NCBI GenBank assembly: GCA_004195025.1
Contig: SGBB01000008.1
Span: 1 to 64,000 of the forward strand
Length of the DNA stretch: 64,000 nucleotides
Direction: 5' to 3'
From: Candidatus Acidulidesulfobacter diazotrophicus
GTDB lineage: Bacteria; SZUA-79; Acidulodesulfobacterales; Acidulodesulfobacteraceae
Shown: in pieces, positions 1 through 64,000 of the stretch
Layout of the letters: the number at the start of each line of letters is the position of its first letter
Numbering within the stretch: the first letter of the stretch is position 1
Program-made: the position numbers and the translations under genes
Notes under the pieces: model-generated
Told to the model about the DNA's origin: nothing
Database searches by the model: none
What the model saw: the letters and a program-made list of their open reading frames with translations, nothing else

Positions 1-428
1 ATAAGCTCATGCCTTAATTTAAGACATGCATCTAATTCGTAAAACCAGTGCCCGCCTTCTCTTAATCCTGGAATTACTTCAGGCGCAGGCCTTGAACCAG
101 TAGCAATAACTAATATGTCATAATTTAAAACTACACCGTTTTTTAAATGAACTTCATTTTTGTCTTTATCAATTTTAACGGCAGGATGAAGATGCAGTTC
201 TACCATGGGATCAAGAAGATCTCGTTCATTTCTTGTAAGTTCCTCCTGATTTTTTAATCCTAAAAGCATATAAAGCAAACCCGGCTGATAAAAATGAATA
301 GGACTGTCTGAAACAATTTCAATAACAACTTCACCTTTTTTTAATTCATTTCTCATCTTTTTAGCAAGAAGATTTGCTATGATAGTTCCGCCTACTCCTC
401 CTCCTACTACTACAACTCTTTTTGACAT
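1..428 (-). CDS. Sulfide:quinone oxidoreductase-like flavoprotein (partial, C-terminus outside window)
   Basis: The minus-strand reading frame is open from an ATG at 428 to the window edge and gives the first 142 residues. It begins with an FAD-binding dinucleotide fold (VVVVGGGVGG, residues 5-14), then HFYQPGLLYMLLG near residue 45, which is characteristic of SQR/flavocytochrome-c sulfide dehydrogenase relatives, and the ATG-type FAD segment VIATGSRP near residue 107. One cysteine (C134) lies where family members usually read G-A-x-K-L. A strong AGGAGG site lies upstream of the ATG. The downstream redox cysteines and C-terminus are not visible, so true SQR cannot be separated from related disulfide oxidoreductases. 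It is followed upstream in the same orientation by TusA and a DsrE2-like gene, which supports a sulfur role: sulfide to polysulfide at the membrane with electrons to quinone. Confidence 0.72.
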   Translation of the reverse strand, partial: MSKRVVVVGGGVGGTIIANLLAKKMRNELKKGEVVIEIVSDSPIHFYQPGLLYMLLGLKNQEELTRNERDLLDPMVELHLHPAVKIDKDKNEVHLKNGVVLNYDILVIATGSRPAPEVIPGLREGGHWFYELDACLKLRHEL

Positions 429-550
429 AACGACCTCCTTTACGTTCACAATTTTAGTTATTTATTAAATTTACATTACAAATTATTTACGGCTGCATTA
501 AATATTTTAAATATTGCAGCATAATATTGCTCAAAACGCTTTAATATTTT

Positions 551-811
551 TTACATATCTTTTACTTTTTTGGCAAAAATTCTCCAATAATTATTTTCCT
601 CTAATACGCCCAAAAACTCCTGATTAACTTTTTTTAGCCATTCAGGAACGTCTTTAGCGCTTCCTGCATCTCCTGATATAACTTCTATAATCGAACCTAC
701 AGGCTGCTGCCGCATTTCTTTTATTAGTTCCATTAACGGTCCAGGACAGTATGTCCCTCTAGCATCCACAACAACGGTTGCCTTTATGTTTTTTAAATCT
801 AAGTCTGCCAT
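551..811 (-). CDS. tusA: TusA family sulfur carrier protein
   Basis: An 86-residue protein, the usual TusA length, with the signature CPGP at residues 22-25 in the context ARGTYCPGPL. C22 is the persulfide-carrying cysteine. TusA passes sulfane sulfur between rhodanese/DsrE2-type donors and DsrE or other acceptors in the cytoplasm. The start at 811 is supported by an AGGAGG ribosome site just upstream. It sits between an SQR-like gene and a DsrE2-like gene, a common sulfur-oxidation/trafficking neighbourhood, and the dsrEFH genes with which it could work are about 12 kb away. The family call is secure. The direction of sulfur flow cannot be read from sequence. Confidence 0.9.
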   Translation of the reverse strand: MADLDLKNIKATVVVDARGTYCPGPLMELIKEMRQQPVGSIIEVISGDAGSAKDVPEWLKKVNQEFLGVLEENNYWRIFAKKVKDM

Positions 812-1001
812 TTAAAAAACCTCCTCAGGTTTTATATTGAATATTTTATATATATATTTAAGTTTTATATTTAAAAAAATAAAATTACTAATAATCATAA
901 GTCTTGGAAGATTAACAATTTTAAAACCAGAATTTTATACCAAAATTTTATATTGAAAATGCTATAAAAAATGTTAGGATTTCATGTTTTATTAATATAA
1001 A

Positions 1002-1400
1002 TTAAAAAGTAATTGTTTGAGCTCCTTCCATAATGCTGAGAAATGCTGCGAGTCCAAGATGATCGTCTACAATATCTAAAAGGTCTTCTTTTTTTAAATC
1101 CAGCAAATCCATTACCATAGAGCAGGCATAAATTTTTAATCCGCCGAACATTTTTGCCTGATCTAACATATCGTAAAACATTTGCGCTTTTTTTTCTTTT
1201 AATTTTTCAAATATTTTGCCGCCCGTAAATTTATTTTCTTTTACATTTACTTTTAAAAAATTATAAATAGCATTCATAGTAATAAATATTGAAACTTCTA
1301 TCTCTGAAACAGCTGCTACCGACGCAATCATAGCTGCAATATGTGCTTTTTCATAATCTCCTGATTCAAGTATAATTGCTAATTTCTTAAATTCACTCAT
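1002..1400 (-). CDS. DsrE2-like sulfurtransferase (DsrE/F/H superfamily)
   Basis: A 132-residue single-cysteine protein. The cysteine (C93) is in the motif IYACSMVMDLL, matching the ACxMxMD active-site segment of DsrE2-type proteins, which mobilise sulfane sulfur together with TusA and rhodanese. The N-terminal LAIILESGDYEKAHIA strand-turn-helix is the usual Rossmann-like DsrE start. It lacks an obvious membrane segment. An AAGGAG site precedes the ATG. Adjacent to tusA with about 190 bases between them. Several DsrE subfamilies look alike at this resolution, so 'DsrE2-like' is the safest label. Confidence 0.78.
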   Translation of the reverse strand: MSEFKKLAIILESGDYEKAHIAAMIASVAAVSEIEVSIFITMNAIYNFLKVNVKENKFTGGKIFEKLKEKKAQMFYDMLDQAKMFGGLKIYACSMVMDLLDLKKEDLLDIVDDHLGLAAFLSIMEGAQTITF

Positions 1401-1473
1401 AAATAATCTCCTTGATAGTTATTATAAATAAAATTATTAAGTCTGAAAAAGAAATAGAATATTAATTATTTTT

Positions 1474-2469
1474 TTAATCAATATTAATCTTGACAAGTTT
1501 ACTTAATAGAATAGACGCGCTGAATATTATAATAAATAAAACAGCAATAATTCCGCCTATCAGTGAAAAAGACAAGTTATCAATTGATCTAAATAAACCT
1601 CCGTTAACTCCGAGCTGTATTGAAATAACCTGAATCCATTCTATCGTTCCGACAATAAAGGCTAAAAAAATTGATACGCTGGTCATGGTTATATTATATC
1701 TTAATTTTCTTATCGGATTAATAAGAGCCCAATTATACGCTAATGCCATCAGTACTCCATCCGTTGTATCAACTAATATCATAGTCGTTGAAAAAAGCAA
1801 GGGGAGTATCATGATATCTATTAACGGATGGCCTGCGGCTGCTAAAGTGCCGCCAAGTCCAAGTATTATAGCTTCGGTGCCCGTGTCAAAACCTAAACCG
1901 AATAAAAGACCCACAAAATACATTTGATATGTATTTTTTATTATATTAAACAATTTTCTAAAATACCTGTTCATAAACCCTCTTTTAGAGAGCTCTTCTT
2001 CAAATTTATCATTGTAATCTTTATAATTTTTAGCAAGTTTTATAATGCTTAAAAGGATTATCAGGTTCATGAATCCTAACAAATACAAAAAACTGGCCGA
2101 AAACCCCGTGCTTAAAACGGCTAATGTATTGGTATAATACAACGGCAGAATTTTATCTATTTCTTTTCCCGTTAGCGCTATCAAAAAAACCATTACTATT
2201 ACTGACGTAGAATGTCCTAAAGAAAAGAAAAATCCCGTTGTTACCGGTTTTTTACCTTCGTTCATTAATTTACGGGTGGCATTATCAATTGCGGACATGT
2301 GATCTGCGTCAAGACCATGCTTTGCGCCAAGAATGATAGCCAGAATCCCTAAACTCATAAACATTGGATTGGCGCTAAGCCTTAAAAATAAAATGGTTAC
2401 CGAAAGGATAAATAAGAATAAAATGAAAGAATAAAGAAAAATTATTCTAAATTTGACATCTTTTGGCAT
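1474..2469 (-). CDS. NiCoT family nickel/cobalt permease
   Basis: A 331-residue polytopic membrane protein with about eight hydrophobic segments. The family signature H-x4-D-H is present as HGLDADH at residues 51-57 in the second membrane segment, followed by AIDNATRK, and the second signature SLGHSTSV and the GFDTGTEA motif are also present. These are hallmarks of the HoxN/NixA/NiCoT uptake permeases. A GGGAGGG ribosome site precedes the ATG. A urease operon, which needs nickel, lies at the other end of the window; no hydrogenase is visible. Nickel as the physiological substrate is therefore inference, and cobalt is possible. Confidence 0.88.
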   Translation of the reverse strand: MPKDVKFRIIFLYSFILFLFILSVTILFLRLSANPMFMSLGILAIILGAKHGLDADHMSAIDNATRKLMNEGKKPVTTGFFFSLGHSTSVIVMVFLIALTGKEIDKILPLYYTNTLAVLSTGFSASFLYLLGFMNLIILLSIIKLAKNYKDYNDKFEEELSKRGFMNRYFRKLFNIIKNTYQMYFVGLLFGLGFDTGTEAIILGLGGTLAAAGHPLIDIMILPLLFSTTMILVDTTDGVLMALAYNWALINPIRKLRYNITMTSVSIFLAFIVGTIEWIQVISIQLGVNGGLFRSIDNLSFSLIGGIIAVLFIIIFSASILLSKLVKINID

Positions 2470-2617
2470 TTAGTAAACCCTCCCCTATACTCATTTCTAT
2501 TGTTAGCTAAGCAAATATAATCGCTTCTGACAGGATATTGTTGCATTTTAAGCATTTATATGTATATCGGCATTGTTCTATCTTCATTAACAATTATTTA
2601 TTATCTATCTTTTAAAT

Positions 2618-2650
2618 ATATGGAATGGGCGTTATAAACCCATTCCATAT
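2618..2650 (-). terminator. Perfect 12-bp stem hairpin downstream of fmdB
   Basis: ATATGGAATGGG (2618-2629) and its exact complement (2639-2650) are separated by a 9-base loop. It lies downstream of the FmdB-like gene and upstream of the NiCoT gene on the minus strand. The flanks are AT-rich but there is no clean T-run, so it may be a weak terminator or a processing/stability hairpin, or possibly an operator upstream of the nickel permease. Confidence 0.45.
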
Positions 2651-2760
2651 AAAATTAAAAGTTACTTTGTTACCATTGCTCATTGAACTATTTCGAAAAA
2701 TGAACAACTACTATAATTCTTCAAATCGTTGCTACAACCATAGCCACGCTATGATATTTA

Positions 2761-2976
2761 CTAGTGCTCGTGTTTTTCCTGTCTAAGTTTCGGCTGCAAT
2801 GAACGCATTGCAAGTTCACGGCCGCGCGCCATATAGCCATGCACCGCAGGCGGAGATGAAAATAATTTATTAACCGTACCTCCGCACGCGGGACATTTCG
2901 GACTACATGCATTAATAGGATGTACTGCTTCAAACTGCATATTACATCGAATACATTTATAGTCATAAATCGGCAT
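2761..2976 (-). CDS. FmdB-like zinc-ribbon protein
   Basis: A 71-residue protein beginning MPIYDYKC, the standard opening of the FmdB family, with CxxC pairs C8/C11 and C28/C31 that should bind zinc, plus an additional C24. The tail ends in a short charged EKHEH stretch. FmdB proteins are small putative regulators often found beside amidase, formamidase or dehydrogenase genes; no biochemical role is firmly known. It lies 115 bases downstream of the carbonic-anhydrase-like gene on the same strand, so it may be co-expressed with it from the sigma-54 promoter. Confidence 0.8.
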   Translation of the reverse strand: MPIYDYKCIRCNMQFEAVHPINACSPKCPACGGTVNKLFSSPPAVHGYMARGRELAMRSLQPKLRQEKHEH

Positions 2977-3091
2977 CTAAAACCACCTTTAATTTAATTG
3001 TCTTGCCTAGTTTTTTTTGAATATCGCAAAATGTTTGTCATATGGCAATTACATTTGACGTCAATCAATGAATTACAAGTTTTAGAAAAAT

Positions 3092-3754
3092 CTATTTCCA
3101 TCTCGGCGGCTGATTAGACTTGACGCCAAACGGAGCCGAGGTGACATCCGGTATCAAAGTGCGTTTTTCAGCTCCTACTCCTACTATCGGTGCTCTCAGA
3201 CGGCGCGTTTCAACTTCCCATATCCAGCCGCTGATTGTAATATCTTTAGGTATAAGCGGATGGTTCTTAAAAGTTTCTACTGTCTTAATACATGCTTCAT
3301 CTACATCATCCATCATTCCGATCCACTTGGCAAAAGCCCCTTTTTCTAGCTTTAACTCAGGTAGTGTCGGATCTAATGCAATATTGTCCGTATCAATACC
3401 TTTGTCGCGGAAATATTTCTCTAAATCATGCGCATTTGCAGATAACATCCCGCATTGGGTATGTTCTAAAATGACTATTTCTTTAGTACCGAAAAAATTA
3501 CACGTCAGCATAGCCGAGCGTATTGCATCGTCTGTTGCAATACCCCCTGCATTCCTGAAGCAATGCGCATCGCCTCCTCCTGCAGGCGAGTCTACATGAA
3601 TTCCAAGCGCTTCATCCACTGGCAAGCGTTCGTCCATACAGGCAAGTACCCATAAACTGCAGTTGTTGTGTCCTTCAGGTCCATGCTGACGGCGTTTTGC
3701 CCAGTAATCGTACTCGCTAACTCGTTTGTCCAATCCCTGTTTAAGTGTTGCCAT
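3092..3754 (-). CDS. Beta-carbonic-anhydrase family hydrolase (carbonic anhydrase, or COS/CS2 hydrolase)
   Basis: A 220-residue protein with the full beta-carbonic anhydrase active site: zinc ligands C39, H98 and C101 (ACMDERL and EHTQCGM), and the D41/R43 dyad. The RNAGG motif lies near residue 67. Family members hydrate CO2, but a clade with the same residues hydrolyses carbonyl sulfide or carbon disulfide to CO2 and sulfide; which applies cannot be decided from motifs. The C-terminal half contains an unusual W-I-W-E-V-E-T-R-R-L-R-A-P segment. AAGGAGG precedes the ATG. A well-formed sigma-54 promoter lies about 90 bases upstream and a sigma-54-type activator is transcribed divergently, so expression is probably induced on demand, unlike a housekeeping carbonic anhydrase. 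Confidence 0.8.
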   Translation of the reverse strand: MATLKQGLDKRVSEYDYWAKRRQHGPEGHNNCSLWVLACMDERLPVDEALGIHVDSPAGGGDAHCFRNAGGIATDDAIRSAMLTCNFFGTKEIVILEHTQCGMLSANAHDLEKYFRDKGIDTDNIALDPTLPELKLEKGAFAKWIGMMDDVDEACIKTVETFKNHPLIPKDITISGWIWEVETRRLRAPIVGVGAEKRTLIPDVTSAPFGVKSNQPPRWK

Positions 3755-3842
3755 TTTAAACCTCCTTAGTTTTTAGATAATTAATAATTAATAAACTTAG
3801 AGAAATTTAAATATCTCTCTTAATCTTTATTATTTTATGTAT

Positions 3843-3859
3843 TTGCAAATCTCATGCCA
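3843..3859 (-). promoter_or_regulatory. Sigma-54 (-24/-12) promoter of the carbonic-anhydrase-like gene
   Basis: Minus strand reads TGGCATGAGATTTGCAA. The GG and GC doublets are separated by exactly 10 bases, matching TGGCAyr-N4-TTGCW with one deviation (T for C). Predicted transcription would start near 3833, leaving about 80 bases of leader. The divergent neighbour is a sigma-54-type activator. Confidence 0.72.
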
Positions 3860-3971
3860 AAATATTTATTCCTTAAAACAATATATTAAGCGCAGGAAAG
3901 AATAATATAAATGAATATACAATTCTCACTATATGCCGATAAATGTTTGATTATTGAGATAAAATGACGGT

Positions 3972-4003
3972 CTTATGTTATTTGCACTTAATGTTCACAT
4001 AAG
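3972..4003. promoter_or_regulatory. Inverted repeat, candidate upstream activator site
   Basis: CTTATGT (3972-3978) and its complement ACATAAG (3997-4003) lie 18 bases apart, about 115 bases upstream of the -24 element and 160 bases before the activator gene. Position and symmetry suit an enhancer site for the activator. Only one such pair is evident, and a 7-bp arm can arise by chance in this AT-rich DNA. Confidence 0.35.
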
Positions 4004-4161
4004 AATTATAATTTCATATTTTATTTAACAATTCAGTAAATTTGATAAATTGCGAACTTTATATCCGAAAATTTTAGGAAAATTATTTTTAAAAATGATA
4101 AAATAAAATATGATATACTATAACAATACTAAAAAGTAGCTTTTCGTAGGAAAAGTATTTT

Positions 4162-5733
4162 ATGCCCGAGAAAATATTCGCCAATTTGAATCCGTTGTCT
4201 TTTTTGCAAACCTTTATCGGCTTAAGTCTATCCCTGCCGGAAAATAATAAACTTGATACCACGGTAGATAAGATAGAGCGATTAGGTCTCAGCGCCGCAT
4301 GCTGTTTCGAAACTGCATACAGACAAGAGTTTAATTTAACAGGCGCCATTAATCACGATAAATGCATAGAAATGCTAATTGAAATTAAAAATAAGATTGG
4401 CGGCAACTTTTCCAGAACGTCAAGCCTGCCCAAAACGGTCCATCTTATCAATACCCGTTGTCCTTTCGGAGATGCGGTTAAACAGTCCCCTGAACTATGC
4501 AAAATGACCTCAAGCGTGTTGGGAGGGATAATAGCCCGAAATTTTGGCTATGCAAAAGTCGTCCTAAAGAAGAGAATAGCGGTAGGGGATTTAAACTGCG
4601 ATATACAAATCTTTGCAAACCCTTCGGACGGCGTAGATTATGACGGCGACGAATACCACTGGGAAATTGACAACGACGGCCATATTAAACATTCTCTTAA
4701 AAGTGAAAACAAAATAGCGGAAAACGGCTGGTGTATTTTAGATAATATGGAGGAAAAGAGGCCAATTCCTGATATAATTGCAATCTCGCAGGTAATGAAA
4801 GACATTTTGAAAATGGCAAAAAGGGTTGCAAATAGCTCAACTTCGGTTTTAATTACCGGCGAAACCGGCGCCGGTAAAGAGATTATAGCAAAAGTAATAC
4901 ATGCGCTAAGTCAGCGCTGGAAGAGACCGTTTATAGGGATAAATTGCGGGGCGATACCGGAAAATTTGGTGGAAAGCGCTCTGTTTGGCCACGAAAAGGG
5001 GTCATTTACCGATGCGTATCAGATACATCACGGATACTTCGAACGTGCGGAAGGCGGCACATTATTTCTTGATGAAATAGATTCGTTGTCTTTATCTACA
5101 CAGGTAAAGTTATTAAGAGTACTTCAGGAAAAAGAGTTCGAAAGGGTCGGCGGAAAACAATCTATATCATGTGATGTACGTATAATATCGGCTACAAATG
5201 CAAATCTCGAAAATTTGATATCTATTGATAGGTTTAGGCGGGATATTTATTACAGAATTAACGTAATCAGCCTGCATATACCTCCTCTGCGTCAGAGACC
5301 GGAAGATATTTTGCCTCTATCAAAACATATTCTTGGCAATCTTGGGATAAAATATGATATGAAGCCCATTCTCTCTTCTGAGGCAATTAATCAATTATAT
5401 ACTTATAATTGGCCCGGAAATGTCAGGGAGCTGGAAAATATATTAGAACGGTCGTTATTCTTATCTAATAATGGTGAAATCCTTGAAATTGCCATTCCAC
5501 TCGGTGCGGCTAAAGACAAATCTATCACAAGCGACTATACGAATATAAAATTGCAATCGATAAGAAAGCAAGCTATTAATGCAGCCGAACTACCCGTGCT
5601 TGAAAAAATTTTAACAGAATCTAACGGCAATGTTTCCAAAGTTGCAAAATATCTTGGCATCAGCACAAGAGCAATTTATAAAAAATTAAATACATTAAAA
5701 ATTAATCCCGCAACTTTCAGACATAAAAATTAA
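4162..5733 (+). CDS. Sigma-54-type transcriptional activator with N-terminal cysteine-bearing sensor domain
   Basis: 523 residues in three parts. Residues 1-165 form a sensor resembling the V4R/MetOD1 type of domain, with cysteines C100, C113 and C146 in LINTRCPFGD, ELCKMT and DLNCDI, which could bind a metal or ligand. Residues about 205-440 are the AAA+ domain: Walker A GETGAGKE (233-240), Walker B GGTLFLDE (298-305), and RFRRDIYYR arginine region. The GAFTGA loop reads GSFTDA (280-285), which departs from consensus at two positions. The C-terminus holds a Fis-type HTH (NVSKVAKYLGISTRAIYKKL). It is divergent from the carbonic-anhydrase-like gene, whose promoter is sigma-54 type, so it is the likely regulator. 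Sensor family name is tentative. Confidence 0.85.
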   Translation: MPEKIFANLNPLSFLQTFIGLSLSLPENNKLDTTVDKIERLGLSAACCFETAYRQEFNLTGAINHDKCIEMLIEIKNKIGGNFSRTSSLPKTVHLINTRCPFGDAVKQSPELCKMTSSVLGGIIARNFGYAKVVLKKRIAVGDLNCDIQIFANPSDGVDYDGDEYHWEIDNDGHIKHSLKSENKIAENGWCILDNMEEKRPIPDIIAISQVMKDILKMAKRVANSSTSVLITGETGAGKEIIAKVIHALSQRWKRPFIGINCGAIPENLVESALFGHEKGSFTDAYQIHHGYFERAEGGTLFLDEIDSLSLSTQVKLLRVLQEKEFERVGGKQSISCDVRIISATNANLENLISIDRFRRDIYYRINVISLHIPPLRQRPEDILPLSKHILGNLGIKYDMKPILSSEAINQLYTYNWPGNVRELENILERSLFLSNNGEILEIAIPLGAAKDKSITSDYTNIKLQSIRKQAINAAELPVLEKILTESNGNVSKVAKYLGISTRAIYKKLNTLKINPATFRHKN

Positions 5734-5846
5734 TAAAATTTTTTATGAAAATATATGTTAGTAAGGGGAACAGGGCTTGAAAAACTATAAAAAAGTCTGG
5801 CGAACTTGCAACCGGTTTGAAAAGTTATTGAAATTAAATAATAAAG

Positions 5847-6401
5847 TTAATCGCTTTCAATGATTTTTTTAAAGGATTTATAAAGAAGATAATTATAAAG
5901 AAGATAATTTATAGATATAATTATTAAAAAAATTAAGAATGAATAAAAAGACAATATAACTAATATTTTATTTTTTCCTATAATTCCGGTCGTCTGTACG
6001 ATATTTATCAAAATTGAAAAAATAAGAAAATACGAACTGTTTAATATAAAAAGATTAAATGTTAAAACGTTTCTTATGGAAGATTTTTTATTGTTTCTGT
6101 TTCTGTTCATTTCATCATCAAAGTCTTTAATATCTTTTTTTAAGTCCGTTGTGCAGTTTTTATTTGAACACTTATTATTAATATAATAAAATTCGCTGGT
6201 ATAAAGGGAATGCGAAGATGTATTAATAACAAGCAGAATCATCAACATTATCCCTTTAAGCCCGACAATGGCTTCGTCGTTTATAGCGGGTAAGTTAAAT
6301 ATAACGGCGCAGATTAAAAAAATTGCTCCCACAAAAAGTATGAACCCCTGGACAAATAATATCCATTTATTTGTATATAGCTGCATTTTGCTTTTTCTCA
6401 A
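5847..6401 (-). CDS. Four-segment integral membrane protein of unknown function
   Basis: 184 residues. Hydrophobic segments are visible at about 13-36, 48-62, 113-135 and 146-168, arranged as two hairpins joined by a hydrophilic, lysine/asparagine-rich loop (about residues 75-108) that contains two cysteines (CSNKNC). I do not recognise the family. It is convergent with the sigma-54 activator and upstream of nothing obviously related. The low-complexity loop and AT-rich coding suggest a fast-evolving protein. An alternative start at the Met six codons in is possible. Confidence 0.55.
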   Translation of the reverse strand: MRKSKMQLYTNKWILFVQGFILFVGAIFLICAVIFNLPAINDEAIVGLKGIMLMILLVINTSSHSLYTSEFYYINNKCSNKNCTTDLKKDIKDFDDEMNRNRNNKKSSIRNVLTFNLFILNSSYFLIFSILINIVQTTGIIGKNKILVILSFYSFLIFLIIISINYLLYNYLLYKSFKKIIESD

Positions 6402-6576
6402 ATTTTTCTCTAATCTTTTAAGCTGTAAATTAAGCTATAAATTTTATTTATCATATCATATTATATCATATCATATGGTTGTTAGGGTAGTTCTTGAACT
6501 TTTCAAGATTGTGGCAAGCATATAAAGATCTTTTTCGGTATACTTTCCCTAAATATTAATAGACATTATTTTAATT

Positions 6577-7605
6577 TTAACATTTTTTTGCTCTTTTAAT
6601 CATTTTTTCTATTTCGGGGTTTTCATTAATTACATTCAATTCGATATCAGGGTGATTTTGGGTAAATACCCTGAATATCTGGTCGGCAAAAGCCTGTCCT
6701 ATATAATCTACGTTTTTAAAATCAAATATAACTATTTTGAAAAGCTCTACCCGCGCAAGAACTCTTTTAGCTTGAGAACGGGAAATAAGTTTATCGTTTC
6801 CGTATTGGGCTAATTTTACCGGAACTACCGTTTTATTAAAACCATAATCGGTTTTTGACGTGAACTGGTCGAAAACGCTTTTAACAGTGCGCGCCTTATG
6901 ATTATTTAACTCCATCCACACGGCTGTGCCGGTAGAAAATTTATCGTTTTCCAGAATCCAATCTCTGTCGTCCCCAAACTTATGGCTGAAAAAAACACCT
7001 CCGGAGAGAATATCGAATGAATCAAACATGCGTGATGTAAAGAAAATACCTTCTCCCATATGGTTCTTGGGGTCCGTTGTAAGTTTCCCTTTATGTAATT
7101 CAAAAATGGCATGCCGCTCATCGAGAAGATTCAATTCCGTTTTAATTTTATTAAAAATGCCTACCCCGTTATCAATCAACAACATTTCCGTATTAACCGC
7201 ATTTTTTTTTATTACTGTTAAAATTTCGGAACCGCCGGAATGGTCTATCGCATTATTAAACATTTCCGTGAATCCATAGTGCCAGATATCTAAAACATTA
7301 TCCGGCAAAGAAGAAACGACCGGGCGGATAGTGTTAGTCCATACCAAATCCTCGGCAATATCAGGCGTTATTTGAAAACTTTCCCGCCATTCCGACAAAG
7401 CCGCAAGTTTATAAGCGCTGCCTTGCGTTTTTCCCGACTTTGTCAATACCTGTTCAGAACACAGTTTTTGCAGATATTTATTAACTCCCTGTCTGGTAAT
7501 TCCAAAATGTTCGGCGGTTATCTTACTGATGTCGTTCGGATGTTTTTCGACATGTTCAAGGATATAAAGTCTAATATCCTCTCCTTTCCTGCTTACCTTG
7601 GTCAT
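6577..7605 (-). CDS. HTH / histidine-kinase-like ATPase / STAS-like (DUF4325) regulator
   Basis: 342 residues. The N-terminus is a winged helix (residues 1-70; ITRQGVNKYLQKL recognition helix). The middle is a GHKL-type ATPase: N box HYGFTEMFNNAIDHSGG, G1 LLIDNGVGIF and G2-like MGEGIFFTSRMF. The C-terminal about 80 residues form a STAS-like domain of the DUF4325 type (VDYIGQAFADQIFRVF). There is no receiver or phospho-acceptor His dimerisation domain, so it is not a standard two-component kinase; anti-sigma-like or switch behaviour is likely. GGGAG precedes the ATG. Three copies of a TTGACAA-type site lie just upstream, suggesting autoregulation. Confidence 0.75.
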   Translation of the reverse strand: MTKVSRKGEDIRLYILEHVEKHPNDISKITAEHFGITRQGVNKYLQKLCSEQVLTKSGKTQGSAYKLAALSEWRESFQITPDIAEDLVWTNTIRPVVSSLPDNVLDIWHYGFTEMFNNAIDHSGGSEILTVIKKNAVNTEMLLIDNGVGIFNKIKTELNLLDERHAIFELHKGKLTTDPKNHMGEGIFFTSRMFDSFDILSGGVFFSHKFGDDRDWILENDKFSTGTAVWMELNNHKARTVKSVFDQFTSKTDYGFNKTVVPVKLAQYGNDKLISRSQAKRVLARVELFKIVIFDFKNVDYIGQAFADQIFRVFTQNHPDIELNVINENPEIEKMIKRAKKC

Positions 7606-8025
7606 TTAAACTCCCTTTGTTTATTTGTAACCATTAATCATTGAGATTGACAACTTATATATATACTATTGTCAACTAAAATGAATTAATTGTCAACTAA
7701 ATTTTAATAATATTAATAATACCCGCGATAAAAAATCTACATTGTGATAAATAGCGGATGATAAAATTATCCTATCGTTTTTCCGGAAGTGATTCTATAT
7801 TACGTGCCTTAGATCATGGGGATACATAAATCCTTTAGTCCTGCATTACGGCAGGCGGTCATAAAATCAGGCATTATTTAACTTTTAATTGTTAATTGTT
7901 TGGATAGTGGGCAGTGTGGTAAAAATTGCGTCATTATTTCCTATTTTTTACCTTATTTTACCATTTTTAAGGAGATTGAATAGATAGGATGTTGCTTAAA
8001 AGTACTTATTTATTGCTGTTATTAA
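7606..8025. other. 420-bp gap between the HTH/ATPase gene and tRNA-His
   Basis: Contains the operator-like repeats at 7646-7701 and a small hairpin CCTGC-attacg-GCAGG near 7847. Otherwise AT-rich with no credible protein gene. The short plus-strand frame that runs into the tRNA is an antisense artefact. Confidence 0.5.
7646..7701 (-). promoter_or_regulatory. Repeated TTGACAA operator/promoter sites upstream of the HTH/ATPase regulator
   Basis: On the plus strand the 13-mer ATTGTCAACTAAA occurs at 7668-7680 and exactly again at 7689-7701, 21 bp (two helical turns) apart. A third copy lies inverted, with TTGACAA at 7647-7653. Read on the minus strand this gives TAGTTGACAAT sites 40-95 bases before the regulator's start codon. 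They may be operators for the winged-helix protein; two also resemble -35 boxes. Confidence 0.55.
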
Positions 8026-8102
8026 TGGGGTGGATGACAGGGCTTGAACCTGCGACAACCGGAGTCACAATCCGGGACTCTACCAACTGAGTTACACCCA
8101 CC
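8026..8102 (-). tRNA. tRNA-His (anticodon GTG)
   Basis: 77 nt on the minus strand. Acceptor GTGGGTG pairs with CATCCAC, preceded by the tRNA-His-specific extra G at -1 opposite C73, and the 3' CCA is encoded. The anticodon stem CCGGA/TCCGG encloses TTGTGAC, giving anticodon GTG. D-loop AGTTGGTA and T-arm GCAGG-TTCAAGC-CCTGT are normal. Confidence 0.96.
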
Positions 8103-8191
8103 GTAAAATATTTCATATTTAATGCCTGTTAAAATAATTTTAATATTTATTAAAATATAAGTCAATCTTTTAAAAAAATACAACTAGTAGT

Positions 8192-8638
8192 TTAAAAAAA
8201 ACCGAAACCGTCTAACCCTAATGACTTGCCTGCATCTGAGAATATAATAACTAATTCGCATATTATAAATGTAAGATTAATGCCGAGATTTGCTGAAGAT
8301 ATCCAGTACATTGACAATAAATAATTTAAATTTAAAAAAATTCCTATGACTGCGGCTATCGGCGTTAAAAATCCGACGGCAAGAAGAAGTCCAGCGGTCA
8401 GCTCTCCTATGACAACCAATAAGGCAAATAAAAATGAATTTGGAATAACATAATTGTTTAAAAAATTAGAATACCATATAATAGGGTCATGTCCTGCAAA
8501 AAAAGCTATCTTATTATGGAAAGAAGAAAAAAAAGACGGGTTTAATTTAAAATGAACCGCATATAGAAAAAAAATTCCGATATAAATTCTAAGAAGCCCT
8601 GCCCATAAATTTCCGTTTTTTATATTCATAATATCCAA
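8192..8638 (-). CDS. DoxX family membrane protein
   Basis: 148 residues with four hydrophobic helices. The first contains LLRIYIGIFFLYAVHFKL and the third GELTAGLLLAVGFLTP, which match the DoxX/DoxD pattern. Relatives include the thiosulfate:quinone oxidoreductase subunit DoxD and redox-homeostasis DoxX proteins. In a sulfur-metabolising organism a quinone-linked role is attractive, but no DoxA partner is adjacent and the short length fits generic DoxX better. It stands alone between tRNA-His and transketolase. Confidence 0.7.
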   Translation of the reverse strand: MDIMNIKNGNLWAGLLRIYIGIFFLYAVHFKLNPSFFSSFHNKIAFFAGHDPIIWYSNFLNNYVIPNSFLFALLVVIGELTAGLLLAVGFLTPIAAVIGIFLNLNYLLSMYWISSANLGINLTFIICELVIIFSDAGKSLGLDGFGFF

Positions 8639-8912
8639 AAATATATTTAAATTAGATAATATTTGATTATAATATTTTTTAACAATGAAAATAAAAAATT
8701 TATTTTCATTGTATTATATTATATGTTTTATTTGAAAATAATATCATAAAAAAATTTTGCATTGAATATTTACAATATTAGTATGAAATTTAATGACGCC
8801 GTTTATACAAAAAAATGATTTAATAATATTTAATGTTCGCAATAAATATGAGTCTAAAACAATTAAAACAATCTTTTTATAAATAATAATAAATTTAACA
8901 GTTCAAATAAAA

Positions 8913-10847
8913 TTATAAAGTTTCTTTAATCGCGTTATATAAACCTTCAGGCGAAAGTCCAGCTAATTTATATAGATCTTCCGGTTTACCTGAAGAAGAA
9001 TAAAAAGTTGCCCCTAATTTTTTAAATTTTGTTTGAATATTGTTTTCTGCAAGCAATGACCCAATAGCAGTTCCGAGTCCTGTTTTTACATTATGGTCTT
9101 CAATTGTAATAATAAGCCCTGTTTGCGCTGCAATTTTTAAGTCTTCAATATCAATATCCGAGGGACAGGAAACGTTAAGAAGCATTGGTTTTATTCCGTC
9201 TTTTTGAAGCATTTTTGCGCCTTCTATTGCGTGAACCGTCATATTTCCTGCAGATATAATACAAACATCGCCGCCGTCTATTACTTTATCCATTTTGCCG
9301 TATTTAAATTCATAATTATTTCCAAACGCGGGGGCATTCTCATTATTTAAAATAATAGGTATAATTGAGCGTCCCATTATAACGGCAAAATTGCCTTCAT
9401 GAGAAGCTATGTATCGTATCGCTCTATCCGTCTGGTTAGGATCGGCAGGTAATATTACTTTAAATCCGAATATGGAATTTAAAAGACCGAAATAATCAAT
9501 ACACTGATGTGTTTTTCCGTCTTCACCGACGTCTATCCCGCTATGAGTGCATACTACTTTAAGATTGGTGTGATTTATATCATTCAACCTTTGCTGGTTG
9601 TAAACTTCGTCAATGCCGAATACGCCAAAATCCGCAAAAAATGAAAGAATGCCTGCAGTTGATATTGCGCCGGATATGGTAGCCGTATTATGCTCTTCAA
9701 TACCTGATTCAAAAAAATGGTCGGGAAATAACGATTTAAAACTTCCTGTTTTAACAGAACCCTCAAGATCGCAGTCAAAAACAGCCATCGGAAGTTTTTT
9801 CCCGTCTATTTTTATATTATAGTTTTTTGCAATATCTGCTAATGCATTTCCAAATGCCGAACGATTATCTATATTTTTTTCTCTTGTATATGTAATAGCA
9901 TTTCCGGCATTTTTAATTGTAATATAATTATTTTTATGAGCCGGCAGCGGTCTAATCGAAAATTTCTGTTTTCTTCTGTCAAGATATTCGGCTAAATTAT
10001 CAGGTTCTCCGAGCTCAATTAAAGCTTTTTTACAATCTTCTATATTTAAAGTAGAGCCATGAAATTTGGCGTTGTTTTCCATAAAAGACACGCCTTTTCC
10101 CATCACGGTATTTGCAATAATTGCAACAGGAGCATTAATTGAATGCGCTTTTTTAATTGCTTTATATATATCGTCAAAATTGTGTCCGTCAATTTCAAAA
10201 GTATGAAATCCGTCAGCCTCAAAATTTTGTTTTATGTTATCAGGCATAATATCCGAAATTTTCCCGCCAATCTGTAAACCGTTATGGTCAACAATTACGG
10301 TTAAATTATTTAATTTATATTTAGCGGCAAACCTGCGAGCCTCCGATATTTGACCTTTTGTTTGCTCTCCGTCCCCCATAATACAATAAATATGATTGTT
10401 ATAATTGTGCAGTTTAGAAGCAAGCGCAAATCCGCATGCGGCGGAAAGACCCTGTCCTAAATTTCCCGTATCCCATTCAACCCCTGTAACAGATTTTTCT
10501 ACATGCCCTTCAAAAGGCGAACCTGCATATCTAAACCATGTAATGGCGTCATCTATATTGAAAAAACCGTAATTTCCCAATGCCGAGTAAACTCCGGGAG
10601 ATGTATGCCCGTGGCTGACTAAAATAATATCTCTGTCTTCTTTAAATGGATTGTCGTTATAGACAAAACCGAAACCGTATAGAATAGAATAAATATCAAT
10701 AGAAGACATTGAACCGCCGGGATGACCGGAAGAGGCTGCCGTAGTCATTTTTAATATATCGCCCCTGCATTTTTGAGTAAAATTTTTTAAGAACGATATT
10801 TCTTCATTGGATAACCCGTCTCTGTCAAACCCTTTTTTTAGCTCCAT
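8913..10847 (-). CDS. tkt: Transketolase
   Basis: 644 residues, the length of a single-chain transketolase. The thiamine diphosphate motif begins GDGEQTKGQ near residue 157 and ends with VDHNG; substrate/cofactor segments SHGHTSPG and TGNLGQGLSAA are in the N-terminal half, and the catalytic glutamate for TPP activation is in FESGIEEHN. It interconverts C5 and C3/C4-C6-C7 sugar phosphates in the non-oxidative pentose phosphate pathway. It lies 24 bases downstream of transaldolase on the same strand, so the two are probably one operon, next to the dsr cluster and not far from zwf and gnd. Confidence 0.93.
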   Translation of the reverse strand: MELKKGFDRDGLSNEEISFLKNFTQKCRGDILKMTTAASSGHPGGSMSSIDIYSILYGFGFVYNDNPFKEDRDIILVSHGHTSPGVYSALGNYGFFNIDDAITWFRYAGSPFEGHVEKSVTGVEWDTGNLGQGLSAACGFALASKLHNYNNHIYCIMGDGEQTKGQISEARRFAAKYKLNNLTVIVDHNGLQIGGKISDIMPDNIKQNFEADGFHTFEIDGHNFDDIYKAIKKAHSINAPVAIIANTVMGKGVSFMENNAKFHGSTLNIEDCKKALIELGEPDNLAEYLDRRKQKFSIRPLPAHKNNYITIKNAGNAITYTREKNIDNRSAFGNALADIAKNYNIKIDGKKLPMAVFDCDLEGSVKTGSFKSLFPDHFFESGIEEHNTATISGAISTAGILSFFADFGVFGIDEVYNQQRLNDINHTNLKVVCTHSGIDVGEDGKTHQCIDYFGLLNSIFGFKVILPADPNQTDRAIRYIASHEGNFAVIMGRSIIPIILNNENAPAFGNNYEFKYGKMDKVIDGGDVCIISAGNMTVHAIEGAKMLQKDGIKPMLLNVSCPSDIDIEDLKIAAQTGLIITIEDHNVKTGLGTAIGSLLAENNIQTKFKKLGATFYSSSGKPEDLYKLAGLSPEGLYNAIKETL

Positions 10848-10871
10848 TTTATTTTTCCTCCGGATAAAAAA

Positions 10872-12017
10872 TCACACATTTTTGATTGAATCTAAAAGTT
10901 TATTATATGATTCTTCAAATGACTTAACGCCTTCTTTTTGCAAAACTTCTCCTGCCTGTTCGGTATCTATACCTAATTTTTTAAGATCATTAAGAATATT
11001 AACGGAATTTTCAAAATCATAACTTGCGGTATCGGATTTAATATTTCCGTGGTCGGCAATACTTTCAATTGTTTGTTCCGGTAATGTATTAACGGTATTT
11101 TTAGCAATTAAAGGTTCTACATATTTTAAATCGTAATAATCGGGATTTTTAGTACTTGTGCTTGCCCATAGGGGTCTTTGAATATTTGCGCCCGCTGATT
11201 CTAATTTTTTAAATCTGCCGCTATTTAATATTTCAAGAAATTTGTTATATATAACCTTAATATTGGCAACCGCGGCCATACCTTTTAATGGAATAATTTT
11301 GTTTTTATTATCTGCATTACCGGTATTGTTATTTAATATATCATCTAACAATTTATCAATCATTGTGTCAAGTCTGCTTATAAAAACACTTGCTACGCTG
11401 TGTATTTTATTAATATTAATTCCATTTTTTAATGCGATTTCTAAGCCTTCCATATAAGCATCTGCAACATTTATGTAGTGGGTTAATGAAAACATTAACG
11501 TAACATTGACGTTTATACCTTTTGCTATAATTTGGGTTATAGCGGATAAACCTTCTTTTGTAGCAGGTATTTTAATTAATAAATTGGGTTCGTTTATTGA
11601 ATAAAAAATTCTCGCGGCTTCTTTAACCGAAGTTTCAGTGTCCATAGCTATATTAGGCGGAACCTCTATGCTGACAAATCCGTCATTGCCTTCTGTCTTT
11701 TCATAAACAGGATAAAGTAATTTAGCGGCATCTTTTATATCTTTTTGAGTAATAGCATCGTATATTTTAAATGTGTCTAAACCTTGGGACGACATATTTT
11801 TAATAGTTTCGGGGTAATTGCACTTACCGGAATCAATCGCTTTTTCAAATATTGAAGGATTGGAGGTAATTCCCGTGATTATATTATTATCAACCAATGA
11901 TTTAAGTTCTCCCGAATCAATCATGCATCTTGAAATATTGTCTAACCACGGGCTTTGTCCGCATTCAAGAAGTTTTTCAAACTTATTTTTATTAGATACC
12001 AATAAATCAATATTCAT
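10872..12017 (-). CDS. tal: Transaldolase (long form)
   Basis: 381 residues, matching the longer bacterial transaldolase group. Recognisable segments are ITSNPSIFEKAI near residue 49, the Schiff-base lysine in LLIKIPATKEGL, NVNVTLMFSL and RPLWASTSTKNP. It transfers dihydroxyacetone units between sedoheptulose-7-phosphate and glyceraldehyde-3-phosphate. It precedes transketolase with 24 bases between them, giving a non-oxidative pentose phosphate pair. Confidence 0.92.
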   Translation of the reverse strand: MNIDLLVSNKNKFEKLLECGQSPWLDNISRCMIDSGELKSLVDNNIITGITSNPSIFEKAIDSGKCNYPETIKNMSSQGLDTFKIYDAITQKDIKDAAKLLYPVYEKTEGNDGFVSIEVPPNIAMDTETSVKEAARIFYSINEPNLLIKIPATKEGLSAITQIIAKGINVNVTLMFSLTHYINVADAYMEGLEIALKNGININKIHSVASVFISRLDTMIDKLLDDILNNNTGNADNKNKIIPLKGMAAVANIKVIYNKFLEILNSGRFKKLESAGANIQRPLWASTSTKNPDYYDLKYVEPLIAKNTVNTLPEQTIESIADHGNIKSDTASYDFENSVNILNDLKKLGIDTEQAGEVLQKEGVKSFEESYNKLLDSIKNV

Positions 12018-12092
12018 AATCGCACAGTCAGTTTAAATTTATATAAAAATAAAATACATAAATCTAAACTTTGACGCCTCCATATAAAAATT

Positions 12093-12461
12093 TTAATTTT
12101 TAAAAAATAGCCATTGATTCTCGCCTGCTTTTTCAAACTTTAGCAATGTATATTCGCCATTTATTTTTTTTCCTTTAAAAACTAAAATATATTTATCATT
12201 ATCTTTTTTTAATAAATCGTAAGTTCCTCTATCCCATATCTTGACAGTTCCGGCTCCATAATGCCCTTTAGGTATTATTCCTTCAAAATTTGCGTATGCA
12301 AGCGGATGGTCTTCAACTTTTATTGCAAGATGTTTTATGCCTTTATTTACAGGAGGCTCTTTGGGCAGAGCGAATGAAACTAAAACATTGTTTTCTTCAA
12401 ATCTTAAATCCCAATGCAAATGACTTGCATGATGTTCATGTATAACAAAAATTTTATCCAT
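12093..12461 (-). CDS. Stand-alone LigD-type 3'-phosphoesterase domain protein
   Basis: 122 residues that correspond to the phosphoesterase (PE) module of ligase D. Metal-binding and catalytic segments HEHHASHLHWDLR (near residue 8) and VEDHPLAYANFEG plus GAGTVKIWDRG are intact. In LigD this domain trims 3'-ribonucleotide/phosphate ends during non-homologous end joining. No Ku, polymerase or ligase domain is nearby, so it acts alone or with partners elsewhere. It lies downstream-proximal to the transaldolase/transketolase pair in the opposite functional class; co-transcription is possible but not obviously meaningful. Confidence 0.83.
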   Translation of the reverse strand: MDKIFVIHEHHASHLHWDLRFEENNVLVSFALPKEPPVNKGIKHLAIKVEDHPLAYANFEGIIPKGHYGAGTVKIWDRGTYDLLKKDNDKYILVFKGKKINGEYTLLKFEKAGENQWLFFKN

Positions 12462-12571
12462 TAATTATTATAATTAATTAAATCTTTAAAGTAATTATAA
12501 AATTCCATATTTTATTATATTTAAATTATATCATAAAAAATTTAAAAACAGAACTTACTTATACTCCCTTC

Positions 12572-12690
12572 TATAGAAATTTATTTTCTGGATTCCCGCA
12601 TTAGGGGGAATGACTTTGATAGGATTTATAGTTTCATCTGTCGAGTGTCATTCCTACGAAAGCAGGAAAGCTAAGAGGATAGAAACGCAT
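12572..12690. repeat. Palindromic repeat related to the element inside the dsr operon
   Basis: Shares ATAGAAATTTATTTTCTGG, GGAATGACTTTG and GTGTCATTCC-CGAAAGC blocks with the element at 16647-16810. The TTCCC...GGAATGAC / GTCATTCC arms are mutually inverted, so it can fold. It lies downstream of dsrH. The two copies therefore bracket dsrM-K-E-F-H. The end points here are approximate. Confidence 0.6.
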
Positions 12691-12844
12691 GCCGTTTCTG
12701 TTCGCGAGACTATAAGCCGAGAGCGAATGCGGTCATCTAATATTGCTTATCATTGAAATATTATTGATAGTTTCTAAAGAAGAGTCAAGGTACTCCTATA
12801 ATCTAATCCTGTGATAGAAATACCAATTAACTCCCTTGCCTTTG

Positions 12845-12867
12845 TCCCCTCCCGCAAGGGGAGGGGA
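12845..12867. terminator. GC-rich hairpin downstream of dsrH
   Basis: TCCCCTCCC (12845-12853), 5-base loop, GGGAGGGGA (12859-12867): a perfect 9-bp stem standing out from very AT-rich DNA, about 105 bases beyond the dsrH stop. No T-run follows on either strand, so it may equally be a short dispersed palindrome. The rest of the 12462-12972 gap has no credible gene. Confidence 0.4.
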
Positions 12868-12972
12868 GTTATATGAGGAAACTTCTCTCCAGCATAAAAT
12901 GCTAAAGAGACTAATTTAAAATTTATAATGCGGAACTAGAAACGACATTAAGATTTTTAACTTAAGATATCG

Positions 12973-13278
12973 CTACCAAGTAATAGATTTAGGAGAGTCA
13001 ATAGCAAGATCCACAAAACCCTGATAATCTACCGGCTTAGCTAAGGAAATTATCTCATCGCTTTTAATGCCTCTTGCTTCGGTATCTGGAGAAAGGTAGT
13101 ATATAGAGCACGTTTGTGAAGCATCGGAAACGTGTTTTTCAAACATTCCGCCCTTTTTTACAGCATAAATTCCATCCTCGGTAAAAAGAATTACATCGCC
13201 TTTTTTTATATATTTAAGACAACTACTTAAAGAAGATGTTTCATAAGGGGATTTTTTTACTATATTAAGCATTTGCAA
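12973..13278 (-). CDS. dsrH: DsrH, sulfur relay protein
   Basis: 101 residues, the usual DsrH/TusB length. The conserved cysteine is present at position 20 (SLSSCLKYIKKGD) followed by LFTEDGIYAV, the hallmark of the family. DsrE2F2H2 is a cytoplasmic heterohexamer that receives sulfur from TusA and passes it to DsrC. It is last in the dsrE-F-H set and the last gene of the dsr cluster. DsrEFH is typical of sulfur oxidisers, yet this cluster also encodes DsrD. Confidence 0.9.
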   Translation of the reverse strand: MQMLNIVKKSPYETSSLSSCLKYIKKGDVILFTEDGIYAVKKGGMFEKHVSDASQTCSIYYLSPDTEARGIKSDEIISLAKPVDYQGFVDLAIDSPKSITW

Positions 13279-13371
13279 TTCACCTCATGTTTATAATTTT
13301 ATAATTATAGTTTATTTTTTTATTATTCATAATTTAAAATTTACAAAGTATTATTATTATACATATAAATA

Positions 13372-13749
13372 TTAGAACGGCAATATGACTTTCATTTCGT
13401 CTATTCTGCTTATCAGATCAGCCCTTTTCAATACCTCAACCTCTGTAAGAAGATCTTCTTCTTTCATGCCTCTTTCTTCAAGCGATTCTTTTTCGACGTA
13501 TAAATGAGACACCTCAAAGTCATCTACAATAACAAGATAAGTCTGTGTAAAATTTTTTATATTTATCAAGGAGGGGTTCTGTCCTTTTTTTAAAGAAAGC
13601 ACTCCATCACCGATAAAAGCGACGCTAATGTCCTGTTCGTATGCGCTGAACATTATCATAGCTTCTATTGCTTCCTGCTCATAAATAGTTCCATAAGGGG
13701 CGGTTTTGCATAAAAACATAATTTTCGCTTTTGACTCTTGATCTACCAT
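13372..13749 (-). CDS. dsrF: DsrF, sulfur relay protein
   Basis: 125 residues. The start KIMFLCKTAPYGTIYEQEAIEAMI is the DsrF/TusC pattern (xxAPYG followed by a helix), and the central VAFIGDGVLSLKKGQ matches the family. The protein is a structural subunit of the DsrEFH hexamer and needs no catalytic cysteine. It lies between dsrE and dsrH with about 80-95 bases on each side. An intact ribosome site (AAGGAG) precedes the ATG. Confidence 0.9.
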   Translation of the reverse strand: MVDQESKAKIMFLCKTAPYGTIYEQEAIEAMIMFSAYEQDISVAFIGDGVLSLKKGQNPSLINIKNFTQTYLVIVDDFEVSHLYVEKESLEERGMKEEDLLTEVEVLKRADLISRIDEMKVILPF

Positions 13750-13831
13750 TTGATTATCTCCTTATTCTAAAGTAAATTTATATCATTTCTTCCGCTTAAA
13801 CCCTTTTAAATTTAAATAAACCATATTAGAG

Positions 13832-14182
13832 TTAGAATGTAATCAATCTATCGGATTCAATAGACAATTCGAGAAGTTGCCCTAATCCCGATATTTCCGC
13901 AGATCCGCTCACTGTATCATTCGTCAGCCCTCTTCTTTTTCCTGCAGCAACACAAACAACTAATCTAACCCCTTTTGATTTTAGATCATCCATATACAAT
14001 CTTATATTCCTCTCGCCTTGAGGAGGGTCTAAATACTTATTTGCTGCATAAACGGCATCATCGTAAAAAAATATGCCTGTAATCTCATGACCCTTTTTTA
14101 TTGCGGCTATGACAAAATTATAAGCGCTATCAAAAGCTTGAAAGTTATATGGGCTTTCTTTTACTAATATACCAAATTTCAT
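13832..14182 (-). CDS. dsrE: DsrE, sulfurtransferase subunit of DsrEFH
   Basis: 116 residues. The active-site cysteine C77 is in GVRLVVCVAAGKRRGL, as in DsrE/TusD, and the N-terminus FGILVKESPYN plus FFYDDAVYAANK match the fold. In sulfur oxidisers C77 accepts persulfide sulfur from TusA and hands it to CysB of DsrC. Because CysB is the only cysteine of the DsrC in this operon, this transfer remains chemically possible here. GGAGG precedes the ATG. Confidence 0.93.
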   Translation of the reverse strand: MKFGILVKESPYNFQAFDSAYNFVIAAIKKGHEITGIFFYDDAVYAANKYLDPPQGERNIRLYMDDLKSKGVRLVVCVAAGKRRGLTNDTVSGSAEISGLGQLLELSIESDRLITF

Positions 14183-14256
14183 TGGCCCTCCTAATGTATT
14201 ATTTATTATTAATATTATTATAAACTTAAACTTATCAATTTGTTAAATTAAATAAT

Positions 14257-15747
14257 TTAAAGAATTATTGCTGAGCTTACAAGCTGATGTACGCCACCCA
14301 CCATTTCCTTATCAAAGCCGTATAATGGATACATATTCGTAAACTGGGTCTTGCAAATTGCGCATATCAATGCAAGAAAATTAACGCCTTTATTGTCCAT
14401 TACCTCTTTGATGACCTGCATTTTAGGCATAGAACCTGCAATCCTTACATTCATTACTTCGTCCGTAAGTATTCCGCCGCCGGCACCGCAACAGTAGGTC
14501 TGTGCCTTGTTAGCCCCATCCCTTAATTCAAAAAAATGATTGGCGCATGCTTTTATTAGTTCTCTCGGTATAGTAAGTTGACCATCCTTCGTGTCGCCCA
14601 TTCTTGATGCACGCGCAACATTGCAGGAATCATGAAAGGTAACTATCTTATCATCGTTTGCCGATGGATCCATCTTAATAACCCCGTCTTTGATAAGACC
14701 TAGCGTAAAATCACATATATGCGTCGGCTGCTTGTATTTGCCGTCAAGGAAATCAAATGGTCCGTTCATCGTATTACTGAAATTATACAAAGCTCTCCAT
14801 GCATGACCGCATTCACCCACGACAACCCTCTTAACTTTAAGCCTTCTTGCCTCATCCCATATTCGTTTATTTATTTCCTTTGTATTCTTATAGCTGCCGA
14901 TAAACATACCAAAATTACCGGCTTCCGATGCATAAGAAGAAACAGTCCAGCTTATGCCGGCTTTATAAAATACCTTTGCATAACCGATTAGAGATTCCAT
15001 GTGCGGCATAGCAAAAAAATCTGCCGACGGAGGAACAAGAAGAACTTCGGCGCCTTCCACATCCATAGGAATTTTAATGTCCTTCCCCGTAGCTTCATTT
15101 ATTTCTTCTTCAAGATCATCTAACGTATTTCGGAGCGCCGCCGGAGGAATGCCAAGATTGTTTCCTATTTTGAAAACTTTATGAATTATTTCGGTAGCAT
15201 ATTTTTGTCCTATACCTATACCATCCATAATCTCCCTTGCAGCCATCGTTATTACCGCCGTATCTATTCCGTACGGACAGAAATAAGAACATCGTCTGCA
15301 TTCGGAACACTGATAGTAATACGTAAACCATTTTTTAATCATCTTTTCGCTAAAAGGCTCGGCATCTGCCAGACCCTTAAAAAGACTGCCTGCTGGTGTA
15401 AAATAGTATCTGTAAACCCTTCTCATTAATTCAGCCCTGCCTACAGGCATATTATTTGAATCGGCGGTACCCAAAAAAAATTGACATTTATCTGTACATG
15501 CACCGCACCTAACGCAAATATCCATATAAGTCTTAAGTGCTTTATTGTGAGTTAAAAGTTGTTTAAAGATTCCTACCGCTTTAGTTTCCCATCCATCTTC
15601 CAACGACGCTGGGAAGCCGATTGCCAGCATATCTTCCTTTATACCCGGATACATCTTTTCGTAAGCGCTTGCACCGGGAACAACTTTAGGAATCTTAATC
15701 TCACCTGTTAATATCGGAACTTTATAAGACGCTTTTATTTTAGCCAT
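14257..15747 (-). CDS. dsrK: DsrK, iron-sulfur subunit of the DsrMK complex (HdrD-like)
   Basis: 496 residues. Two ferredoxin-type [4Fe-4S] motifs are intact: C78/C81/C84/C88 (CVRCGACTDKC) and C147/C150/C153/C157 (CSECRRCSYFCP). The C-terminal half is a heterodisulfide-reductase-like domain with GECGHAW, FHDSCN and TYCCGAGGG, which would hold the non-cubane catalytic cluster. DsrK faces the cytoplasm and is thought to exchange electrons between quinol (through DsrM) and the DsrC trisulfide. It starts 35 bases after dsrM, so the two are co-transcribed. The DsrC in this operon lacks one of the two cysteines of that substrate. Confidence 0.94.
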   Translation of the reverse strand: MAKIKASYKVPILTGEIKIPKVVPGASAYEKMYPGIKEDMLAIGFPASLEDGWETKAVGIFKQLLTHNKALKTYMDICVRCGACTDKCQFFLGTADSNNMPVGRAELMRRVYRYYFTPAGSLFKGLADAEPFSEKMIKKWFTYYYQCSECRRCSYFCPYGIDTAVITMAAREIMDGIGIGQKYATEIIHKVFKIGNNLGIPPAALRNTLDDLEEEINEATGKDIKIPMDVEGAEVLLVPPSADFFAMPHMESLIGYAKVFYKAGISWTVSSYASEAGNFGMFIGSYKNTKEINKRIWDEARRLKVKRVVVGECGHAWRALYNFSNTMNGPFDFLDGKYKQPTHICDFTLGLIKDGVIKMDPSANDDKIVTFHDSCNVARASRMGDTKDGQLTIPRELIKACANHFFELRDGANKAQTYCCGAGGGILTDEVMNVRIAGSMPKMQVIKEVMDNKGVNFLALICAICKTQFTNMYPLYGFDKEMVGGVHQLVSSAIIL

Positions 15748-15782
15748 TACTTTATCTCCTGTTTATCTTTATTGTTTTCCCT

Positions 15783-16559
15783 TTAAAGACTCAAATCTTT
15801 TGCATTTGGCTTATAATATCTTTTTTCCTCCGGATTATCCGTCATATAACGGGTAGGACTAAAAAATACGCCCACAAAATGCATAACTTTGCTAAAGGGT
15901 ATATATGCGACAAGTATGAGGATTAATGAATAATGAACAAGAAAATACGGATTGCTAGGTATATTTATAGGATGAAATGTTGCAATACCGTTAATAAACG
16001 GATCTAATCTGTTATCAATTTTCGTTAGAGCGGAAGCAGAAATTAAAAAATTCATAGACAATCCTGCAATAGCTATCATCATTAAAATAATAAGTATTAA
16101 ATAATCCGAAAAAATAGAGATAATTTTAACTCTGTCAACGATCATCCTGCGAAAAAGCAGATAAAATAGCGAAAGAAACATTAAAATACCGAAAACTATG
16201 CCTGCATTCACAAAGAGCGGATACCATGAAGGCAGCGAAACAACACCGTTATGATAATGATAAATAAAATGCCGAGCAAAATGCAGCAATATAAGAATAA
16301 TAAATGAAACATGGAATATATATCCTGCAACCCATGTAGGTTTATTTGCTCTGAATAAACTCTTAAATAATAAAATTTCGCTTGCAACCCTGCCGACTGA
16401 ACCTGCTTTTGTCTGAGGTGCAGGCGTAAGTGCAATCTTTACCGGCATTGGCGTCTTGGCATACACGATTATTTTAATCAAAACACCGATTATAAAAATA
16501 GCTGCTGCAAAATATGTTAATAAAACATACACGCCGCTCAAGAAGTTTAAATCTATCAT
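15783..16559 (-). CDS. dsrM: DsrM, membrane cytochrome b subunit (NarI-like, short form)
   Basis: 258 residues with about five membrane helices (near 10-32, 76-98, 113-136, 149-172, 197-220). Candidate heme b ligands lie in the helices: H83, H93/H97, H199 and H217. It is a quinone-linked NarI-like cytochrome. Its length resembles the short DsrM of sulfur oxidisers more than the longer forms of many sulfate reducers (family knowledge). It heads the dsrMKEFH block, 354 bases downstream of dsrC. dsrJ, dsrO, dsrP and dsrT are not in the window. Confidence 0.87.
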   Translation of the reverse strand: MIDLNFLSGVYVLLTYFAAAIFIIGVLIKIIVYAKTPMPVKIALTPAPQTKAGSVGRVASEILLFKSLFRANKPTWVAGYIFHVSFIILILLHFARHFIYHYHNGVVSLPSWYPLFVNAGIVFGILMFLSLFYLLFRRMIVDRVKIISIFSDYLILIILMMIAIAGLSMNFLISASALTKIDNRLDPFINGIATFHPINIPSNPYFLVHYSLILILVAYIPFSKVMHFVGVFFSPTRYMTDNPEEKRYYKPNAKDLSL

Positions 16560-16646
16560 AATTGAATCTCCTTTAATACTCGTTATGCCTTTTTAAAATA
16601 AAAAACACTCTATTATATATATGGCAGCTGCAAGGCGAGCCGTTAA

Positions 16647-16810
16647 CCAAAATTGCCGATAGAAAATTTATTTTCTGGATCCCTGCCAGCGCTGGAATGA
16701 CTTTGCGGATATTTAAGCTTTCACCCAATGGGTGTCATTCCCTCGAAAGCGGGAATCCAGTGTTTATACAACTTTAGAGCTATTTTAAAGATTTCTATCG
16801 GCAATTTTGG
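16647..16810. repeat. 164-bp element with perfect 19-bp terminal inverted repeats inside the dsr cluster
   Basis: CCAAAATTGCCGATAGAAA (16647-16665) is repeated exactly in inverse at 16792-16810. Internal CTGGATCCC...GGAATGAC and GTCATTCC...GGGAATCCAG arms are also inverted, so nearly the whole element can fold into one long hairpin. No coding capacity. It is MITE-like or a large palindromic repeat of the widespread GTCATTCC type, lying between dsrC and dsrM. It could mark an insertion, act as a partial terminator, or stabilise the upstream dsr mRNA. Confidence 0.8.
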
Positions 16811-16832
16811 ACAGTGAGACCAACCTTGCAAA

Positions 16833-16922
16833 AAAGACATATTTTTATTTATACACAATTTTAACTAAGCTGCGACAGAATTTGTTTAATATTATACTAA
16901 AGACATTTTTTATTTATACACA
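16833..16922. repeat. 24/25-bp direct repeat copying the 3' end of dsrC
   Basis: AAAGACAT-TTTTT-ATTTATACACA at 16899-16922 spans the last Cys and Val codons, the stop codon and the following bases of dsrC. An almost identical copy (one inserted base) lies at 16833-16857, 66 bases away. It suggests a local duplication at the end of dsrC. Confidence 0.7.
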
Positions 16923-17255
16923 GCCAGTAGGTTTTGGAAGACCTGCTATCATGGCAAGCTGCTTAGCCGGCCCATCTGGAAAAAGTTCGTAAATAAACTT
17001 ATTTGCTTCTTTTTTGTCCTCAATATTTTCAAGCTTTTGTACCTCTTTTATTAGAGATTTAATTGCAGGAGCAACCTGAAACTTTGAAAAATAGTCTCTT
17101 ATCCAATCAATTAACTCCCAGTGCTTCGCGGTAAGTTCTATACCTTCTTTCTTGGCAATATAAACAGCCATTTCCTTATTCCAATTATCTAAGTTCTGTA
17201 AGTATCCTTCGTCATCAGTTTCTATTACCTTACCGTCAAATTCAAATGATGCCAT
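16914..17255 (-). CDS. dsrC: DsrC-family protein lacking CysA
   Basis: 113 residues with the DsrC fold and C-terminal arm. The arm reads PAKQLAMIAGLPKPTGCV: the penultimate cysteine (CysB, C112) is present, but the position 11 residues before it, CysA in bona fide DsrC (PAKQACxxAG), is alanine, codon GCC read directly from the minus strand. It is the only cysteine in the protein. The segment with the extra residues before YELFP that separates DsrC from shorter forms is present (EVQKLENIEDKKEANK). DsrC carries sulfite-derived sulfur as a CysA-CysB trisulfide between DsrAB and DsrMK; CysB alone supports only TusE-like persulfide transfer. Lies 61 bases after dsrL. Confidence 0.92.
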   Translation of the reverse strand: MASFEFDGKVIETDDEGYLQNLDNWNKEMAVYIAKKEGIELTAKHWELIDWIRDYFSKFQVAPAIKSLIKEVQKLENIEDKKEANKFIYELFPDGPAKQLAMIAGLPKPTGCV

Positions 17256-17316
17256 GGCTCAAATTCTCCTATTATTATAATTAATTTAATTAATATTATA
17301 AAAAAATATTAAATTT

Positions 17317-19026
17317 TTAAATCATATCAATATAGCCGCAAGGACAACTTTCTGCGCATTTTTTACACCCGTTGCATGTTTCGAGATGAAACTCAAAATG
17401 CTGACCTTTAGGCAATTTTTTAACCACACTTTGAGAACAATATTCAAAACAGCTGCCGCAATCAAAACACATACCGCAGCTCATACATCTCTTTGCCTCC
17501 AAAATTAAATCATTTAAATCGAGATTATTTAAAATCCCTTCAAAATCATTAATTCTAACTGAAGGCTCTCTTGAACTTCTTTTATGTCTCTCAGCATTTT
17601 GAAAATATGCTATATACATATTTTTACCTTCGCGGTTTACTGCATCGTCATACTTTATAACTGCTCTTTCATCTTTCTTGATTGACTCCCCGCTTAATTT
17701 TTTATGTATTGAATATGCAGCATATCTACCCATTCCTATTGCGTCGGTTACTAAACCAAATTTTAAAATGTCTCCGCCGGCAAATACTTTATTCTCGTTG
17801 GCCACTAAATAGTTTTCATCCACATTCAGGAATTCATTATTTGGATTTTTTGTAAGTTTTTCAAGACCCTTATAATCAGGTTTTTGACCGAAAGAATAGA
17901 TAAGAGTATCCAATTTTAACATTAATTCTTGACCGTTTTCTATTAAAATAGGATGTACCCTGCCAGATGCATCTTTTTCAGAAAGTTTCATTTTTTTAAG
18001 GCGAACCGCAACCGCTTTTCCATTTTCAACGATAATTTCGTCTAAAGCAAATAAAAATTCAAATTTAATTCCCTCGCTATTGCCTTCCTTAACTTCGGTA
18101 GAACCCTTTTCCTCTATTTCCGAAGCATCGCTTAATGTTCCTTTGTTGTAAATAAATGTTACATTAGCGCCGAGTCTTTTTGCAACCATTCCTGCGTCCA
18201 TAGCGCTGTCGCTTCCTATGACCACAACCTCTTTCCCTGCATCCTTAATTTCTCTTAATGCAGCCTTTTCAAGAAATTCAATGCCTGTAAAAACATTAGG
18301 CGCATCGGCACCTTTCATTTTCATCTTAATAGGTTCATGTGTCCCGATTGCAACAAATACGGCATCATACTCGGATTTAAGTTTATCTATAGTTACATCG
18401 GTTCCGATATTTACACCTGTTTTTATTTCAACGCCAAGGTCTTTAATCCGATTAACCTCCGCATCTATAATATTTAAAGGAAGTCTAAAACTCGGTATGC
18501 CGTATCTTAGATAACCTCCTGTTTCAGGAAGTTTTTCATAAATTGTAACATTATATCCCCTTATTGCAAGATGATAGGCACATGAAAGCCCTGCTGGTCC
18601 GCTGCCGATAATTGCTATCCTTTCCTTTTTTGGAATGTCGGTCATCTTCTTAAAATGTAAATTGTTTTTTATTCCATAATCACCGACAAACATCTCAATA
18701 GAGTTAATGGCAACAGGTTTATCCTTAAACTTACGATTGCACTCTTCTTCGCATGGATGAGGGCAAACCCTCCCTGTTATGGACGGCAAAGGATTTGACT
18801 CGGTAAGCATATAAAACGCTTCTTTAAGAGATTCATCAATCGGCCGTTCATAAGACTCGCTTTGAGCAATAAATTGTATATAATCCCTTACCTTTGTTCC
18901 ATTAGGACAAGTATCCATGCATGGAGGTTTCTTCTCTACATATTTCGGTCTAAAGGGTGACTGCTGCATTCCTCCGCCTGAGCTTGACACTTTTAGCGGT
19001 TTTTTGACTTTTTTTAATTCAAGCAT
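17317..19026 (-). CDS. dsrL: DsrL, NAD(P)H:acceptor oxidoreductase of the Dsr system
   Basis: 569 residues, glutamate-synthase-beta-like. N-terminal Fe-S cysteines are at C36, C40, C88, C92 and C96; the FAD motif IIGSGPAGLSCA starts near residue 139; a second nucleotide site begins VVVIGSDSAMDAG. The C-terminus has two clusters: an unusually cysteine-dense CMSCGMCFDCGSCFEYC (C514-C530) and a classic CNGCKKCAESCP (C551-C561). DsrL links pyridine nucleotide to DsrAB; in phototrophic sulfur oxidisers it runs toward NADH formation, while forms found with DsrD are thought to serve reduction. It lies between dsrD and dsrC in one transcription unit. Confidence 0.92.
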   Translation of the reverse strand: MLELKKVKKPLKVSSSGGGMQQSPFRPKYVEKKPPCMDTCPNGTKVRDYIQFIAQSESYERPIDESLKEAFYMLTESNPLPSITGRVCPHPCEEECNRKFKDKPVAINSIEMFVGDYGIKNNLHFKKMTDIPKKERIAIIGSGPAGLSCAYHLAIRGYNVTIYEKLPETGGYLRYGIPSFRLPLNIIDAEVNRIKDLGVEIKTGVNIGTDVTIDKLKSEYDAVFVAIGTHEPIKMKMKGADAPNVFTGIEFLEKAALREIKDAGKEVVVIGSDSAMDAGMVAKRLGANVTFIYNKGTLSDASEIEEKGSTEVKEGNSEGIKFEFLFALDEIIVENGKAVAVRLKKMKLSEKDASGRVHPILIENGQELMLKLDTLIYSFGQKPDYKGLEKLTKNPNNEFLNVDENYLVANENKVFAGGDILKFGLVTDAIGMGRYAAYSIHKKLSGESIKKDERAVIKYDDAVNREGKNMYIAYFQNAERHKRSSREPSVRINDFEGILNNLDLNDLILEAKRCMSCGMCFDCGSCFEYCSQSVVKKLPKGQHFEFHLETCNGCKKCAESCPCGYIDMI

Positions 19027-19082
19027 GAAATCATCCTCATAATTCTATAATATAATTTAAGATTTATAATTGTATAATTTAC

Positions 19083-19322
19083 TTAACCTTTATTATCAGG
19101 AAGGGTTAAGAAACTCCCTCCTGCATATCCATAGACTAACTTCTCGTCATTCATTATTTCTTTTAAAACGCTTTTAATATCGTCTTTTGATAAGCCCTCG
19201 TCGGCAAATTCTTTTTCCATCTCTTTTACTATATCTACGGGCTTAAATCTTTTTTTGCCGTCATATTCTTTTACAAGCCCGACAATCTTATCTTCTAACT
19301 TTTTTTTTGTTTCATCGGTCAT
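19083..19322 (-). CDS. dsrD: DsrD, winged-helix activator of sulfite reductase
   Basis: 79 residues, mostly helical with a winged-helix pattern ending YGYAGGSFLTLPD, the length and position (directly after dsrB, 22 bases) of DsrD. Sequence identity in this family is low, so the call rests on size, fold pattern and location. DsrD stimulates DsrAB activity and is normally found only in organisms using the pathway reductively. Its presence next to dsrL and in the same cluster as dsrEFH is notable. Confidence 0.88.
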   Translation of the reverse strand: MTDETKKKLEDKIVGLVKEYDGKKRFKPVDIVKEMEKEFADEGLSKDDIKSVLKEIMNDEKLVYGYAGGSFLTLPDNKG

Positions 19323-19344
19323 AATATTTCCCTCTCATTTTATA

Positions 19345-20430
19345 TTAAAATCTTACTTGGGACGAATAATTCATAGTGGTTTCGGCAAGTCTGAAATCGT
19401 CCACATGATATTTTGTAAATTCAAATCCAGTTATTTTAAAGAACCTAGTCCAGCCTATCCTTTCAATCCATTCTACAACCCTTTCTCCAGGTTCAGCTCC
19501 ATTTTTATAAGCGGTTATTATTGTCTTTACTGCCTCTACAACCTTAGGCCATCTTGGCGGGTCATTTGGTATAAAAGGGATGACTAATTTGGAAAATGTC
19601 GGCTTCGTCCTTGCATTTGAAACCTTTCCGCCTACCCATATGGAAATACCGTCGTTTAATGAGTCGGCAATAGGCATTGCAGGACAAACCGTATAGCAGC
19701 TTCCGCAAAAAACGCAGGTTTCATCATTTATTTTTACAGTCTGCTTACCGTCTATAGTATCCGGTCTGATAGAATTTGTAGGGCATGCTGCTATAGTGCT
19801 CGGTATTTCACAGAGATTTAAAATTTTTTCACTGTCTATTTTCGGGACTTTCCTGTGCATTCCCATTATCGCAATGTCCGATGAAGCAACAGAACCGCAC
19901 ATATTAAGACAACACGCAAAAGCTATTCTAACTTTAGACGGAAGTTTATCCTCCACAAAATACTCATATAATTCGTCCATTACAGCCTTTACTACGCCGG
20001 ATGCATCGCTTGCCGAAGTATGACAGTGAACCCAACCTTGCGTGTGAACGATATTTGCAACGACATTTCCAATACCGCCGACATTATATCCTAATTTTTC
20101 AAGGTCTTTCTTAAGCGGCTCTATGTTATTTTCGTCATCAAGTAAAAATTCAACGTTATTTCTTGTGGTAAATCTTAAATATCCTCCGCAATATTTATCG
20201 GCCATATCGCACAAATCTCTCACAAAACTGCCGCTAACCAAACGGGGAGAACCCATCCTTACGGTATATATCTTGTCCCCATTCTCAGCGACATGCACCA
20301 TGCTGCCGGTATCCAATATTTCATGGTAAGCCCACTTGCCATAATTTTTTTTAATTACAGGCGGTAAATAATCATGAAAATCATGAGGACCTATATCTGT
20401 TATTCTTTTCTTTTTAACCTCTTCAGGCAT
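19345..20430 (-). CDS. dsrB: Dissimilatory sulfite reductase beta subunit
   Basis: 361 residues. The segment TQGWVHCHT followed by ASDASG (C136) is diagnostic of DsrB, and the siroheme/[4Fe-4S] cysteines appear as [10 protein letters not shown] (C173, C174, C178). The inserted ferredoxin domain carries C216 (AACPT) and [12 protein letters not shown] (C239, C242, C245, C249). DsrB holds the catalytic siroheme of the alpha2-beta2 enzyme and docks the DsrC arm. It follows dsrA by 74 bases. All expected ligands are intact. Phylogenetic placement as reductive or oxidative needs an alignment. Confidence 0.97.
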
Positions 20431-20504
20431 AAAACCTCCAAATATATATATGCTATCTTTTAATTAGATTTGATTAAATTTAAAATAATTTATCTGCAAC
20501 TGAA

Positions 20505-21692
20505 TTAGTCTTCGTCATCCGTAAACTTTATAAACGGGTTACCTCTTGGATGATTAACCATTTCAGGTATAGGTTCTAATCCTATTCCTTCAAGGAAAGT
20601 TACGACTCCGACTCTCTGCATAAGCTCTCCTATCCTTTCTCTGCTGACGCCGTATTCATCCCAGAACTCCCACATATTGCTGATTAACCCTTTCAGCCAT
20701 TCATAGTCGTTTTTGCTGTCTTCTAAAACATCGTAAAACGGAACAAGCATCATACCTAATCTTGGACCTGTAACCAAAGGAGCTTTAGCGCCTAATAAAA
20801 TAGAAAGACCTTTTTCATCACCGGATCTTAAAGCCTTCGGCATTTCATTTATACAATGCATACACTTAACGCAATTAGAATCATCTATGACTAGATTCTC
20901 TCCTTCAAACAACATGCACTTAGTCGGACATTTATCTAAAACATATTTTTGAACATTAAATTTTTTAACATAATTTTTTACTTCATCTTGATTTATTTTT
21001 ATTTTATCCTTCCATGTTCCTATAAAAGCCATGTCCGACCTTGAAGCGGCCGCAACGCAATCATTTGAGCATCCGGAAAATTTAAGTTTAAACTTATAAT
21101 TAAATGAAGGTCTATGCATTTCATCCTGGAATGCCTGCGTCATGTCATAGCATATCTGGAGTGTATCATAATTTGCAAACTCACATCTTGCAGGTCCGAC
21201 ACAACAGGATGGCGTACGAAGATCTGATCCGCCGCCGCCTAAATCGAATCCTAATTCTGCACATTTCTGAAAAGCTTCTTCTGCTTCCGCTTGCCATACT
21301 CCTAATATTTGAATATCCCCTGTTGATCCATGAAGATTTAAAAGTCCGCCAGCATGTTGTTCCGCTATATCGGCAATTTTTCTAAGAATATCGGAATTAT
21401 AAAAAAACCCTGAGGTTTGATTAACTCTCATAGAGTGACATTCTTTAACGCCTGGGTATTTTTCGGGAAATTCTGTAAATCTTCCGACAAGTCCTGCGCC
21501 GTATCCCCTTACCCCGGCCATACCGCCATGCTTCCAATGGGTGATCTTGTCTCTATAGGAATTTTCCACCTGTCCTAAGAGATCCTCCGTCCTTTCGCTT
21601 TTTTCAGCTGCTCTTTCAATTTCCCTAACAAAACTTACCCACTTCCCCTTTTTTAGTTCATCAAGAAGCGGAGTTTCATGTTTCTTACCCAT
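20505..21692 (-). CDS. dsrA: Dissimilatory sulfite reductase alpha subunit
   Basis: 395 residues. Siroheme/[4Fe-4S] ligands are SCCVGPARC (C164-x5-C170) and SGCSNDC (C208-x3-C212). The ferredoxin domain has CPTKC (C255, C259) and CVKCMHC (C274, C277, C280). The cofactor-binding surroundings RTPSCC and GSTGDIQ are conserved. With DsrB it reduces sulfite by six electrons or runs in reverse. AGGAGG lies just upstream of the ATG. A 266-base leader with a plausible promoter separates it from dsrN, so dsrABDL-C can be transcribed independently of zwf-dsrN. Confidence 0.97.
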   Translation of the reverse strand: MGKKHETPLLDELKKGKWVSFVREIERAAEKSERTEDLLGQVENSYRDKITHWKHGGMAGVRGYGAGLVGRFTEFPEKYPGVKECHSMRVNQTSGFFYNSDILRKIADIAEQHAGGLLNLHGSTGDIQILGVWQAEAEEAFQKCAELGFDLGGGGSDLRTPSCCVGPARCEFANYDTLQICYDMTQAFQDEMHRPSFNYKFKLKFSGCSNDCVAAASRSDMAFIGTWKDKIKINQDEVKNYVKKFNVQKYVLDKCPTKCMLFEGENLVIDDSNCVKCMHCINEMPKALRSGDEKGLSILLGAKAPLVTGPRLGMMLVPFYDVLEDSKNDYEWLKGLISNMWEFWDEYGVSRERIGELMQRVGVVTFLEGIGLEPIPEMVNHPRGNPFIKFTDDED

Positions 21693-21888
21693 AAAAAAAC
21701 CTCCTTAAAAAAAATAAATTAAAATAACATTTAAAAAACACGATGTAAATAATATAAATAATATTTACTAATTAATAATCATCAATAAATTGACAGCACG
21801 TGAAGTATCGCCCTCAATATAAATATTTTTGCTTTTTTGCCGTTTGTGTTTGATTAATAAATTAAAAATAGGAGTCATATACATATAT

Positions 21889-21919
21889 ATAATAAATAAT
21901 TTTATATGCATATTGTCAA
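21889..21919 (-). promoter_or_regulatory. Candidate sigma-70 promoter for dsrAB
   Basis: Minus strand has TTGACA (21914-21919) followed after 19 bases by TATTAT (21889-21894); TTTATT at 17 bases is an alternative -10. About 190 bases of leader would precede dsrA. Long A/T runs make chance matches likely, although the perfect -35 box is unusual. Confidence 0.4.
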
Positions 21920-21958
21920 GAAAAAAATTGTAATAAACTGAAAAAAATTTAACATTAT

Positions 21959-23440
21959 TTATTTTATTTTTAAAAAATCTTTTTTGATTTCTTTTATAAA
22001 ATGCACCCAATTTTTAAACCATCCTGGCGAGGATGGAGAAAATATATGCGTATAACTTGCAATTATATTTTTATAAATAATACCGTCGCTTTCTCCGTTT
22101 ACCCCAAATCCCTTTTCCACGTTAAAAGCAAAATTCATGTTATTTGACGACGGTGTTTCTAAATATGAATGGTGGAACTCATGTCCTTTAAGAAATTTAA
22201 TCTTATTAAACCATAATCGGCTATTTTTATCATAAAAGGCAGTCGTTAATTTGGTATAGCCATGCCCTTTCGGTTTTTTTGTCCATTTTACATCGGCATC
22301 TATTGCCCCCACCATTTCATACATAATATCATCGCAGGAAATACTTTTACAAAGATACATAAGACCGCCGCATTCCGCATATACGGGAAGACCGATTTCG
22401 ATCTTTTCCCTTATATCCATTCTTAAATTACTATTTGCCTCTAAATCCTTACAAAAAATCTCGGGGAACCCCCCTCCTATATAAAGGGCATCAACTTTAG
22501 GCAGGCCATCATCTTTAAGCGGGGAAAATCTGATAATTTCGCAACCCAAATTCTCAAGCGTTTCAATATTTTCATTATAATAAAAATTAAATGCGCCGTC
22601 ATAGGCTATCCCAATTTTTACTCTTTCTCTAACCCTGCCGGATTCTATTTTTTTAGGAGGTGCGACGTGTGCAGCAGATGCAGTAATAATATTATATTTT
22701 AAATTTACATCGGCATAAGATTTGGCTGCTATTTTGGATATATTTATGATACCTTCTAAATCAATATAATTTGAAATTTTAGAGGATATATTTGAAACAA
22801 GATTTTCAACGTCTTCTCCGCTAAGTGTCGACATCAGACCGAGATGTCTCTGTTTTATAGATAATTCCGGGTCGTTAGGGATATTGCCTACTACCTTTAA
22901 ATCGGTATAATAATTAATTGCATTTATTAGATTTTTTTCATGTCTTTTACTATGAATCTTATTTAGTATTATCCCCTTTATATTCACCTTTTTGTCGAAA
23001 TTTCTAAATCCTAAAAGCAATGGGACAACTCCTCTGTTAAATTCTCCGACATCTATCACAAGAATGACGGGAAGCCTTAAAAGTTTTGCCATAGATGCGT
23101 TTGAAGATTTACCGTACAGATCTATAGAGTCATACAGCCCATGGTTTCCTTCTACAATGTTTATATCTGAATTAAGCGAATGTTCTAAAAAATGTTTTTT
23201 TATTTTATCTTTGGACATAAAATAAAAATCCAGATTATAGCAGTTTTTACCCGTAGCTATGCTTAGCCACATCGGATCTATAAAATCAGGACCTTTTTTA
23301 AAAGACTGGACTATAAGCCCTTTATTTCTTAGCAGGCGCATTATAGCGATAGAAATGGTCGTTTTGCCTGAATTTCTTTTCGCTGCAGATATATAAAATC
23401 CTTGCATTTTATAATTTTTATTTTCAGAAATCTTTTCCAT
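21959..23440 (-). CDS. dsrN: DsrN, siroheme amidase (CobB/CbiA-like)
   Basis: 493 residues. The N-terminal P-loop domain contains SAAKRNSGKTT and KKGPDFIDP, and the C-terminal class I glutamine amidotransferase domain contains IGGGFPEIF and the nucleophile in YAECGGLMYLC, plus a catalytic His segment near GHEFHHSY. This is the cobyrinic acid a,c-diamide synthase architecture; beside dsrAB such proteins are DsrN, which amidates siroheme for sulfite reductase. No other cobalamin genes are nearby, which supports DsrN over CobB. AGGAA precedes the ATG, and its first codons overlap the end of the upstream unknown gene, indicating translational coupling. Confidence 0.9.
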   Translation of the reverse strand: MEKISENKNYKMQGFYISAAKRNSGKTTISIAIMRLLRNKGLIVQSFKKGPDFIDPMWLSIATGKNCYNLDFYFMSKDKIKKHFLEHSLNSDINIVEGNHGLYDSIDLYGKSSNASMAKLLRLPVILVIDVGEFNRGVVPLLLGFRNFDKKVNIKGIILNKIHSKRHEKNLINAINYYTDLKVVGNIPNDPELSIKQRHLGLMSTLSGEDVENLVSNISSKISNYIDLEGIINISKIAAKSYADVNLKYNIITASAAHVAPPKKIESGRVRERVKIGIAYDGAFNFYYNENIETLENLGCEIIRFSPLKDDGLPKVDALYIGGGFPEIFCKDLEANSNLRMDIREKIEIGLPVYAECGGLMYLCKSISCDDIMYEMVGAIDADVKWTKKPKGHGYTKLTTAFYDKNSRLWFNKIKFLKGHEFHHSYLETPSSNNMNFAFNVEKGFGVNGESDGIIYKNIIASYTHIFSPSSPGWFKNWVHFIKEIKKDFLKIK

Positions 23441-23771
23441 TTTCTGAATTCCTGAGCGATTTTATCATAGAAATTTTTTTAAGTTTATATGAAGAAAGGT
23501 TTTTATTTTCGGTATCTTTATTTTCTAATAAAAATAATCTGTTAATAGCGAGAAGGAATAAGGAAAATCCATATTCTGCCGTTTTTTGTTTGTCAAAATA
23601 ATGCTGTAAAAAAGCAAACTCATCTTCTTCTTCTATAAGTTTGCTTATAGAAAACACCTCTAATTTTGCCATTAAAGGAAGTTCGGCAAAATATTTCAGT
23701 AATTCATTGACAATGTTTTTATCTAATTTAGTTGTCTTTAAAATATACTCTAAATCATATTTAAATTTCAT
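23424..23771 (-). CDS. Small helical protein of unknown function between zwf and dsrN
   Basis: 115 residues, leucine/lysine/glutamate-rich and predicted mainly helical, without cysteines, membrane segments or recognised motifs. Its start overlaps the end of zwf by 11 bases and its end overlaps the start of dsrN by 17 bases, so all three should be translated as a coupled set. It occupies the place where pgl (6-phosphogluconolactonase) often sits but is far too short and shows no pgl motif. I do not recognise it; a structural or adaptor role is only a guess. Confidence 0.65.
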   Translation of the reverse strand: MKFKYDLEYILKTTKLDKNIVNELLKYFAELPLMAKLEVFSISKLIEEEDEFAFLQHYFDKQKTAEYGFSLFLLAINRLFLLENKDTENKNLSSYKLKKISMIKSLRNSENGKDF

Positions 23772-25266
23772 TATGCCACGTTCTTCCGTCTTTATTAATT
23801 AAATCATCTGCTTCTTTAGGTCCCCATGAACCGGATTCATAATTTGGAAATGACGGCGCAGGTAAACTTTTCCAACCGTTTATTATATCTGTTATGAGTT
23901 TCCAAGCCGTAAGCATGTTGTCCGTTCTGTAAAATAATGTCTGATCTCCTTCCATTATATCATACAATAACCTTTCATATGCTTCAGGCGGCGTTCCTTT
24001 AAATGAAGACTTATAAAAGAAAGAAAGTTCCACAGGGTCTATTTCCATTTTAAAACCGGGTGATTTTGCTCCTATTTTTAACGATATGCCTTCATTCGGC
24101 TGAATAGTTATAGTTATAACATTTTGTTCTATTTTTTCAATTGAATTTTTACCAAAAAGACTGTAAGGCAATTTTTTAAAATAAATTGCAATTTCAGTTT
24201 TATGTTTTTTTATTCTTTTCCCCGATCTTATATAAAAAGGTACGCCTGCCCATCTGTAATTATCAATGAAAAGTTTTAATGCAACATATGTATCGGTAAT
24301 TGAATCAATAGGAATTCCTTTTTCTTCTCTATAGCTGACTGCTTCTTCATCGTCATCGACTATGCCTCTGTCATATTGACCCCGTACGACATAATTTTTA
24401 ACATCGTTGATTGTGAAACGTCTTATGCTCTTTAACAGTTTAATTTTTTCATTCCTTAAATCTTCTGCGTCAAAAAAAGCCGGCGGTTCGGTAGCAACTA
24501 AAGACAAAAGCTGTATCATATGATTCTGCATCATATCTCTTATTATACCCGCATTATTAAAATAGCCGCCCCTTAATCCTACGCCTATAGATTCTAATGC
24601 AGAAATTTGAATGTGGTCAATATATTTATTATTCCAGACAGGTTCAAATATCGCATTGGCAAATCTAAACGCAAGAATATTCTGCACGGTTTCTTTCCCA
24701 AGATAATGGTCTATTCTATACACCTGTTTTTCTTGAAATACGGATAAAATTTTATCGTTTAACTTCTTTGCGCTGTCATAATCGCAACCGAAAGGTTTCT
24801 CTACAACTATTCTCGAAAATCCGTCGCCTTTATAATTATCTGAAACAAGCCCTGAATTCTCTATGCCGTCAACAATAGATTCATAAACACTTGGAGGGGT
24901 AGAAAGATAAAATATGAAATTTTTGGGCATGCTATATTCTGCTGATTTTGCTTCAATAAATGTCTTTAGCGATTTATAGCTTTTAATATCGTCATAATTA
25001 GAGGAAAGATAATGTATATGTTTAGAAAAATCTTTAAAATGTTTTGCATCTACAGGTTTTTTTCTGCAATGAATATTTATTGAATCATGAATTGTTTTTC
25101 TAAATTGGTTATCATCCATTTTAGTTCTTGCAAAACCCGTTATAAAAAAATCCTTCGGGAAAAAACCTTCATCCCATAAACTATATAAAGCCGGAAAAAT
25201 TTTAATATGGGCTAAATCTCCGCTGGCACCGAATATAACGATGCCGCATGGATTAAGTTCTGCCAT
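23761..25266 (-). CDS. zwf: Glucose-6-phosphate 1-dehydrogenase
   Basis: 501 residues. N-terminal dinucleotide site IFGASGDLA near residue 12, the catalytic motif YRIDHYLGKE near 184 and EKPFG are all intact. It oxidises glucose-6-phosphate to 6-phosphogluconolactone with production of NADPH. It overlaps the small unknown gene, which overlaps dsrN, so the first oxidative pentose phosphate enzyme is translationally coupled to a siroheme-modifying enzyme. Together with gnd upstream this is a ready NAD(P)H source beside DsrL. Confidence 0.95.
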   Translation of the reverse strand: MAELNPCGIVIFGASGDLAHIKIFPALYSLWDEGFFPKDFFITGFARTKMDDNQFRKTIHDSINIHCRKKPVDAKHFKDFSKHIHYLSSNYDDIKSYKSLKTFIEAKSAEYSMPKNFIFYLSTPPSVYESIVDGIENSGLVSDNYKGDGFSRIVVEKPFGCDYDSAKKLNDKILSVFQEKQVYRIDHYLGKETVQNILAFRFANAIFEPVWNNKYIDHIQISALESIGVGLRGGYFNNAGIIRDMMQNHMIQLLSLVATEPPAFFDAEDLRNEKIKLLKSIRRFTINDVKNYVVRGQYDRGIVDDDEEAVSYREEKGIPIDSITDTYVALKLFIDNYRWAGVPFYIRSGKRIKKHKTEIAIYFKKLPYSLFGKNSIEKIEQNVITITIQPNEGISLKIGAKSPGFKMEIDPVELSFFYKSSFKGTPPEAYERLLYDIMEGDQTLFYRTDNMLTAWKLITDIINGWKSLPAPSFPNYESGSWGPKEADDLINKDGRTWHNEI

Positions 25267-25309
25267 TTATATGCTCCTAATTTATATATTTTTTATAAAC
25301 ATTTTTTAT

Positions 25310-25933
25310 TCATTTTTCTAAAATAACTCTCGCCGGCGCTCCGTCCGAATCTTTGATTTTAATAGGAAATGCTATAAGTTTATAATTGCCGGGTTCAACT
25401 TGCTCTAAATACAAGCTTTCGATAATAACAACGCCTGCGCCTAAAAGTGTTCTGTGAGTTTCATGTCCTTTGCCGTAACCTTCTACCGAAAGATAATCTA
25501 CTCCGACAAGAATAATACCTTTTTCAACCATATACTTTGCAGCATCGCTTGCTACGTACACATAATCTTCATGAAAACTTTTATCTCTTGATATAATTTT
25601 GGAATTTTTTGTTTTAAATAATATTCTGCCGCCATTATTAATATTTTGCATTTTAAGAAAATCTTCCGTTATAGCTTCATATTTTTCGGGAACTTCAATA
25701 ACGGAACATTCACCTGTAAGGGTTTCTAATTTTATTTTGTCTATTCCTATCCCGTCTTCGTAAAAATGACGCGGGGCATCTATATGCGTTCCGGTATGTG
25801 TTCCAAAAGAAAGATGTGTATTATTTGCGGCATCGCCGTTTTTAATACTTGAAAATTGTTTTATGATAACTTCAGGGTCTTTTGGATAATGGACCATCCC
25901 GTCTTCAACCATTAAACTGACGTCTATATACAT
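25310..25933 (-). CDS. Cyclase family protein (kynurenine-formamidase-like metal hydrolase)
   Basis: 207 residues. The metal-binding signature HTGTHIDAPRHF near residue 46 and a start YIDVSLMVEDGMVHYP match the cyclase/KynB family (PF04199-type). Later segments VYVASDAAKYMVEKG and GVDYLSVEGYG are also typical. Members hydrolyse N-formylkynurenine, isatin or other small amides/lactones. Its place between zwf and gnd raises the possibility of a lactonase-like job, replacing the absent pgl, but this is speculative. Confidence 0.82.
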   Translation of the reverse strand: MYIDVSLMVEDGMVHYPKDPEVIIKQFSSIKNGDAANNTHLSFGTHTGTHIDAPRHFYEDGIGIDKIKLETLTGECSVIEVPEKYEAITEDFLKMQNINNGGRILFKTKNSKIISRDKSFHEDYVYVASDAAKYMVEKGIILVGVDYLSVEGYGKGHETHRTLLGAGVVIIESLYLEQVEPGNYKLIAFPIKIKDSDGAPARVILEK

Positions 25934-26096
25934 TCTCTACCTCTCATATTTTGATTTTAATCTTTTCATATAAATTTATTTTCCGCGTTTATGTTCTTTT
26001 ATTTTATTTATTAATTTATTATTAAAATCAACAAATAAACTTATAATAACATTAAAATTATTGGAACAATACAATATATAATAAGCATTATTTATT

Positions 26097-26987
26097 TTAA
26101 TGAACGGAATGACCGCCAAACTGATGCCTTAAAGCTGCAAGCACTCTATTAGCAAAAGAATTTTCCTGTCTTGACCTGAATCTTGCAAATACGGATTCTG
26201 CAAGCACAGGAGCTGGAACTGCCATATCAATAGCTTCTTTCAATGTCCATCTTCCTTCTCCTGAGTCGTCAACTATAGGTTTAAGGTTTTCAAGCTCGGG
26301 GTCTAATCTGAAAGCATTATGGGCAAGATCTAAAAGCCATGACCTGACAACTGATCCGTGGCTCCATAATCCTGTTATATCCGTCAAATTTACATTAAAA
26401 TCGCTTGTTTTTAAAATTTCAAAACCTTCGGCATAAGCCTCCATCATTCCATATTCTATTGCATTGTGAACCATCTTAACAAAATGTCCTGCTCCTGATT
26501 TTCCAATATATAAATATCCGTTTTCCGGAGCCAAAGTTTTAAATATAGGTTCACAATGGTTGAAAATTTCCTCTTCGCCCCCTATCATAGAACAGTAGCC
26601 TTCTTTTAATCCCCATATGCCTCCGCTTGTACCTGCATCAAGGAAATTTATTCCTTTTTCTTTAAGCATATTATATCTTCTTATTGAATCTTTATAGTAG
26701 GAATTCCCACCGTCAATTACAATATCAGTTTTTTCAACATATTTCAATACTTCTTCAAGCATTAAATCGGTAGTTTCTCCTGAAGGTACCATAAGCCATA
26801 CTATTCTTGGACTTGATAGTTTTGAAACTAATTCCTTAATTGAGTCAGAGCCGATAGCGCCTTTATTTTTAACTGGTTCTTCTTTAGATAAGGTTCTATT
26901 AAAAACAACTACCTTATGCCCGCCTTCTAAAAGTCTGAACACCATATTGATGCCCATTTTTCCTAAACCGACCATACCGAGTTCCAT
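26097..26987 (-). CDS. gnd: 6-phosphogluconate dehydrogenase (decarboxylating), short type
   Basis: 296 residues with the Rossmann motif MVGLGKMGIN at the N-terminus, the substrate segment DAGTSGGIWG near residue 117 and the catalytic SGAGHFVKMVHNAIEYGMM. The short (about 300-residue) class is usually NAD-preferring and distinct from the 470-residue NADP enzyme; GFNRTLSK-type residues after the first strand (VVFNRTLSKEE) would have to be tested for cofactor preference. It forms the upstream end of the gnd-cyclase-zwf-unknown-dsrN run. Confidence 0.92.
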   Translation of the reverse strand: MELGMVGLGKMGINMVFRLLEGGHKVVVFNRTLSKEEPVKNKGAIGSDSIKELVSKLSSPRIVWLMVPSGETTDLMLEEVLKYVEKTDIVIDGGNSYYKDSIRRYNMLKEKGINFLDAGTSGGIWGLKEGYCSMIGGEEEIFNHCEPIFKTLAPENGYLYIGKSGAGHFVKMVHNAIEYGMMEAYAEGFEILKTSDFNVNLTDITGLWSHGSVVRSWLLDLAHNAFRLDPELENLKPIVDDSGEGRWTLKEAIDMAVPAPVLAESVFARFRSRQENSFANRVLAALRHQFGGHSVH

Positions 26988-27161
26988 AATTAATACCTCC
27001 TTAAATTATTTATTTTAGGTAATCTATCCAAGATTGCAGCAGAGATTAAGAAATTATTGGATATACCGCAATACATTAAGGAACATTATATTACTATATT
27101 ACTGCTGATTAATTACATTGCCGCCGCTAATAAAAAATTATAATTTTGAAAATTACGATTA

Positions 27162-27965
27162 TTATGGCTGGCTCGGTTGAGAAATATTATTATTACCCGC
27201 ATTACCGCTGCTAAAGCCTTTACCTATCTCTCTGATAATATCCAAAGGAATAGGCATTATCATTGTTGTATTGTTGGTTGAAGATATTTCGTTCAGTGTT
27301 TGAAGATACCTTAGCTGAAGCGCCATCGGATTTTCCGCTATAATCTTAGCCGCGTCGCTTAATCTCTGGGCCGCCTGAAATTCTCCGTCGGCGTTGATTA
27401 TTTTTGCCCTTCTGTCTCTTTCGGCTTCCGCCTGTCTTGCCATAGCTCTTTGCATATCCTGCGGCATATCAATCTGCTTTAACTCTACTATCGTAATTTT
27501 TATACCCCATGGGCCTGTATGTTTATCTAATATTTCCTGTATCTCTGAATTTATTTTTTCCCGTTCCGCCAAAAGCTTGTCTAGTTCGGCTTCGCCGCAA
27601 ATGCTTCTTAAACTCGTTTGGGCAAGCTGAGAAATTGCATTGTAATAATCTGATACCTGAACTACAGCATTAAGCGGATCTACTATTTTAAAATAAACCA
27701 CCGCGGATATCTTTAAGGTAACATTATCTTTTGTTATTACATCCTGAGAAGGAACTTCAAAGGTAATTATTCTTAAACTGACTCTAACCATTCTGTCAAT
27801 AATAGGCCATAGCAGTATCAATCCTGGACCTTTAACCGCAATTGCCCTGCCGAGCCTAAATATAACCGCTCTGTCATATTCTGTTATAATTCTTACCGCA
27901 TACAGAATAATCATAATCGCAACGATTATAATTACCGCTATAAATAAAACTCCAAAACCTTGCAT
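27162..27965 (-). CDS. Slipin/stomatin (SPFH) membrane protein
   Basis: 267 residues: one N-terminal membrane anchor (about residues 3-26) followed by the SPFH domain with [21 protein letters not shown] and the coiled [20 protein letters not shown] region. The C-terminus is Asn/Ser/Gly-rich. Slipins form membrane-surface oligomers and are almost always paired with NfeD proteins, as here: two NfeD-like genes lie immediately upstream in the same orientation. Confidence 0.92.
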
Positions 27966-28023
27966 ATAGCCTCCAAATTAATTTTTTAAAAATTGATTTA
28001 TTAGATTGGGTAAGATTAAATAT

Positions 28024-28314
28024 TTATTTATCCAACGGTACAACTTTTAATGTTAAAGAATTTGCATCTACCGTTATCACAGCAACCTTTTCGCCCTTTT
28101 TTACAGGCTCATCAGACCATGCCTGCCATGTCTCGGAATTTAAAAAAATAGCCCCATAACCGTCTTTCGGTATGTCCTTTGTAACAACACCCGTTGAATT
28201 GACAACCGGCAAACCGTATGATTTAGTCTTAGACGCTAAAGCCTTTAAAATTACAATCACAGGAATAACGACTATAATTACCAGGAGAAAGATTAATACA
28301 ACATAAGATATCAT
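28024..28314 (-). CDS. NfeD-like protein (short, OB domain)
   Basis: 96 residues: a single N-terminal membrane helix (about 3-25) and a C-terminal OB-type domain with GVVTKDIPKDGYGAIFLNSETW and GEKVAVITVDANSLTLKV. It matches the soluble C-terminal half of NfeD proteins. It lies 58 bases before the slipin gene. It is probably the slipin partner in a membrane-organising or protease-associated complex. Confidence 0.82.
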   Translation of the reverse strand: MISYVVLIFLLVIIVVIPVIVILKALASKTKSYGLPVVNSTGVVTKDIPKDGYGAIFLNSETWQAWSDEPVKKGEKVAVITVDANSLTLKVVPLDK

Positions 28315-28384
28315 AAATATGTTAATTCAACATTATCCCTTATAATATATTATAAAAACAGAAATTGAATTTCAAATAGGCTGC

Positions 28385-28855
28385 TTAATTGCTTAGCTTT
28401 ACTTTTAATTTTAAAGAATCTTTGTCTAAAACGGATAAAGAGTGCGGACCTTCTATTATAATAACTTTTTTGCCTTTTTCAATCGGACTGTCTGCATAAG
28501 CCGTCCACATCTCGCCGTTTAAATCTATTTGACCAAAACCGTTATCGGGTATATCTTTTGTCACAAAAGCGACAGAATTAATTATACTGTCCATTGATGA
28601 TTTCACTTTTGTTTTATTGGCTTTGTACCCCAAAACTATAAATATGATTATAAATACTAACAATGTTACATAAGAAGGTAAAATTATATCAATAAAAAAA
28701 CCGGGAACAACCGGCGAAAACATAAATATAAAAATTGTTGCTACAACAAATAAAATAGCGCTGATTGACGTTAAAGCTCCATATGAAAACACAAAAAATT
28801 CAGTCACAATTAACGCAAAAGCAAAAATTACTAAAATGTATGCCATGATTTCCAT
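28385..28855 (-). CDS. NfeD-like membrane protein
   Basis: 156 residues with three or four closely spaced hydrophobic helices (residues 4-25, 28-50, 60-80) followed by an OB-type domain (VAFVTKDIPDNGFGQIDL, VDKDSLKLKVKL). This is a fuller NfeD without the ClpP-like protease domain. It and the short NfeD share closely similar OB domains and are tandem, so one may derive from the other by duplication. Operon with the slipin. Confidence 0.83.
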   Translation of the reverse strand: MEIMAYILVIFAFALIVTEFFVFSYGALTSISAILFVVATIFIFMFSPVVPGFFIDIILPSYVTLLVFIIIFIVLGYKANKTKVKSSMDSIINSVAFVTKDIPDNGFGQIDLNGEMWTAYADSPIEKGKKVIIIEGPHSLSVLDKDSLKLKVKLSN

Positions 28856-29092
28856 AATATTTATTAATATTTATTTAAATAACATTAAATTTTGTAGTAA
28901 CTTTGATGATATAGTTATTAATTTTTTAATGATTAACATTATATCTCGCATTAGTATATCGCAAATCTAACTTTGCAAAAAACAGCTGAATATCTATATT
29001 AACCTATACTAACTATTTATTTTATATATAATATATATATTTTGATTACTACAAGTTATTAGTATATCTCATATTTAGGAAATGAACACAAA

Positions 29093-29854
29093 TTAATTTA
29101 ACAACAAGCTTCTTATCAATTTCATATCTTCCCAGACATCTTTTTTTGCCGACGGATTTCTAAGCAAATAAGATGGATGATAAGTAGGTATAATTTTTAT
29201 ATTTTTGTAATCAAAAATTTTACCTCTGTGGCTGCCGATTTTTTCAAATTCAAAATTTTTTTCGCCGCCGATATTGTTAATTTCATTAAAAATAAACATT
29301 GTTGAAAATTTTCCGAGAGTGCATATAATTTTAGGTTTTATTATATCAATCTGTTCCTGTAAAAATGGGCTGCAGCTTAAAATTTCATCCGGCTCAGGAT
29401 TTCGATTTTCAGGGGGTCTGCATTTTATAATATTTGCTATGTACACATTTTCGCGCTTAAGATTAATAGATTCAATAATTTTAGTTAATAATTGACCTGC
29501 TCTTCCGACAAAAGGCTGTCCTATCTTGTCTTCGTCTGCGCCAGGCGCTTCTCCTATAAACATTAACTCGGAGTCAGGGCTGCCTTCGCCGAATACTATC
29601 AGATTTCTTCCTTCGCTAAGTTTGCATTTTATACAATTATTTATTTTTTTATTTTTAAGATATATAAGCGCTTCGTCTTTTTTTAAATTTTCGGCGCTTT
29701 TAAATGACGAGAACAAAACATTTTGCACTGCAATTTTTTGTTCTCTGTCTTGTTCGCAGCTTTTTTTATTATCATGATAAAGTTCGTTAACTGCTAAATT
29801 AAAAGCAAAACTATCTTTATATTGCAAAACAGATTCTTTAATTTTTTCATCCAT
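29093..29854 (-). CDS. Uracil-DNA glycosylase, family 4 (Fe-S)
   Basis: 253 residues. The catalytic motif [20 protein letters not shown] near residue 103 and the C-terminal [12 protein letters not shown] motif define family 4/5 enzymes. Iron-sulfur cysteines are in [18 protein letters not shown] and EILSC. It removes uracil from DNA at the start of base excision repair; these Fe-S forms are common in thermophiles and anaerobes. Monocistronic-looking, between the NfeD/slipin group and ior genes. Confidence 0.93.
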
Positions 29855-29924
29855 ATTTTAGATTATACCACAAGATTTATAATTTTAAATGGGATTAGTA
29901 GAAATGCTTTAGTGGGATTGCATT

Positions 29925-30542
29925 TTATAAATTTAGTCCAATATTAAAAGCTCTCAGGTTATCCTGAGCTTTTGAACCTTTTAAAAGAATATTTTCTATT
30001 ACATTTTTAGATATAGGTATATTTGTTTTTGCAAATACAACGCCGAGTGAAATAACATTAACTGAGATTATAGAACCGAAATTTTCTATTGATAACTTAT
30101 TAAAATCATAATAAAAAACTTTATCCGTTATATTATAAAGACTATTTAAAATATCGTCTAACTCAGGATATTTACTTTTCCCCATCCGCACGCTTATAGG
30201 AACATGCGGGTTTGTATTAAAAATAATGACGGAATTTTTATTTACATAAGAAATTGCCCTTAATGTTTCTATCGGCTCCAACGAAATAAGAACATCTGCG
30301 TCACCCGATGCTATCATAGGCGAATGCATATTTTTTCTCTGATTTTGCATTTCTGAAACTGAATCATAAAAAATATATTTAACAAATGCTTCCACGTAGC
30401 CTTCTCTTTGAGCCCCTCCTCTCCTTTCCGAGCCTGATACATCCTGCAGATCGGAATTAAGAGCGGCATTTTTCAGTATAGTACCTGCGGTTATTATTCC
30501 TTGTCCGCCAAGACCTGTAATGGCTATATTGAATTGTTGCAT
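29925..30542 (-). CDS. iorB: Indolepyruvate ferredoxin oxidoreductase beta subunit
   Basis: 205 residues of the 2-oxoacid:acceptor oxidoreductase gamma-type fold, beginning QFNIAITGLGGQGIITAG, with SGSERRGGAQREG, GDADVLISLEP and NVISLGVVF. It pairs with IorA directly upstream on the minus strand. The enzyme decarboxylates aryl-pyruvates with ferredoxin as electron acceptor. Unusually, the start codon lies inside the first unit of an octanucleotide tandem repeat and no purine-rich ribosome site is visible upstream. Confidence 0.9.
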   Translation of the reverse strand: MQQFNIAITGLGGQGIITAGTILKNAALNSDLQDVSGSERRGGAQREGYVEAFVKYIFYDSVSEMQNQRKNMHSPMIASGDADVLISLEPIETLRAISYVNKNSVIIFNTNPHVPISVRMGKSKYPELDDILNSLYNITDKVFYYDFNKLSIENFGSIISVNVISLGVVFAKTNIPISKNVIENILLKGSKAQDNLRAFNIGLNL

Positions 30543-30604
30543 TATTGTATTATTGTATTATTGTATTATTGTATTATTGTATTATTGTATTATTGTATTA
30601 TTGT
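30541..30604. repeat. Octanucleotide tandem repeat (ATTATTGT)x8 at the iorB start
   Basis: Eight perfect ATTATTGT units followed by degenerate ones up to about 30620. It fills most of the iorA-iorB gap and includes the iorB start codon. Unit length of 8 allows slippage that changes the spacing of upstream signals. Confidence 0.95.
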
Positions 30605-30634
30605 ATTATATTGTTATATTATTTTAATTTTGTC

Positions 30635-32692
30635 TTATGTAATAATTTTTAGTTCAGTTTTGTTTTCTTTATTGTTAAGCAAATTTACCTGCGGTTCAGA
30701 ATTTATTAATGAATGCAAATTAAATTCTACTTTTCTTATTGCGCCGTTAGGACATACTTCGTAACAGACTCCGCATTTAACGCATGCAATAGTATCTATA
30801 AAATAAAATTCTTTATTATCATCTTCTTTTTTTAATTGGATTGCAGGACACGCTAATTCAACAAAACATTCATTGCACTTAACGCAGCGCTCTTTTTGCA
30901 ATTCATATATAATTTCCGGCTTATTATTTAATTTAACATTTTTTATTTTATTTATTTTATTTCTCCTTTCTTCCTGAAGAATACATTCTCTTTTGGCAAT
31001 TATTACTTTTAAGCCTTTTTCTTTTAAAGCTTCTTTTATTAAGACGCTGAATCTTTTTACATTATTAGGGTCAATAGTTTTAATATAAGAAATTCCTAAT
31101 GATTTAAGCAAATCTTTTAAATTAATAGCATTAGGATTAGATATTCCGTCAATATCTATTTTAGTTGAAGGAGTTTTTTGATGTCCGGTCATTGCAGTCC
31201 AGCTATTATCAAGAATAATATATAAAATATTGGAATTATTCTGCACCGCATTCATTAAAACCGGTATGCCGGAATGATAAAAAGTGGAGTCTCCGACTAA
31301 AGCTATTATTTTTTTGCTCTTATCGGCAATACTGATGGCCTGCCCTATACTTAACCCCGAATTCATACATGTTAGCCAATCCATAGCATTATAGGGCGGC
31401 AATAGTCCAAGGGTATAGCATCCGATATCGCCGGCTATAATAACGTCTCTGTCTTTAGAATCCGTATTGGAATATCCTGATGCTTTTAAAATTGAATAAA
31501 TTGAACCGCGATGAGGACAACCTACGCAGAAAGTTCCCATTCTTTGTGGAATTTTATCTGAAATCATTTCTAAATTCTTAACTGCAGTATCAAAATATTC
31601 AGGGGGAGGTTTTTTTAAAAAATTGGCTGCGCCTTTAATAACGTCGTCTACGGTTAATTCTCCATAAGCATTAAATATATTTTTGCCGTGAATTTTTCCT
31701 CGATAGCCTATTTCAAAAGCTATTTTTTTTATTTGAAATTCTAAGAAGCCTTCCGCTTCTTCAACAATAACAACTTCATCTAAATCGTTTAAGAATCTTT
31801 TTATAAGTTCTTCGGATAAAGGAAAAGTAATCCCTAATTTTAAAATTTTATAATTATCCGCATTAATAAAATTCAACGCTTCTATTAAATGGGCATATAT
31901 AACTCCGGATGAAATAAAACCTATTCTATGGTTGTTTCCTCTATAGTGATTTCTTGAGCCTGTTTCAGCATCTATAATTATATTTAGTTCAGAAGTATTC
32001 GCGTACTTTTTAAGAAGTTCATTCCGTTCAAGATATTTTTTATGATTCTTAACGGCAAGATTAAAAAGATTGAGATAATTTTCGGGATCTCTTTTGAAAT
32101 TTCCGGATATCAAGTCTCTGTCTAAACAATCGCCAAAATGCAAAATACCTGCATTATGACACAATCTTGACGGTGCCATAAGTATGATTCCAAAAGAAAA
32201 TTGCTCTGAAATCTCAAAAGCTTTTTTTGTAAAGTCTTTAGCTTCCTGTATATTTGAAGGCTCTAAGATGGGCATATACGTATGTAAACTATACCATCTG
32301 TCATCTTGTTCATTTGAACTGCTTGGAGCTCCGGGGTCTGATCCTATCGCAAGAACAAGACCTGCCTTAACTCCTGTATATGCCAGAAAGTGGGCGGGCT
32401 CGCTAGCCACATTTAAACCTACATTCTTCATAGCGCATAAAGACCTGATGCCCGACCAAGAAGCGCCTATTGCTCCGTGCAAGGAAATATGCTCATTTAA
32501 ACTAAATTCGGTATAAATATTTTTTATATATTTTTTATTTTTGTCTAAAGTAATAATAATTTCGGAAGCCGGGGTTCCAGGATACATAGATGCATAGCCT
32601 ACTCCCGCTTCCAGCGCCCCTCTTGCTATTGCCTCATTTCCAAGGATTATCCCTTTATCGCCGTATTTTCCTTCAACAAACAAATTTGCCAT
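30635..32692 (-). CDS. iorA: Indolepyruvate ferredoxin oxidoreductase alpha subunit
   Basis: 685 residues. Pyruvate-ferredoxin-type N-terminal domain with GNEAIARGALEAG and YPGTPASEI, a thiamine diphosphate domain with GDIGCYTLG and GDSTFYHSGIPVL, and two C-terminal ferredoxin motifs CVKCNECFVELACP and CVKCGVCYEVCP. It oxidises or forms aryl-2-oxoacids with ferredoxin, typically in amino acid fermentation or reductive biosynthesis. It lies 8 bases after the MetF-like gene, indicating an operon with the C1 genes. Confidence 0.95.
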   Translation of the reverse strand: MANLFVEGKYGDKGIILGNEAIARGALEAGVGYASMYPGTPASEIIITLDKNKKYIKNIYTEFSLNEHISLHGAIGASWSGIRSLCAMKNVGLNVASEPAHFLAYTGVKAGLVLAIGSDPGAPSSSNEQDDRWYSLHTYMPILEPSNIQEAKDFTKKAFEISEQFSFGIILMAPSRLCHNAGILHFGDCLDRDLISGNFKRDPENYLNLFNLAVKNHKKYLERNELLKKYANTSELNIIIDAETGSRNHYRGNNHRIGFISSGVIYAHLIEALNFINADNYKILKLGITFPLSEELIKRFLNDLDEVVIVEEAEGFLEFQIKKIAFEIGYRGKIHGKNIFNAYGELTVDDVIKGAANFLKKPPPEYFDTAVKNLEMISDKIPQRMGTFCVGCPHRGSIYSILKASGYSNTDSKDRDVIIAGDIGCYTLGLLPPYNAMDWLTCMNSGLSIGQAISIADKSKKIIALVGDSTFYHSGIPVLMNAVQNNSNILYIILDNSWTAMTGHQKTPSTKIDIDGISNPNAINLKDLLKSLGISYIKTIDPNNVKRFSVLIKEALKEKGLKVIIAKRECILQEERRNKINKIKNVKLNNKPEIIYELQKERCVKCNECFVELACPAIQLKKEDDNKEFYFIDTIACVKCGVCYEVCPNGAIRKVEFNLHSLINSEPQVNLLNNKENKTELKIIT

Positions 32693-32700
32693 ATATTGAT

Positions 32701-33474
32701 TTAAAACTTTTTTAATATATTTGTTTTTGCGCTTATAATCTTTATGATTAATCCGTCTACTTCCAAGCGCAAGGCTTTATCATAAGCTTCCTTCATAGAA
32801 TTAAAAGTTTTTCCTATTTCTAATTCATTAATATGTATAAAAACCTTTCTGCCTTCTTTTTTAATATATTTAACTGCGCCGATATCATCGGTAAAAGAAT
32901 TAATTATAAAACTGTCTGCGCCTATATACACGAGTTTTTTTATTTTTGCCATATCAATCGGAGCGGAGGCGGTAACTTTCACACCAAGGTTAAAGTCACC
33001 AACATTATATGTATCATCGTTAGGATAAGTGACGTTATTTTTAGATAAATCATTAATTGAACTATTTTCAATTAAATTGTTAATTGATTTAGATTTAATA
33101 ATTGAACTAAATGCAACCACATCTATATCGTAAACAGGCTTTGCTGAATAAAATACCGTTTTCATAGGATGTAAACCTTCGGATATTATAATATTTTTCA
33201 ACCCTATCTGATTTAGAGTAATGAGATCGGAAAACAGCGAAATTCTGTTTTTGTCTCTCATATTAAATGAATAAGTTATTGCAGTATTAAAATTTTCATC
33301 CGATAAGGTTTTACAAAGCAAAATTGCATTAAACCCAAAATTTTGTTCAATAATTATATTATCGGCTTTAATAGATTTATTTTTGCCAAGCTCATCCGAT
33401 AATACTTTTAATTCATGTAAGAAATTTTTATAATTTTCACTTAAAGGAGATTCTATTTCCGGTATAATATTCAT
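32701..33474 (-). CDS. Divergent methylenetetrahydrofolate reductase-like (MetF) protein
   Basis: 257 residues, shorter than usual MetF (about 290). TIM-barrel-like features include a mid-protein strand-loop IIISEGLHPM, DLITLNQIGLKN, LGVKVTASAP and a C-terminal IGADSFIINSF / GRKVFIHINEL repeat structure, the order seen in MetF. The canonical N-terminal segment is degraded and the middle is Asn/Ser-rich (about residues 128-160). It follows metV by about 200 bases and precedes iorA. MetV normally partners MetF in the Wood-Ljungdahl methyl branch, which supports the call. Confidence is moderate because conserved FAD contacts cannot be confirmed by eye. Confidence 0.6.
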   Translation of the reverse strand: MNIIPEIESPLSENYKNFLHELKVLSDELGKNKSIKADNIIIEQNFGFNAILLCKTLSDENFNTAITYSFNMRDKNRISLFSDLITLNQIGLKNIIISEGLHPMKTVFYSAKPVYDIDVVAFSSIIKSKSINNLIENSSINDLSKNNVTYPNDDTYNVGDFNLGVKVTASAPIDMAKIKKLVYIGADSFIINSFTDDIGAVKYIKKEGRKVFIHINELEIGKTFNSMKEAYDKALRLEVDGLIIKIISAKTNILKKF

Positions 33475-33676
33475 AACTTTATTATATTATATGTGCTAAA
33501 TTTATATGAATTAAATAATTATTTTTATATTTTATTAATCAATTAGTAGTTAATATAATTATAAATACTATACTAATTCATTATCATTGCCCGCTGTCGG
33601 CTGATGCGACCGCAAACCGTATCTTTCTTACAATTATTATATAAGACGTTCTATGGTTATAATAGTCGGCAAGTGT

Positions 33677-34312
33677 TTAAATATTTTTTTTAATACTCAT
33701 TATGCTGTAATCTCTAGGAGAAAAGATACGGTTTATATTTTCTTCTTCCCCAAAATTTTTCATATTCATATAAGATGTCATAAATATGCAATTCGATGTC
33801 TCGTAAACTTCGCATTTAATGCCGTTATGTCCTTCGCATGGTCCGTTTAGCAATCCTTTAGGACAAAGAGTAATTGTGCATACTCCGCCGGTAAAATTAA
33901 GTCTGCATTCATCGCATCCGCGGCACAAAGGGCTATACTCGCCAATATGTTCCGTCTTAGCTATATATTTGCTGTCTGTTCCGGCTATTACTTTTTTCCC
34001 TGTAAATTCGCCTATCGTTTGAACGCCGGTTCCGCATGACAGCACAACGACAGCATCTGTATTTTTAAGCTCGTCTTCTACAAAACGGATATCTTCTTTT
34101 AATATCCTCATATCGCAGGGTTCATCAATAGAAATAGTAAATGTTATATTCTTGCCTGCTTCTTTTAAGGATTGTTCCATTTCCTTAACCTGCATAGAAC
34201 CGCCGGTTAAGCATATGGAGGCGCATGATGCGCAGCCTACAATGCCGATATTTTGATATTTTTCAGCGGCATTTTTTATTTCTTCAGTATTTTTTTTTGT
34301 TGTTAAAAACAT
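33677..34312 (-). CDS. metV: MetV, methylenetetrahydrofolate reductase C-terminal/zinc-and-Fe-S subunit
   Basis: 211 residues, cysteine-rich: VGCASCASICLTGG near the N-terminus, VVLSCGTGVQT, and the cluster SPLCRGCDECRLNF...GGVCTITLCPKG...GPCEG...KCEV toward the C-terminus. This pattern is the MetV (MTHFR C-terminal-domain) family, which works with MetF in acetogens and related anaerobes, carrying electrons for methylene-THF reduction. Adjacent to the MetF-like gene and ior genes on the same strand. Confidence 0.85.
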   Translation of the reverse strand: MFLTTKKNTEEIKNAAEKYQNIGIVGCASCASICLTGGSMQVKEMEQSLKEAGKNITFTISIDEPCDMRILKEDIRFVEDELKNTDAVVVLSCGTGVQTIGEFTGKKVIAGTDSKYIAKTEHIGEYSPLCRGCDECRLNFTGGVCTITLCPKGLLNGPCEGHNGIKCEVYETSNCIFMTSYMNMKNFGEEENINRIFSPRDYSIMSIKKNI

Positions 34313-34327
34313 TTTTATTATTTCCAG

Positions 34328-35545
34328 TTAAGTAATACTAGGCGGCAGCGCGCCGAGTTTTACTTTAATAAATTTAACTTTATTGTTTATATGTATTTTT
34401 AGAACGATAAGCTGTCCGGGAACAAATGAATTAATCATTCTTTCAAGACTGGAAAATGAATCAACTTTTTTATTGTTTATTCTTGTAATAATATCTCCGC
34501 CCAGAACATAAGTCATTGCTTTCATCTGTATTATTCTTTTTCCTGCTCTTATACCTGCTTTATATGCAGGACTTCCCGAAAAAACTTTTTCAACCAATAA
34601 ACCTTTGTTTACGTTTTTAATTCCGAAAAGTCTGGTAAAACTTTTGGTTACTTTTATGGCTTCTATGCCTAGCCATGGTTTTATTATTCTTCCATATTTT
34701 ATTAATTCAGGGATATTTCTTTCTGCAAGATTAATAGGTATTGCGAAACCTATATTTTGGGCTTCCCCTGCTAATTTCGCAGTATTAATGCCTATTACAT
34801 GACCCCTATAATTTACTAAAGGTCCGCCTGAATTTCCAAAATTAATAGCAGCGTCCGTTTGTATTATGTTTCCGTAAAATCTTGCCGTAGGAAAAACCAA
34901 TGACCTTTTAAGCCCGCTTATTATACCTGTCGTAACGGTTTGATACAAATTATAAGGATTTCCTATGGCCATAACCCTTTCGCCGACTTTTAAATTATTA
35001 GAGTCGCCGAAAACAACGGGCGTTATTTTTCTGCCTTTTGGATTAATATGAATAATTGCAATATCTGAAGAAGGGTCAGTACCGACTATACTAGCTTTAA
35101 CATTTTTATATTTTAAAAAACTAATTTCGACTTTATTTGCATTTCCTATAACATGAAAATTAGTCAATATATCGCCATTCTTATTTATAAAAAAACCTGT
35201 CCCTATGTCTTCTTCAGGCATTATTGCTCCATTTTTTAATCTGGCTAACCCTAACACTTGTATATGTACAATACTCGGCTGCATTTCATGAAACAGCTTC
35301 TCAACAATTGAACTGCTTTTATGACTTATATAATTTGAAGCATAGGCCTTTGCATTAGATCCGAAAGACTCTAAATAAAAAGAACCAGCAAATATTAAAA
35401 TAGATAAAAAAGCTAATAAAAAAACCGATAAAAATGAAGCCGCAATTTTTACTCTAATTTTAGATTTAATTTTATAACCAAATTTATACTTATATTCACT
35501 ATTCTTAATATTGCCGATACTATGCTGCCTCTTCTGAAAAAACAT
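34328..35545 (-). CDS. HtrA/DegP-type serine protease (S1C) with one PDZ domain
   Basis: 405 residues. An N-terminal membrane anchor (about 32-58) is followed by the trypsin-like domain with triad H (TNFHVIGN), D (SSDIAIIHI) and S (NFGNSGGPLV), then a PDZ domain with GSPAYKAGIRAGKRI and GGDIITRINNKKV. It is a periplasmic/membrane-tethered quality-control protease. The proposed start lies inside the end of the preceding gene (26-base overlap), with a GGGGGG stretch as the only ribosome-site candidate; a later Met is possible but would shorten the anchor. Confidence 0.92.
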   Translation of the reverse strand: MFFQKRQHSIGNIKNSEYKYKFGYKIKSKIRVKIAASFLSVFLLAFLSILIFAGSFYLESFGSNAKAYASNYISHKSSSIVEKLFHEMQPSIVHIQVLGLARLKNGAIMPEEDIGTGFFINKNGDILTNFHVIGNANKVEISFLKYKNVKASIVGTDPSSDIAIIHINPKGRKITPVVFGDSNNLKVGERVMAIGNPYNLYQTVTTGIISGLKRSLVFPTARFYGNIIQTDAAINFGNSGGPLVNYRGHVIGINTAKLAGEAQNIGFAIPINLAERNIPELIKYGRIIKPWLGIEAIKVTKSFTRLFGIKNVNKGLLVEKVFSGSPAYKAGIRAGKRIIQMKAMTYVLGGDIITRINNKKVDSFSSLERMINSFVPGQLIVLKIHINNKVKFIKVKLGALPPSIT

Positions 35546-36758
35546 TAGAGCCCCCCTGCCATTGTTTTGCCTGATGGATAAAAGCTTCCAGTCTAAGCAT
35601 TAAATTTGTACTTTCTTGTCCGTCAAACCATAAATTTATCCATGGAAAATTATTTAAATCTTCTCTGAATTTTTTTGAAATAGCCTGCACTATTGATCCC
35701 GGCATACAATGAAAAGGGTGGATAGAAACAACCCCCGAATATCCTCTTTTTGCAAAATCTATAGACTCGCCTACCGTTAAAATAGCTTCCCCGCCTATTG
35801 CTATATCAATATATTTTTTGGCATATTCCAACACTTCTTTAATGTTTGTTTCTTTTTGATTTCTCAATAATTTACTAAAAGGTTTAAACATATTTGATTC
35901 ATCTTTCTTTTGATAATAATTTACAAGAAAACTCAAAAACATATCTTTAAATTTTTTGTTTTTATAGGCATCGGCAGTGTACTGGTAGGTTGTGAAAGTT
36001 ATCCATTTATATGTAGGAACAACTGCAACTTCAGCTCCCAGCGATTCAATTTTTTCTATTGTAAAATTATTAGTAAATTTATTAAGTCTTAAAAATATTT
36101 CTCCAACAATACCTATTATAGGTCTTTTCTCATCTTTTATAGGAATTGATTCAAATTTTTTAGCGCATACTTCCATTGCGTCATAAATTTCTTTTCCTTT
36201 TTCAATTGTATCTACTATAATATCTCTGCATTGTCTGTAAACAATTTCTGTTTCGCCTTTATTTATTTCATACGGTCTTACTCTATACAATGCTTTTTCT
36301 AAAGTATCCACGGCTAAACAACCTTGCCATGCCGTTCTTCTGAATAAAGTTGCTTTATCGCCGACAAAATCGGTATATGATTTACCTGCGCTTGGAACTA
36401 AAAATTCAACTTCATTGTAACCCATATTATCTAGCACAAGTTCATGCAACCTGTTGTATTGTCCAAACTTACACGGACCAGGGGACGTCGGCATAAAAAA
36501 AGCCGAACTTTTAGGGTCAAATCCCGGTTTTTCAATAACTTTTATTATATCGCCGGTAGTAACAAAACACGGCATACATTCATTGCCGTTCGTATATTTT
36601 AAACCGTAGCCGATAGTGGAATTGTCAGGCGCTTCCATAACTTCTGAATCTACGCCGCATCTCTTAAAAGCGGCGCTTAATGCATAAGCAGCGTCGGACA
36701 TATATGGAATATAAACTTTTTTATCAAATACCGAAGTATTAGTATGATGCATATTCAA
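35520..36758 (-). CDS. 2-hydroxyacyl-CoA dehydratase/activase-related Fe-S protein (DUF2229-like)
   Basis: 412 residues. The N-terminal part has VYIPYMSDAAYALSAAFKRCG, NGNECMPCFVTTGD and SPGPCKFGQYN, with cysteines spaced like those of the HgdB/BcrB and DUF2229 proteins that bind a [4Fe-4S] cluster. Later segments include IIGIVGEIFLRLN and GEAILTVGES, then GVVSIHPFHCMPGS. In complete systems an activase with an ATP domain accompanies it; none is in the window. Function is therefore unassigned. Overlaps the htrA start by 26 bases. Confidence 0.75.
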   Translation of the reverse strand: MNMHHTNTSVFDKKVYIPYMSDAAYALSAAFKRCGVDSEVMEAPDNSTIGYGLKYTNGNECMPCFVTTGDIIKVIEKPGFDPKSSAFFMPTSPGPCKFGQYNRLHELVLDNMGYNEVEFLVPSAGKSYTDFVGDKATLFRRTAWQGCLAVDTLEKALYRVRPYEINKGETEIVYRQCRDIIVDTIEKGKEIYDAMEVCAKKFESIPIKDEKRPIIGIVGEIFLRLNKFTNNFTIEKIESLGAEVAVVPTYKWITFTTYQYTADAYKNKKFKDMFLSFLVNYYQKKDESNMFKPFSKLLRNQKETNIKEVLEYAKKYIDIAIGGEAILTVGESIDFAKRGYSGVVSIHPFHCMPGSIVQAISKKFREDLNNFPWINLWFDGQESTNLMLRLEAFIHQAKQWQGGSNVFSEEAA

Positions 36759-37180
36759 AAACCTCTATAAAATTATATTATTCTTATTATTTTATTAAAT
36801 TATTGTTAATTAATTTGTAATAATAAATTAATTAACAATATATAAATTTAAACAAATTGGTACTTTATCTATATATACTATATCTTATCTATAATGTCAA
36901 ATTTAAAATAATAATAATTATCTTTTAATATTTATTATTAATATTTTATTAACTATTGTTATCTTCTTCAAATTATTATATATAATTTTAAAATTTTAAA
37001 AATTATTTTTTTAAGATATAATAAATACTGCTATAACTTGAAAATTTATACTAATTACCAATTATTTGTCTAAGTTTTTCTAAGTTATTTAATTTAACCC
37101 AAATTTATCACTTATTTTTTAATATTTTCTTAATATAAGGTGTTTGATAAATTATTTTGTAGTTCGATAAAAAATTATAA
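36759..37180. other. 422-bp divergent intergenic region, extremely A/T-rich
   Basis: No credible gene. Nearly all A and T. It is the promoter region for the leftward dehydratase-like/htrA genes and the rightward lipid kinase. It contains the 40-bp palindrome at 36801-36840. Confidence 0.6.
36801..36840. repeat. 40-bp A/T palindrome with 16-bp arms
   Basis: TATTGTTAATTAATTT (36801-36816), 8-base loop, exact inverse complement at 36825-36840. It lies about 45 bases upstream of the leftward dehydratase-like gene. It could be an operator or an intrinsic cruciform; no C-G content to speak of, so a role as terminator is unlikely. Confidence 0.7.
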
Positions 37181-38278
37181 ATGAAATTTAAAAATATTAT
37201 TATACTATACAATCCTCTTTCAGGGAGATTTTCATTAAAAAAACTAAGTTTTATTCAATATTATTTAAATAATCTGAATATAGAAACGACAACATTTAAT
37301 CTTATTAATAATGATTTTTATGATAAATTAAATAATTCCCGCAATGATTTTTTATCTTCATATGATGCCGTATTTGTCGCCGGAGGAGACGGCACCCTTA
37401 ATCATGTAATTAATAAATTAATTTTTACCGATATTCCTATTGCACATTTGCCTATGGGAACAGTTAATCTGTTTGCCATAGAAAATAAAACACCGTTTAA
37501 TATTAAAAAAGCTTTATATGCCATTATAAATACATATCAGCCTGTTAAAATAAATATAGGGAAAATAAATAATAGATTTTTTTTAATTATGGCAGGGATA
37601 GGTTTTGATGCTTACGTAGTAAAAAATTTTGAGGAAGAAATGCATCAATTTCATAATAAATTTAATAAAATAAACAATATGTTAAAATATTTAAAATATG
37701 CCCGGAGCGTTATACATATTTTAAAAGAATATGAATTTATTGATATTTCTGTTGATATTTTTAATGAAAAAAATCAAATTTTAGAAAGTACTCCGTTTTA
37801 TAAAAATATTTCTTCTTTAGATCCTGTAAATAAAGCGGCCCAAGGAAATCGGCATCTGGAAAAATCTCTTACCAATAATAGTAATAGCAATGAACCGTCT
37901 TTATATAACAGAAATATAATTGCGAGGCAGGTTATAGTTTCTAATCTTAAATATTACGGCGGACCGTTTAAATTATTTCCCAACAGCTCTTGTTTTGATG
38001 ATAATCTTAACATTAGAGTTATTAGAAACGTAAATAATCGCTTTAATGCATTATTGTGTATAATTAAATCTATATTGTTCCACAAAAAATATATAAAAAA
38101 TGCCGATTATTATTTTAAAGCTAAAAAAATTAAAGTAAGCGCTTCGGACGAAAACAATAACAGCATAATATATTGCCAGTGCGACGGTGAATTTATCGGA
38201 ACTTTGCCTGTTGAAATTGAAAAAGTTAAGAATGCAATCACATTGCTTGTATCTCCAGATAGCGAAATTATGATATAA
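37181..38278 (+). CDS. Diacylglycerol kinase family lipid kinase
   Basis: 365 residues. Catalytic-domain signatures IIILYNPLSG at the N-terminus, FVAGGDGTLNHVINK near residue 66 and HLPMGTVNLFA near 88 define the DAGK/YegS family. The C-terminal domain has FIDISVDIF, ARQVIVSNLKYYGG and CQCDGEF. The enzyme phosphorylates diacylglycerol or a related lipid at the membrane. An Asn/Ser-rich stretch (about residues 215-245) interrupts the domain and looks like a local expansion. Confidence 0.87.
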   Translation: MKFKNIIILYNPLSGRFSLKKLSFIQYYLNNLNIETTTFNLINNDFYDKLNNSRNDFLSSYDAVFVAGGDGTLNHVINKLIFTDIPIAHLPMGTVNLFAIENKTPFNIKKALYAIINTYQPVKINIGKINNRFFLIMAGIGFDAYVVKNFEEEMHQFHNKFNKINNMLKYLKYARSVIHILKEYEFIDISVDIFNEKNQILESTPFYKNISSLDPVNKAAQGNRHLEKSLTNNSNSNEPSLYNRNIIARQVIVSNLKYYGGPFKLFPNSSCFDDNLNIRVIRNVNNRFNALLCIIKSILFHKKYIKNADYYFKAKKIKVSASDENNNSIIYCQCDGEFIGTLPVEIEKVKNAITLLVSPDSEIMI

Positions 38279-38539
38279 TTATACATGCGCTAAAATGTGT
38301 AGGGATTGGCAGCTAGGCATTCTGATAATGAAATTACGATATGGCAATTGAGCTTATACTTATTGTTTTATTATATTTCAAATGGTCTTTTTTATCTACC
38401 TGCCTCGCAAGACCTCTTTCTTTAGTAGGTAGAGGATGTAAGGGGCGTATCTTGCTGTTCTATATACTGTTTAATCTGTTAAAAAATCAATATAATATAA
38501 ATAATTAATTCTCAAATATAAAAATTAAATTAAGCAAAA

Positions 38540-39919
38540 ATGGAAAAAAATATTGTATGCGCCGAATTTAAAAATCTGCTCGGAAAGGATCGCGTGCTCT
38601 CCGACAAAGAAGAACTTTTATGCTATTCGTATGATGCTGCAATAAAAGAATCTATGCCTGATTTTGTTGTATTTCCGCTAAATGCAATAGAGATATCCGC
38701 TATTGTAAAAATATGCAAAAAACATAATATTCCTATAACAGGAAGAGGAGCCGGCAGCGGATTTTCAGGCGGAAGCGTCCCGATAAAAGGCGGAACGGTT
38801 GTTTCATTTGCAAAAATGAACAATGTTTTAGAATTAGACGAAGAAAATATGTTTGTAACAGTTGAGCCAGGCATTATTAACGGCGATTTAAAAAATTACC
38901 TTGATGAAAAAGGGTATTTTTATCCTCCGGATCCTGCGAGCTTTGAATTTTGTACCATAGGCGGCAATGTCGCCGAGTGCGCCGGCGGACCTAAAGCCGT
39001 TAAATATGGGGTAACCAAAAATTATGTATATAAACTTGAAGTTATCACCGGCGATGGAGAAATTATTAATACCGGTTCTAAAGCAATAAAAGATGTTGCA
39101 GGATATAATTTAACACAGCTGTTAGTCGGTTCGGAAGGCACTTTAGGGCTTTTTTCAAAAATAACTCTAAAATTTTTATCTAAACCGGCTTATTCTAATC
39201 TTCTGATTGTATCTTTTGACGATGTAAATAATGGTTTTACCGCTGCGTTAACTCTGCTAAAACTTAACAATAGACCGTCAATGCTTGAATTTATGGATAA
39301 TTCATCAATTAACGCGGTTAAAAATTATTTTAAAAGCAGCCTGCTGGATATTAAAGGCGATTTTTTATTTATTATTGAAGCCGACGGAACTCTAGAAGAA
39401 GTTAATTCTTCTATTAATTTATATAAAGATATACTTAATAAATTCTCTCCTATTTTACTTTTTGCTGCAGGTAATGACGCCGAAAGATCTGAAATAATGA
39501 ATGCAAGAAAAGCTATTTCTCCTTCGTTAAGAACATTTGGAGATTTAAAAATAAATAATGACATTGCAGTACCTATAAATAAGATAATTGAAATATTAAC
39601 GGCTATTAAAAATATATCGGATAAATATAAAGTTCCTATTATTAATTTTGGACATTTTGGAGACGGCAATATTCATGTTAATATAATGTTAAATAAAAGC
39701 GATTCGGAGATGGTTGACCGCGGCGAAGAGGCTAAATACGAAGTTATCAAAAAAACCATTGAATTGGGCGGAACTATATCAGGTGAACATGGAATAGGCA
39801 TTATAAAAAAAGAATTTATGAAATTAAAATTTGACGATTATTATATAAATTTAATGCGAAATATTAAAAAATCATTTGACCCTGATAACATTTTGAATCC
39901 CGGAAAAATATTCGATTAA
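38540..39919 (+). CDS. FAD-linked oxidase, GlcD-like (glycolate/D-lactate dehydrogenase subunit)
   Basis: 459 residues. FAD-binding PCMH-type domain with ITGRGAGSGFSGGSVP, EFCTIGGNVAECAGG and QLLVGSEGTLG, and the C-terminal oxidase domain with FGHFGDGNIHVNIM and SGEHGIGIIKKEFM. These define the GlcD/D-lactate dehydrogenase family, oxidising 2-hydroxyacids. An iron-sulfur partner (GlcF-like) follows about 200 bases downstream on the same strand, consistent with a membrane-associated dehydrogenase. The substrate (glycolate or D-lactate) cannot be decided from sequence. Confidence 0.9.
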   Translation: MEKNIVCAEFKNLLGKDRVLSDKEELLCYSYDAAIKESMPDFVVFPLNAIEISAIVKICKKHNIPITGRGAGSGFSGGSVPIKGGTVVSFAKMNNVLELDEENMFVTVEPGIINGDLKNYLDEKGYFYPPDPASFEFCTIGGNVAECAGGPKAVKYGVTKNYVYKLEVITGDGEIINTGSKAIKDVAGYNLTQLLVGSEGTLGLFSKITLKFLSKPAYSNLLIVSFDDVNNGFTAALTLLKLNNRPSMLEFMDNSSINAVKNYFKSSLLDIKGDFLFIIEADGTLEEVNSSINLYKDILNKFSPILLFAAGNDAERSEIMNARKAISPSLRTFGDLKINNDIAVPINKIIEILTAIKNISDKYKVPIINFGHFGDGNIHVNIMLNKSDSEMVDRGEEAKYEVIKKTIELGGTISGEHGIGIIKKEFMKLKFDDYYINLMRNIKKSFDPDNILNPGKIFD

Positions 39920-40015
39920 AAATTATTGACATTCATAAATAATATAGAAGTATTGTTTAAAATAATATTGATTAATTTGTTTTATACACATTATTAACAT
40001 TTACAAAAAGAATTA

Positions 40016-40050
40016 ATACTATATAGTATATACTATATGCTATATAGTAT
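40016..40050. repeat. A/T inverted repeat between glcD-like and glcF-like genes
   Basis: ATACTATATAG (40016-40026) and its inverse complement CTATATAGTAT (40040-40050), with 13 bases between. The spacer repeats the same TATACTATAT theme. Possible attenuator or simple low-complexity DNA. Confidence 0.45.
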
Positions 40051-40127
40051 AAAAAATATCTAACAATAATAAATTATATATTTAATATATATATTAAAAA
40101 AATTTACTAAACAATAAAAATAATAAA

Positions 40128-41624
40128 TTGGAAAATATTTTAAATACTTCACTAAAAAGTTATGAAAATTGTGTAAAGTGCGGCAAATGCCTTCCTGCGT
40201 GTCCCTCTTATAATTTTAATTTTAATGAATTTTTCAGTCCGAGAGGGAGGATTCGTTTAATTGCATCTGAAATAAAAGACGAATTGCCTCTAAAAATATC
40301 TAAATTTGAAAAATCTATGTCTGCCTGCCTTCTTTGCGGCAGATGCACAGATATTTGTCCTAACGGCGTAAAAACCGGACCTTTAGTGATTGAAGAAAAA
40401 TTTAAATTAAATAAATTAAAAACCGATAAATTTTCTATTGATAATTTTGTCCTTAAAGCTCTTAAAGGAAACAGTAAATTTTTATTTTCGGCAGGATTAA
40501 GATTTTCAAATATTTTAAAATTTAATAATTTAAATATTCCAAAACCTTCAGGAAAATCTTTTATTTTACATAATGATCTGAATTTTTCCGTAAGAAATAA
40601 TATTACTAAAAACAATTCAGAAGATTGTTATGAAAATATAAGTATCAAAAAAAATAGTTATAATATTAATGAAGAAAAGACAAATGAAAATGATGAAAAT
40701 TACACGGATATTAATAATCAAATCACATCTGCTAAGCCCCAAATTAAAGAAGAAATTAGCAAAAATAATTTAATAAAAGTAGGATATTTTAGCGGATGCG
40801 TATTTAATAATATTTATCCTGAAATATCCAAAAGCACCGTTAGCGCCTTAAATAAAAACAATATATCCGTTTTTGTTCCTTCTTCTCAGTCATGCTGCGG
40901 TTTACCTCATATTTCAAGCGGAGATATAAATTCATTTAAAAAGCTTGCGATAAACAACGCTTTAAGTTTTAAAAACAAAAAATTAGATTATATAATTACG
41001 TCATGCGCTTCATGCTCATTTTCAATTAATAAATTATATCCTCTATATTTTTGCGCTGAAGAAAAAAATGAAGCTAAAGAAAAAGATAGGCTGGAAATTC
41101 TTAATTTTTCAAAAAAATTAATTGACATATGGAATTTTTTTAATATTCTTAAGAAAAAAGGCATAAAGATTAAACAGGGGAATTTAGACAAAAAATTGGA
41201 TGTTGTTTTTCATATACCGTGCCATCTAAAAAACTCGGCGGATTTTATTCCGTTTTCTAAAAACGAACAATTAATCGGCGAAGCCGGCAGTATTATAGAT
41301 AATATAAACGGGCTAAATTTAAAGCCTCTAAAACATAATTACTGCTGTGGAAACGGCGGTATGTTTAATATCAGGCATTATTCAATGTCGAAAGAAATTA
41401 CCAAAAAAAAATTCAGCGAAATTAAAGAGGCTATTAAAGAAACTGATAAAAACAAAGAAACTACTAAAGAAACTACTAATCAAGAAACTGCTGCTCAAGT
41501 TATATTAACTTCTTGCTCGGGATGCATATTATCTTTAAAAGACCAAAAAAATATTTTAGAAAATGATAAAAAAATACCCGTCAAACATTTGATTGAAATT
41601 TATGATAAAAGCATAAAGTACTGA
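40128..41624 (+). CDS. Iron-sulfur oxidoreductase, GlcF-like
   Basis: 498 residues. Two ferredoxin motifs CVKCGKCLPACP and CLLCGRCTDICP near the N-terminus, then two CCG-type domains (SCCGLPHISSG; YCCGNGGMF). It transfers electrons from the GlcD-like flavoprotein toward the respiratory chain. Start is TTG at 40128 with no clear ribosome site; the first cysteine motif is only 16 residues in, so no later start is plausible. A hydrophilic Asn/Lys/Glu-rich linker of about 50 residues (DNA 40600-40760) and a second Thr/Lys/Glu repeat near the end are non-conserved. Confidence 0.87.
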   Translation: MENILNTSLKSYENCVKCGKCLPACPSYNFNFNEFFSPRGRIRLIASEIKDELPLKISKFEKSMSACLLCGRCTDICPNGVKTGPLVIEEKFKLNKLKTDKFSIDNFVLKALKGNSKFLFSAGLRFSNILKFNNLNIPKPSGKSFILHNDLNFSVRNNITKNNSEDCYENISIKKNSYNINEEKTNENDENYTDINNQITSAKPQIKEEISKNNLIKVGYFSGCVFNNIYPEISKSTVSALNKNNISVFVPSSQSCCGLPHISSGDINSFKKLAINNALSFKNKKLDYIITSCASCSFSINKLYPLYFCAEEKNEAKEKDRLEILNFSKKLIDIWNFFNILKKKGIKIKQGNLDKKLDVVFHIPCHLKNSADFIPFSKNEQLIGEAGSIIDNINGLNLKPLKHNYCCGNGGMFNIRHYSMSKEITKKKFSEIKEAIKETDKNKETTKETTNQETAAQVILTSCSGCILSLKDQKNILENDKKIPVKHLIEIYDKSIKY

Positions 41625-41822
41625 ACCTCCCGCCTAATTCGAAATTTTCTATTATGCACGGAGTTGATGTGGTTAAAAGCATAAAGCGATCGTTGATATA
41701 TTACTTATTGCTAATAAGAATATAAATAAAGCAATAGCTTTTCTTGCAGGCATACGCGAAGCGCGAATTGTATGAGGATAATAAAATAAAGATTAATTAT
41801 TTATATAATATATAATATTATT

Positions 41823-43076
41823 TTATTTATAAAATCCTTCGTAAAGCGGAAACCTTTCACATAAATTTCTTACTTCATTTTTTATATTTTGTTTAATAGC
41901 ATTATCGCAGGGATTTGATAGTATTTCAGAAATAAGTTCTCCTATTTTTACCATTTCCCTTTCTTTCATACCTCTTGTGGTAACTGCCGGAGTACCTATT
42001 CTAATGCCGCTTGTAACAAAAGGCGTTCTTTCATCAAAAGGAATTTTATTTTTATTAACCGTTATACCTACTTCATCTAATAAAGTTTCTGCCTCTTTCC
42101 CCGTCATTTCAGATTTTCTGAAATCAACTAACATTAAATGGTTATCAGTTCCGCCTGAAATTAAATTAAAGCCGCTATTTTTAAGTGTATCGGCAAGAGC
42201 AGCCGCATTAAATACAATTTGCCTTTGATATTCTTTAAATTCATCCGAAAGAGCTTCTTTAAAGCAAACGGCTTTAGCTGCTATAACATGCTCAAGCGGA
42301 CCGCCTTGAATTCCGGGAAATATTGCAGAATTAAGCTGTTTTCCGTATTTTTCTTTTGCAAGTATTATGCCGCCTCTCGGTCCTCTTAAAGTTTTATGGG
42401 TCGTTGAGGTTACAAAATCGGCATAAGGCACAGGATTCGGATGGAGTTCAGCCGCGACAAGACCCGCAATGTGAGCCATGTCAACCATAAGGTATGCGCC
42501 AGTTTCATCTGCAATTTCTCTAAATTTTTCAAAATCTATTATCCTTGGATAAGCGCTTGCACCTGCAATTATCATCTTAGGCGAGCATGATTTTGCAATT
42601 TTTCTTAGTTCATCATAGTCTATTGTTTCAGTTTCTTTATTTACTCCATAAGAAACGACTTTATAATATTTTCCTGAAAAATTAACATGGCTTCCATGAG
42701 TTAAATGTCCTCCCTGAGATAAGTCCATACCTATAACCGTATCTCCGGGGTTTAAAAATGCATAAAAAATTGCCATATTGGCCTGAGAGCCTGAATGAGG
42801 CTGCACATTTGCATATTCGGCATTAAATATTTTTTTCAATCTGTCTATAGCTAACTGTTCTATGCTATCCACATTGGCACAGCCTCCGTAATATCTTTTG
42901 CCGGGGTATCCTTCCGCATATTTGTTTGTTAAAATAGAACCCTGGGCATCCATAACGGCTTTTGACACAAAATTTTCCGATGCAATAAGCTCAATTGAAT
43001 TTTGCTGCCTTTTTAGTTCGCTCTGTAAAAAGCCGTAAACTTCCACATCGTAACTCTTTAAATTTTGTTCATTCAA
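41823..43076 (-). CDS. glyA: Serine hydroxymethyltransferase
   Basis: 417 residues, standard length. PLP-enzyme signatures [22 protein letters not shown], the PLP lysine in [14 protein letters not shown] and HSGSQANMA are intact. It interconverts serine and glycine with transfer of a C1 unit to tetrahydrofolate, connecting with the metV/metF C1 genes elsewhere in the window. It follows rpiB in the run downstream of the fatty acid genes. Confidence 0.97.
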
Positions 43077-43109
43077 TTTTATTCACCTGTAATTTATATT
43101 AATTAATAT

Positions 43110-43547
43110 TTACTCTATATTATGAATTTTATCTATTCTATTTTGATGCCTGCCGTCCTCAAATTCGGCATTTAAAAATTTAGTCAAATATCTATCTACT
43201 TCAAGAGGGGTCATCGTTCTTCCGCCAAATGTTATTACATTTGCATTATTATGCTTTTTTGCAACTTCTGCAGTATATTCATCGTAAATCAGCGCAGCTC
43301 TTACGCCTTTAACTTTATTGGCGGCAATTGACATTCCTATTCCTGTTCCGCATACCAAAATGCCGATAGAATTATTGTCCTTAACGGTTTCTTTTGCAAC
43401 TTCCAATGCATAATCCGGATAATCAACACTCTTAGAAGCCGAATCTGTGCCCAAGTCAATGAACTCTAATTTTTTTTCCGTAAGATAATTTTTTATTGCT
43501 TCTTTTAAATCAAAACCGGCATGATCTGAACCTACAAAGACTTTCAT
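43110..43547 (-). CDS. rpiB: Ribose-5-phosphate isomerase B
   Basis: 145 residues from the ATG at 43547 (MKVFVGSDHAGFDLK). A frame begins 12 codons earlier, but the internal ATG has an AAGGAAAA ribosome site at proper spacing and matches the family's N-terminus, so it is preferred; the gene then no longer overlaps fabF. Active-site segments DYPDYA, GILVCGTGIGMSIAANK and NVITFGGRTM are intact. It interconverts ribose- and ribulose-5-phosphate. Confidence 0.93.
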   Translation of the reverse strand: MKVFVGSDHAGFDLKEAIKNYLTEKKLEFIDLGTDSASKSVDYPDYALEVAKETVKDNNSIGILVCGTGIGMSIAANKVKGVRAALIYDEYTAEVAKKHNNANVITFGGRTMTPLEVDRYLTKFLNAEFEDGRHQNRIDKIHNIE

Positions 43548-43567
43548 TATAATTTTCCTTTTATTTA

Positions 43568-44827
43568 TTATTTGCCTTCCCATTTTTTTAAAACCAATGT
43601 CGCATTAGTTCCGCCAAATCCAAAAGAATTTGATATTGCATATTTTACATCTGCTTTTCTCATAATATTCGGCACATAATCCAAATCGCATACTTCATCA
43701 GGTTCTTCAAAGTTAATGGTAGGCGGTATTATACCTGAATGTAAAGTCATTGCCGTTGCGACGGCTTCTATGCCTCCTGCTGCCCCTAACGCGTGGCCTA
43801 TCATGGACTTTATTGAACTGACCATAATCTTTTTACTATGTTCCTTAAAAAGCTGCTTAATAGCCTTGGTTTCGTTTAAATCGTTATAATATGTGGATGT
43901 ACCGTGAGCGTTAATATAATCTATATCTTCCGGATTAATACCTGCGTCCTCTATTGCATTTTTCATGCTGTAAAACGCTCCTTGCGCATCAGGATCAGGA
44001 GTAGACAAATGATAAGCATCTGAAGAAAATCCATAGCCCGCAACTTCCGCATAAATATTAGCGCCTCTGTTTAGCGCGCTGCTTAATTCTTCTAATATGA
44101 CTATACCTGAACCTTCGCTGACCACAAATCCGTCCCTATTTTTATCAAAAGGCCTGGAAGCCTTTTCCGGTTCGTCGTTTCTGGTAGATAATGCTTTCAT
44201 GGCATTAAAACCTGATATACAAAGAGGAGTTATAGTTGATTCCGCTCCTCCTGCTATCATAACATCGGCGTCTCCTCTTGCAATTATCCTATATGCATCT
44301 CCTATAGAGTTAGTACCCGTAGAACATGCCGAAACAGTACTTGCGTTAGGTCCTTTTGCGCCGGTCATAATAGAAACCTGTCCTGGCGCCAAATTTATTA
44401 ACAGCATAGGAATAAAAAACGGAGAAATTTTTTTAGGTCCGTTTTCTAATAAAAGCGTATGATATTTTTCAATGGTCATTAAACCGCCTATCCCTGCGCC
44501 AATCCATACCCCTACTTTGTGAGCATTAGAATCTTTAATTTTAAATTGAGATTCTTCGAATGCCATTTTTGAGCATGCAACCGCATAATGAATAAACCTG
44601 TCCATTTTCTTAACTTCTTTTTTATCCATAAAGTTCTCAGGGTTAAAACCTTTTACTTCTCCCGCAATTTTAGTTGTGTATTCAGAGGTGTCAAAAGCTG
44701 TAATTAATCCTATACCGCTTTTGCCGCTAATCATTCCTTCCCATGAAGTATTAAGGTCATTGCCTAAAGGAGAAATCATAGACAAACCAGTAATTACTAC
44801 TCTTCTATTGCAATTAATTTTCCCCAT
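43568..44827 (-). CDS. fabF: 3-oxoacyl-ACP synthase II
   Basis: 419 residues. Catalytic cysteine in NASTVSACSTGTNS, first His in NAHGTSTYYND and second His in MIGHALGAAGG, the Cys-His-His triad of KAS II. VVITGLSMISPLGND is the standard N-terminus. It elongates acyl-ACP with malonyl-ACP. Lies downstream of acpP with 179 bases between. Confidence 0.97.
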   Translation of the reverse strand: MGKINCNRRVVITGLSMISPLGNDLNTSWEGMISGKSGIGLITAFDTSEYTTKIAGEVKGFNPENFMDKKEVKKMDRFIHYAVACSKMAFEESQFKIKDSNAHKVGVWIGAGIGGLMTIEKYHTLLLENGPKKISPFFIPMLLINLAPGQVSIMTGAKGPNASTVSACSTGTNSIGDAYRIIARGDADVMIAGGAESTITPLCISGFNAMKALSTRNDEPEKASRPFDKNRDGFVVSEGSGIVILEELSSALNRGANIYAEVAGYGFSSDAYHLSTPDPDAQGAFYSMKNAIEDAGINPEDIDYINAHGTSTYYNDLNETKAIKQLFKEHSKKIMVSSIKSMIGHALGAAGGIEAVATAMTLHSGIIPPTINFEEPDEVCDLDYVPNIMRKADVKYAISNSFGFGGTNATLVLKKWEGK

Positions 44828-45006
44828 TGAAAAACACCTTTATAAATATTAAAAAAAACAATTAAGATAATTATCTGCTTAAGATATTAAATACATTATT
44901 TTTAAGCTATTAATATAATTTAATATATTATTTAATTATTTAATTTATACCTTAAAAAACTATCTTATTGTTCTAATAAATTAAAATTAAATTAAATTAA
45001 ATAATT

Positions 45007-45240
45007 TTATTTTGTATGTTCTTCTATATAAGATACCGCATCTTTTACAGTCTTAATATTTTCCGCATCTTCATCGGAAATCTCTATACCGAACTCTTCT
45101 TCAAATGCCATGACTAATTCAACGGTGTCCAAAGAATCTGCGCCTAAATCCTCTACGAAAGAAGCATCATCGGTTACATCGTCGGGAGTAACCCCGAGCT
45201 GCTCAACTATTATTTCTTTAACTTTTTCTTCAACTGACAT
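45007..45240 (-). CDS. acpP: Acyl carrier protein
   Basis: 77 residues, acidic. The phosphopantetheine serine is in [15 protein letters not shown]. Flanked by GGAGG-like ribosome site (GGGAGGTGAT) before the ATG. Between fabG and fabF as in the conserved bacterial fatty acid cluster. Confidence 0.98.
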
Positions 45241-45489
45241 TATATAATCACCTCCCTTATTTTTTTTTGTTAGAATATATCGTGTTATTTGATATATTCA
45301 TTTAATGTTAATAAATTAATTATTTATTTATTTATTATTAGATTGTGCCAAAAGTTTTATAATTACCTTATATTATTGTATCAATTTCATATATCTAAAA
45401 GAATTGATTTAACTGTTTCACAATTTAAATCTATATAATTATAATTAAAGATAATTAAATCATAATTAAAAGCTATCTAATTTTAAAAG

Positions 45490-46251
45490 CTATCTCATAT
45501 ACATTCCGCCGTTTACATCAATTGTGGCGCCAGTTATATAATCTGAAAGATTAGATGCCAAAAAAAGAACGGCATTGCTCACATCTTCCGGTGCGCCGAA
45601 TCTATTCAACGGTATTTCTTTTTTAATGTTATCTTTAACAGTTTCATTTAATTTATCAGTCATATTAGTGCCGATAAATCCGGGCGCTATTGCATTTACA
45701 TAAATATTTCTTGAAGCGTATTCCTTTGCGATAGATTTGGTAAATGCGATTATCCCTGCTTTAGCAGATGCATAATTCGCCTGACCTGCATTTCCGGATT
45801 CGCCTATAACCGATGAAATATTTATAATTTTTCCTGCTTTTGCCTTAATCATATATTTTATAACATTTTTTACGATATAAAACAAACCGTTTAAATTTAC
45901 ATTAATAACTTCATTCCAATCATCGTCGCTCATTTTAATTAAAATTGCATCTTTTGTTATTCCAGCATTATTAACTAAAATATCAATTTTACCGTCTTGC
46001 AAAATAATATTTGCGATTGTCTTTGATATGCCGCCGCTATCAGATATGTCTGATTCATAAAAAGAAAAACCTGCGTTTCCCTTTATTTTTTCAAGCTCGC
46101 TTGCAATAGAAGAAAATTTATCATAATTTTTACCTATTATAGCAACTTTCGCTCCCGCCGCAAGTAAAGTTTTGGTAACAGATAAGCCTATTCCGCTATA
46201 TCCGCCCGTCACAACGGCATTTTTTCCTTTTAAATCAATACAAAACGACAT
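45490..46251 (-). CDS. fabG: 3-oxoacyl-ACP reductase
   Basis: 253 residues, short-chain dehydrogenase: cofactor motif VTGGYSGIG, NNAG motif LVNNAGIT, catalytic S-Y-K as INISSVIGESG and YASAKAGI, and C-terminal APGFIGT. Reduces beta-ketoacyl-ACP with NADPH. It lies 34 bases downstream of fabD. Confidence 0.95.
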   Translation of the reverse strand: MSFCIDLKGKNAVVTGGYSGIGLSVTKTLLAAGAKVAIIGKNYDKFSSIASELEKIKGNAGFSFYESDISDSGGISKTIANIILQDGKIDILVNNAGITKDAILIKMSDDDWNEVINVNLNGLFYIVKNVIKYMIKAKAGKIINISSVIGESGNAGQANYASAKAGIIAFTKSIAKEYASRNIYVNAIAPGFIGTNMTDKLNETVKDNIKKEIPLNRFGAPEDVSNAVLFLASNLSDYITGATIDVNGGMYMR

Positions 46252-46285
46252 AATGATTATTTTTTAATTATATATTATTTAAACT

Positions 46286-47344
46286 TTAATTTTTTGTAAA
46301 CTTAGATATTATTTTACCTAATTCTTTAAAAGATTCTACGGAATTTACCGAATACGATACGGCTTCTTTATCAATTCTTTTTATAAGTCCCGTTAAAACA
46401 TTTGAAGGTCCTATTTCTATGAAAACTTTAATATTTTTAATTTTTTTCATATTAATAATGCAATCAACCCATCTAACTGGAGAAGTGATTTGCCTCAAAA
46501 GATAATTTATAGCGTCATTTTTTTTTGAATAGTTTAATCCATCAACGTTTGAAAAAATATCTGCGCCATTAATTGAATCATTAAACCAATCTTTATTGAT
46601 AAAGTCTTCCAAACCTTTTGCCGCATCTTGCATATAAGGCGTATGGAAAGGAGCGCTTACAGGCAAATAAACAATTTTTTTCGCTCCTTTTTCCTTTAAT
46701 AAATCACAAGCCTTTTCAACATATTCAGCTTTTCCGGAAATTACCGATTGATTTGGAGAATTATAATTTGCAACAAAAACAGTCCCTTTTGTAATTTTAT
46801 CCGTATCAATATTATTATTATTATTTATATTATCAGAATTATCCTTATCATCATTATATGTACCGCTATATTTATAATTTATTTGATTAACGGTTTCTTC
46901 AATGATTTCAGGAGGCAGTCCGATAATTGCAGCCATTTTGCCAAAACCTACCGGGCATGCGCTCTGCATTAACTCTCCTCTTTTTTTTGTTATAAGAAGA
47001 GCATTTTTAAATTTTATAATTCCTGCAAAAACATTAGCGCTATACTCTCCGAGACTATGTCCCGAAGCAGTCGAAACATTTATTTCAAATTCATTTTTAA
47101 TTATACTTAAAATAGCTATGCTTACCGTTAATATTGCCGGCTGTGTATTCTCGGTTAGATTAAGCATATTTTCATCATCGCCGAATATCAACTTTTTCAT
47201 ATCTATTTTTAGCGTATCCGAAGCTTCTTCTATGATAATTTTATATTCCGAAAAATTATCAAAAAAATCTTTCCCCATTTTTATATACTGAGAACCCTGT
47301 CCGGGGAAAACAAATGCTATTTCTTTATTATCTATTTGATCCAT
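46286..47344 (-). CDS. fabD: Malonyl-CoA:ACP transacylase
   Basis: 352 residues versus about 310 in typical FabD. The opening FVFPGQGSQYIKMG, the nucleophile serine in SGHSLGEYSA and the catalytic His in VSAPFHTPYM are intact. The extra length comes from an Asn/Asp-rich insertion in the middle (DNA about 46795-46870) that interrupts the ferredoxin-like subdomain at a surface position. The insertion resembles those in valS and other genes of this window. Confidence 0.93.
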   Translation of the reverse strand: MDQIDNKEIAFVFPGQGSQYIKMGKDFFDNFSEYKIIIEEASDTLKIDMKKLIFGDDENMLNLTENTQPAILTVSIAILSIIKNEFEINVSTASGHSLGEYSANVFAGIIKFKNALLITKKRGELMQSACPVGFGKMAAIIGLPPEIIEETVNQINYKYSGTYNDDKDNSDNINNNNNIDTDKITKGTVFVANYNSPNQSVISGKAEYVEKACDLLKEKGAKKIVYLPVSAPFHTPYMQDAAKGLEDFINKDWFNDSINGADIFSNVDGLNYSKKNDAINYLLRQITSPVRWVDCIINMKKIKNIKVFIEIGPSNVLTGLIKRIDKEAVSYSVNSVESFKELGKIISKFTKN

Positions 47345-47533
47345 ATATTATTTATTATATATTTTATAAATATTTTATAAACAGCACAAATTAAATCTAT
47401 ATAAATATAAATGAAAATCTCTTATCGCTCTGATGAAAACAAAAAACCGGCGTTATCACATATTTTTGCTTAGTATGCTTATATAATTATTGCAATAATC
47501 TTATAATTTAATTCTATATTATATTATCATGGC

Positions 47534-48499
47534 TTAATGTTTGATGAATTTTGAAAAATTTTTAATAAATTCTTCTGTTTGCTGTATAATTTCTTCTATA
47601 ACTTCCTTTACCGTTTTTTCTTCTTTAATCATTCCTGCTATTTGACCGCTCATCATTGAACCAAATTCTGAATCTCCGTCAATTGCGGCGGCTTTAAGTT
47701 TTCCTATGCCAAGTTCTTCATATTCTTTAACATCGGCGCATTTTTCTTCTAATTCTAAAAACATTTTTGACAATTTATTTTTAAGAACTCTTACAGGATG
47801 GCCGGTAGGTCTTCCTGTAATTACCGTATCCCTGTCCGACGCTTTTATTATCATATTTTTCCAATTTTGATGAACGGAACATTCTTTGGTAGCTATAAAT
47901 CTTGTTCCCATTTGAATTCCTGAAGCTCCGAGACATAAAGCCGCTGCAAAACCTCTATAATCGGCGATACCTCCTGCCGCTATTACAGGAATATTCACGC
48001 TTTCCGCAACCTGAGGAACTAAAGTCATAGTGGTAGATTCGCCAATATGTCCTCCTGATTCCATACCTTCGGCAATTAAAGCATCTGCCCCTGCTTTTTC
48101 CATTCTTTTAGCTAAAGCAACGGCAGGAATAACAGGTATGACTTTTATACCTGCATTATGAAATTTTTTGATAAACGGACCTGCATTTCCTGCGCCGGTT
48201 GTAACAACTGAAACACCTTCATTTATAACAGCATCAACAAGCTCATCTATATATGAAAGATATAATATCAGATTAACTCCAAATGGTTTATCGGTATTGT
48301 CTTTGGCAAATTTTATCTGTTCAACGAGCAATTCCGGCGGCATCTGTCCCGCGCCTATTATACCTAACCCCCCTGCGTTTGACACAGCGCAGGCAAGTTT
48401 ATAGTCAGAAGCCCAAGCCATTCCGCCTTGAAATATAGGATATTTTATACCGACCAATTCACATATGGGAGATTTCAACATTTTATTATCATTTTCCAT
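47534..48499 (-). CDS. fabK: Enoyl-ACP reductase II (FabK-like; nitronate monooxygenase superfamily)
   Basis: 321 residues, FMN TIM-barrel. YPIFQGGMAWASD, SNAGGLGIIGAG, AEGMESGGHIG and PVIAAGGIADYRG plus LGASGIQMGTRF are typical of FabK; nitronate monooxygenases share these, but the position between fabH and fabD in a fatty acid cluster favours enoyl reductase. No FabI is in the window, so this is probably the enoyl-ACP reductase of this organism. Confidence 0.85.
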   Translation of the reverse strand: MENDNKMLKSPICELVGIKYPIFQGGMAWASDYKLACAVSNAGGLGIIGAGQMPPELLVEQIKFAKDNTDKPFGVNLILYLSYIDELVDAVINEGVSVVTTGAGNAGPFIKKFHNAGIKVIPVIPAVALAKRMEKAGADALIAEGMESGGHIGESTTMTLVPQVAESVNIPVIAAGGIADYRGFAAALCLGASGIQMGTRFIATKECSVHQNWKNMIIKASDRDTVITGRPTGHPVRVLKNKLSKMFLELEEKCADVKEYEELGIGKLKAAAIDGDSEFGSMMSGQIAGMIKEEKTVKEVIEEIIQQTEEFIKNFSKFIKH

Positions 48500-48631
48500 T
48501 TATAAAGCATAAAGTATATTTAAATTAACCAAAAACAATAATTTTTATAAAATATACAATATAATTAGAATACAAAAAGTATGAAAATATTTATATTTTT
48601 AATTAAATTTTAATTAAAAATAATTTATAAT

Positions 48632-49615
48632 TTACCATCTTATTAAAGAAGATGCCCATGTCAAACCTGCCCCTATTGCATCAATAAGCACAAGGTCTCT
48701 TTCTTTAATCCTGCCGCTCCTATATGCTTCATCTAAAGCAATAGGAATAGAGCCGCTTGAAGTATTGCCATATTTATTAACATTAACAAAAACCTTTTCC
48801 ATAGGAAAACCTAATTTTTTAGCGGTTGCTTCTATTATTCTTATATTTGCCTGATGAGGAACAAATAAATCAATATCCTCCGGATTTAAATTATTATATT
48901 CTATAGCTTCTTTAGCAACATTGTTAAGATAATTAACAGCATATTTAAAAAGTTCGGAACCTTTCATTTTAATATAATGCTCATGATTTTCTATTGATCC
49001 TATAGATGCAGGCATATTTGAACCTCCCGCAGGAAGTTTTAATATATCGTCATGTCCGCCTTCAGAATGTATATGCGTTGACAATATACCTCTGTCTGAT
49101 TCATTATTAGCTGATAAAACAACGGCTCCGCCCCCGTCGCCGAATAAAACACAGGTTGACCTGTCGGTATAATCTGTAATTCTTGAAAGAACATCTACTC
49201 CAACAACAAGAGCGTTTTTAAACTGCCCTGATTTAATTAAAGAGTCCGCAACGGACAGAGAGTATATAAATCCCGCGCATCCGGCGCTAATATCAAATGC
49301 TGCAGCTTTTTTAATGCCGAGATTATTTTGCACCATACATGAAGTTGAAGGAAAAATCATATCAGGAGTAACGGTTCCTACAATCAGCAAATCAATATCG
49401 GATGGTTTCATGTTTGCCATTTCAATAGCTTTTTTAGAAGCTTCAGCGGCAATATCTGAAGTTTTAATGTTTTTATCGGCTATTCTGCGTTCTTTTATAC
49501 CTGTTCGCGACACTATCCAATCATCGGAGGTATCAACCATTTTGAGCAAATCTTCGTTTGAAAGAATTTTATCCGGCACGTAAGAACCAATGCCTTTTAT
49601 GCTTGAACGTATCAA
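48632..49615 (-). CDS. fabH: 3-oxoacyl-ACP synthase III
   Basis: 327 residues. Catalytic Cys in FDISAGCAGFIYSL, His in LFVPHQANIRI and Asn in NKYGNTSSGSIP. Starts fatty acid synthesis from acetyl-CoA and malonyl-ACP. It follows plsX with a 242-base gap of A/T-rich DNA with no evident gene. Confidence 0.97.
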   Translation of the reverse strand: MIRSSIKGIGSYVPDKILSNEDLLKMVDTSDDWIVSRTGIKERRIADKNIKTSDIAAEASKKAIEMANMKPSDIDLLIVGTVTPDMIFPSTSCMVQNNLGIKKAAAFDISAGCAGFIYSLSVADSLIKSGQFKNALVVGVDVLSRITDYTDRSTCVLFGDGGGAVVLSANNESDRGILSTHIHSEGGHDDILKLPAGGSNMPASIGSIENHEHYIKMKGSELFKYAVNYLNNVAKEAIEYNNLNPEDIDLFVPHQANIRIIEATAKKLGFPMEKVFVNVNKYGNTSSGSIPIALDEAYRSGRIKERDLVLIDAIGAGLTWASSLIRW

Positions 49616-49857
49616 TTTGCAACCCGCATTAAATAATTTTTAGAATAAAGAAATTCAATCTTAAGGTAAAGCTTTTTAATTTTTCTTTAAAGTAAATTAA
49701 ACTTATGGATAAACTTGCTTAACCAAAGTATGTGCTCAGGTTTAACAAATTAAAAAAAATGTTTAACTTTTATTTTTAATTTAGTCTTGTATTTAATTAT
49801 TTTATTTATAAACTAACTTATTTAACAAATAATAAAAATAATTAACCAATCGAGTAA

Positions 49858-50898
49858 TTATGTAATATTTATTTCTCTATTATTAACAGTTTCAACATTT
49901 GATTCAATTTTTTGACTTATTTTTGAATTTATTTCTTGTTCGGCAAAATTTTTTGCCATTCTTATTCCGCTTGCAATTGCTTTAGGCGATGCTCCGCCGT
50001 GTGCAATAAATCCTACGCCGTTAATTCCAAGCAAAGGAGCGCCTCCATATTCATTATGGTCAACTAACTTCTTAAAATTTTTTAATGCTTTTGATGCAAA
50101 CAATACGCCTAATTTAGCCATTGAACTTTTGTTTACTTCTTTTCTTAATAGTTTAAATATGGTTTCCGCAAGAGTTTCAGAAGATTTCAATATAACATTT
50201 CCCGTAAATCCGTCACAAACAACAACATCTACTTTACCGTTAAAAATTTCCCTGCCCTCTACGTAACCCAAAAAATTTATATCTATATTTTTAATAATTT
50301 TAAATGCTTCTCTTGTCAATTCGTTACCTTTAGATTCTTCCTCGCCGTTGCTCAAAAGTCCGACAATAGGACTATCTATGTGTTTAATAAATGAAGCGTA
50401 TTCTGATCCCATAATTGCAAATTGCGCAAGATGATACGGCTTGACATCAACATTGGCTCCTGCATCCAACAATACCGTATGTCCGCCGACAGACGGCATA
50501 ACGGTAGCAATGGCAGGTCTATCTATTCCCTTAAGTCTTTTAAGCACAAACATAGCTATAGCTAACGAAGCTCCTGTATTGCCTGCGCTTATAACGGCAT
50601 CTGCTTCTTTATTATGAACAAGCTCATAAGCAACTCTTAATGAAGAATCTCTCTTGTTCCTTACAATAGAGGAAGGAGAATCCTTCATTGTTATTTGCTC
50701 GGAAGCATGTTTAATTTTTAATCTATTTAATATTGCGCTAGAACAGTTTAATTTTATTATCGTTTCCGAAAGCCTTTTTTCATCGCCTACCAGCACTATT
50801 TCTATATTATTATCGAATTTAAGCGCTTCTATAGCCCCTAAAATCTCAGGATTTGGAGCATTATCCGAACCAAAAGCATCCAGAGCTATTTTAATCAT
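49858..50898 (-). CDS. plsX: Phosphate acyltransferase PlsX
   Basis: 346 residues. Typical segments IALDAFGSDNAPNPEILGA, SPSSIVRNKRDSSL, AVISAGNTGASLA, VVCDGFTGNVILK and GGAPLLGINGVGFIAHG. Makes acyl-phosphate from acyl-ACP for phosphatidic acid synthesis. Directly downstream of rpmF (39 bases). Confidence 0.97.
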   Translation of the reverse strand: MIKIALDAFGSDNAPNPEILGAIEALKFDNNIEIVLVGDEKRLSETIIKLNCSSAILNRLKIKHASEQITMKDSPSSIVRNKRDSSLRVAYELVHNKEADAVISAGNTGASLAIAMFVLKRLKGIDRPAIATVMPSVGGHTVLLDAGANVDVKPYHLAQFAIMGSEYASFIKHIDSPIVGLLSNGEEESKGNELTREAFKIIKNIDINFLGYVEGREIFNGKVDVVVCDGFTGNVILKSSETLAETIFKLLRKEVNKSSMAKLGVLFASKALKNFKKLVDHNEYGGAPLLGINGVGFIAHGGASPKAIASGIRMAKNFAEQEINSKISQKIESNVETVNNREINIT

Positions 50899-50937
50899 AA
50901 TAAGTTTAGATTCACCGAAAATTAATTAAAAAAACTA

Positions 50938-51132
50938 TTAGCTTGCCGATTGCTCAATTTTTTCTGCAATTATTTTCCTGCCTTTATAAGTATTGCAATT
51001 TGAACACATTCTGTGGGGCAATGCAGGTTCGCCGCAAGTTGGACATTTTACATAATTTACAGGTGTTAGACTGTCATGGGTTCTTCTTTTATCTCTCCTA
51101 CATTTACTATGTCTTTTTTTAGGATTTGCCAT
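50938..51132 (-). CDS. rpmF: Ribosomal protein bL32
   Basis: 64 residues. Begins MANPKKRHSKCRRDKRRTH and carries the zinc ribbon VKCPTCGEPALPHRMCSNC. The usual upstream partner yceD (DUF177) is not present in the 447 bases before it. rpmF-plsX-fabH linkage is conserved widely. Confidence 0.97.
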   Translation of the reverse strand: MANPKKRHSKCRRDKRRTHDSLTPVNYVKCPTCGEPALPHRMCSNCNTYKGRKIIAEKIEQSAS

Positions 51133-51579
51133 AATTAATATCTCCTGATTGTTTGTATTTTATTTATTTATTTATAATATATAATTTAGATGATACAGCC
51201 GCAAAATATTTATTTGAATTATTATCTAATTTTTTTAAATTAATAAACATAATTAATAAATTAAATTAATAAACAAATAAAAAATGACAATATATTATTA
51301 AATTAAATTAAAAAATTGTCAACATTCAATTTTAAAATCCGTTATTTTATGCGTTTTTCATCTAAAAATTTATAGCTCTTAATATTAAATATTAACCTCT
51401 ATTTTTATAAAAATGAAAAAGAGGCTGTCTTCAGCGGTTTAAATTATTCTATCAGTCAATTTTAAACTGCCGTATTTAACGAAAGCGTTAGTTCTTTCTC
51501 ATTTTAGTATATTATAAGCACATTATTAAATTAATTATTGTTTTAATTTCAAGCGGTTTAATTTTTAGGTAGTTTAATT
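51133..51579. other. 447-bp gap upstream of rpmF and downstream of valS
   Basis: A/T-rich, no credible gene. An imperfect hairpin lies at 51434-51470 (GCGGTTTAAA against TTTAAACTGC) and a second at about 51391-51424 (CCTCT...AGAGG), both downstream of the valS stop and possibly its terminator. The rpmF promoter presumably lies in the A/T-rich half near 51150-51350. Confidence 0.45.
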
Positions 51580-54531
51580 TTAATTTTCAAAAGATATAAA
51601 AATTTCAGCATTGCCAGCTCTGAAATCAGCTCTGTTGGATATGACTAATTCTTCCGCTCTGCAAGCCGACATAATATCGGCAGATAAATTCTGTATAGTT
51701 TCTATTATTTGCTCATCTGCTGAATAGGCAAATAATCTTTTTACTTTATGATTTTGATGAAGATTTAAATTCGTTCTCAATTTGCGCGATGATTCTAAAA
51801 TAGCTAAAATAACATTTACTTGTTTAATAGAAGTTTCATTGATCAATTCGTGTCTGTATTCAGGCCAAGCCGATAAATGAATGCTTTTCCCAATTTCAAA
51901 ATGTTTATAAAAAGACAAATATAATTCTTCGGAAATGAAAGGCAAAAATGGAGCAAAAAGCTTTAATGTATTAAATGAAACATAATACATCACGTTTAAA
52001 GACTGAATTTTTCTATTGTTAAATAATGGACTTTCTTCCCAGAATATATTTTTAATTATTTCGAGATAATTATCGCAATATATATTATAAAAAAAATCGC
52101 CGACAGTCCTTATAGCTGAAGAATATTCATAAGACTCAAAATATTCTCCGCATAATTTTAAAGTTTTTTCAAATTCCGTTAAAAGCCAGCTGTCAACCGC
52201 AGGCAGATTTAACTTGCTTATATCTTCTTTATAAGGATTAAAGCGGTTAAAGCGGCTGAATTTATTATTATCATCGTCATTATTATAATTGTAATTATTA
52301 TAACCGTCTTTATTATTTACATCCGCTAAATCCGCATTTAATAATTCTGACTCGGCGTTATCTGCATTATCGGCACTAAATGATTTAAGGCTGTCAATAT
52401 TTGTTGCAAGAAATCTTACGGCATTCCATATCTTTATCAAAAGCCTCCTGCCGTTAGCTACATCTTCTTCGCTAAATCTTAAATCCTGACCTAAATTTGC
52501 CTTTGCAGCCCAATATCTTAAAGCATCTGCCGAATATTTTTCTATTATTTCTTCGGGCGCAACAAAATTGCCAAGACTTTTTGACATTTTTTTTCCGCTT
52601 TTATCAAGACCCCATCCGCTTATCATAACATTTTCAAAAGGAACATCCCCCGTATGATAAATTGATTTAACAACGGTATAAAAAAGCCATGTTCTTATTA
52701 TCTCCTGTGCTTGAGGTCTTAAAGTCATAGGAAATATTTTTTTATTTTTTGCCTCGTTTAAATTAGTGTCGCTTAAATTATAATTATCAATATTTTTATT
52801 TTTAACAATTATATCATTATTTATATTTTTATTTATAACGTCATTAGCAATATTGTCCGCTCCGCCTTTGATATTATCGCTATTGCTGATATTATTAATT
52901 TTGGAAATATTATAACCGCCATCATCATTATTATTGCCCGAAACAAAATTAGCCCAATTAGAATTTATAAACGGGGTCATCGAAGACGTCATCCATGTAT
53001 CCATCACATCTTTTTCAGGAATAAATTCATTATTTCCGCAAATCGGGCATATATCTGTATGCTTAGGTCTTGAAACGACAGGATCTACGGGAAGTTCGTC
53101 TTCTTTTGCAATAATAGGTTGATTGCATCTGGAACAATACCAGACAGGAAACGGTACACCGTAAAATCTTTGCCTTGAAATATTCCAATCCCACTTAATA
53201 TTTTGAACCCATTCGTCATATCTTGTTTTCATAAAAGCAGGATACCAATTAAGTTTATTTCCTGCTTCAATAAATTTATCTTTATAGTCTAATATTGGAA
53301 TAAACCATTGGGGAGTTTGAATAAATTCAACAGCGGTACTGCATCTGTCATGGATGCCGACATTGTGCTTTAATTTTTTTTCGTTTTTAATCAACGATAA
53401 TTTTTTTAAATCTTCGACTATAACTTTCTTAGCATCCTTGACGCTGATTCCTTTATAAGCGCCCGCCATTTCGTTTAATTTGCCTGAAGGTTCAATAATA
53501 ATCGCCGTTTCTAATTTATGCTCTTTCCATTTTTTTACATCTTCGGCATCACCCCATGTGCAAACCATCATAAGACCTGTTCCGTATTCTGTTTCTACCG
53601 ATTCGTCAAACTTGACGGGAACGGTATGATTATAAATAGGTATTTTAATTAATTCATCTTTTAAATGAAGATATCTTGAATCGGAAGGATTGGCATAAAT
53701 TGCAACGCATGCGCCGAGAAGTTCCGGTCTTGTAGTAGATATAATAAGTTTTTCTTCGGAAGATGAAATAAATTCGATATCATATAAAACTCCGTCAAAT
53801 TCTTCAATTGTAATATCAGCCTGCGCAAGTGAAGTTCTGCATAAAGGGCACCATATAATAGGCTCATTCCGTCTTTCTACTAATTTTTTATCATAAAGTT
53901 CAATAAAAGATTTTTGCGATGTTTTTCTGCACTTGCCGTCAATAGTTGAATAAGTCAAATCCCAATCTACGCTTATCCCTAAAGCCTGCCATAATTCTTT
54001 GTAAGTGTTTATACCTATTTTTGTTTCTTTCAGACATAAATCAATAAACTCGTCTCTTGTAATTTTAGACTTGTTTATTTTATATTTTTTTTCAACATAT
54101 CGTTCGGTAGGAAGACCGTTATCGTCAAATCCCATAGGATAAAAAATGTTAAAACCTTTCATCCGCTTGTATCTGATAATAAACTCGGCTTGCGAATAGC
54201 TCATCGCATGACCGACGTGAAGATGAGCGGAAGATACATAAGGAGGAGGCGTGTCTATTGAAAAAGTAGGTGAAAAGACGGGCGCATCCGCGTTTTCTGC
54301 GTTTAAAGAACAAGAATCTGAATTGGAATCACAAAAAGATGATGCCGCAGGCGCATTTTGCCGCTCTCCCGTAATTTCTTTAATATCTCCGTTCAGACTG
54401 TCTTTATCTTTGTCTATAGATTTGTCTTTAAATTTGTATATATTATTGCTTTCCCAATACTCGGCAATTCTTTTTTCTGCCGATTTATAATCATAATTTT
54501 TGGGAAAGTCTTTAAAATTGGTATTTTGCAT
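51580..54531 (-). CDS. valS: Valyl-tRNA synthetase, archaeal/rickettsial type, with low-complexity insertions
   Basis: 983 residues. HIGH-type motif is HVGHAMSY near residue 104 and KMSKS is in KSGKKMSKSLGN. The catalytic domain has GFDDNGLPTERYVEKKY, a signature of archaeal-type ValRS (also in Rickettsia), instead of the usual bacterial TDHAGIATQ. The editing domain and zinc-type CPLC/CSRC and CPICG pairs are present. Three hydrophilic stretches do not look like the family: about 36-90, 530-597 and 715-772, rich in Asn, Asp and Ser. It is co-directional with and 64 bases from the TusA-like gene. Confidence 0.93.
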   Translation of the reverse strand: MQNTNFKDFPKNYDYKSAEKRIAEYWESNNIYKFKDKSIDKDKDSLNGDIKEITGERQNAPAASSFCDSNSDSCSLNAENADAPVFSPTFSIDTPPPYVSSAHLHVGHAMSYSQAEFIIRYKRMKGFNIFYPMGFDDNGLPTERYVEKKYKINKSKITRDEFIDLCLKETKIGINTYKELWQALGISVDWDLTYSTIDGKCRKTSQKSFIELYDKKLVERRNEPIIWCPLCRTSLAQADITIEEFDGVLYDIEFISSSEEKLIISTTRPELLGACVAIYANPSDSRYLHLKDELIKIPIYNHTVPVKFDESVETEYGTGLMMVCTWGDAEDVKKWKEHKLETAIIIEPSGKLNEMAGAYKGISVKDAKKVIVEDLKKLSLIKNEKKLKHNVGIHDRCSTAVEFIQTPQWFIPILDYKDKFIEAGNKLNWYPAFMKTRYDEWVQNIKWDWNISRQRFYGVPFPVWYCSRCNQPIIAKEDELPVDPVVSRPKHTDICPICGNNEFIPEKDVMDTWMTSSMTPFINSNWANFVSGNNNDDGGYNISKINNISNSDNIKGGADNIANDVINKNINNDIIVKNKNIDNYNLSDTNLNEAKNKKIFPMTLRPQAQEIIRTWLFYTVVKSIYHTGDVPFENVMISGWGLDKSGKKMSKSLGNFVAPEEIIEKYSADALRYWAAKANLGQDLRFSEEDVANGRRLLIKIWNAVRFLATNIDSLKSFSADNADNAESELLNADLADVNNKDGYNNYNYNNDDDNNKFSRFNRFNPYKEDISKLNLPAVDSWLLTEFEKTLKLCGEYFESYEYSSAIRTVGDFFYNIYCDNYLEIIKNIFWEESPLFNNRKIQSLNVMYYVSFNTLKLFAPFLPFISEELYLSFYKHFEIGKSIHLSAWPEYRHELINETSIKQVNVILAILESSRKLRTNLNLHQNHKVKRLFAYSADEQIIETIQNLSADIMSACRAEELVISNRADFRAGNAEIFISFEN

Positions 54532-54595
54532 AGTTTTACAAGTTTATCAATTTTTTAGATAAAAATCAAACTATCTTTAGTTAAGGATGCGTTTA

Positions 54596-54853
54596 TTATC
54601 TCTTTTTAATATAAAATGTAAGAGCGTCTTCTTGTTCTGAGGTTTCCCAGCTAAGAAGTTCATCTCCTGACTTCCTGCAAAAAGCAGAAACATTGTATTT
54701 CATAGAAACTTTATCTAAATTAGAAATTTCATCCGAAAAGACTAATAAAACATCCCCACTTTGCATATCTTCAAGCTCTTTAGATATCTTTGCTATAGAA
54801 AGACCGCAGGTAGCGCATAAGTCCGTAATATCGACTTTACGATTGTAATTCAT
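54596..54853 (-). CDS. TusA-fold protein with CxxC in place of CPxP
   Basis: 85 residues with the TusA length and secondary-structure order: strand, cysteine at the helix start (C13), then GDVLLVFSDE, a helix ending in the late FCRKSGDELLSWE segment typical of TusA-like proteins, and a final strand. The active segment reads DLCATCGLS (C13, C16), so the CPxP prolines are lost and a second cysteine is gained, a thioredoxin-like CxxC. Upstream of valS with 64 bases between. It may act as a dithiol carrier rather than a persulfide carrier. Sequence similarity beyond the motif is modest. Confidence 0.65.
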   Translation of the reverse strand: MNYNRKVDITDLCATCGLSIAKISKELEDMQSGDVLLVFSDEISNLDKVSMKYNVSAFCRKSGDELLSWETSEQEDALTFYIKKR

Positions 54854-54918
54854 AATATCCCCCTATTTTAAATATTTTATTTTTAAGAAAAATTCATCAA
54901 TTAAGCTCAAAATAAATA

Positions 54919-55026
54919 CTAATCTATAATCGCATGCTTTTTTACATTTTCGAGTCTTTTGCCTTTTACTCCGTAGGAGATTGATTTAAGATATCTATAT
55001 TCTTCTTTAGAATTTTCTTTTTGCAT
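54919..55026 (-). CDS. Very short possible gene of 35 codons
   Basis: An ATG-initiated frame beginning MQKENSKEEYRYLKSISYG with a basic C-terminal end. No ribosome site is visible. It begins directly after the stop of the decayed nucleotidyltransferase at 55027-55359 in the same frame. It may be a genuine small gene or part of the decayed region. Confidence 0.25.
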   Translation of the reverse strand: MQKENSKEEYRYLKSISYGVKGKRLENVKKHAIID

Positions 55027-55359
55027 TTATTCTATAATTTTTTCTATACCGTATAAAACCTTTGGCTATATCAAATTAGAAGGGTAAAATTTTTCTACAA
55101 GGGAGATGACTTCTTGTTTATCTTTAAATCCCGTTGCTTTAATTAAATTTTTAATATCCTCTACATCCGAAGAATTTTCTATATTACCTATGCGCATAGC
55201 CATACATTTCATAGCCAAAAGATATTCGGCAGTCGGCATAAATATGCGCAACCCTTTTGCTTCAGAATGTTCCGGAAATTCCATAAATAAATTTTTTTCT
55301 AAAGGACGGTTAAACCCAAAAACACAAATACGGATTACCCCAGCTTCGGTCCGTTCTTT
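55027..55359 (-). pseudogene. Decayed DUF6036-like nucleotidyltransferase C-terminal fragment
   Basis: The frame gives VIRICVFGFNRPLEKN, MEFPEHSEAKG, IFMPTAEYLLAMKCMAMR, DVEDIKNLIKATG and KFYPSNLI, the C-terminal pattern of DUF6036 nucleotidyltransferases. It then meets TAG at 55066-55068, but the same frame continues PKVLYGIEKIIE to a TAA, as the intact family ends. Upstream it is cut by a stop after three codons (55360-55362) with no N-terminal domain. It is therefore a truncated, nonsense-containing relic. Confidence 0.65.
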
Positions 55360-55371
55360 TTATTTAACCAG

Positions 55372-55590
55372 TTATTTAAGTCTTTCGTGCGTGAAGGCAT
55401 CTTCATTGTCAAGAGTTTGAATTTGCTCTAATTGCGTAATATAATTTTTAATTTATTTTTCAAAAAAGAATATATTTCTTGTTTATTTATATTATATTTA
55501 GGTTTTAAATATTTAATATCTTTATCCTTAAATTCCACAATGTTAAGATAAAACTGGAAATTATAGAAAGGGTGATGATGGCGGTAAGGA
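55372..55590 (-). pseudogene. Frameshifted relic of an AbiEii-like nucleotidyltransferase C-terminus
   Basis: One frame reads FYLNIVEFKDKD, YLKPKYNINKQEIYSFLKN and then stops; a shift of one base restores NYITQLEQIQ and DAFTHERLK. This parallels LNPKYDIDKSEMQYFFKEK and EYISQTMQKI of the neighbouring gene at 55667-56377. It appears to be a second, degenerate copy of the same C-terminal region. The 5' limit is approximate. Confidence 0.55.
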
Positions 55591-55666
55591 TGAGGAAGAT
55601 TTAATATTATCTTTTAAAACCTTTATTTTTGTTTAATCTTTCGTTTATATCTTTCGTGAAAGCGTC

Positions 55667-56377
55667 TTATGTGTCAGGCGTATTTTTTTTTATTTTTTGC
55701 ATCGTTTGCGATATATATTCTTTAATTTTTTCTTTAAAAAAATATTGCATTTCGGATTTATCTATATCATATTTAGGGTTTAACTCAGGTTCTAGTTTTT
55801 CTCTATCAACGCCGGTTAAATCGACTGCGAATTTAAAAAAGTTGGTTTCGTCGAATTTAAAAAACTCTCTATTGTCTATTTTTTTATTATATAATCTTCC
55901 CGCTTCTTTTAAAGCTTTCTCTAATCCAAATTCTTTAGTAATAACATAAAGGTCGTAATAATCCCTTATGGCGATTCTATGATGTATTACCGCGGTTTTC
56001 ATTCCGATTAACGTATTTAAGTTTGCAATGTATAAATTTTCTTTTAAATGATTTTTTTCTGTTTTTAAAAAATCTTCGCCTGAAGCAAAAAACGTAACCT
56101 TTACATTGTTAATATAAAAATCTCTTTTTGAAGCAGAAGAAGCAGATGATTCTACCCCTTCTTCTACATTAAATCCCTTTTTAAATAATCTATCCATCAT
56201 CTTATCTATATGTTTGTCCATTTTTAAGAATTAATCGGAAGTTGCTAAATCTATATCTTCCGAAAGACGATGGTTAAGATAATAAGAAAGAGCAGAGCCT
56301 CCGATAAACACATAATCTTTAATTTTTTCATCTTCGCTTAAAATATTTAAAACTTTTTCCGTTTCAGGCAACCACAT
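55667..56377 (-). pseudogene. AbiEii-like nucleotidyltransferase interrupted by one in-frame stop
   Basis: From the ATG at 56377 the frame encodes WLPETEKVLN and then the nucleotidyltransferase motif FIGGSALSYYLNHRLSEDID (GGS plus D-x-D), and stops at TAA 56231-56233. Without any shift the same frame continues through FLK into MDKHIDKMMDRLFKKG and runs another 184 codons, with GMKTAVIHHRIAIRDYYDLY typical of AbiEii/AbiGii toxins. So the gene (about 236 codons) is split by a single nonsense codon between catalytic motifs and the rest. The start overlaps the end of the upstream partner by 14 bases. Confidence 0.75.
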
Positions 56378-56696
56378 ATTCTTTAAATACCTCAAATAAA
56401 TAATCCATATATTTAACGTTTTTTAAATCCATTGCCGTCGGAATTATATCTGGTCTTAACTTTATTTCTCCGCTCATCGCCGGCCGGATTTTTGTAAAAT
56501 AAGCATCATAAAGTTCTTCGTAAGGAAAATATATAAAAAGATTTAAATGATCATTAAATCTTCCGTATCTGATTAATTGTTCCATTATTAAAGGCAGAGG
56601 AAGAGATACTCTGTCCCATGCGTGCGAATAAGACCAGAAATACTTTTTAGGAAACGGAGTATTTTTTAACTTATATTGAATATTCATGTTATTCAC
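56364..56696 (-). CDS. Probable antitoxin-side partner of the nucleotidyltransferase
   Basis: 110 residues, with FWSYSHAWDRVSLPLPLIMEQ and LIRYGRFNDHLNLF, then an Ile/Tyr/Lys-rich C-terminal half. The pattern is reminiscent of small DUF6922-like proteins encoded directly before AbiEii-like toxins. It overlaps the start of the interrupted nucleotidyltransferase by 14 bases in a different frame, the usual antitoxin-toxin arrangement. Identification is based on context more than sequence. It is itself intact. Confidence 0.5.
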   Translation of the reverse strand: MNNMNIQYKLKNTPFPKKYFWSYSHAWDRVSLPLPLIMEQLIRYGRFNDHLNLFIYFPYEELYDAYFTKIRPAMSGEIKLRPDIIPTAMDLKNVKYMDYLFEVFKEYVVA

Positions 56697-56789
56697 CTTA
56701 ATACATATTATAGCATATAATTTAATATAATAAAATTATGAAAGAAACTTTGATCCATAATAAAATTGCCCATTATTGCAAAATAAATT

Positions 56790-57371
56790 TTAAAATATTT
56801 CCGGATCCGGAAGGTTTTCATAAACCTGTTCAATCGTTTTATTACAGGTTAAGACTTTTATAATGGAAGGTAACGGTTCGGAAAATATTCCATCCAAATC
56901 CCTTTCACCTGCATAAATAATAGGAAACGCCAGCTTCTCTACCGGAGGATAAAACTCGGCTTCTACGCCAGGTTTATTGCCTCTGGCGTCAAGACGATAC
57001 CATCCGTATTGCTTTAAGTAAACAGCATTTAACCCGTGCAGAGTAAAACGAGAACTTGAAATATCGATATCTAAAACAAGTCTTTGATAGCATAAACCTG
57101 ACGGAATACCGTTAGCTCTCAAAAGAGCAGTCAAAAGATGACTTTTAGAATAACAATAGCCCGTGCCGTGTATTAAAACATCGGAGGCTTTGCATGTTAC
57201 GGGATTTAACTTGTAATCCCAGCTATGCTTAATAGAATCTCTGACAAATAAAAAGCAACGTTTAGCTATATCTTCTTCGGACGAACAGTTTGCGGCAAGT
57301 TCAACGGCTTTATTTAATACGTCGGAATGCCGCCAGTCAATATACTCGCTATCGTTTAAATACTGCTCCAT
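56790..57371 (-). CDS. Transglutaminase-like domain protein
   Basis: 193 residues. Core catalytic order is present: Cys in GTGYCYSKSHLLTALLRANGIP, His in FTLHGLNAVYL and Asp in RLDARGNK. This is the bacterial transglutaminase/protease-like fold. Typically cytoplasmic cysteine peptidase or amidase; the substrate is unknown. No signal peptide is visible. It stands alone between the decayed toxin region and the cupin. Confidence 0.83.
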   Translation of the reverse strand: MEQYLNDSEYIDWRHSDVLNKAVELAANCSSEEDIAKRCFLFVRDSIKHSWDYKLNPVTCKASDVLIHGTGYCYSKSHLLTALLRANGIPSGLCYQRLVLDIDISSSRFTLHGLNAVYLKQYGWYRLDARGNKPGVEAEFYPPVEKLAFPIIYAGERDLDGIFSEPLPSIIKVLTCNKTIEQVYENLPDPEIF

Positions 57372-57564
57372 ACCATAATGCTCCTTTATTTAATTATAAT
57401 TTGAAACAGGTTGAATACAAAAATACGAATTGTTTGTTAATATGATTTTAAATCGGTATCTGCAAGTAATTAAGTTATCTAAAAATATAAATACCGATAA
57501 TATATATTTTAAATTTTAATTTATTTTTTTAACAGCTAAATATAATTATTTTAACGATAAAGCA

Positions 57565-57975
57565 TTAAAGTTTCGGCTCTATCACGCTAATTTCTTTTAC
57601 CTCGTCCGTTGCTCCGGTGCAAATTACAAGAGCTACGGTTTCAATATTAGCCAGATTGGCATGCGGATGACCTTCGGGATTTAATACGTAATCTCCAGGA
57701 AATAATCTTTGTTCGCCGTTCCTGTGGCAGTGTCCGCCTTCAAGGATATAAACATGTTCATCGGAACGGGCAACGGCAACCGTCCTGATCATTTTGCCTT
57801 CGGGAGGAATAAATTTAATTAAATAAGCTACTCCTTTCCCTTTATCAAGTCTGTTAGTTAATTGTTTTATGAATACTATTTCTTTATCGTCATGTAATAC
57901 GCTTTCCCCGTAAATAGAGCTTGCAGGAGTCCAGCTTGCTTCGGGTGTTCTTATAAAAATAGCGTCGGTTTCCAA
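57565..57975 (-). CDS. Cupin-domain protein
   Basis: 136 residues with one cupin beta-barrel: HVYILEGGHCHRNGEQRLFPGDYVLNPEGHPHAN supplies the metal-binding His/Glu pattern (H in GGHCHRNG and HPHA). The remainder has SIYGESVLHDD and IKFIPPEGK before the barrel. The family is too broad to assign a reaction; small-molecule binding or dioxygenase-like activity are both possible. It lies downstream-adjacent (217 bases) to ureD, on the same strand, so it could be transcribed with the urease genes. Confidence 0.75.
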   Translation of the reverse strand: METDAIFIRTPEASWTPASSIYGESVLHDDKEIVFIKQLTNRLDKGKGVAYLIKFIPPEGKMIRTVAVARSDEHVYILEGGHCHRNGEQRLFPGDYVLNPEGHPHANLANIETVALVICTGATDEVKEISVIEPKL

Positions 57976-58192
57976 TTATATCCCTTTTTTTATTCTTAAA
58001 ATTTATTTATAAGTATTTATATTGTTTATGCAATTTTAGATTACTATACAATTGAAAATAATAATTTACAATTAATAATTTAATATACTCTTAACTCAGT
58101 GTCTATCATATTATAACAAGTCCATCTTTTGAGCTCTTCCCGGTCTTCAGTCCTTTTAGATATAATAGAAGAAAGAACAGAGCAAGATAAAG

Positions 58193-59044
58193 TTATTGAA
58201 AAAAGGCGGATAGGCTGTTTAAATCAAGAACCTTTTTTCTGGCAATAAGCCAAAATCTCATAATATGTTTTTCAAGTTCCATAGAATTCGTTGCTAAAAA
58301 TCTTACTACAATACCATGAGGCGAAAACGCTGAAGCGCCGCCATGCACATTAATTATGTTCTCTGTTTCCATCTTATCTAATTCCTCCTGCATTAAACCG
58401 CATAGTTCTTTTTCAATAATAGGATTGTGAAAGACAAAATACATAGTTGCCATAATATTGTAGCCTTCCATAAATCCAATTTCATTATAATTTATTTCCT
58501 CAGGCTGTATAAACATCCTATCCGTAATTATAAGCTCGTTATCATAAATTATTTCAAGCGCACTTTTATAATATTTAAAATGAAAATGCTCACCTCTTGT
58601 ATTTCTTCCAGTAACAAAAAAATCAAGCAGAAAAACAATAGCATTTTCCTCCATTATAATATTCAATTTCTGTTCATAGGCACTGCCTGCAAAAGGAATA
58701 TTTAACTTAGGCATATATTCAAGTATGGAATTACTTTTCGCGATAAATTTTATGTTTTGGATAGACGGATGTTCTATTGTCCTATATATCTTTGTTGCAG
58801 ACGGTGTTGATATAAAAACATGCGTATCTTTTTCAGCAATTGCAATAATATTTATGACATCACCACCTACTAAACCACCAGTAGGATTGACAAGATAAAA
58901 ATAGGCTATTCCAGTATCATCCAGATAAAATGGCCGCGATATAGCCATAGGCATCTTTGAAAAAGCATCCGATAAAATAACTTTATCTTTCTTCTTCTTA
59001 AACTGAAGATATAGTTTACCGTTTTTACCTACCGTAGAATTCAT
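58193..59044 (-). CDS. ureD: Urease accessory protein UreD
   Basis: 283 residues. YFYLVNPTGGLVGGDVI near residue 48 and STPSATKIYRT near 78 are the UreD hallmarks, with FFVTGRNTRGEHF later. UreD (UreH) scaffolds the UreFG complex during nickel insertion. It is the last gene of the ureABCEFGD set, 254 bases after ureG, with A/T-rich DNA containing no evident gene between them. Confidence 0.92.
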   Translation of the reverse strand: MNSTVGKNGKLYLQFKKKKDKVILSDAFSKMPMAISRPFYLDDTGIAYFYLVNPTGGLVGGDVINIIAIAEKDTHVFISTPSATKIYRTIEHPSIQNIKFIAKSNSILEYMPKLNIPFAGSAYEQKLNIIMEENAIVFLLDFFVTGRNTRGEHFHFKYYKSALEIIYDNELIITDRMFIQPEEINYNEIGFMEGYNIMATMYFVFHNPIIEKELCGLMQEELDKMETENIINVHGGASAFSPHGIVVRFLATNSMELEKHIMRFWLIARKKVLDLNSLSAFFQ

Positions 59045-59298
59045 TTTGATATTATAAATTATTGATAAATTAAAGATTAAAGATTAAAGATGTATAAAAT
59101 CTGTTTACAATCCCGTATAAAAAATGTTTTTATTACATATCATATATAGATTAAATAGTGTTATATTTATATATACAGTGTTATATTGGAATTGCAACAT
59201 TTTTTTATACACAAAGCGAAGTATTTTAAGATAGTCCTATTGCGTGTTCAGTAAATTATAGCAGGTTCAATTATGCCGATAATGCATCAGCAGCGGTA

Positions 59299-59919
59299 TT
59301 ATGTAAATAGTATATTTTTTTTTATCCATCCGATTATCTCGTCCAAACCCTTATCTATTTTTAAATTTGTAAAAATAAAAGGTTTCCCCGACCTCATTTT
59401 TTTAGAATCCCGTTCCATAACCTCAAGACTTGCCCCTATATAAGGAGCAAGGTCTATTTTATTTATCACCAGCAGGTCAGATCTTGTAATGCCTGGACCG
59501 CCTTTTCTCGGTATCTTATCTCCTGCAGAAACATCTATGACGTATATGGAACTATCAACAAGTTCGGGGCTAAAGCTTGCGGCAAGATTGTCGCCGCCGC
59601 TCTCTATAAAAATAATATCAAGCTCGGGAAATGTTTCAATTAATTGATCAACAGCTTCTTGATTAATTGATGTATCCTCCCTTATTGCAGTATGGGGACA
59701 TCCTCCCGTCTCAACGCCGACAATCCTTTCTTCCGGCAGCGCCTTAGCCATTGTAAGAAACTGGGCATCTTCTTTTGTATAAATATCGTTTGTAACAACC
59801 GCAATAGAAAACTCTTTTTGCATGTATTTACATAACCTTTCTATAAGAGCTGTCTTGCCTGAACCTACAGGACCGCCTATACCTATTTTTACAACATTGC
59901 CTTTTACTCTTTTATGCAT
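59299..59919 (-). CDS. ureG: Urease accessory GTPase UreG
   Basis: 206 residues. P-loop [15 protein letters not shown] near residue 12, the nickel site CPH motif in [26 protein letters not shown] and the NKID guanine specificity motif [15 protein letters not shown]-class GTPase delivering nickel to urease. It lies 167 bases after ureF. Confidence 0.97.
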
Positions 59920-60086
59920 AATTTTAATCCTTAATAATCTTTAGTTAATATAAACAGATTTTTAATTCTGCAATTTGAGTTAATAAATATGCTTATAAAT
60001 AAATATAAGTGTTATTTTCATACAACGGCTTATAGCAACAGACATTTGGCTCAAATGAAGGTCATATTGTAAAATATTTCACCGAT

Positions 60087-60776
60087 TTATGACCTGAATA
60101 GTCTTGTGTATAGCGTCTCATGTTTCATCCCCATTATTTCAATACCAGGCGTAAAAGTATAAATATCCTGTTCTCCATAATTCATTATTTCTGAAACCGA
60201 AGTTGACAAAAAACCTTTGAACGTATCTATAGTCTTCTGCCCTTCTGTTTGTCCAAGCGGTATTAACCTTAAACCTGCACCTACAATTCCCGATACAATA
60301 TTATACAGATATGCTAATATGGCGCTATAAATATCAATTCCTAAAACATTGCATGCCAAAGCATACACGACTATATGATGGCCGTAAATTGTATTATTTT
60401 CAATCTTTTGTGAATACCTATTTGTAAATTCCGATGAATAAAGTTGACGCATTATTTTTAAAAGCTGCCTGCCCATCTGAATATCGCCTTCCCTAAATTC
60501 TCTTACAACCTTCATAGAATGAATAATCTTATCATAATAGATAACAGCCTCTAAATCACTCTTATTTATTGCCTCCATGCAAAGTTTTAATATAAGCGCA
60601 TCGCAATGTTTTATAGAACCTGCAATAAGATTTTTTAAAAAAATATTAAATCCTGTCGAATTAGAGATAGTACCCTTAGAAACGTACGTTTCAAGCCCGA
60701 AAGAATAAGCATACAAACCTGACGGAAACAGCGTATCCGTCAATTGAAACAGCGAAAGCAAAGCTCCATCATTCAT
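60087..60776 (-). CDS. ureF: Urease accessory protein UreF
   Basis: 229 residues, mainly helical. LFQLTDTLFPSGLYAYSFGLE at the N-terminus, and GHHIVVYALACNVLGI and RLIPLGQTEGQ are conserved in UreF. It bridges UreD and UreG in the activation complex. It begins six bases after the ureE stop, indicating co-translation. Confidence 0.94.
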   Translation of the reverse strand: MNDGALLSLFQLTDTLFPSGLYAYSFGLETYVSKGTISNSTGFNIFLKNLIAGSIKHCDALILKLCMEAINKSDLEAVIYYDKIIHSMKVVREFREGDIQMGRQLLKIMRQLYSSEFTNRYSQKIENNTIYGHHIVVYALACNVLGIDIYSAILAYLYNIVSGIVGAGLRLIPLGQTEGQKTIDTFKGFLSTSVSEIMNYGEQDIYTFTPGIEIMGMKHETLYTRLFRS

Positions 60777-60782
60777 AATTCG

Positions 60783-61232
60783 TCATTCATGTATATGTGC
60801 ATGCCTCTGCGTTAACGGTTCAAATATCGCTTTTATTCTATTATATTCTATCCCTTTTTTATTTAACCAAACCTCTACCTGACGGCTATAAAGCATAAAA
60901 ATACCGTCTTTATTTATTGCTACCGGCAGATGCATATTGCCGATAACATAGGCAATATTAGCCGAAGCGACTAAATCCTTGTGTTTAATCAAAATTAGAT
61001 CTTCTTTTTTAGTTTCAACCTCTATATAAGTTGTATCATCTTTGTAAATAATATCCCCGCTGTAAAGTATTGTCCCTGTCGGCAATGCAATCCCAATTTC
61101 AATGCCGCCTTTTGATACGATACGCTGGCGGGATTTTCTCCGCTCTTCCCAATCAAGGACTATAACATCTTTATTTTTACCGTTAACATCTACATTTGAC
61201 AATATTTGATTTACCACCACAAAGTTACTCAC
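60783..61232 (-). CDS. ureE: Urease accessory protein UreE
   Basis: 149 residues. Metal-binding region: YVIGNMHLPVAINKDGIFM followed by the C-terminal RHAHIHE. The His-rich tail found in some UreE proteins is reduced to three histidines. It is a nickel metallochaperone for UreG. It lies about 190 bases after ureC. Confidence 0.93.
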   Translation of the reverse strand: MSNFVVVNQILSNVDVNGKNKDVIVLDWEERRKSRQRIVSKGGIEIGIALPTGTILYSGDIIYKDDTTYIEVETKKEDLILIKHKDLVASANIAYVIGNMHLPVAINKDGIFMLYSRQVEVWLNKKGIEYNRIKAIFEPLTQRHAHIHE

Positions 61233-61420
61233 GCCGTAATCCCTTAAAATATAATAAACATAATATATTAAATTAAAACATTATATAAAAATTGAATAAT
61301 AAATACATTGTATAATAATAATATAATAAATATATTATCTATCATAAAATTAACAAAAACAATAACAATAACAACGCATAAAAAAATAATATAGTAATAC
61401 ATTATCCGCTGAAGAACGCT

Positions 61421-63139
61421 TTAAAATAAAAAATATCTTTGCGCCATTGGTAAAATAGATGCGGGTTCAGACGTAATCACTTTCTTATCTGCTTTGACTA
61501 TGTATGTCTCTGGATCTACCGCTATAGACGGAAGATAGGAATTATTTATCATATTTTTTTTCCCGATATTGCGGCAGTTCTTCACGTAAGCTATTTTTTT
61601 TTGCAATCCTAATTTTTGCGCCGTTTTATTATCATAAGCAGCCTTTGATATAAAAGTATAGGATGTGGAATATACCGCCTTCCCGAAAGCCCCGAACATA
61701 GGTCTTAAAACCATAGGTTGCGAAGTCGGTATAGAAGCATTGGCATCGCCCATCTGAGCAAATGCAATAAAACCGCCTTTTATAATCATAAAAGGTTTCA
61801 CTCCAAAGAATGCAGGCTCCCAAAGCACTATATCGGCAAGTTTCCCAACTTCTATCGAACCCACATAATCTGCTATCCCATGTGCTATTGCAGGATTTAC
61901 CGTATATTTGGCTACATACCTTTTTACCCTGAAGTTATCATTATCGCCTTTTTCTTCTTTTAATCTGCCAAACTCCTTCTTCATCTTATCTGCCGTCTGC
62001 CATGTTCTTATTATAACTTCGCCAACTCTGCCCATAGCCTGCGAATCGGAAGACATCATACTAATTGCCCCCACATCATGCAGCACATCTTCAGCCGCAA
62101 TAGTCTCCGCCCTTATCCTTGAATCTGCAAAGGCGACATCTTCAGGTACATTAGGATCAAGATGATGACATACCATAAGCATATCTAAATGCTCATCCAT
62201 AGTGTTGATTGTAAATGGCATAGTAGGACTTGTTGAAGACGGTAATACATTTGGTAAGCCGCATACTTTTATAATATCAGGCGCATGCCCGCCTCCGGCT
62301 CCTTCCGTATGATAAGTGTGTATAGTCCTTCCTTTAAACGCTGTTATCGTATCTTCTACAAATCCTGCCTCATTGAGCGTATCCGTGTGTATAGCCACCT
62401 GAACATCATAACGGTCAGCTACGGAAAGACACGCATCTATGTTTGACGGCGTTGTACCCCAATCTTCATGCAGCTTTAAACCTATCGCTCCCGCTTCAAT
62501 CTGCTCCCCTAAAGACTCAGGGTTTGCACTATTCCCTTTGCCGAGAAATCCCATGTTTATAGGAAATTCCTCCGCAGATTCAAGCATTCTTTGAATATTC
62601 CACTTGCCGGGGGTGCAAGTAGTCGCATTAGTACCTGTAGCAGGACCTGTACCTCCGCCAATCATCGTGGTAATACCTGAACATAATGCCTGTTCAATTT
62701 GCTGCGGCGCTATAAAATGCACGTGCGAATCAATACCGCCCGGCGTTACAATCATATTTTCGCCTGATATAACTTCCGTAGAAGCACCGATTATCATATT
62801 AGGACTAACCATATCCATGGTATCGGGGTTGCCTGCTTTACCGATGCCGAAAATCTTTCCGTCTTTGATTCCTATATCAGATTTTACTACACCCCAATGG
62901 TCTAATATAATCACATTTGTGATAACCATATCTAATGCATTTCCATCACTTGTGATTCTTGCGGATTGTCCCATACCGTCTCTAACTACCTTGCCCCCGC
63001 CAAATTTAGCCTCATCGCCGTAATTAGTAAAATCTTTTTCAATCTCAACAAATAAATTCGTATCGGCGAGCCTTACTTTGTCGCAGACGGTAGGACCATA
63101 CATATCCGCATACTGCTTTCTTTTTATTTTTACTGTCAT
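61421..63139 (-). CDS. ureC: Urease alpha subunit
   Basis: 572 residues, the usual length. Nickel ligands and active-site elements: HVHF in [12 protein letters not shown], the carbamylated lysine in [33 protein letters not shown], the catalytic flap [13 protein letters not shown], and SSDSQAMGR. All key residues are present, so an active enzyme hydrolysing urea to ammonia and CO2 is expected. It overlaps nothing and lies three bases downstream of ureB. Confidence 0.98.
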
Positions 63140-63142
63140 TAA

Positions 63143-63511
63143 TCAAATACCTTTAAATTTAAATTTTTTAGCATTCTTAATTGCATTTTTTTTAACTGTT
63201 ACATCAGTGATTAAACCATTTGTAAGACCATTAAACCCATACGCAATCCTGTTTCCGCCAAAATCTACAAGTTCTACTTCTTTATATTCGCCCGGTTCAA
63301 ATCTTATTGCCGTACCCGCAGGTATATTTAACCGCATACCATATCCGTCAAGTCTGAAAAAATCAAGCGCCTTATTAACTTCAAAAAAATGATAATGCGA
63401 TCCCACCTGTATAGGTCTATCTCCCGTATTTGAAACAACAACCTTTACAATTTTTCTTCCTTTATTAATCTCTATAGAAGCATCCTTTAAAATGTATTCG
63501 CCCGGTACCAT
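63143..63511 (-). CDS. ureB: Urease beta subunit
   Basis: 122 residues from the ATG at 63511 ([10 protein letters not shown]), the family's usual N-terminus. A frame starting six codons earlier contains the GGGAGG ribosome site of this start within its coding region, so the later start is preferred. Motifs [20 protein letters not shown] and [16 protein letters not shown] are conserved UreB. The gene is three bases before ureC. Confidence 0.96.
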
Positions 63512-63677
63512 ATATATCCTCCCTGTCATCTTGTAGGGTTATTAACCTCAAGTATTAGCTGTAAATACTGCAACGCAAGCCGCCACATAAACTATTTCTG
63601 CTATCTTATTGGATTACATAATATCTTATATTATTTTTATTAATTTTACCTTTGAATTTCTAACAACTATAAACTAT

Positions 63678-63686
63678 CCCCCCCCC
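63678..63686. repeat. Nine-base homopolymer (G9 on the minus strand) after the ureA stop
   Basis: A run of nine C on the plus strand beginning immediately downstream of the ureA stop codon, within an A/T-rich gap of 158-176 bases before ureB. Runs of this length are prone to slippage and to sequencing error. Confidence 0.85.
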
Positions 63687-63687
63687 A

Positions 63688-63990
63688 TCATCTTATTGGA
63701 TTATGCACTGTAACAAGTTTTGTTCCATCAGGAAAAGTGCCTTCTACATGTATCTCTTTTATCATATCAGCTACACCTTCCATTACATCTTCTTCTCTTA
63801 AAATTGTTGCTCCGTATCGCATTAATTCCGAAACTGTTTTGCCTTGCCTTATGCCTTTCTGTATATGAGATGTAATAAGCGCTACCGCCTCAGGATAATT
63901 AAGTTTAAGTCCCTCGTCTTTCCTTTCCTGCGCTAGATTTCCTGCCACATATATCAATAATTGATCCTTTTCTTTTGGCGTCAGATACAT
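63688..63990 (-). CDS. ureA: Urease gamma subunit
   Basis: 100 residues, the full length of a separate UreA. Starts [21 protein letters not shown] and carries [18 protein letters not shown] and EVEGTF-like [14 protein letters not shown], and ends VHNPIR with TGA. First gene of the operon; its promoter would lie outside or at the very edge of the window. Confidence 0.95.
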
Positions 63991-64000
63991 ATTATTATTA

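Follow-up and report, generated by a model that had tools for sequence, protein, structure and literature searches.

A DsrC without CysA fixed in the dsr operon of the SZUA-79 family

The window analyzed here is a 64,000-nucleotide stretch of Candidatus Acidulidesulfobacter diazotrophicus (contig SGBB01000008.1, positions 1 to 64,000), from a draft genome of 47 contigs (2.46 Mb, 98.3% complete) within the family SZUA-79 / Ca. Acidulodesulfobacterales, among whose named members is isolate SZUA-79. It carries a minus-strand operon in the order dsrA-B-D-L-C-M-K-E-F-H (Table 1). The initial annotation had placed dsrAB and dsrMK in one cluster with dsrC; this held, with dsrD, L, E, F and H there as well, and the criterion of linkage to dsrAB and dsrMK is met by the window dsrC. 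The order dsrABDLCMK-EFH is invariant across SZUA-79 operons, and dsrEFH adjoins in every one with enough contig. The YNK variant of DsrL has been described for Ca. Acidulodesulfobacterales (PMC7596348). By score (window versus L032 and L036-L038) the operon seems mosaic: dsrA, B, D and L are nearest, after a congener, to one SZUA-79 subgroup, and dsrC, M, K, E, F and H score closest to a different one. Recombination between dsrL and dsrC is a possibility suggested by these scores. A stand-alone DNA ligase D 3'-phosphoesterase domain protein lies just downstream of dsrH (12093-12461, minus strand). Elsewhere in the window are a further DsrE2-like protein outside the operon (1002-1400, minus strand), a nickel-transporter-like ORF (1474-2469) and an apparent urease cluster (58193-63139, minus strand; UreC-like 61421-63139 plus accessory-like ORFs, judged on translations only).

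Table 1 Coordinates of the dsr genes and of the codons discussed in the text
Feature	Position	Strand	Basis
CobB/CbiA-type amidase adjoining dsrA, probable dsrN (siroheme amidation)	21959..23440	-	Dsr context, PMC10504309
dsrA, conserved cluster cysteines retained	20505..21692	-	TIGR02064 E=5e-145; alignment
DsrA Ala110 codon; Trp or Phe in CysA-bearing systems	21363..21365	-	alignment
dsrB	19345..20430	-	TIGR02066 E=8e-149
dsrD, diverged	19083..19322	-	Pfam DsrD E=0.1 only; aligns with DsrD of other dsr loci
dsrL, type-2-like NAD(P)H oxidoreductase, YNK replacing YRR	17317..19026	-	profile search
dsrC, CysA-less, 113 aa, single Cys	16914..17255	-	Pfam, TIGR03342, PDB alignments
DsrC Ala101 codon at CysA position, GCC	16953..16955	-	ORF and alignments
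DsrC Cys112 codon (CysB), TGT	16920..16922	-	read from ORF
dsrM, membrane cytochrome b subunit	15783..16559	-	profile search
dsrK, HdrB/D-like subunit, CCG-domain cysteines intact	14257..15747	-	profile search; alignment
dsrE, active-site Cys retained in all relatives covering that site	13832..14182	-	profile search; alignment
dsrF	13372..13749	-	profile search
dsrH	12973..13278	-	profile searches

The dsrC product ends GPAKQLAMIAGLPKPTGCV. It is recovered by the family profiles (Pfam DsrC, E=3e-39; TIGR03342, E=4e-40) and by PDB 1yx3 (E=8e-32), and it meets the criterion of a DsrC/TusE family domain with the conserved C-terminal arm. Its sole cysteine is the penultimate residue, Cys112 (CysB), which is invariant across all aligned relatives. 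The residue 11 positions before CysB is Ala101, to which cysteine is aligned in the five top-ranking DsrC structures of the PDB (1yx3, 1sau, 2xsj, 2v4j and 1ji8); Cys to Ala requires two base changes. A trisulfide-forming DsrC is expected to have CysA, a criterion that the window protein does not meet, and the presence of a single cysteine excludes an intramolecular trisulfide. The ORF and the PDB alignments bear out the initial annotation, which had CysA lost, CysB kept and no other cysteine in the protein; the codon region that it gave, 16956-16960, is off by a few bases. It had offered two ways out. One, a second DsrC elsewhere, failed: the whole window genome has one PF04358 match at E<=1, and no copy in the family has CysA. 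The other, a system running without the intramolecular trisulfide, held for the absence of that bond, while what replaces it is not shown.

Alanine occupies the CysA position in all 25 C-terminus-bearing DsrC copies from 23 family genomes, and all 25 share the C-terminal pattern GPAKQLA-x-x-[AS]-GLPKPTGCV. Related genomes that always carried both cysteines would have refuted the initial annotation; none in the family keeps both, and the same change is found throughout. No CysA-bearing copy was found in any of the 23 family genomes with DsrC, several of which are 99-100% complete. Three Ala codons are used among the distinct family genes (GCC 10, GCT 8, GCA 7), and dN/dS over 60 family pairs lies between 0 and 0.13, which shows strong purifying selection on dsrC. 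The varied codons together with the low dN/dS argue that the loss of CysA is old and maintained, and not a read error. Sequencing error was rejected on the further grounds that many independent assemblies agree and that two base changes would be needed. The family assemblies come from many sites. One MAG (isolate clean576, G019) holds two dsr operons of different subgroups (L034 and L042), both CysA-less; this may be a real arrangement or a binning mixture.

The absence of CysA is fixed in the only DsrC, and co-occurrence ties this protein to dsrAB and dsrK. Five congeners of the same genus as the window (G001-G005) have no dsrC, dsrA, dsrK or dsrH and keep mnmA, which argues that the window DsrC serves Dsr and not tRNA thiolation. 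The entire dsr module is absent from these five genomes. Within the family, dsrC is present with the dsr genes and absent without them, save for fragmentary exceptions: G025, where the contig stops shortly past dsrA and no dsrC was seen, and G029 (59% complete), with dsrC and dsrK seen and dsrA not recovered. Three criteria for TusE can be set beside these data. A single CysB with CysA replaced by Ala, Ser or Thr is met by the window protein; being needed alongside MnmA is not met, given mnmA in the dsrC-less congeners; and occurrence without dsrAB is not met in the family. Against the NCBIfam TusE equivalog NF008562 the protein scores 114.5 bits, under the 191-bit cut-off. No relative was found in the viral contigs searched; phage-labelled matches are less than 60% identical, and three carry the annotation TusE or tRNA 2-thiouridine synthesizing protein.

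A survey of dsrA across 386 genomes recovered 26 dsrA-bearing genomes outside the family. DsrC was found in 25 of these, and CysA was present in one or more copies in 24 of the 25. The sole exception is G262, a Desulfurella-type genome from another class, with the operon order dsrA-B-D-L-C-M-K. Its dsr-locus DsrC ends GPARQLVRYAGLSKPTGCV, with Val at CysA, and its solo copy ends GPAKKAAKIAGIKKPVGCV, with Ala. Three more genomes of that class share the Val-type dsr-locus DsrC, two of them also the Ala-type extra copy; Val is thus found in 4/4 Desulfurella-type dsr-locus copies and Cys in the 18/18 loci used for comparison. In L103, the place beside dsrK that dsrEFH takes in SZUA-79 holds two genes of the DsrE family (4050-4472 and 4488-4838, minus strand), one of them DsrE2-like. 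In Desulfurella amilsii, DsrK, M, C, B and A bear the locus tags 1429, 1430, 1431, 1434 and 1435, with a second DsrC at 2056 (PMC5317093), and we infer from gene content and order that the G262-type locus is likely the D. amilsii locus. In the phylum of G051 (Desulfovibrio-like), the matches inspected all carry TGY at CysA; in another phylum 9/9 matches have it, and a pattern search of a third, small phylum gave no CysA-less match. In the DsrC tree, the SZUA-79 and Desulfurella-type sequences group together in a single clade (100/100) that lies on the side of the CysA-bearing proteins. A split (99/99) divides it from eight of the nine TusE-like rows; E. coli TusE sits on a long branch and is not resolved. 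With midpoint rooting, loss of CysA is likelier than ancestral absence, and the direction is not proven.

We looked among the partner proteins for a stand-in cysteine, one that CysA-less systems conserve and other systems lack. The alignments of DsrA, B, D, K, M, L, E, F and H offered no convincing candidate. A DsrM cysteine is present in 82% of SZUA-79, but neither the window nor the Desulfurella type has it, and C470 of DsrK is shared with some CysA-bearing systems; both candidates were rejected. All cluster cysteines of DsrK are kept, the CCG-domain set included, as are the conserved cluster cysteines of DsrA and DsrB. A difference was seen in DsrA, at the last position of the CDIW motif. 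This position is aromatic in 18/18 CysA-bearing loci (Trp 15, Phe 3) and Ala, Gly, Ser or Cys in 22/22 CysA-less loci (ADIA-, VDIG- or ADIC-like; drawn from the window and from L031-L052, L103, L139 and L140), and the switch from aromatic to small residue tracks CysA loss in 40/40 loci. The cysteine three residues before the site is absent from all 22 CysA-less loci. In A. fulgidus DsrA, residue 119/120 is the one that lines up with the Trp. The putative role of this Trp is to block the channel to, or cap, the second, non-catalytic siroheme, for which no support was found in the open-access literature searched. The paired changes in DsrA and DsrC may reflect descent from a single ancestral lineage, without a functional connection. 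Among the accessory proteins, the equivalent of DsrH Cys20 is lost in 15 of 18 SZUA-79 sequences (relatives L032-L052), and the window keeps it. A. vinosum needs this cysteine in vivo.

In the established scheme, DsrC receives a sulfur intermediate from DsrAB, and its trisulfide form is the substrate that DsrMK(JOP) reduces (PMC10504309, PMC10229431), with CysA closing the cycle in both the A. vinosum and the sulfate-reducer models (PMC3397948, PMC13293266). CysB is the only one of the two cysteines to bind sulfur in A. vinosum, where both DsrE-to-CysB transfer and persulfide binding are CysA-independent (PMC3397948). Neukirchen et al. report for these lineages only oxidative-type dsrMK, without JOP, and a DsrC basal to the oxidative type; the word cysteine is absent from their main text (PMC10504309). 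The reading that we favor, with moderate confidence, takes the window protein for a genuine DsrC from which CysA was lost and which carries sulfur on CysB alone, inside a complete Dsr module (dsrABDLCMK, with EFH here too); the chemistry and its direction are inferred, and the model rests on sequence alone, without biochemistry. In the reductive direction, DsrL-fed DsrAB would leave the partly reduced sulfur on CysB in persulfide form. The protein has no second thiol, so this persulfide would need either direct reduction by DsrK, at its HdrB-like iron-sulfur site, or the thiol of another molecule; in the latter case DsrK would act after a bond had formed to a second DsrC, a DsrE-type cysteine or a small thiol. 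In the oxidative direction, the same single-cysteine carrier could feed DsrAB from DsrE. The direction of sulfur flow may vary. Possibly no carrier is needed at all, given that DsrAB alone releases some sulfide plus thionates (PMC10229431).

Other explanations deserve weighing. One is a mainly oxidative, TusE-like relay, in which DsrEFH loads CysB with a persulfide and reverse DsrAB oxidizes it to sulfite; no trisulfide would arise or need reducing, and CysA would be dispensable. The adjacent dsrEFH, the retained DsrE cysteine, the CysA-independent transfer to CysB, the oxidative-type DsrMK reported for the clade and the sulfide oxidation proposed for the order (PMC6776010) all speak for it. 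Against it stand the presence of dsrD and reductive-type dsrAB, the Desulfurella-type operon without dsrEFH type I (yet with DsrE-family genes), the reduction of sulfur and thiosulfate by D. amilsii (PMC5317093) and the retention of CysA by A. vinosum-type oxidizers, and we consider it unlikely. Also unlikely is that the DsrL-fed DsrAB of this clade performs the whole six-electron reduction to sulfide, with DsrC only an activator or side relay. The dsrL in the operon, the loss from DsrA of the aromatic residue that putatively caps the second siroheme and the sulfide released by DsrAB without DsrC would fit. The arm and CysB of DsrC, dsrM and dsrK are all kept, however, and dsrC and dsrK are missing where dsrA is missing.

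Two further possibilities are very unlikely. That the protein is a TusE for tRNA 2-thiouridine merely sited in a dsr operon gains from its single-cysteine form, as in E. coli TusE, and from its similarity to NF008562; it is contradicted by the congeners that keep mnmA without dsrC, by the score below the cut-off, by the loss of dsrC together with the dsr genes, and by a tree that groups it with CysA-bearing DsrC and not with most TusE-like rows. That a CysA-bearing second DsrC was missed, or that the sequence is wrong, has only the draft state of the genome in its favor, and the absence of any such copy from the family and the agreement of the assemblies already contradict it.

The CysB-only carrier can be taken further. 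In a bolder reading, possible but less likely than not, sulfite reduction or oxidation would proceed with no trisulfide on DsrC: the second siroheme site of DsrAB would be altered, DsrC has one cysteine, and DsrMK (no JOP) would take as its substrate a persulfide or a disulfide between molecules. Shared operon ancestry would account for the fixation of this form in two unrelated bacterial groups. The trisulfide of the two-cysteine DsrC is the accepted link of sulfite reduction to energy conservation, and both cysteines are commonly regarded as obligatory. CysA is stated to go with DsrAB, occurring only in organisms with DsrAB and typical of them, and being almost always Ala, Ser or Thr where DsrAB is lacking (PMC3397948). 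The SZUA-79 clade breaks this rule: it has DsrAB, DsrC and DsrMK with a CysA-less DsrC fixed, and the intramolecular trisulfide is not universal. For this family of acid-mine bacteria a sulfite-reductase pathway with a CysA-less DsrC is shown at the sequence level; for the cultured genus Desulfurella it is inferred. That D. amilsii appears to share the system would make what DsrMK reduces testable. An earlier report of CysA absence in Desulfurella is possible, as subscription journals lay outside our literature search. For annotation, the residue alone cannot file a single-cysteine DsrC as TusE.

Comparison with known systems places the window protein among three relatives. With the DsrC proteins that serve the DsrAB/DsrMKJOP trisulfide pathway in D. 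vulgaris, A. fulgidus and A. vinosum it shares fold family, arm, CysB and the partners dsrA, B, M and K, but CysA is Ala here (Val in the Desulfurella type) and the pathway's intramolecular bond cannot form. E. coli TusE likewise has a single catalytic cysteine at the penultimate position; it lies outside any dsrAB operon and ends PVKCI, whereas the window DsrC ends PTGCV and its type is a fixed member of the dsr operon, missing wherever the operon is missing. The D. amilsii DsrC (DESAMIL20_1431, whose locus also holds DsrK, M, B and A) comes nearest, being by inference CysA-less, of the same gene order and in the same clade; it differs in Val instead of Ala at CysA, in the lack of dsrEFH type I and in the presence of a second, solo CysA-less DsrC.
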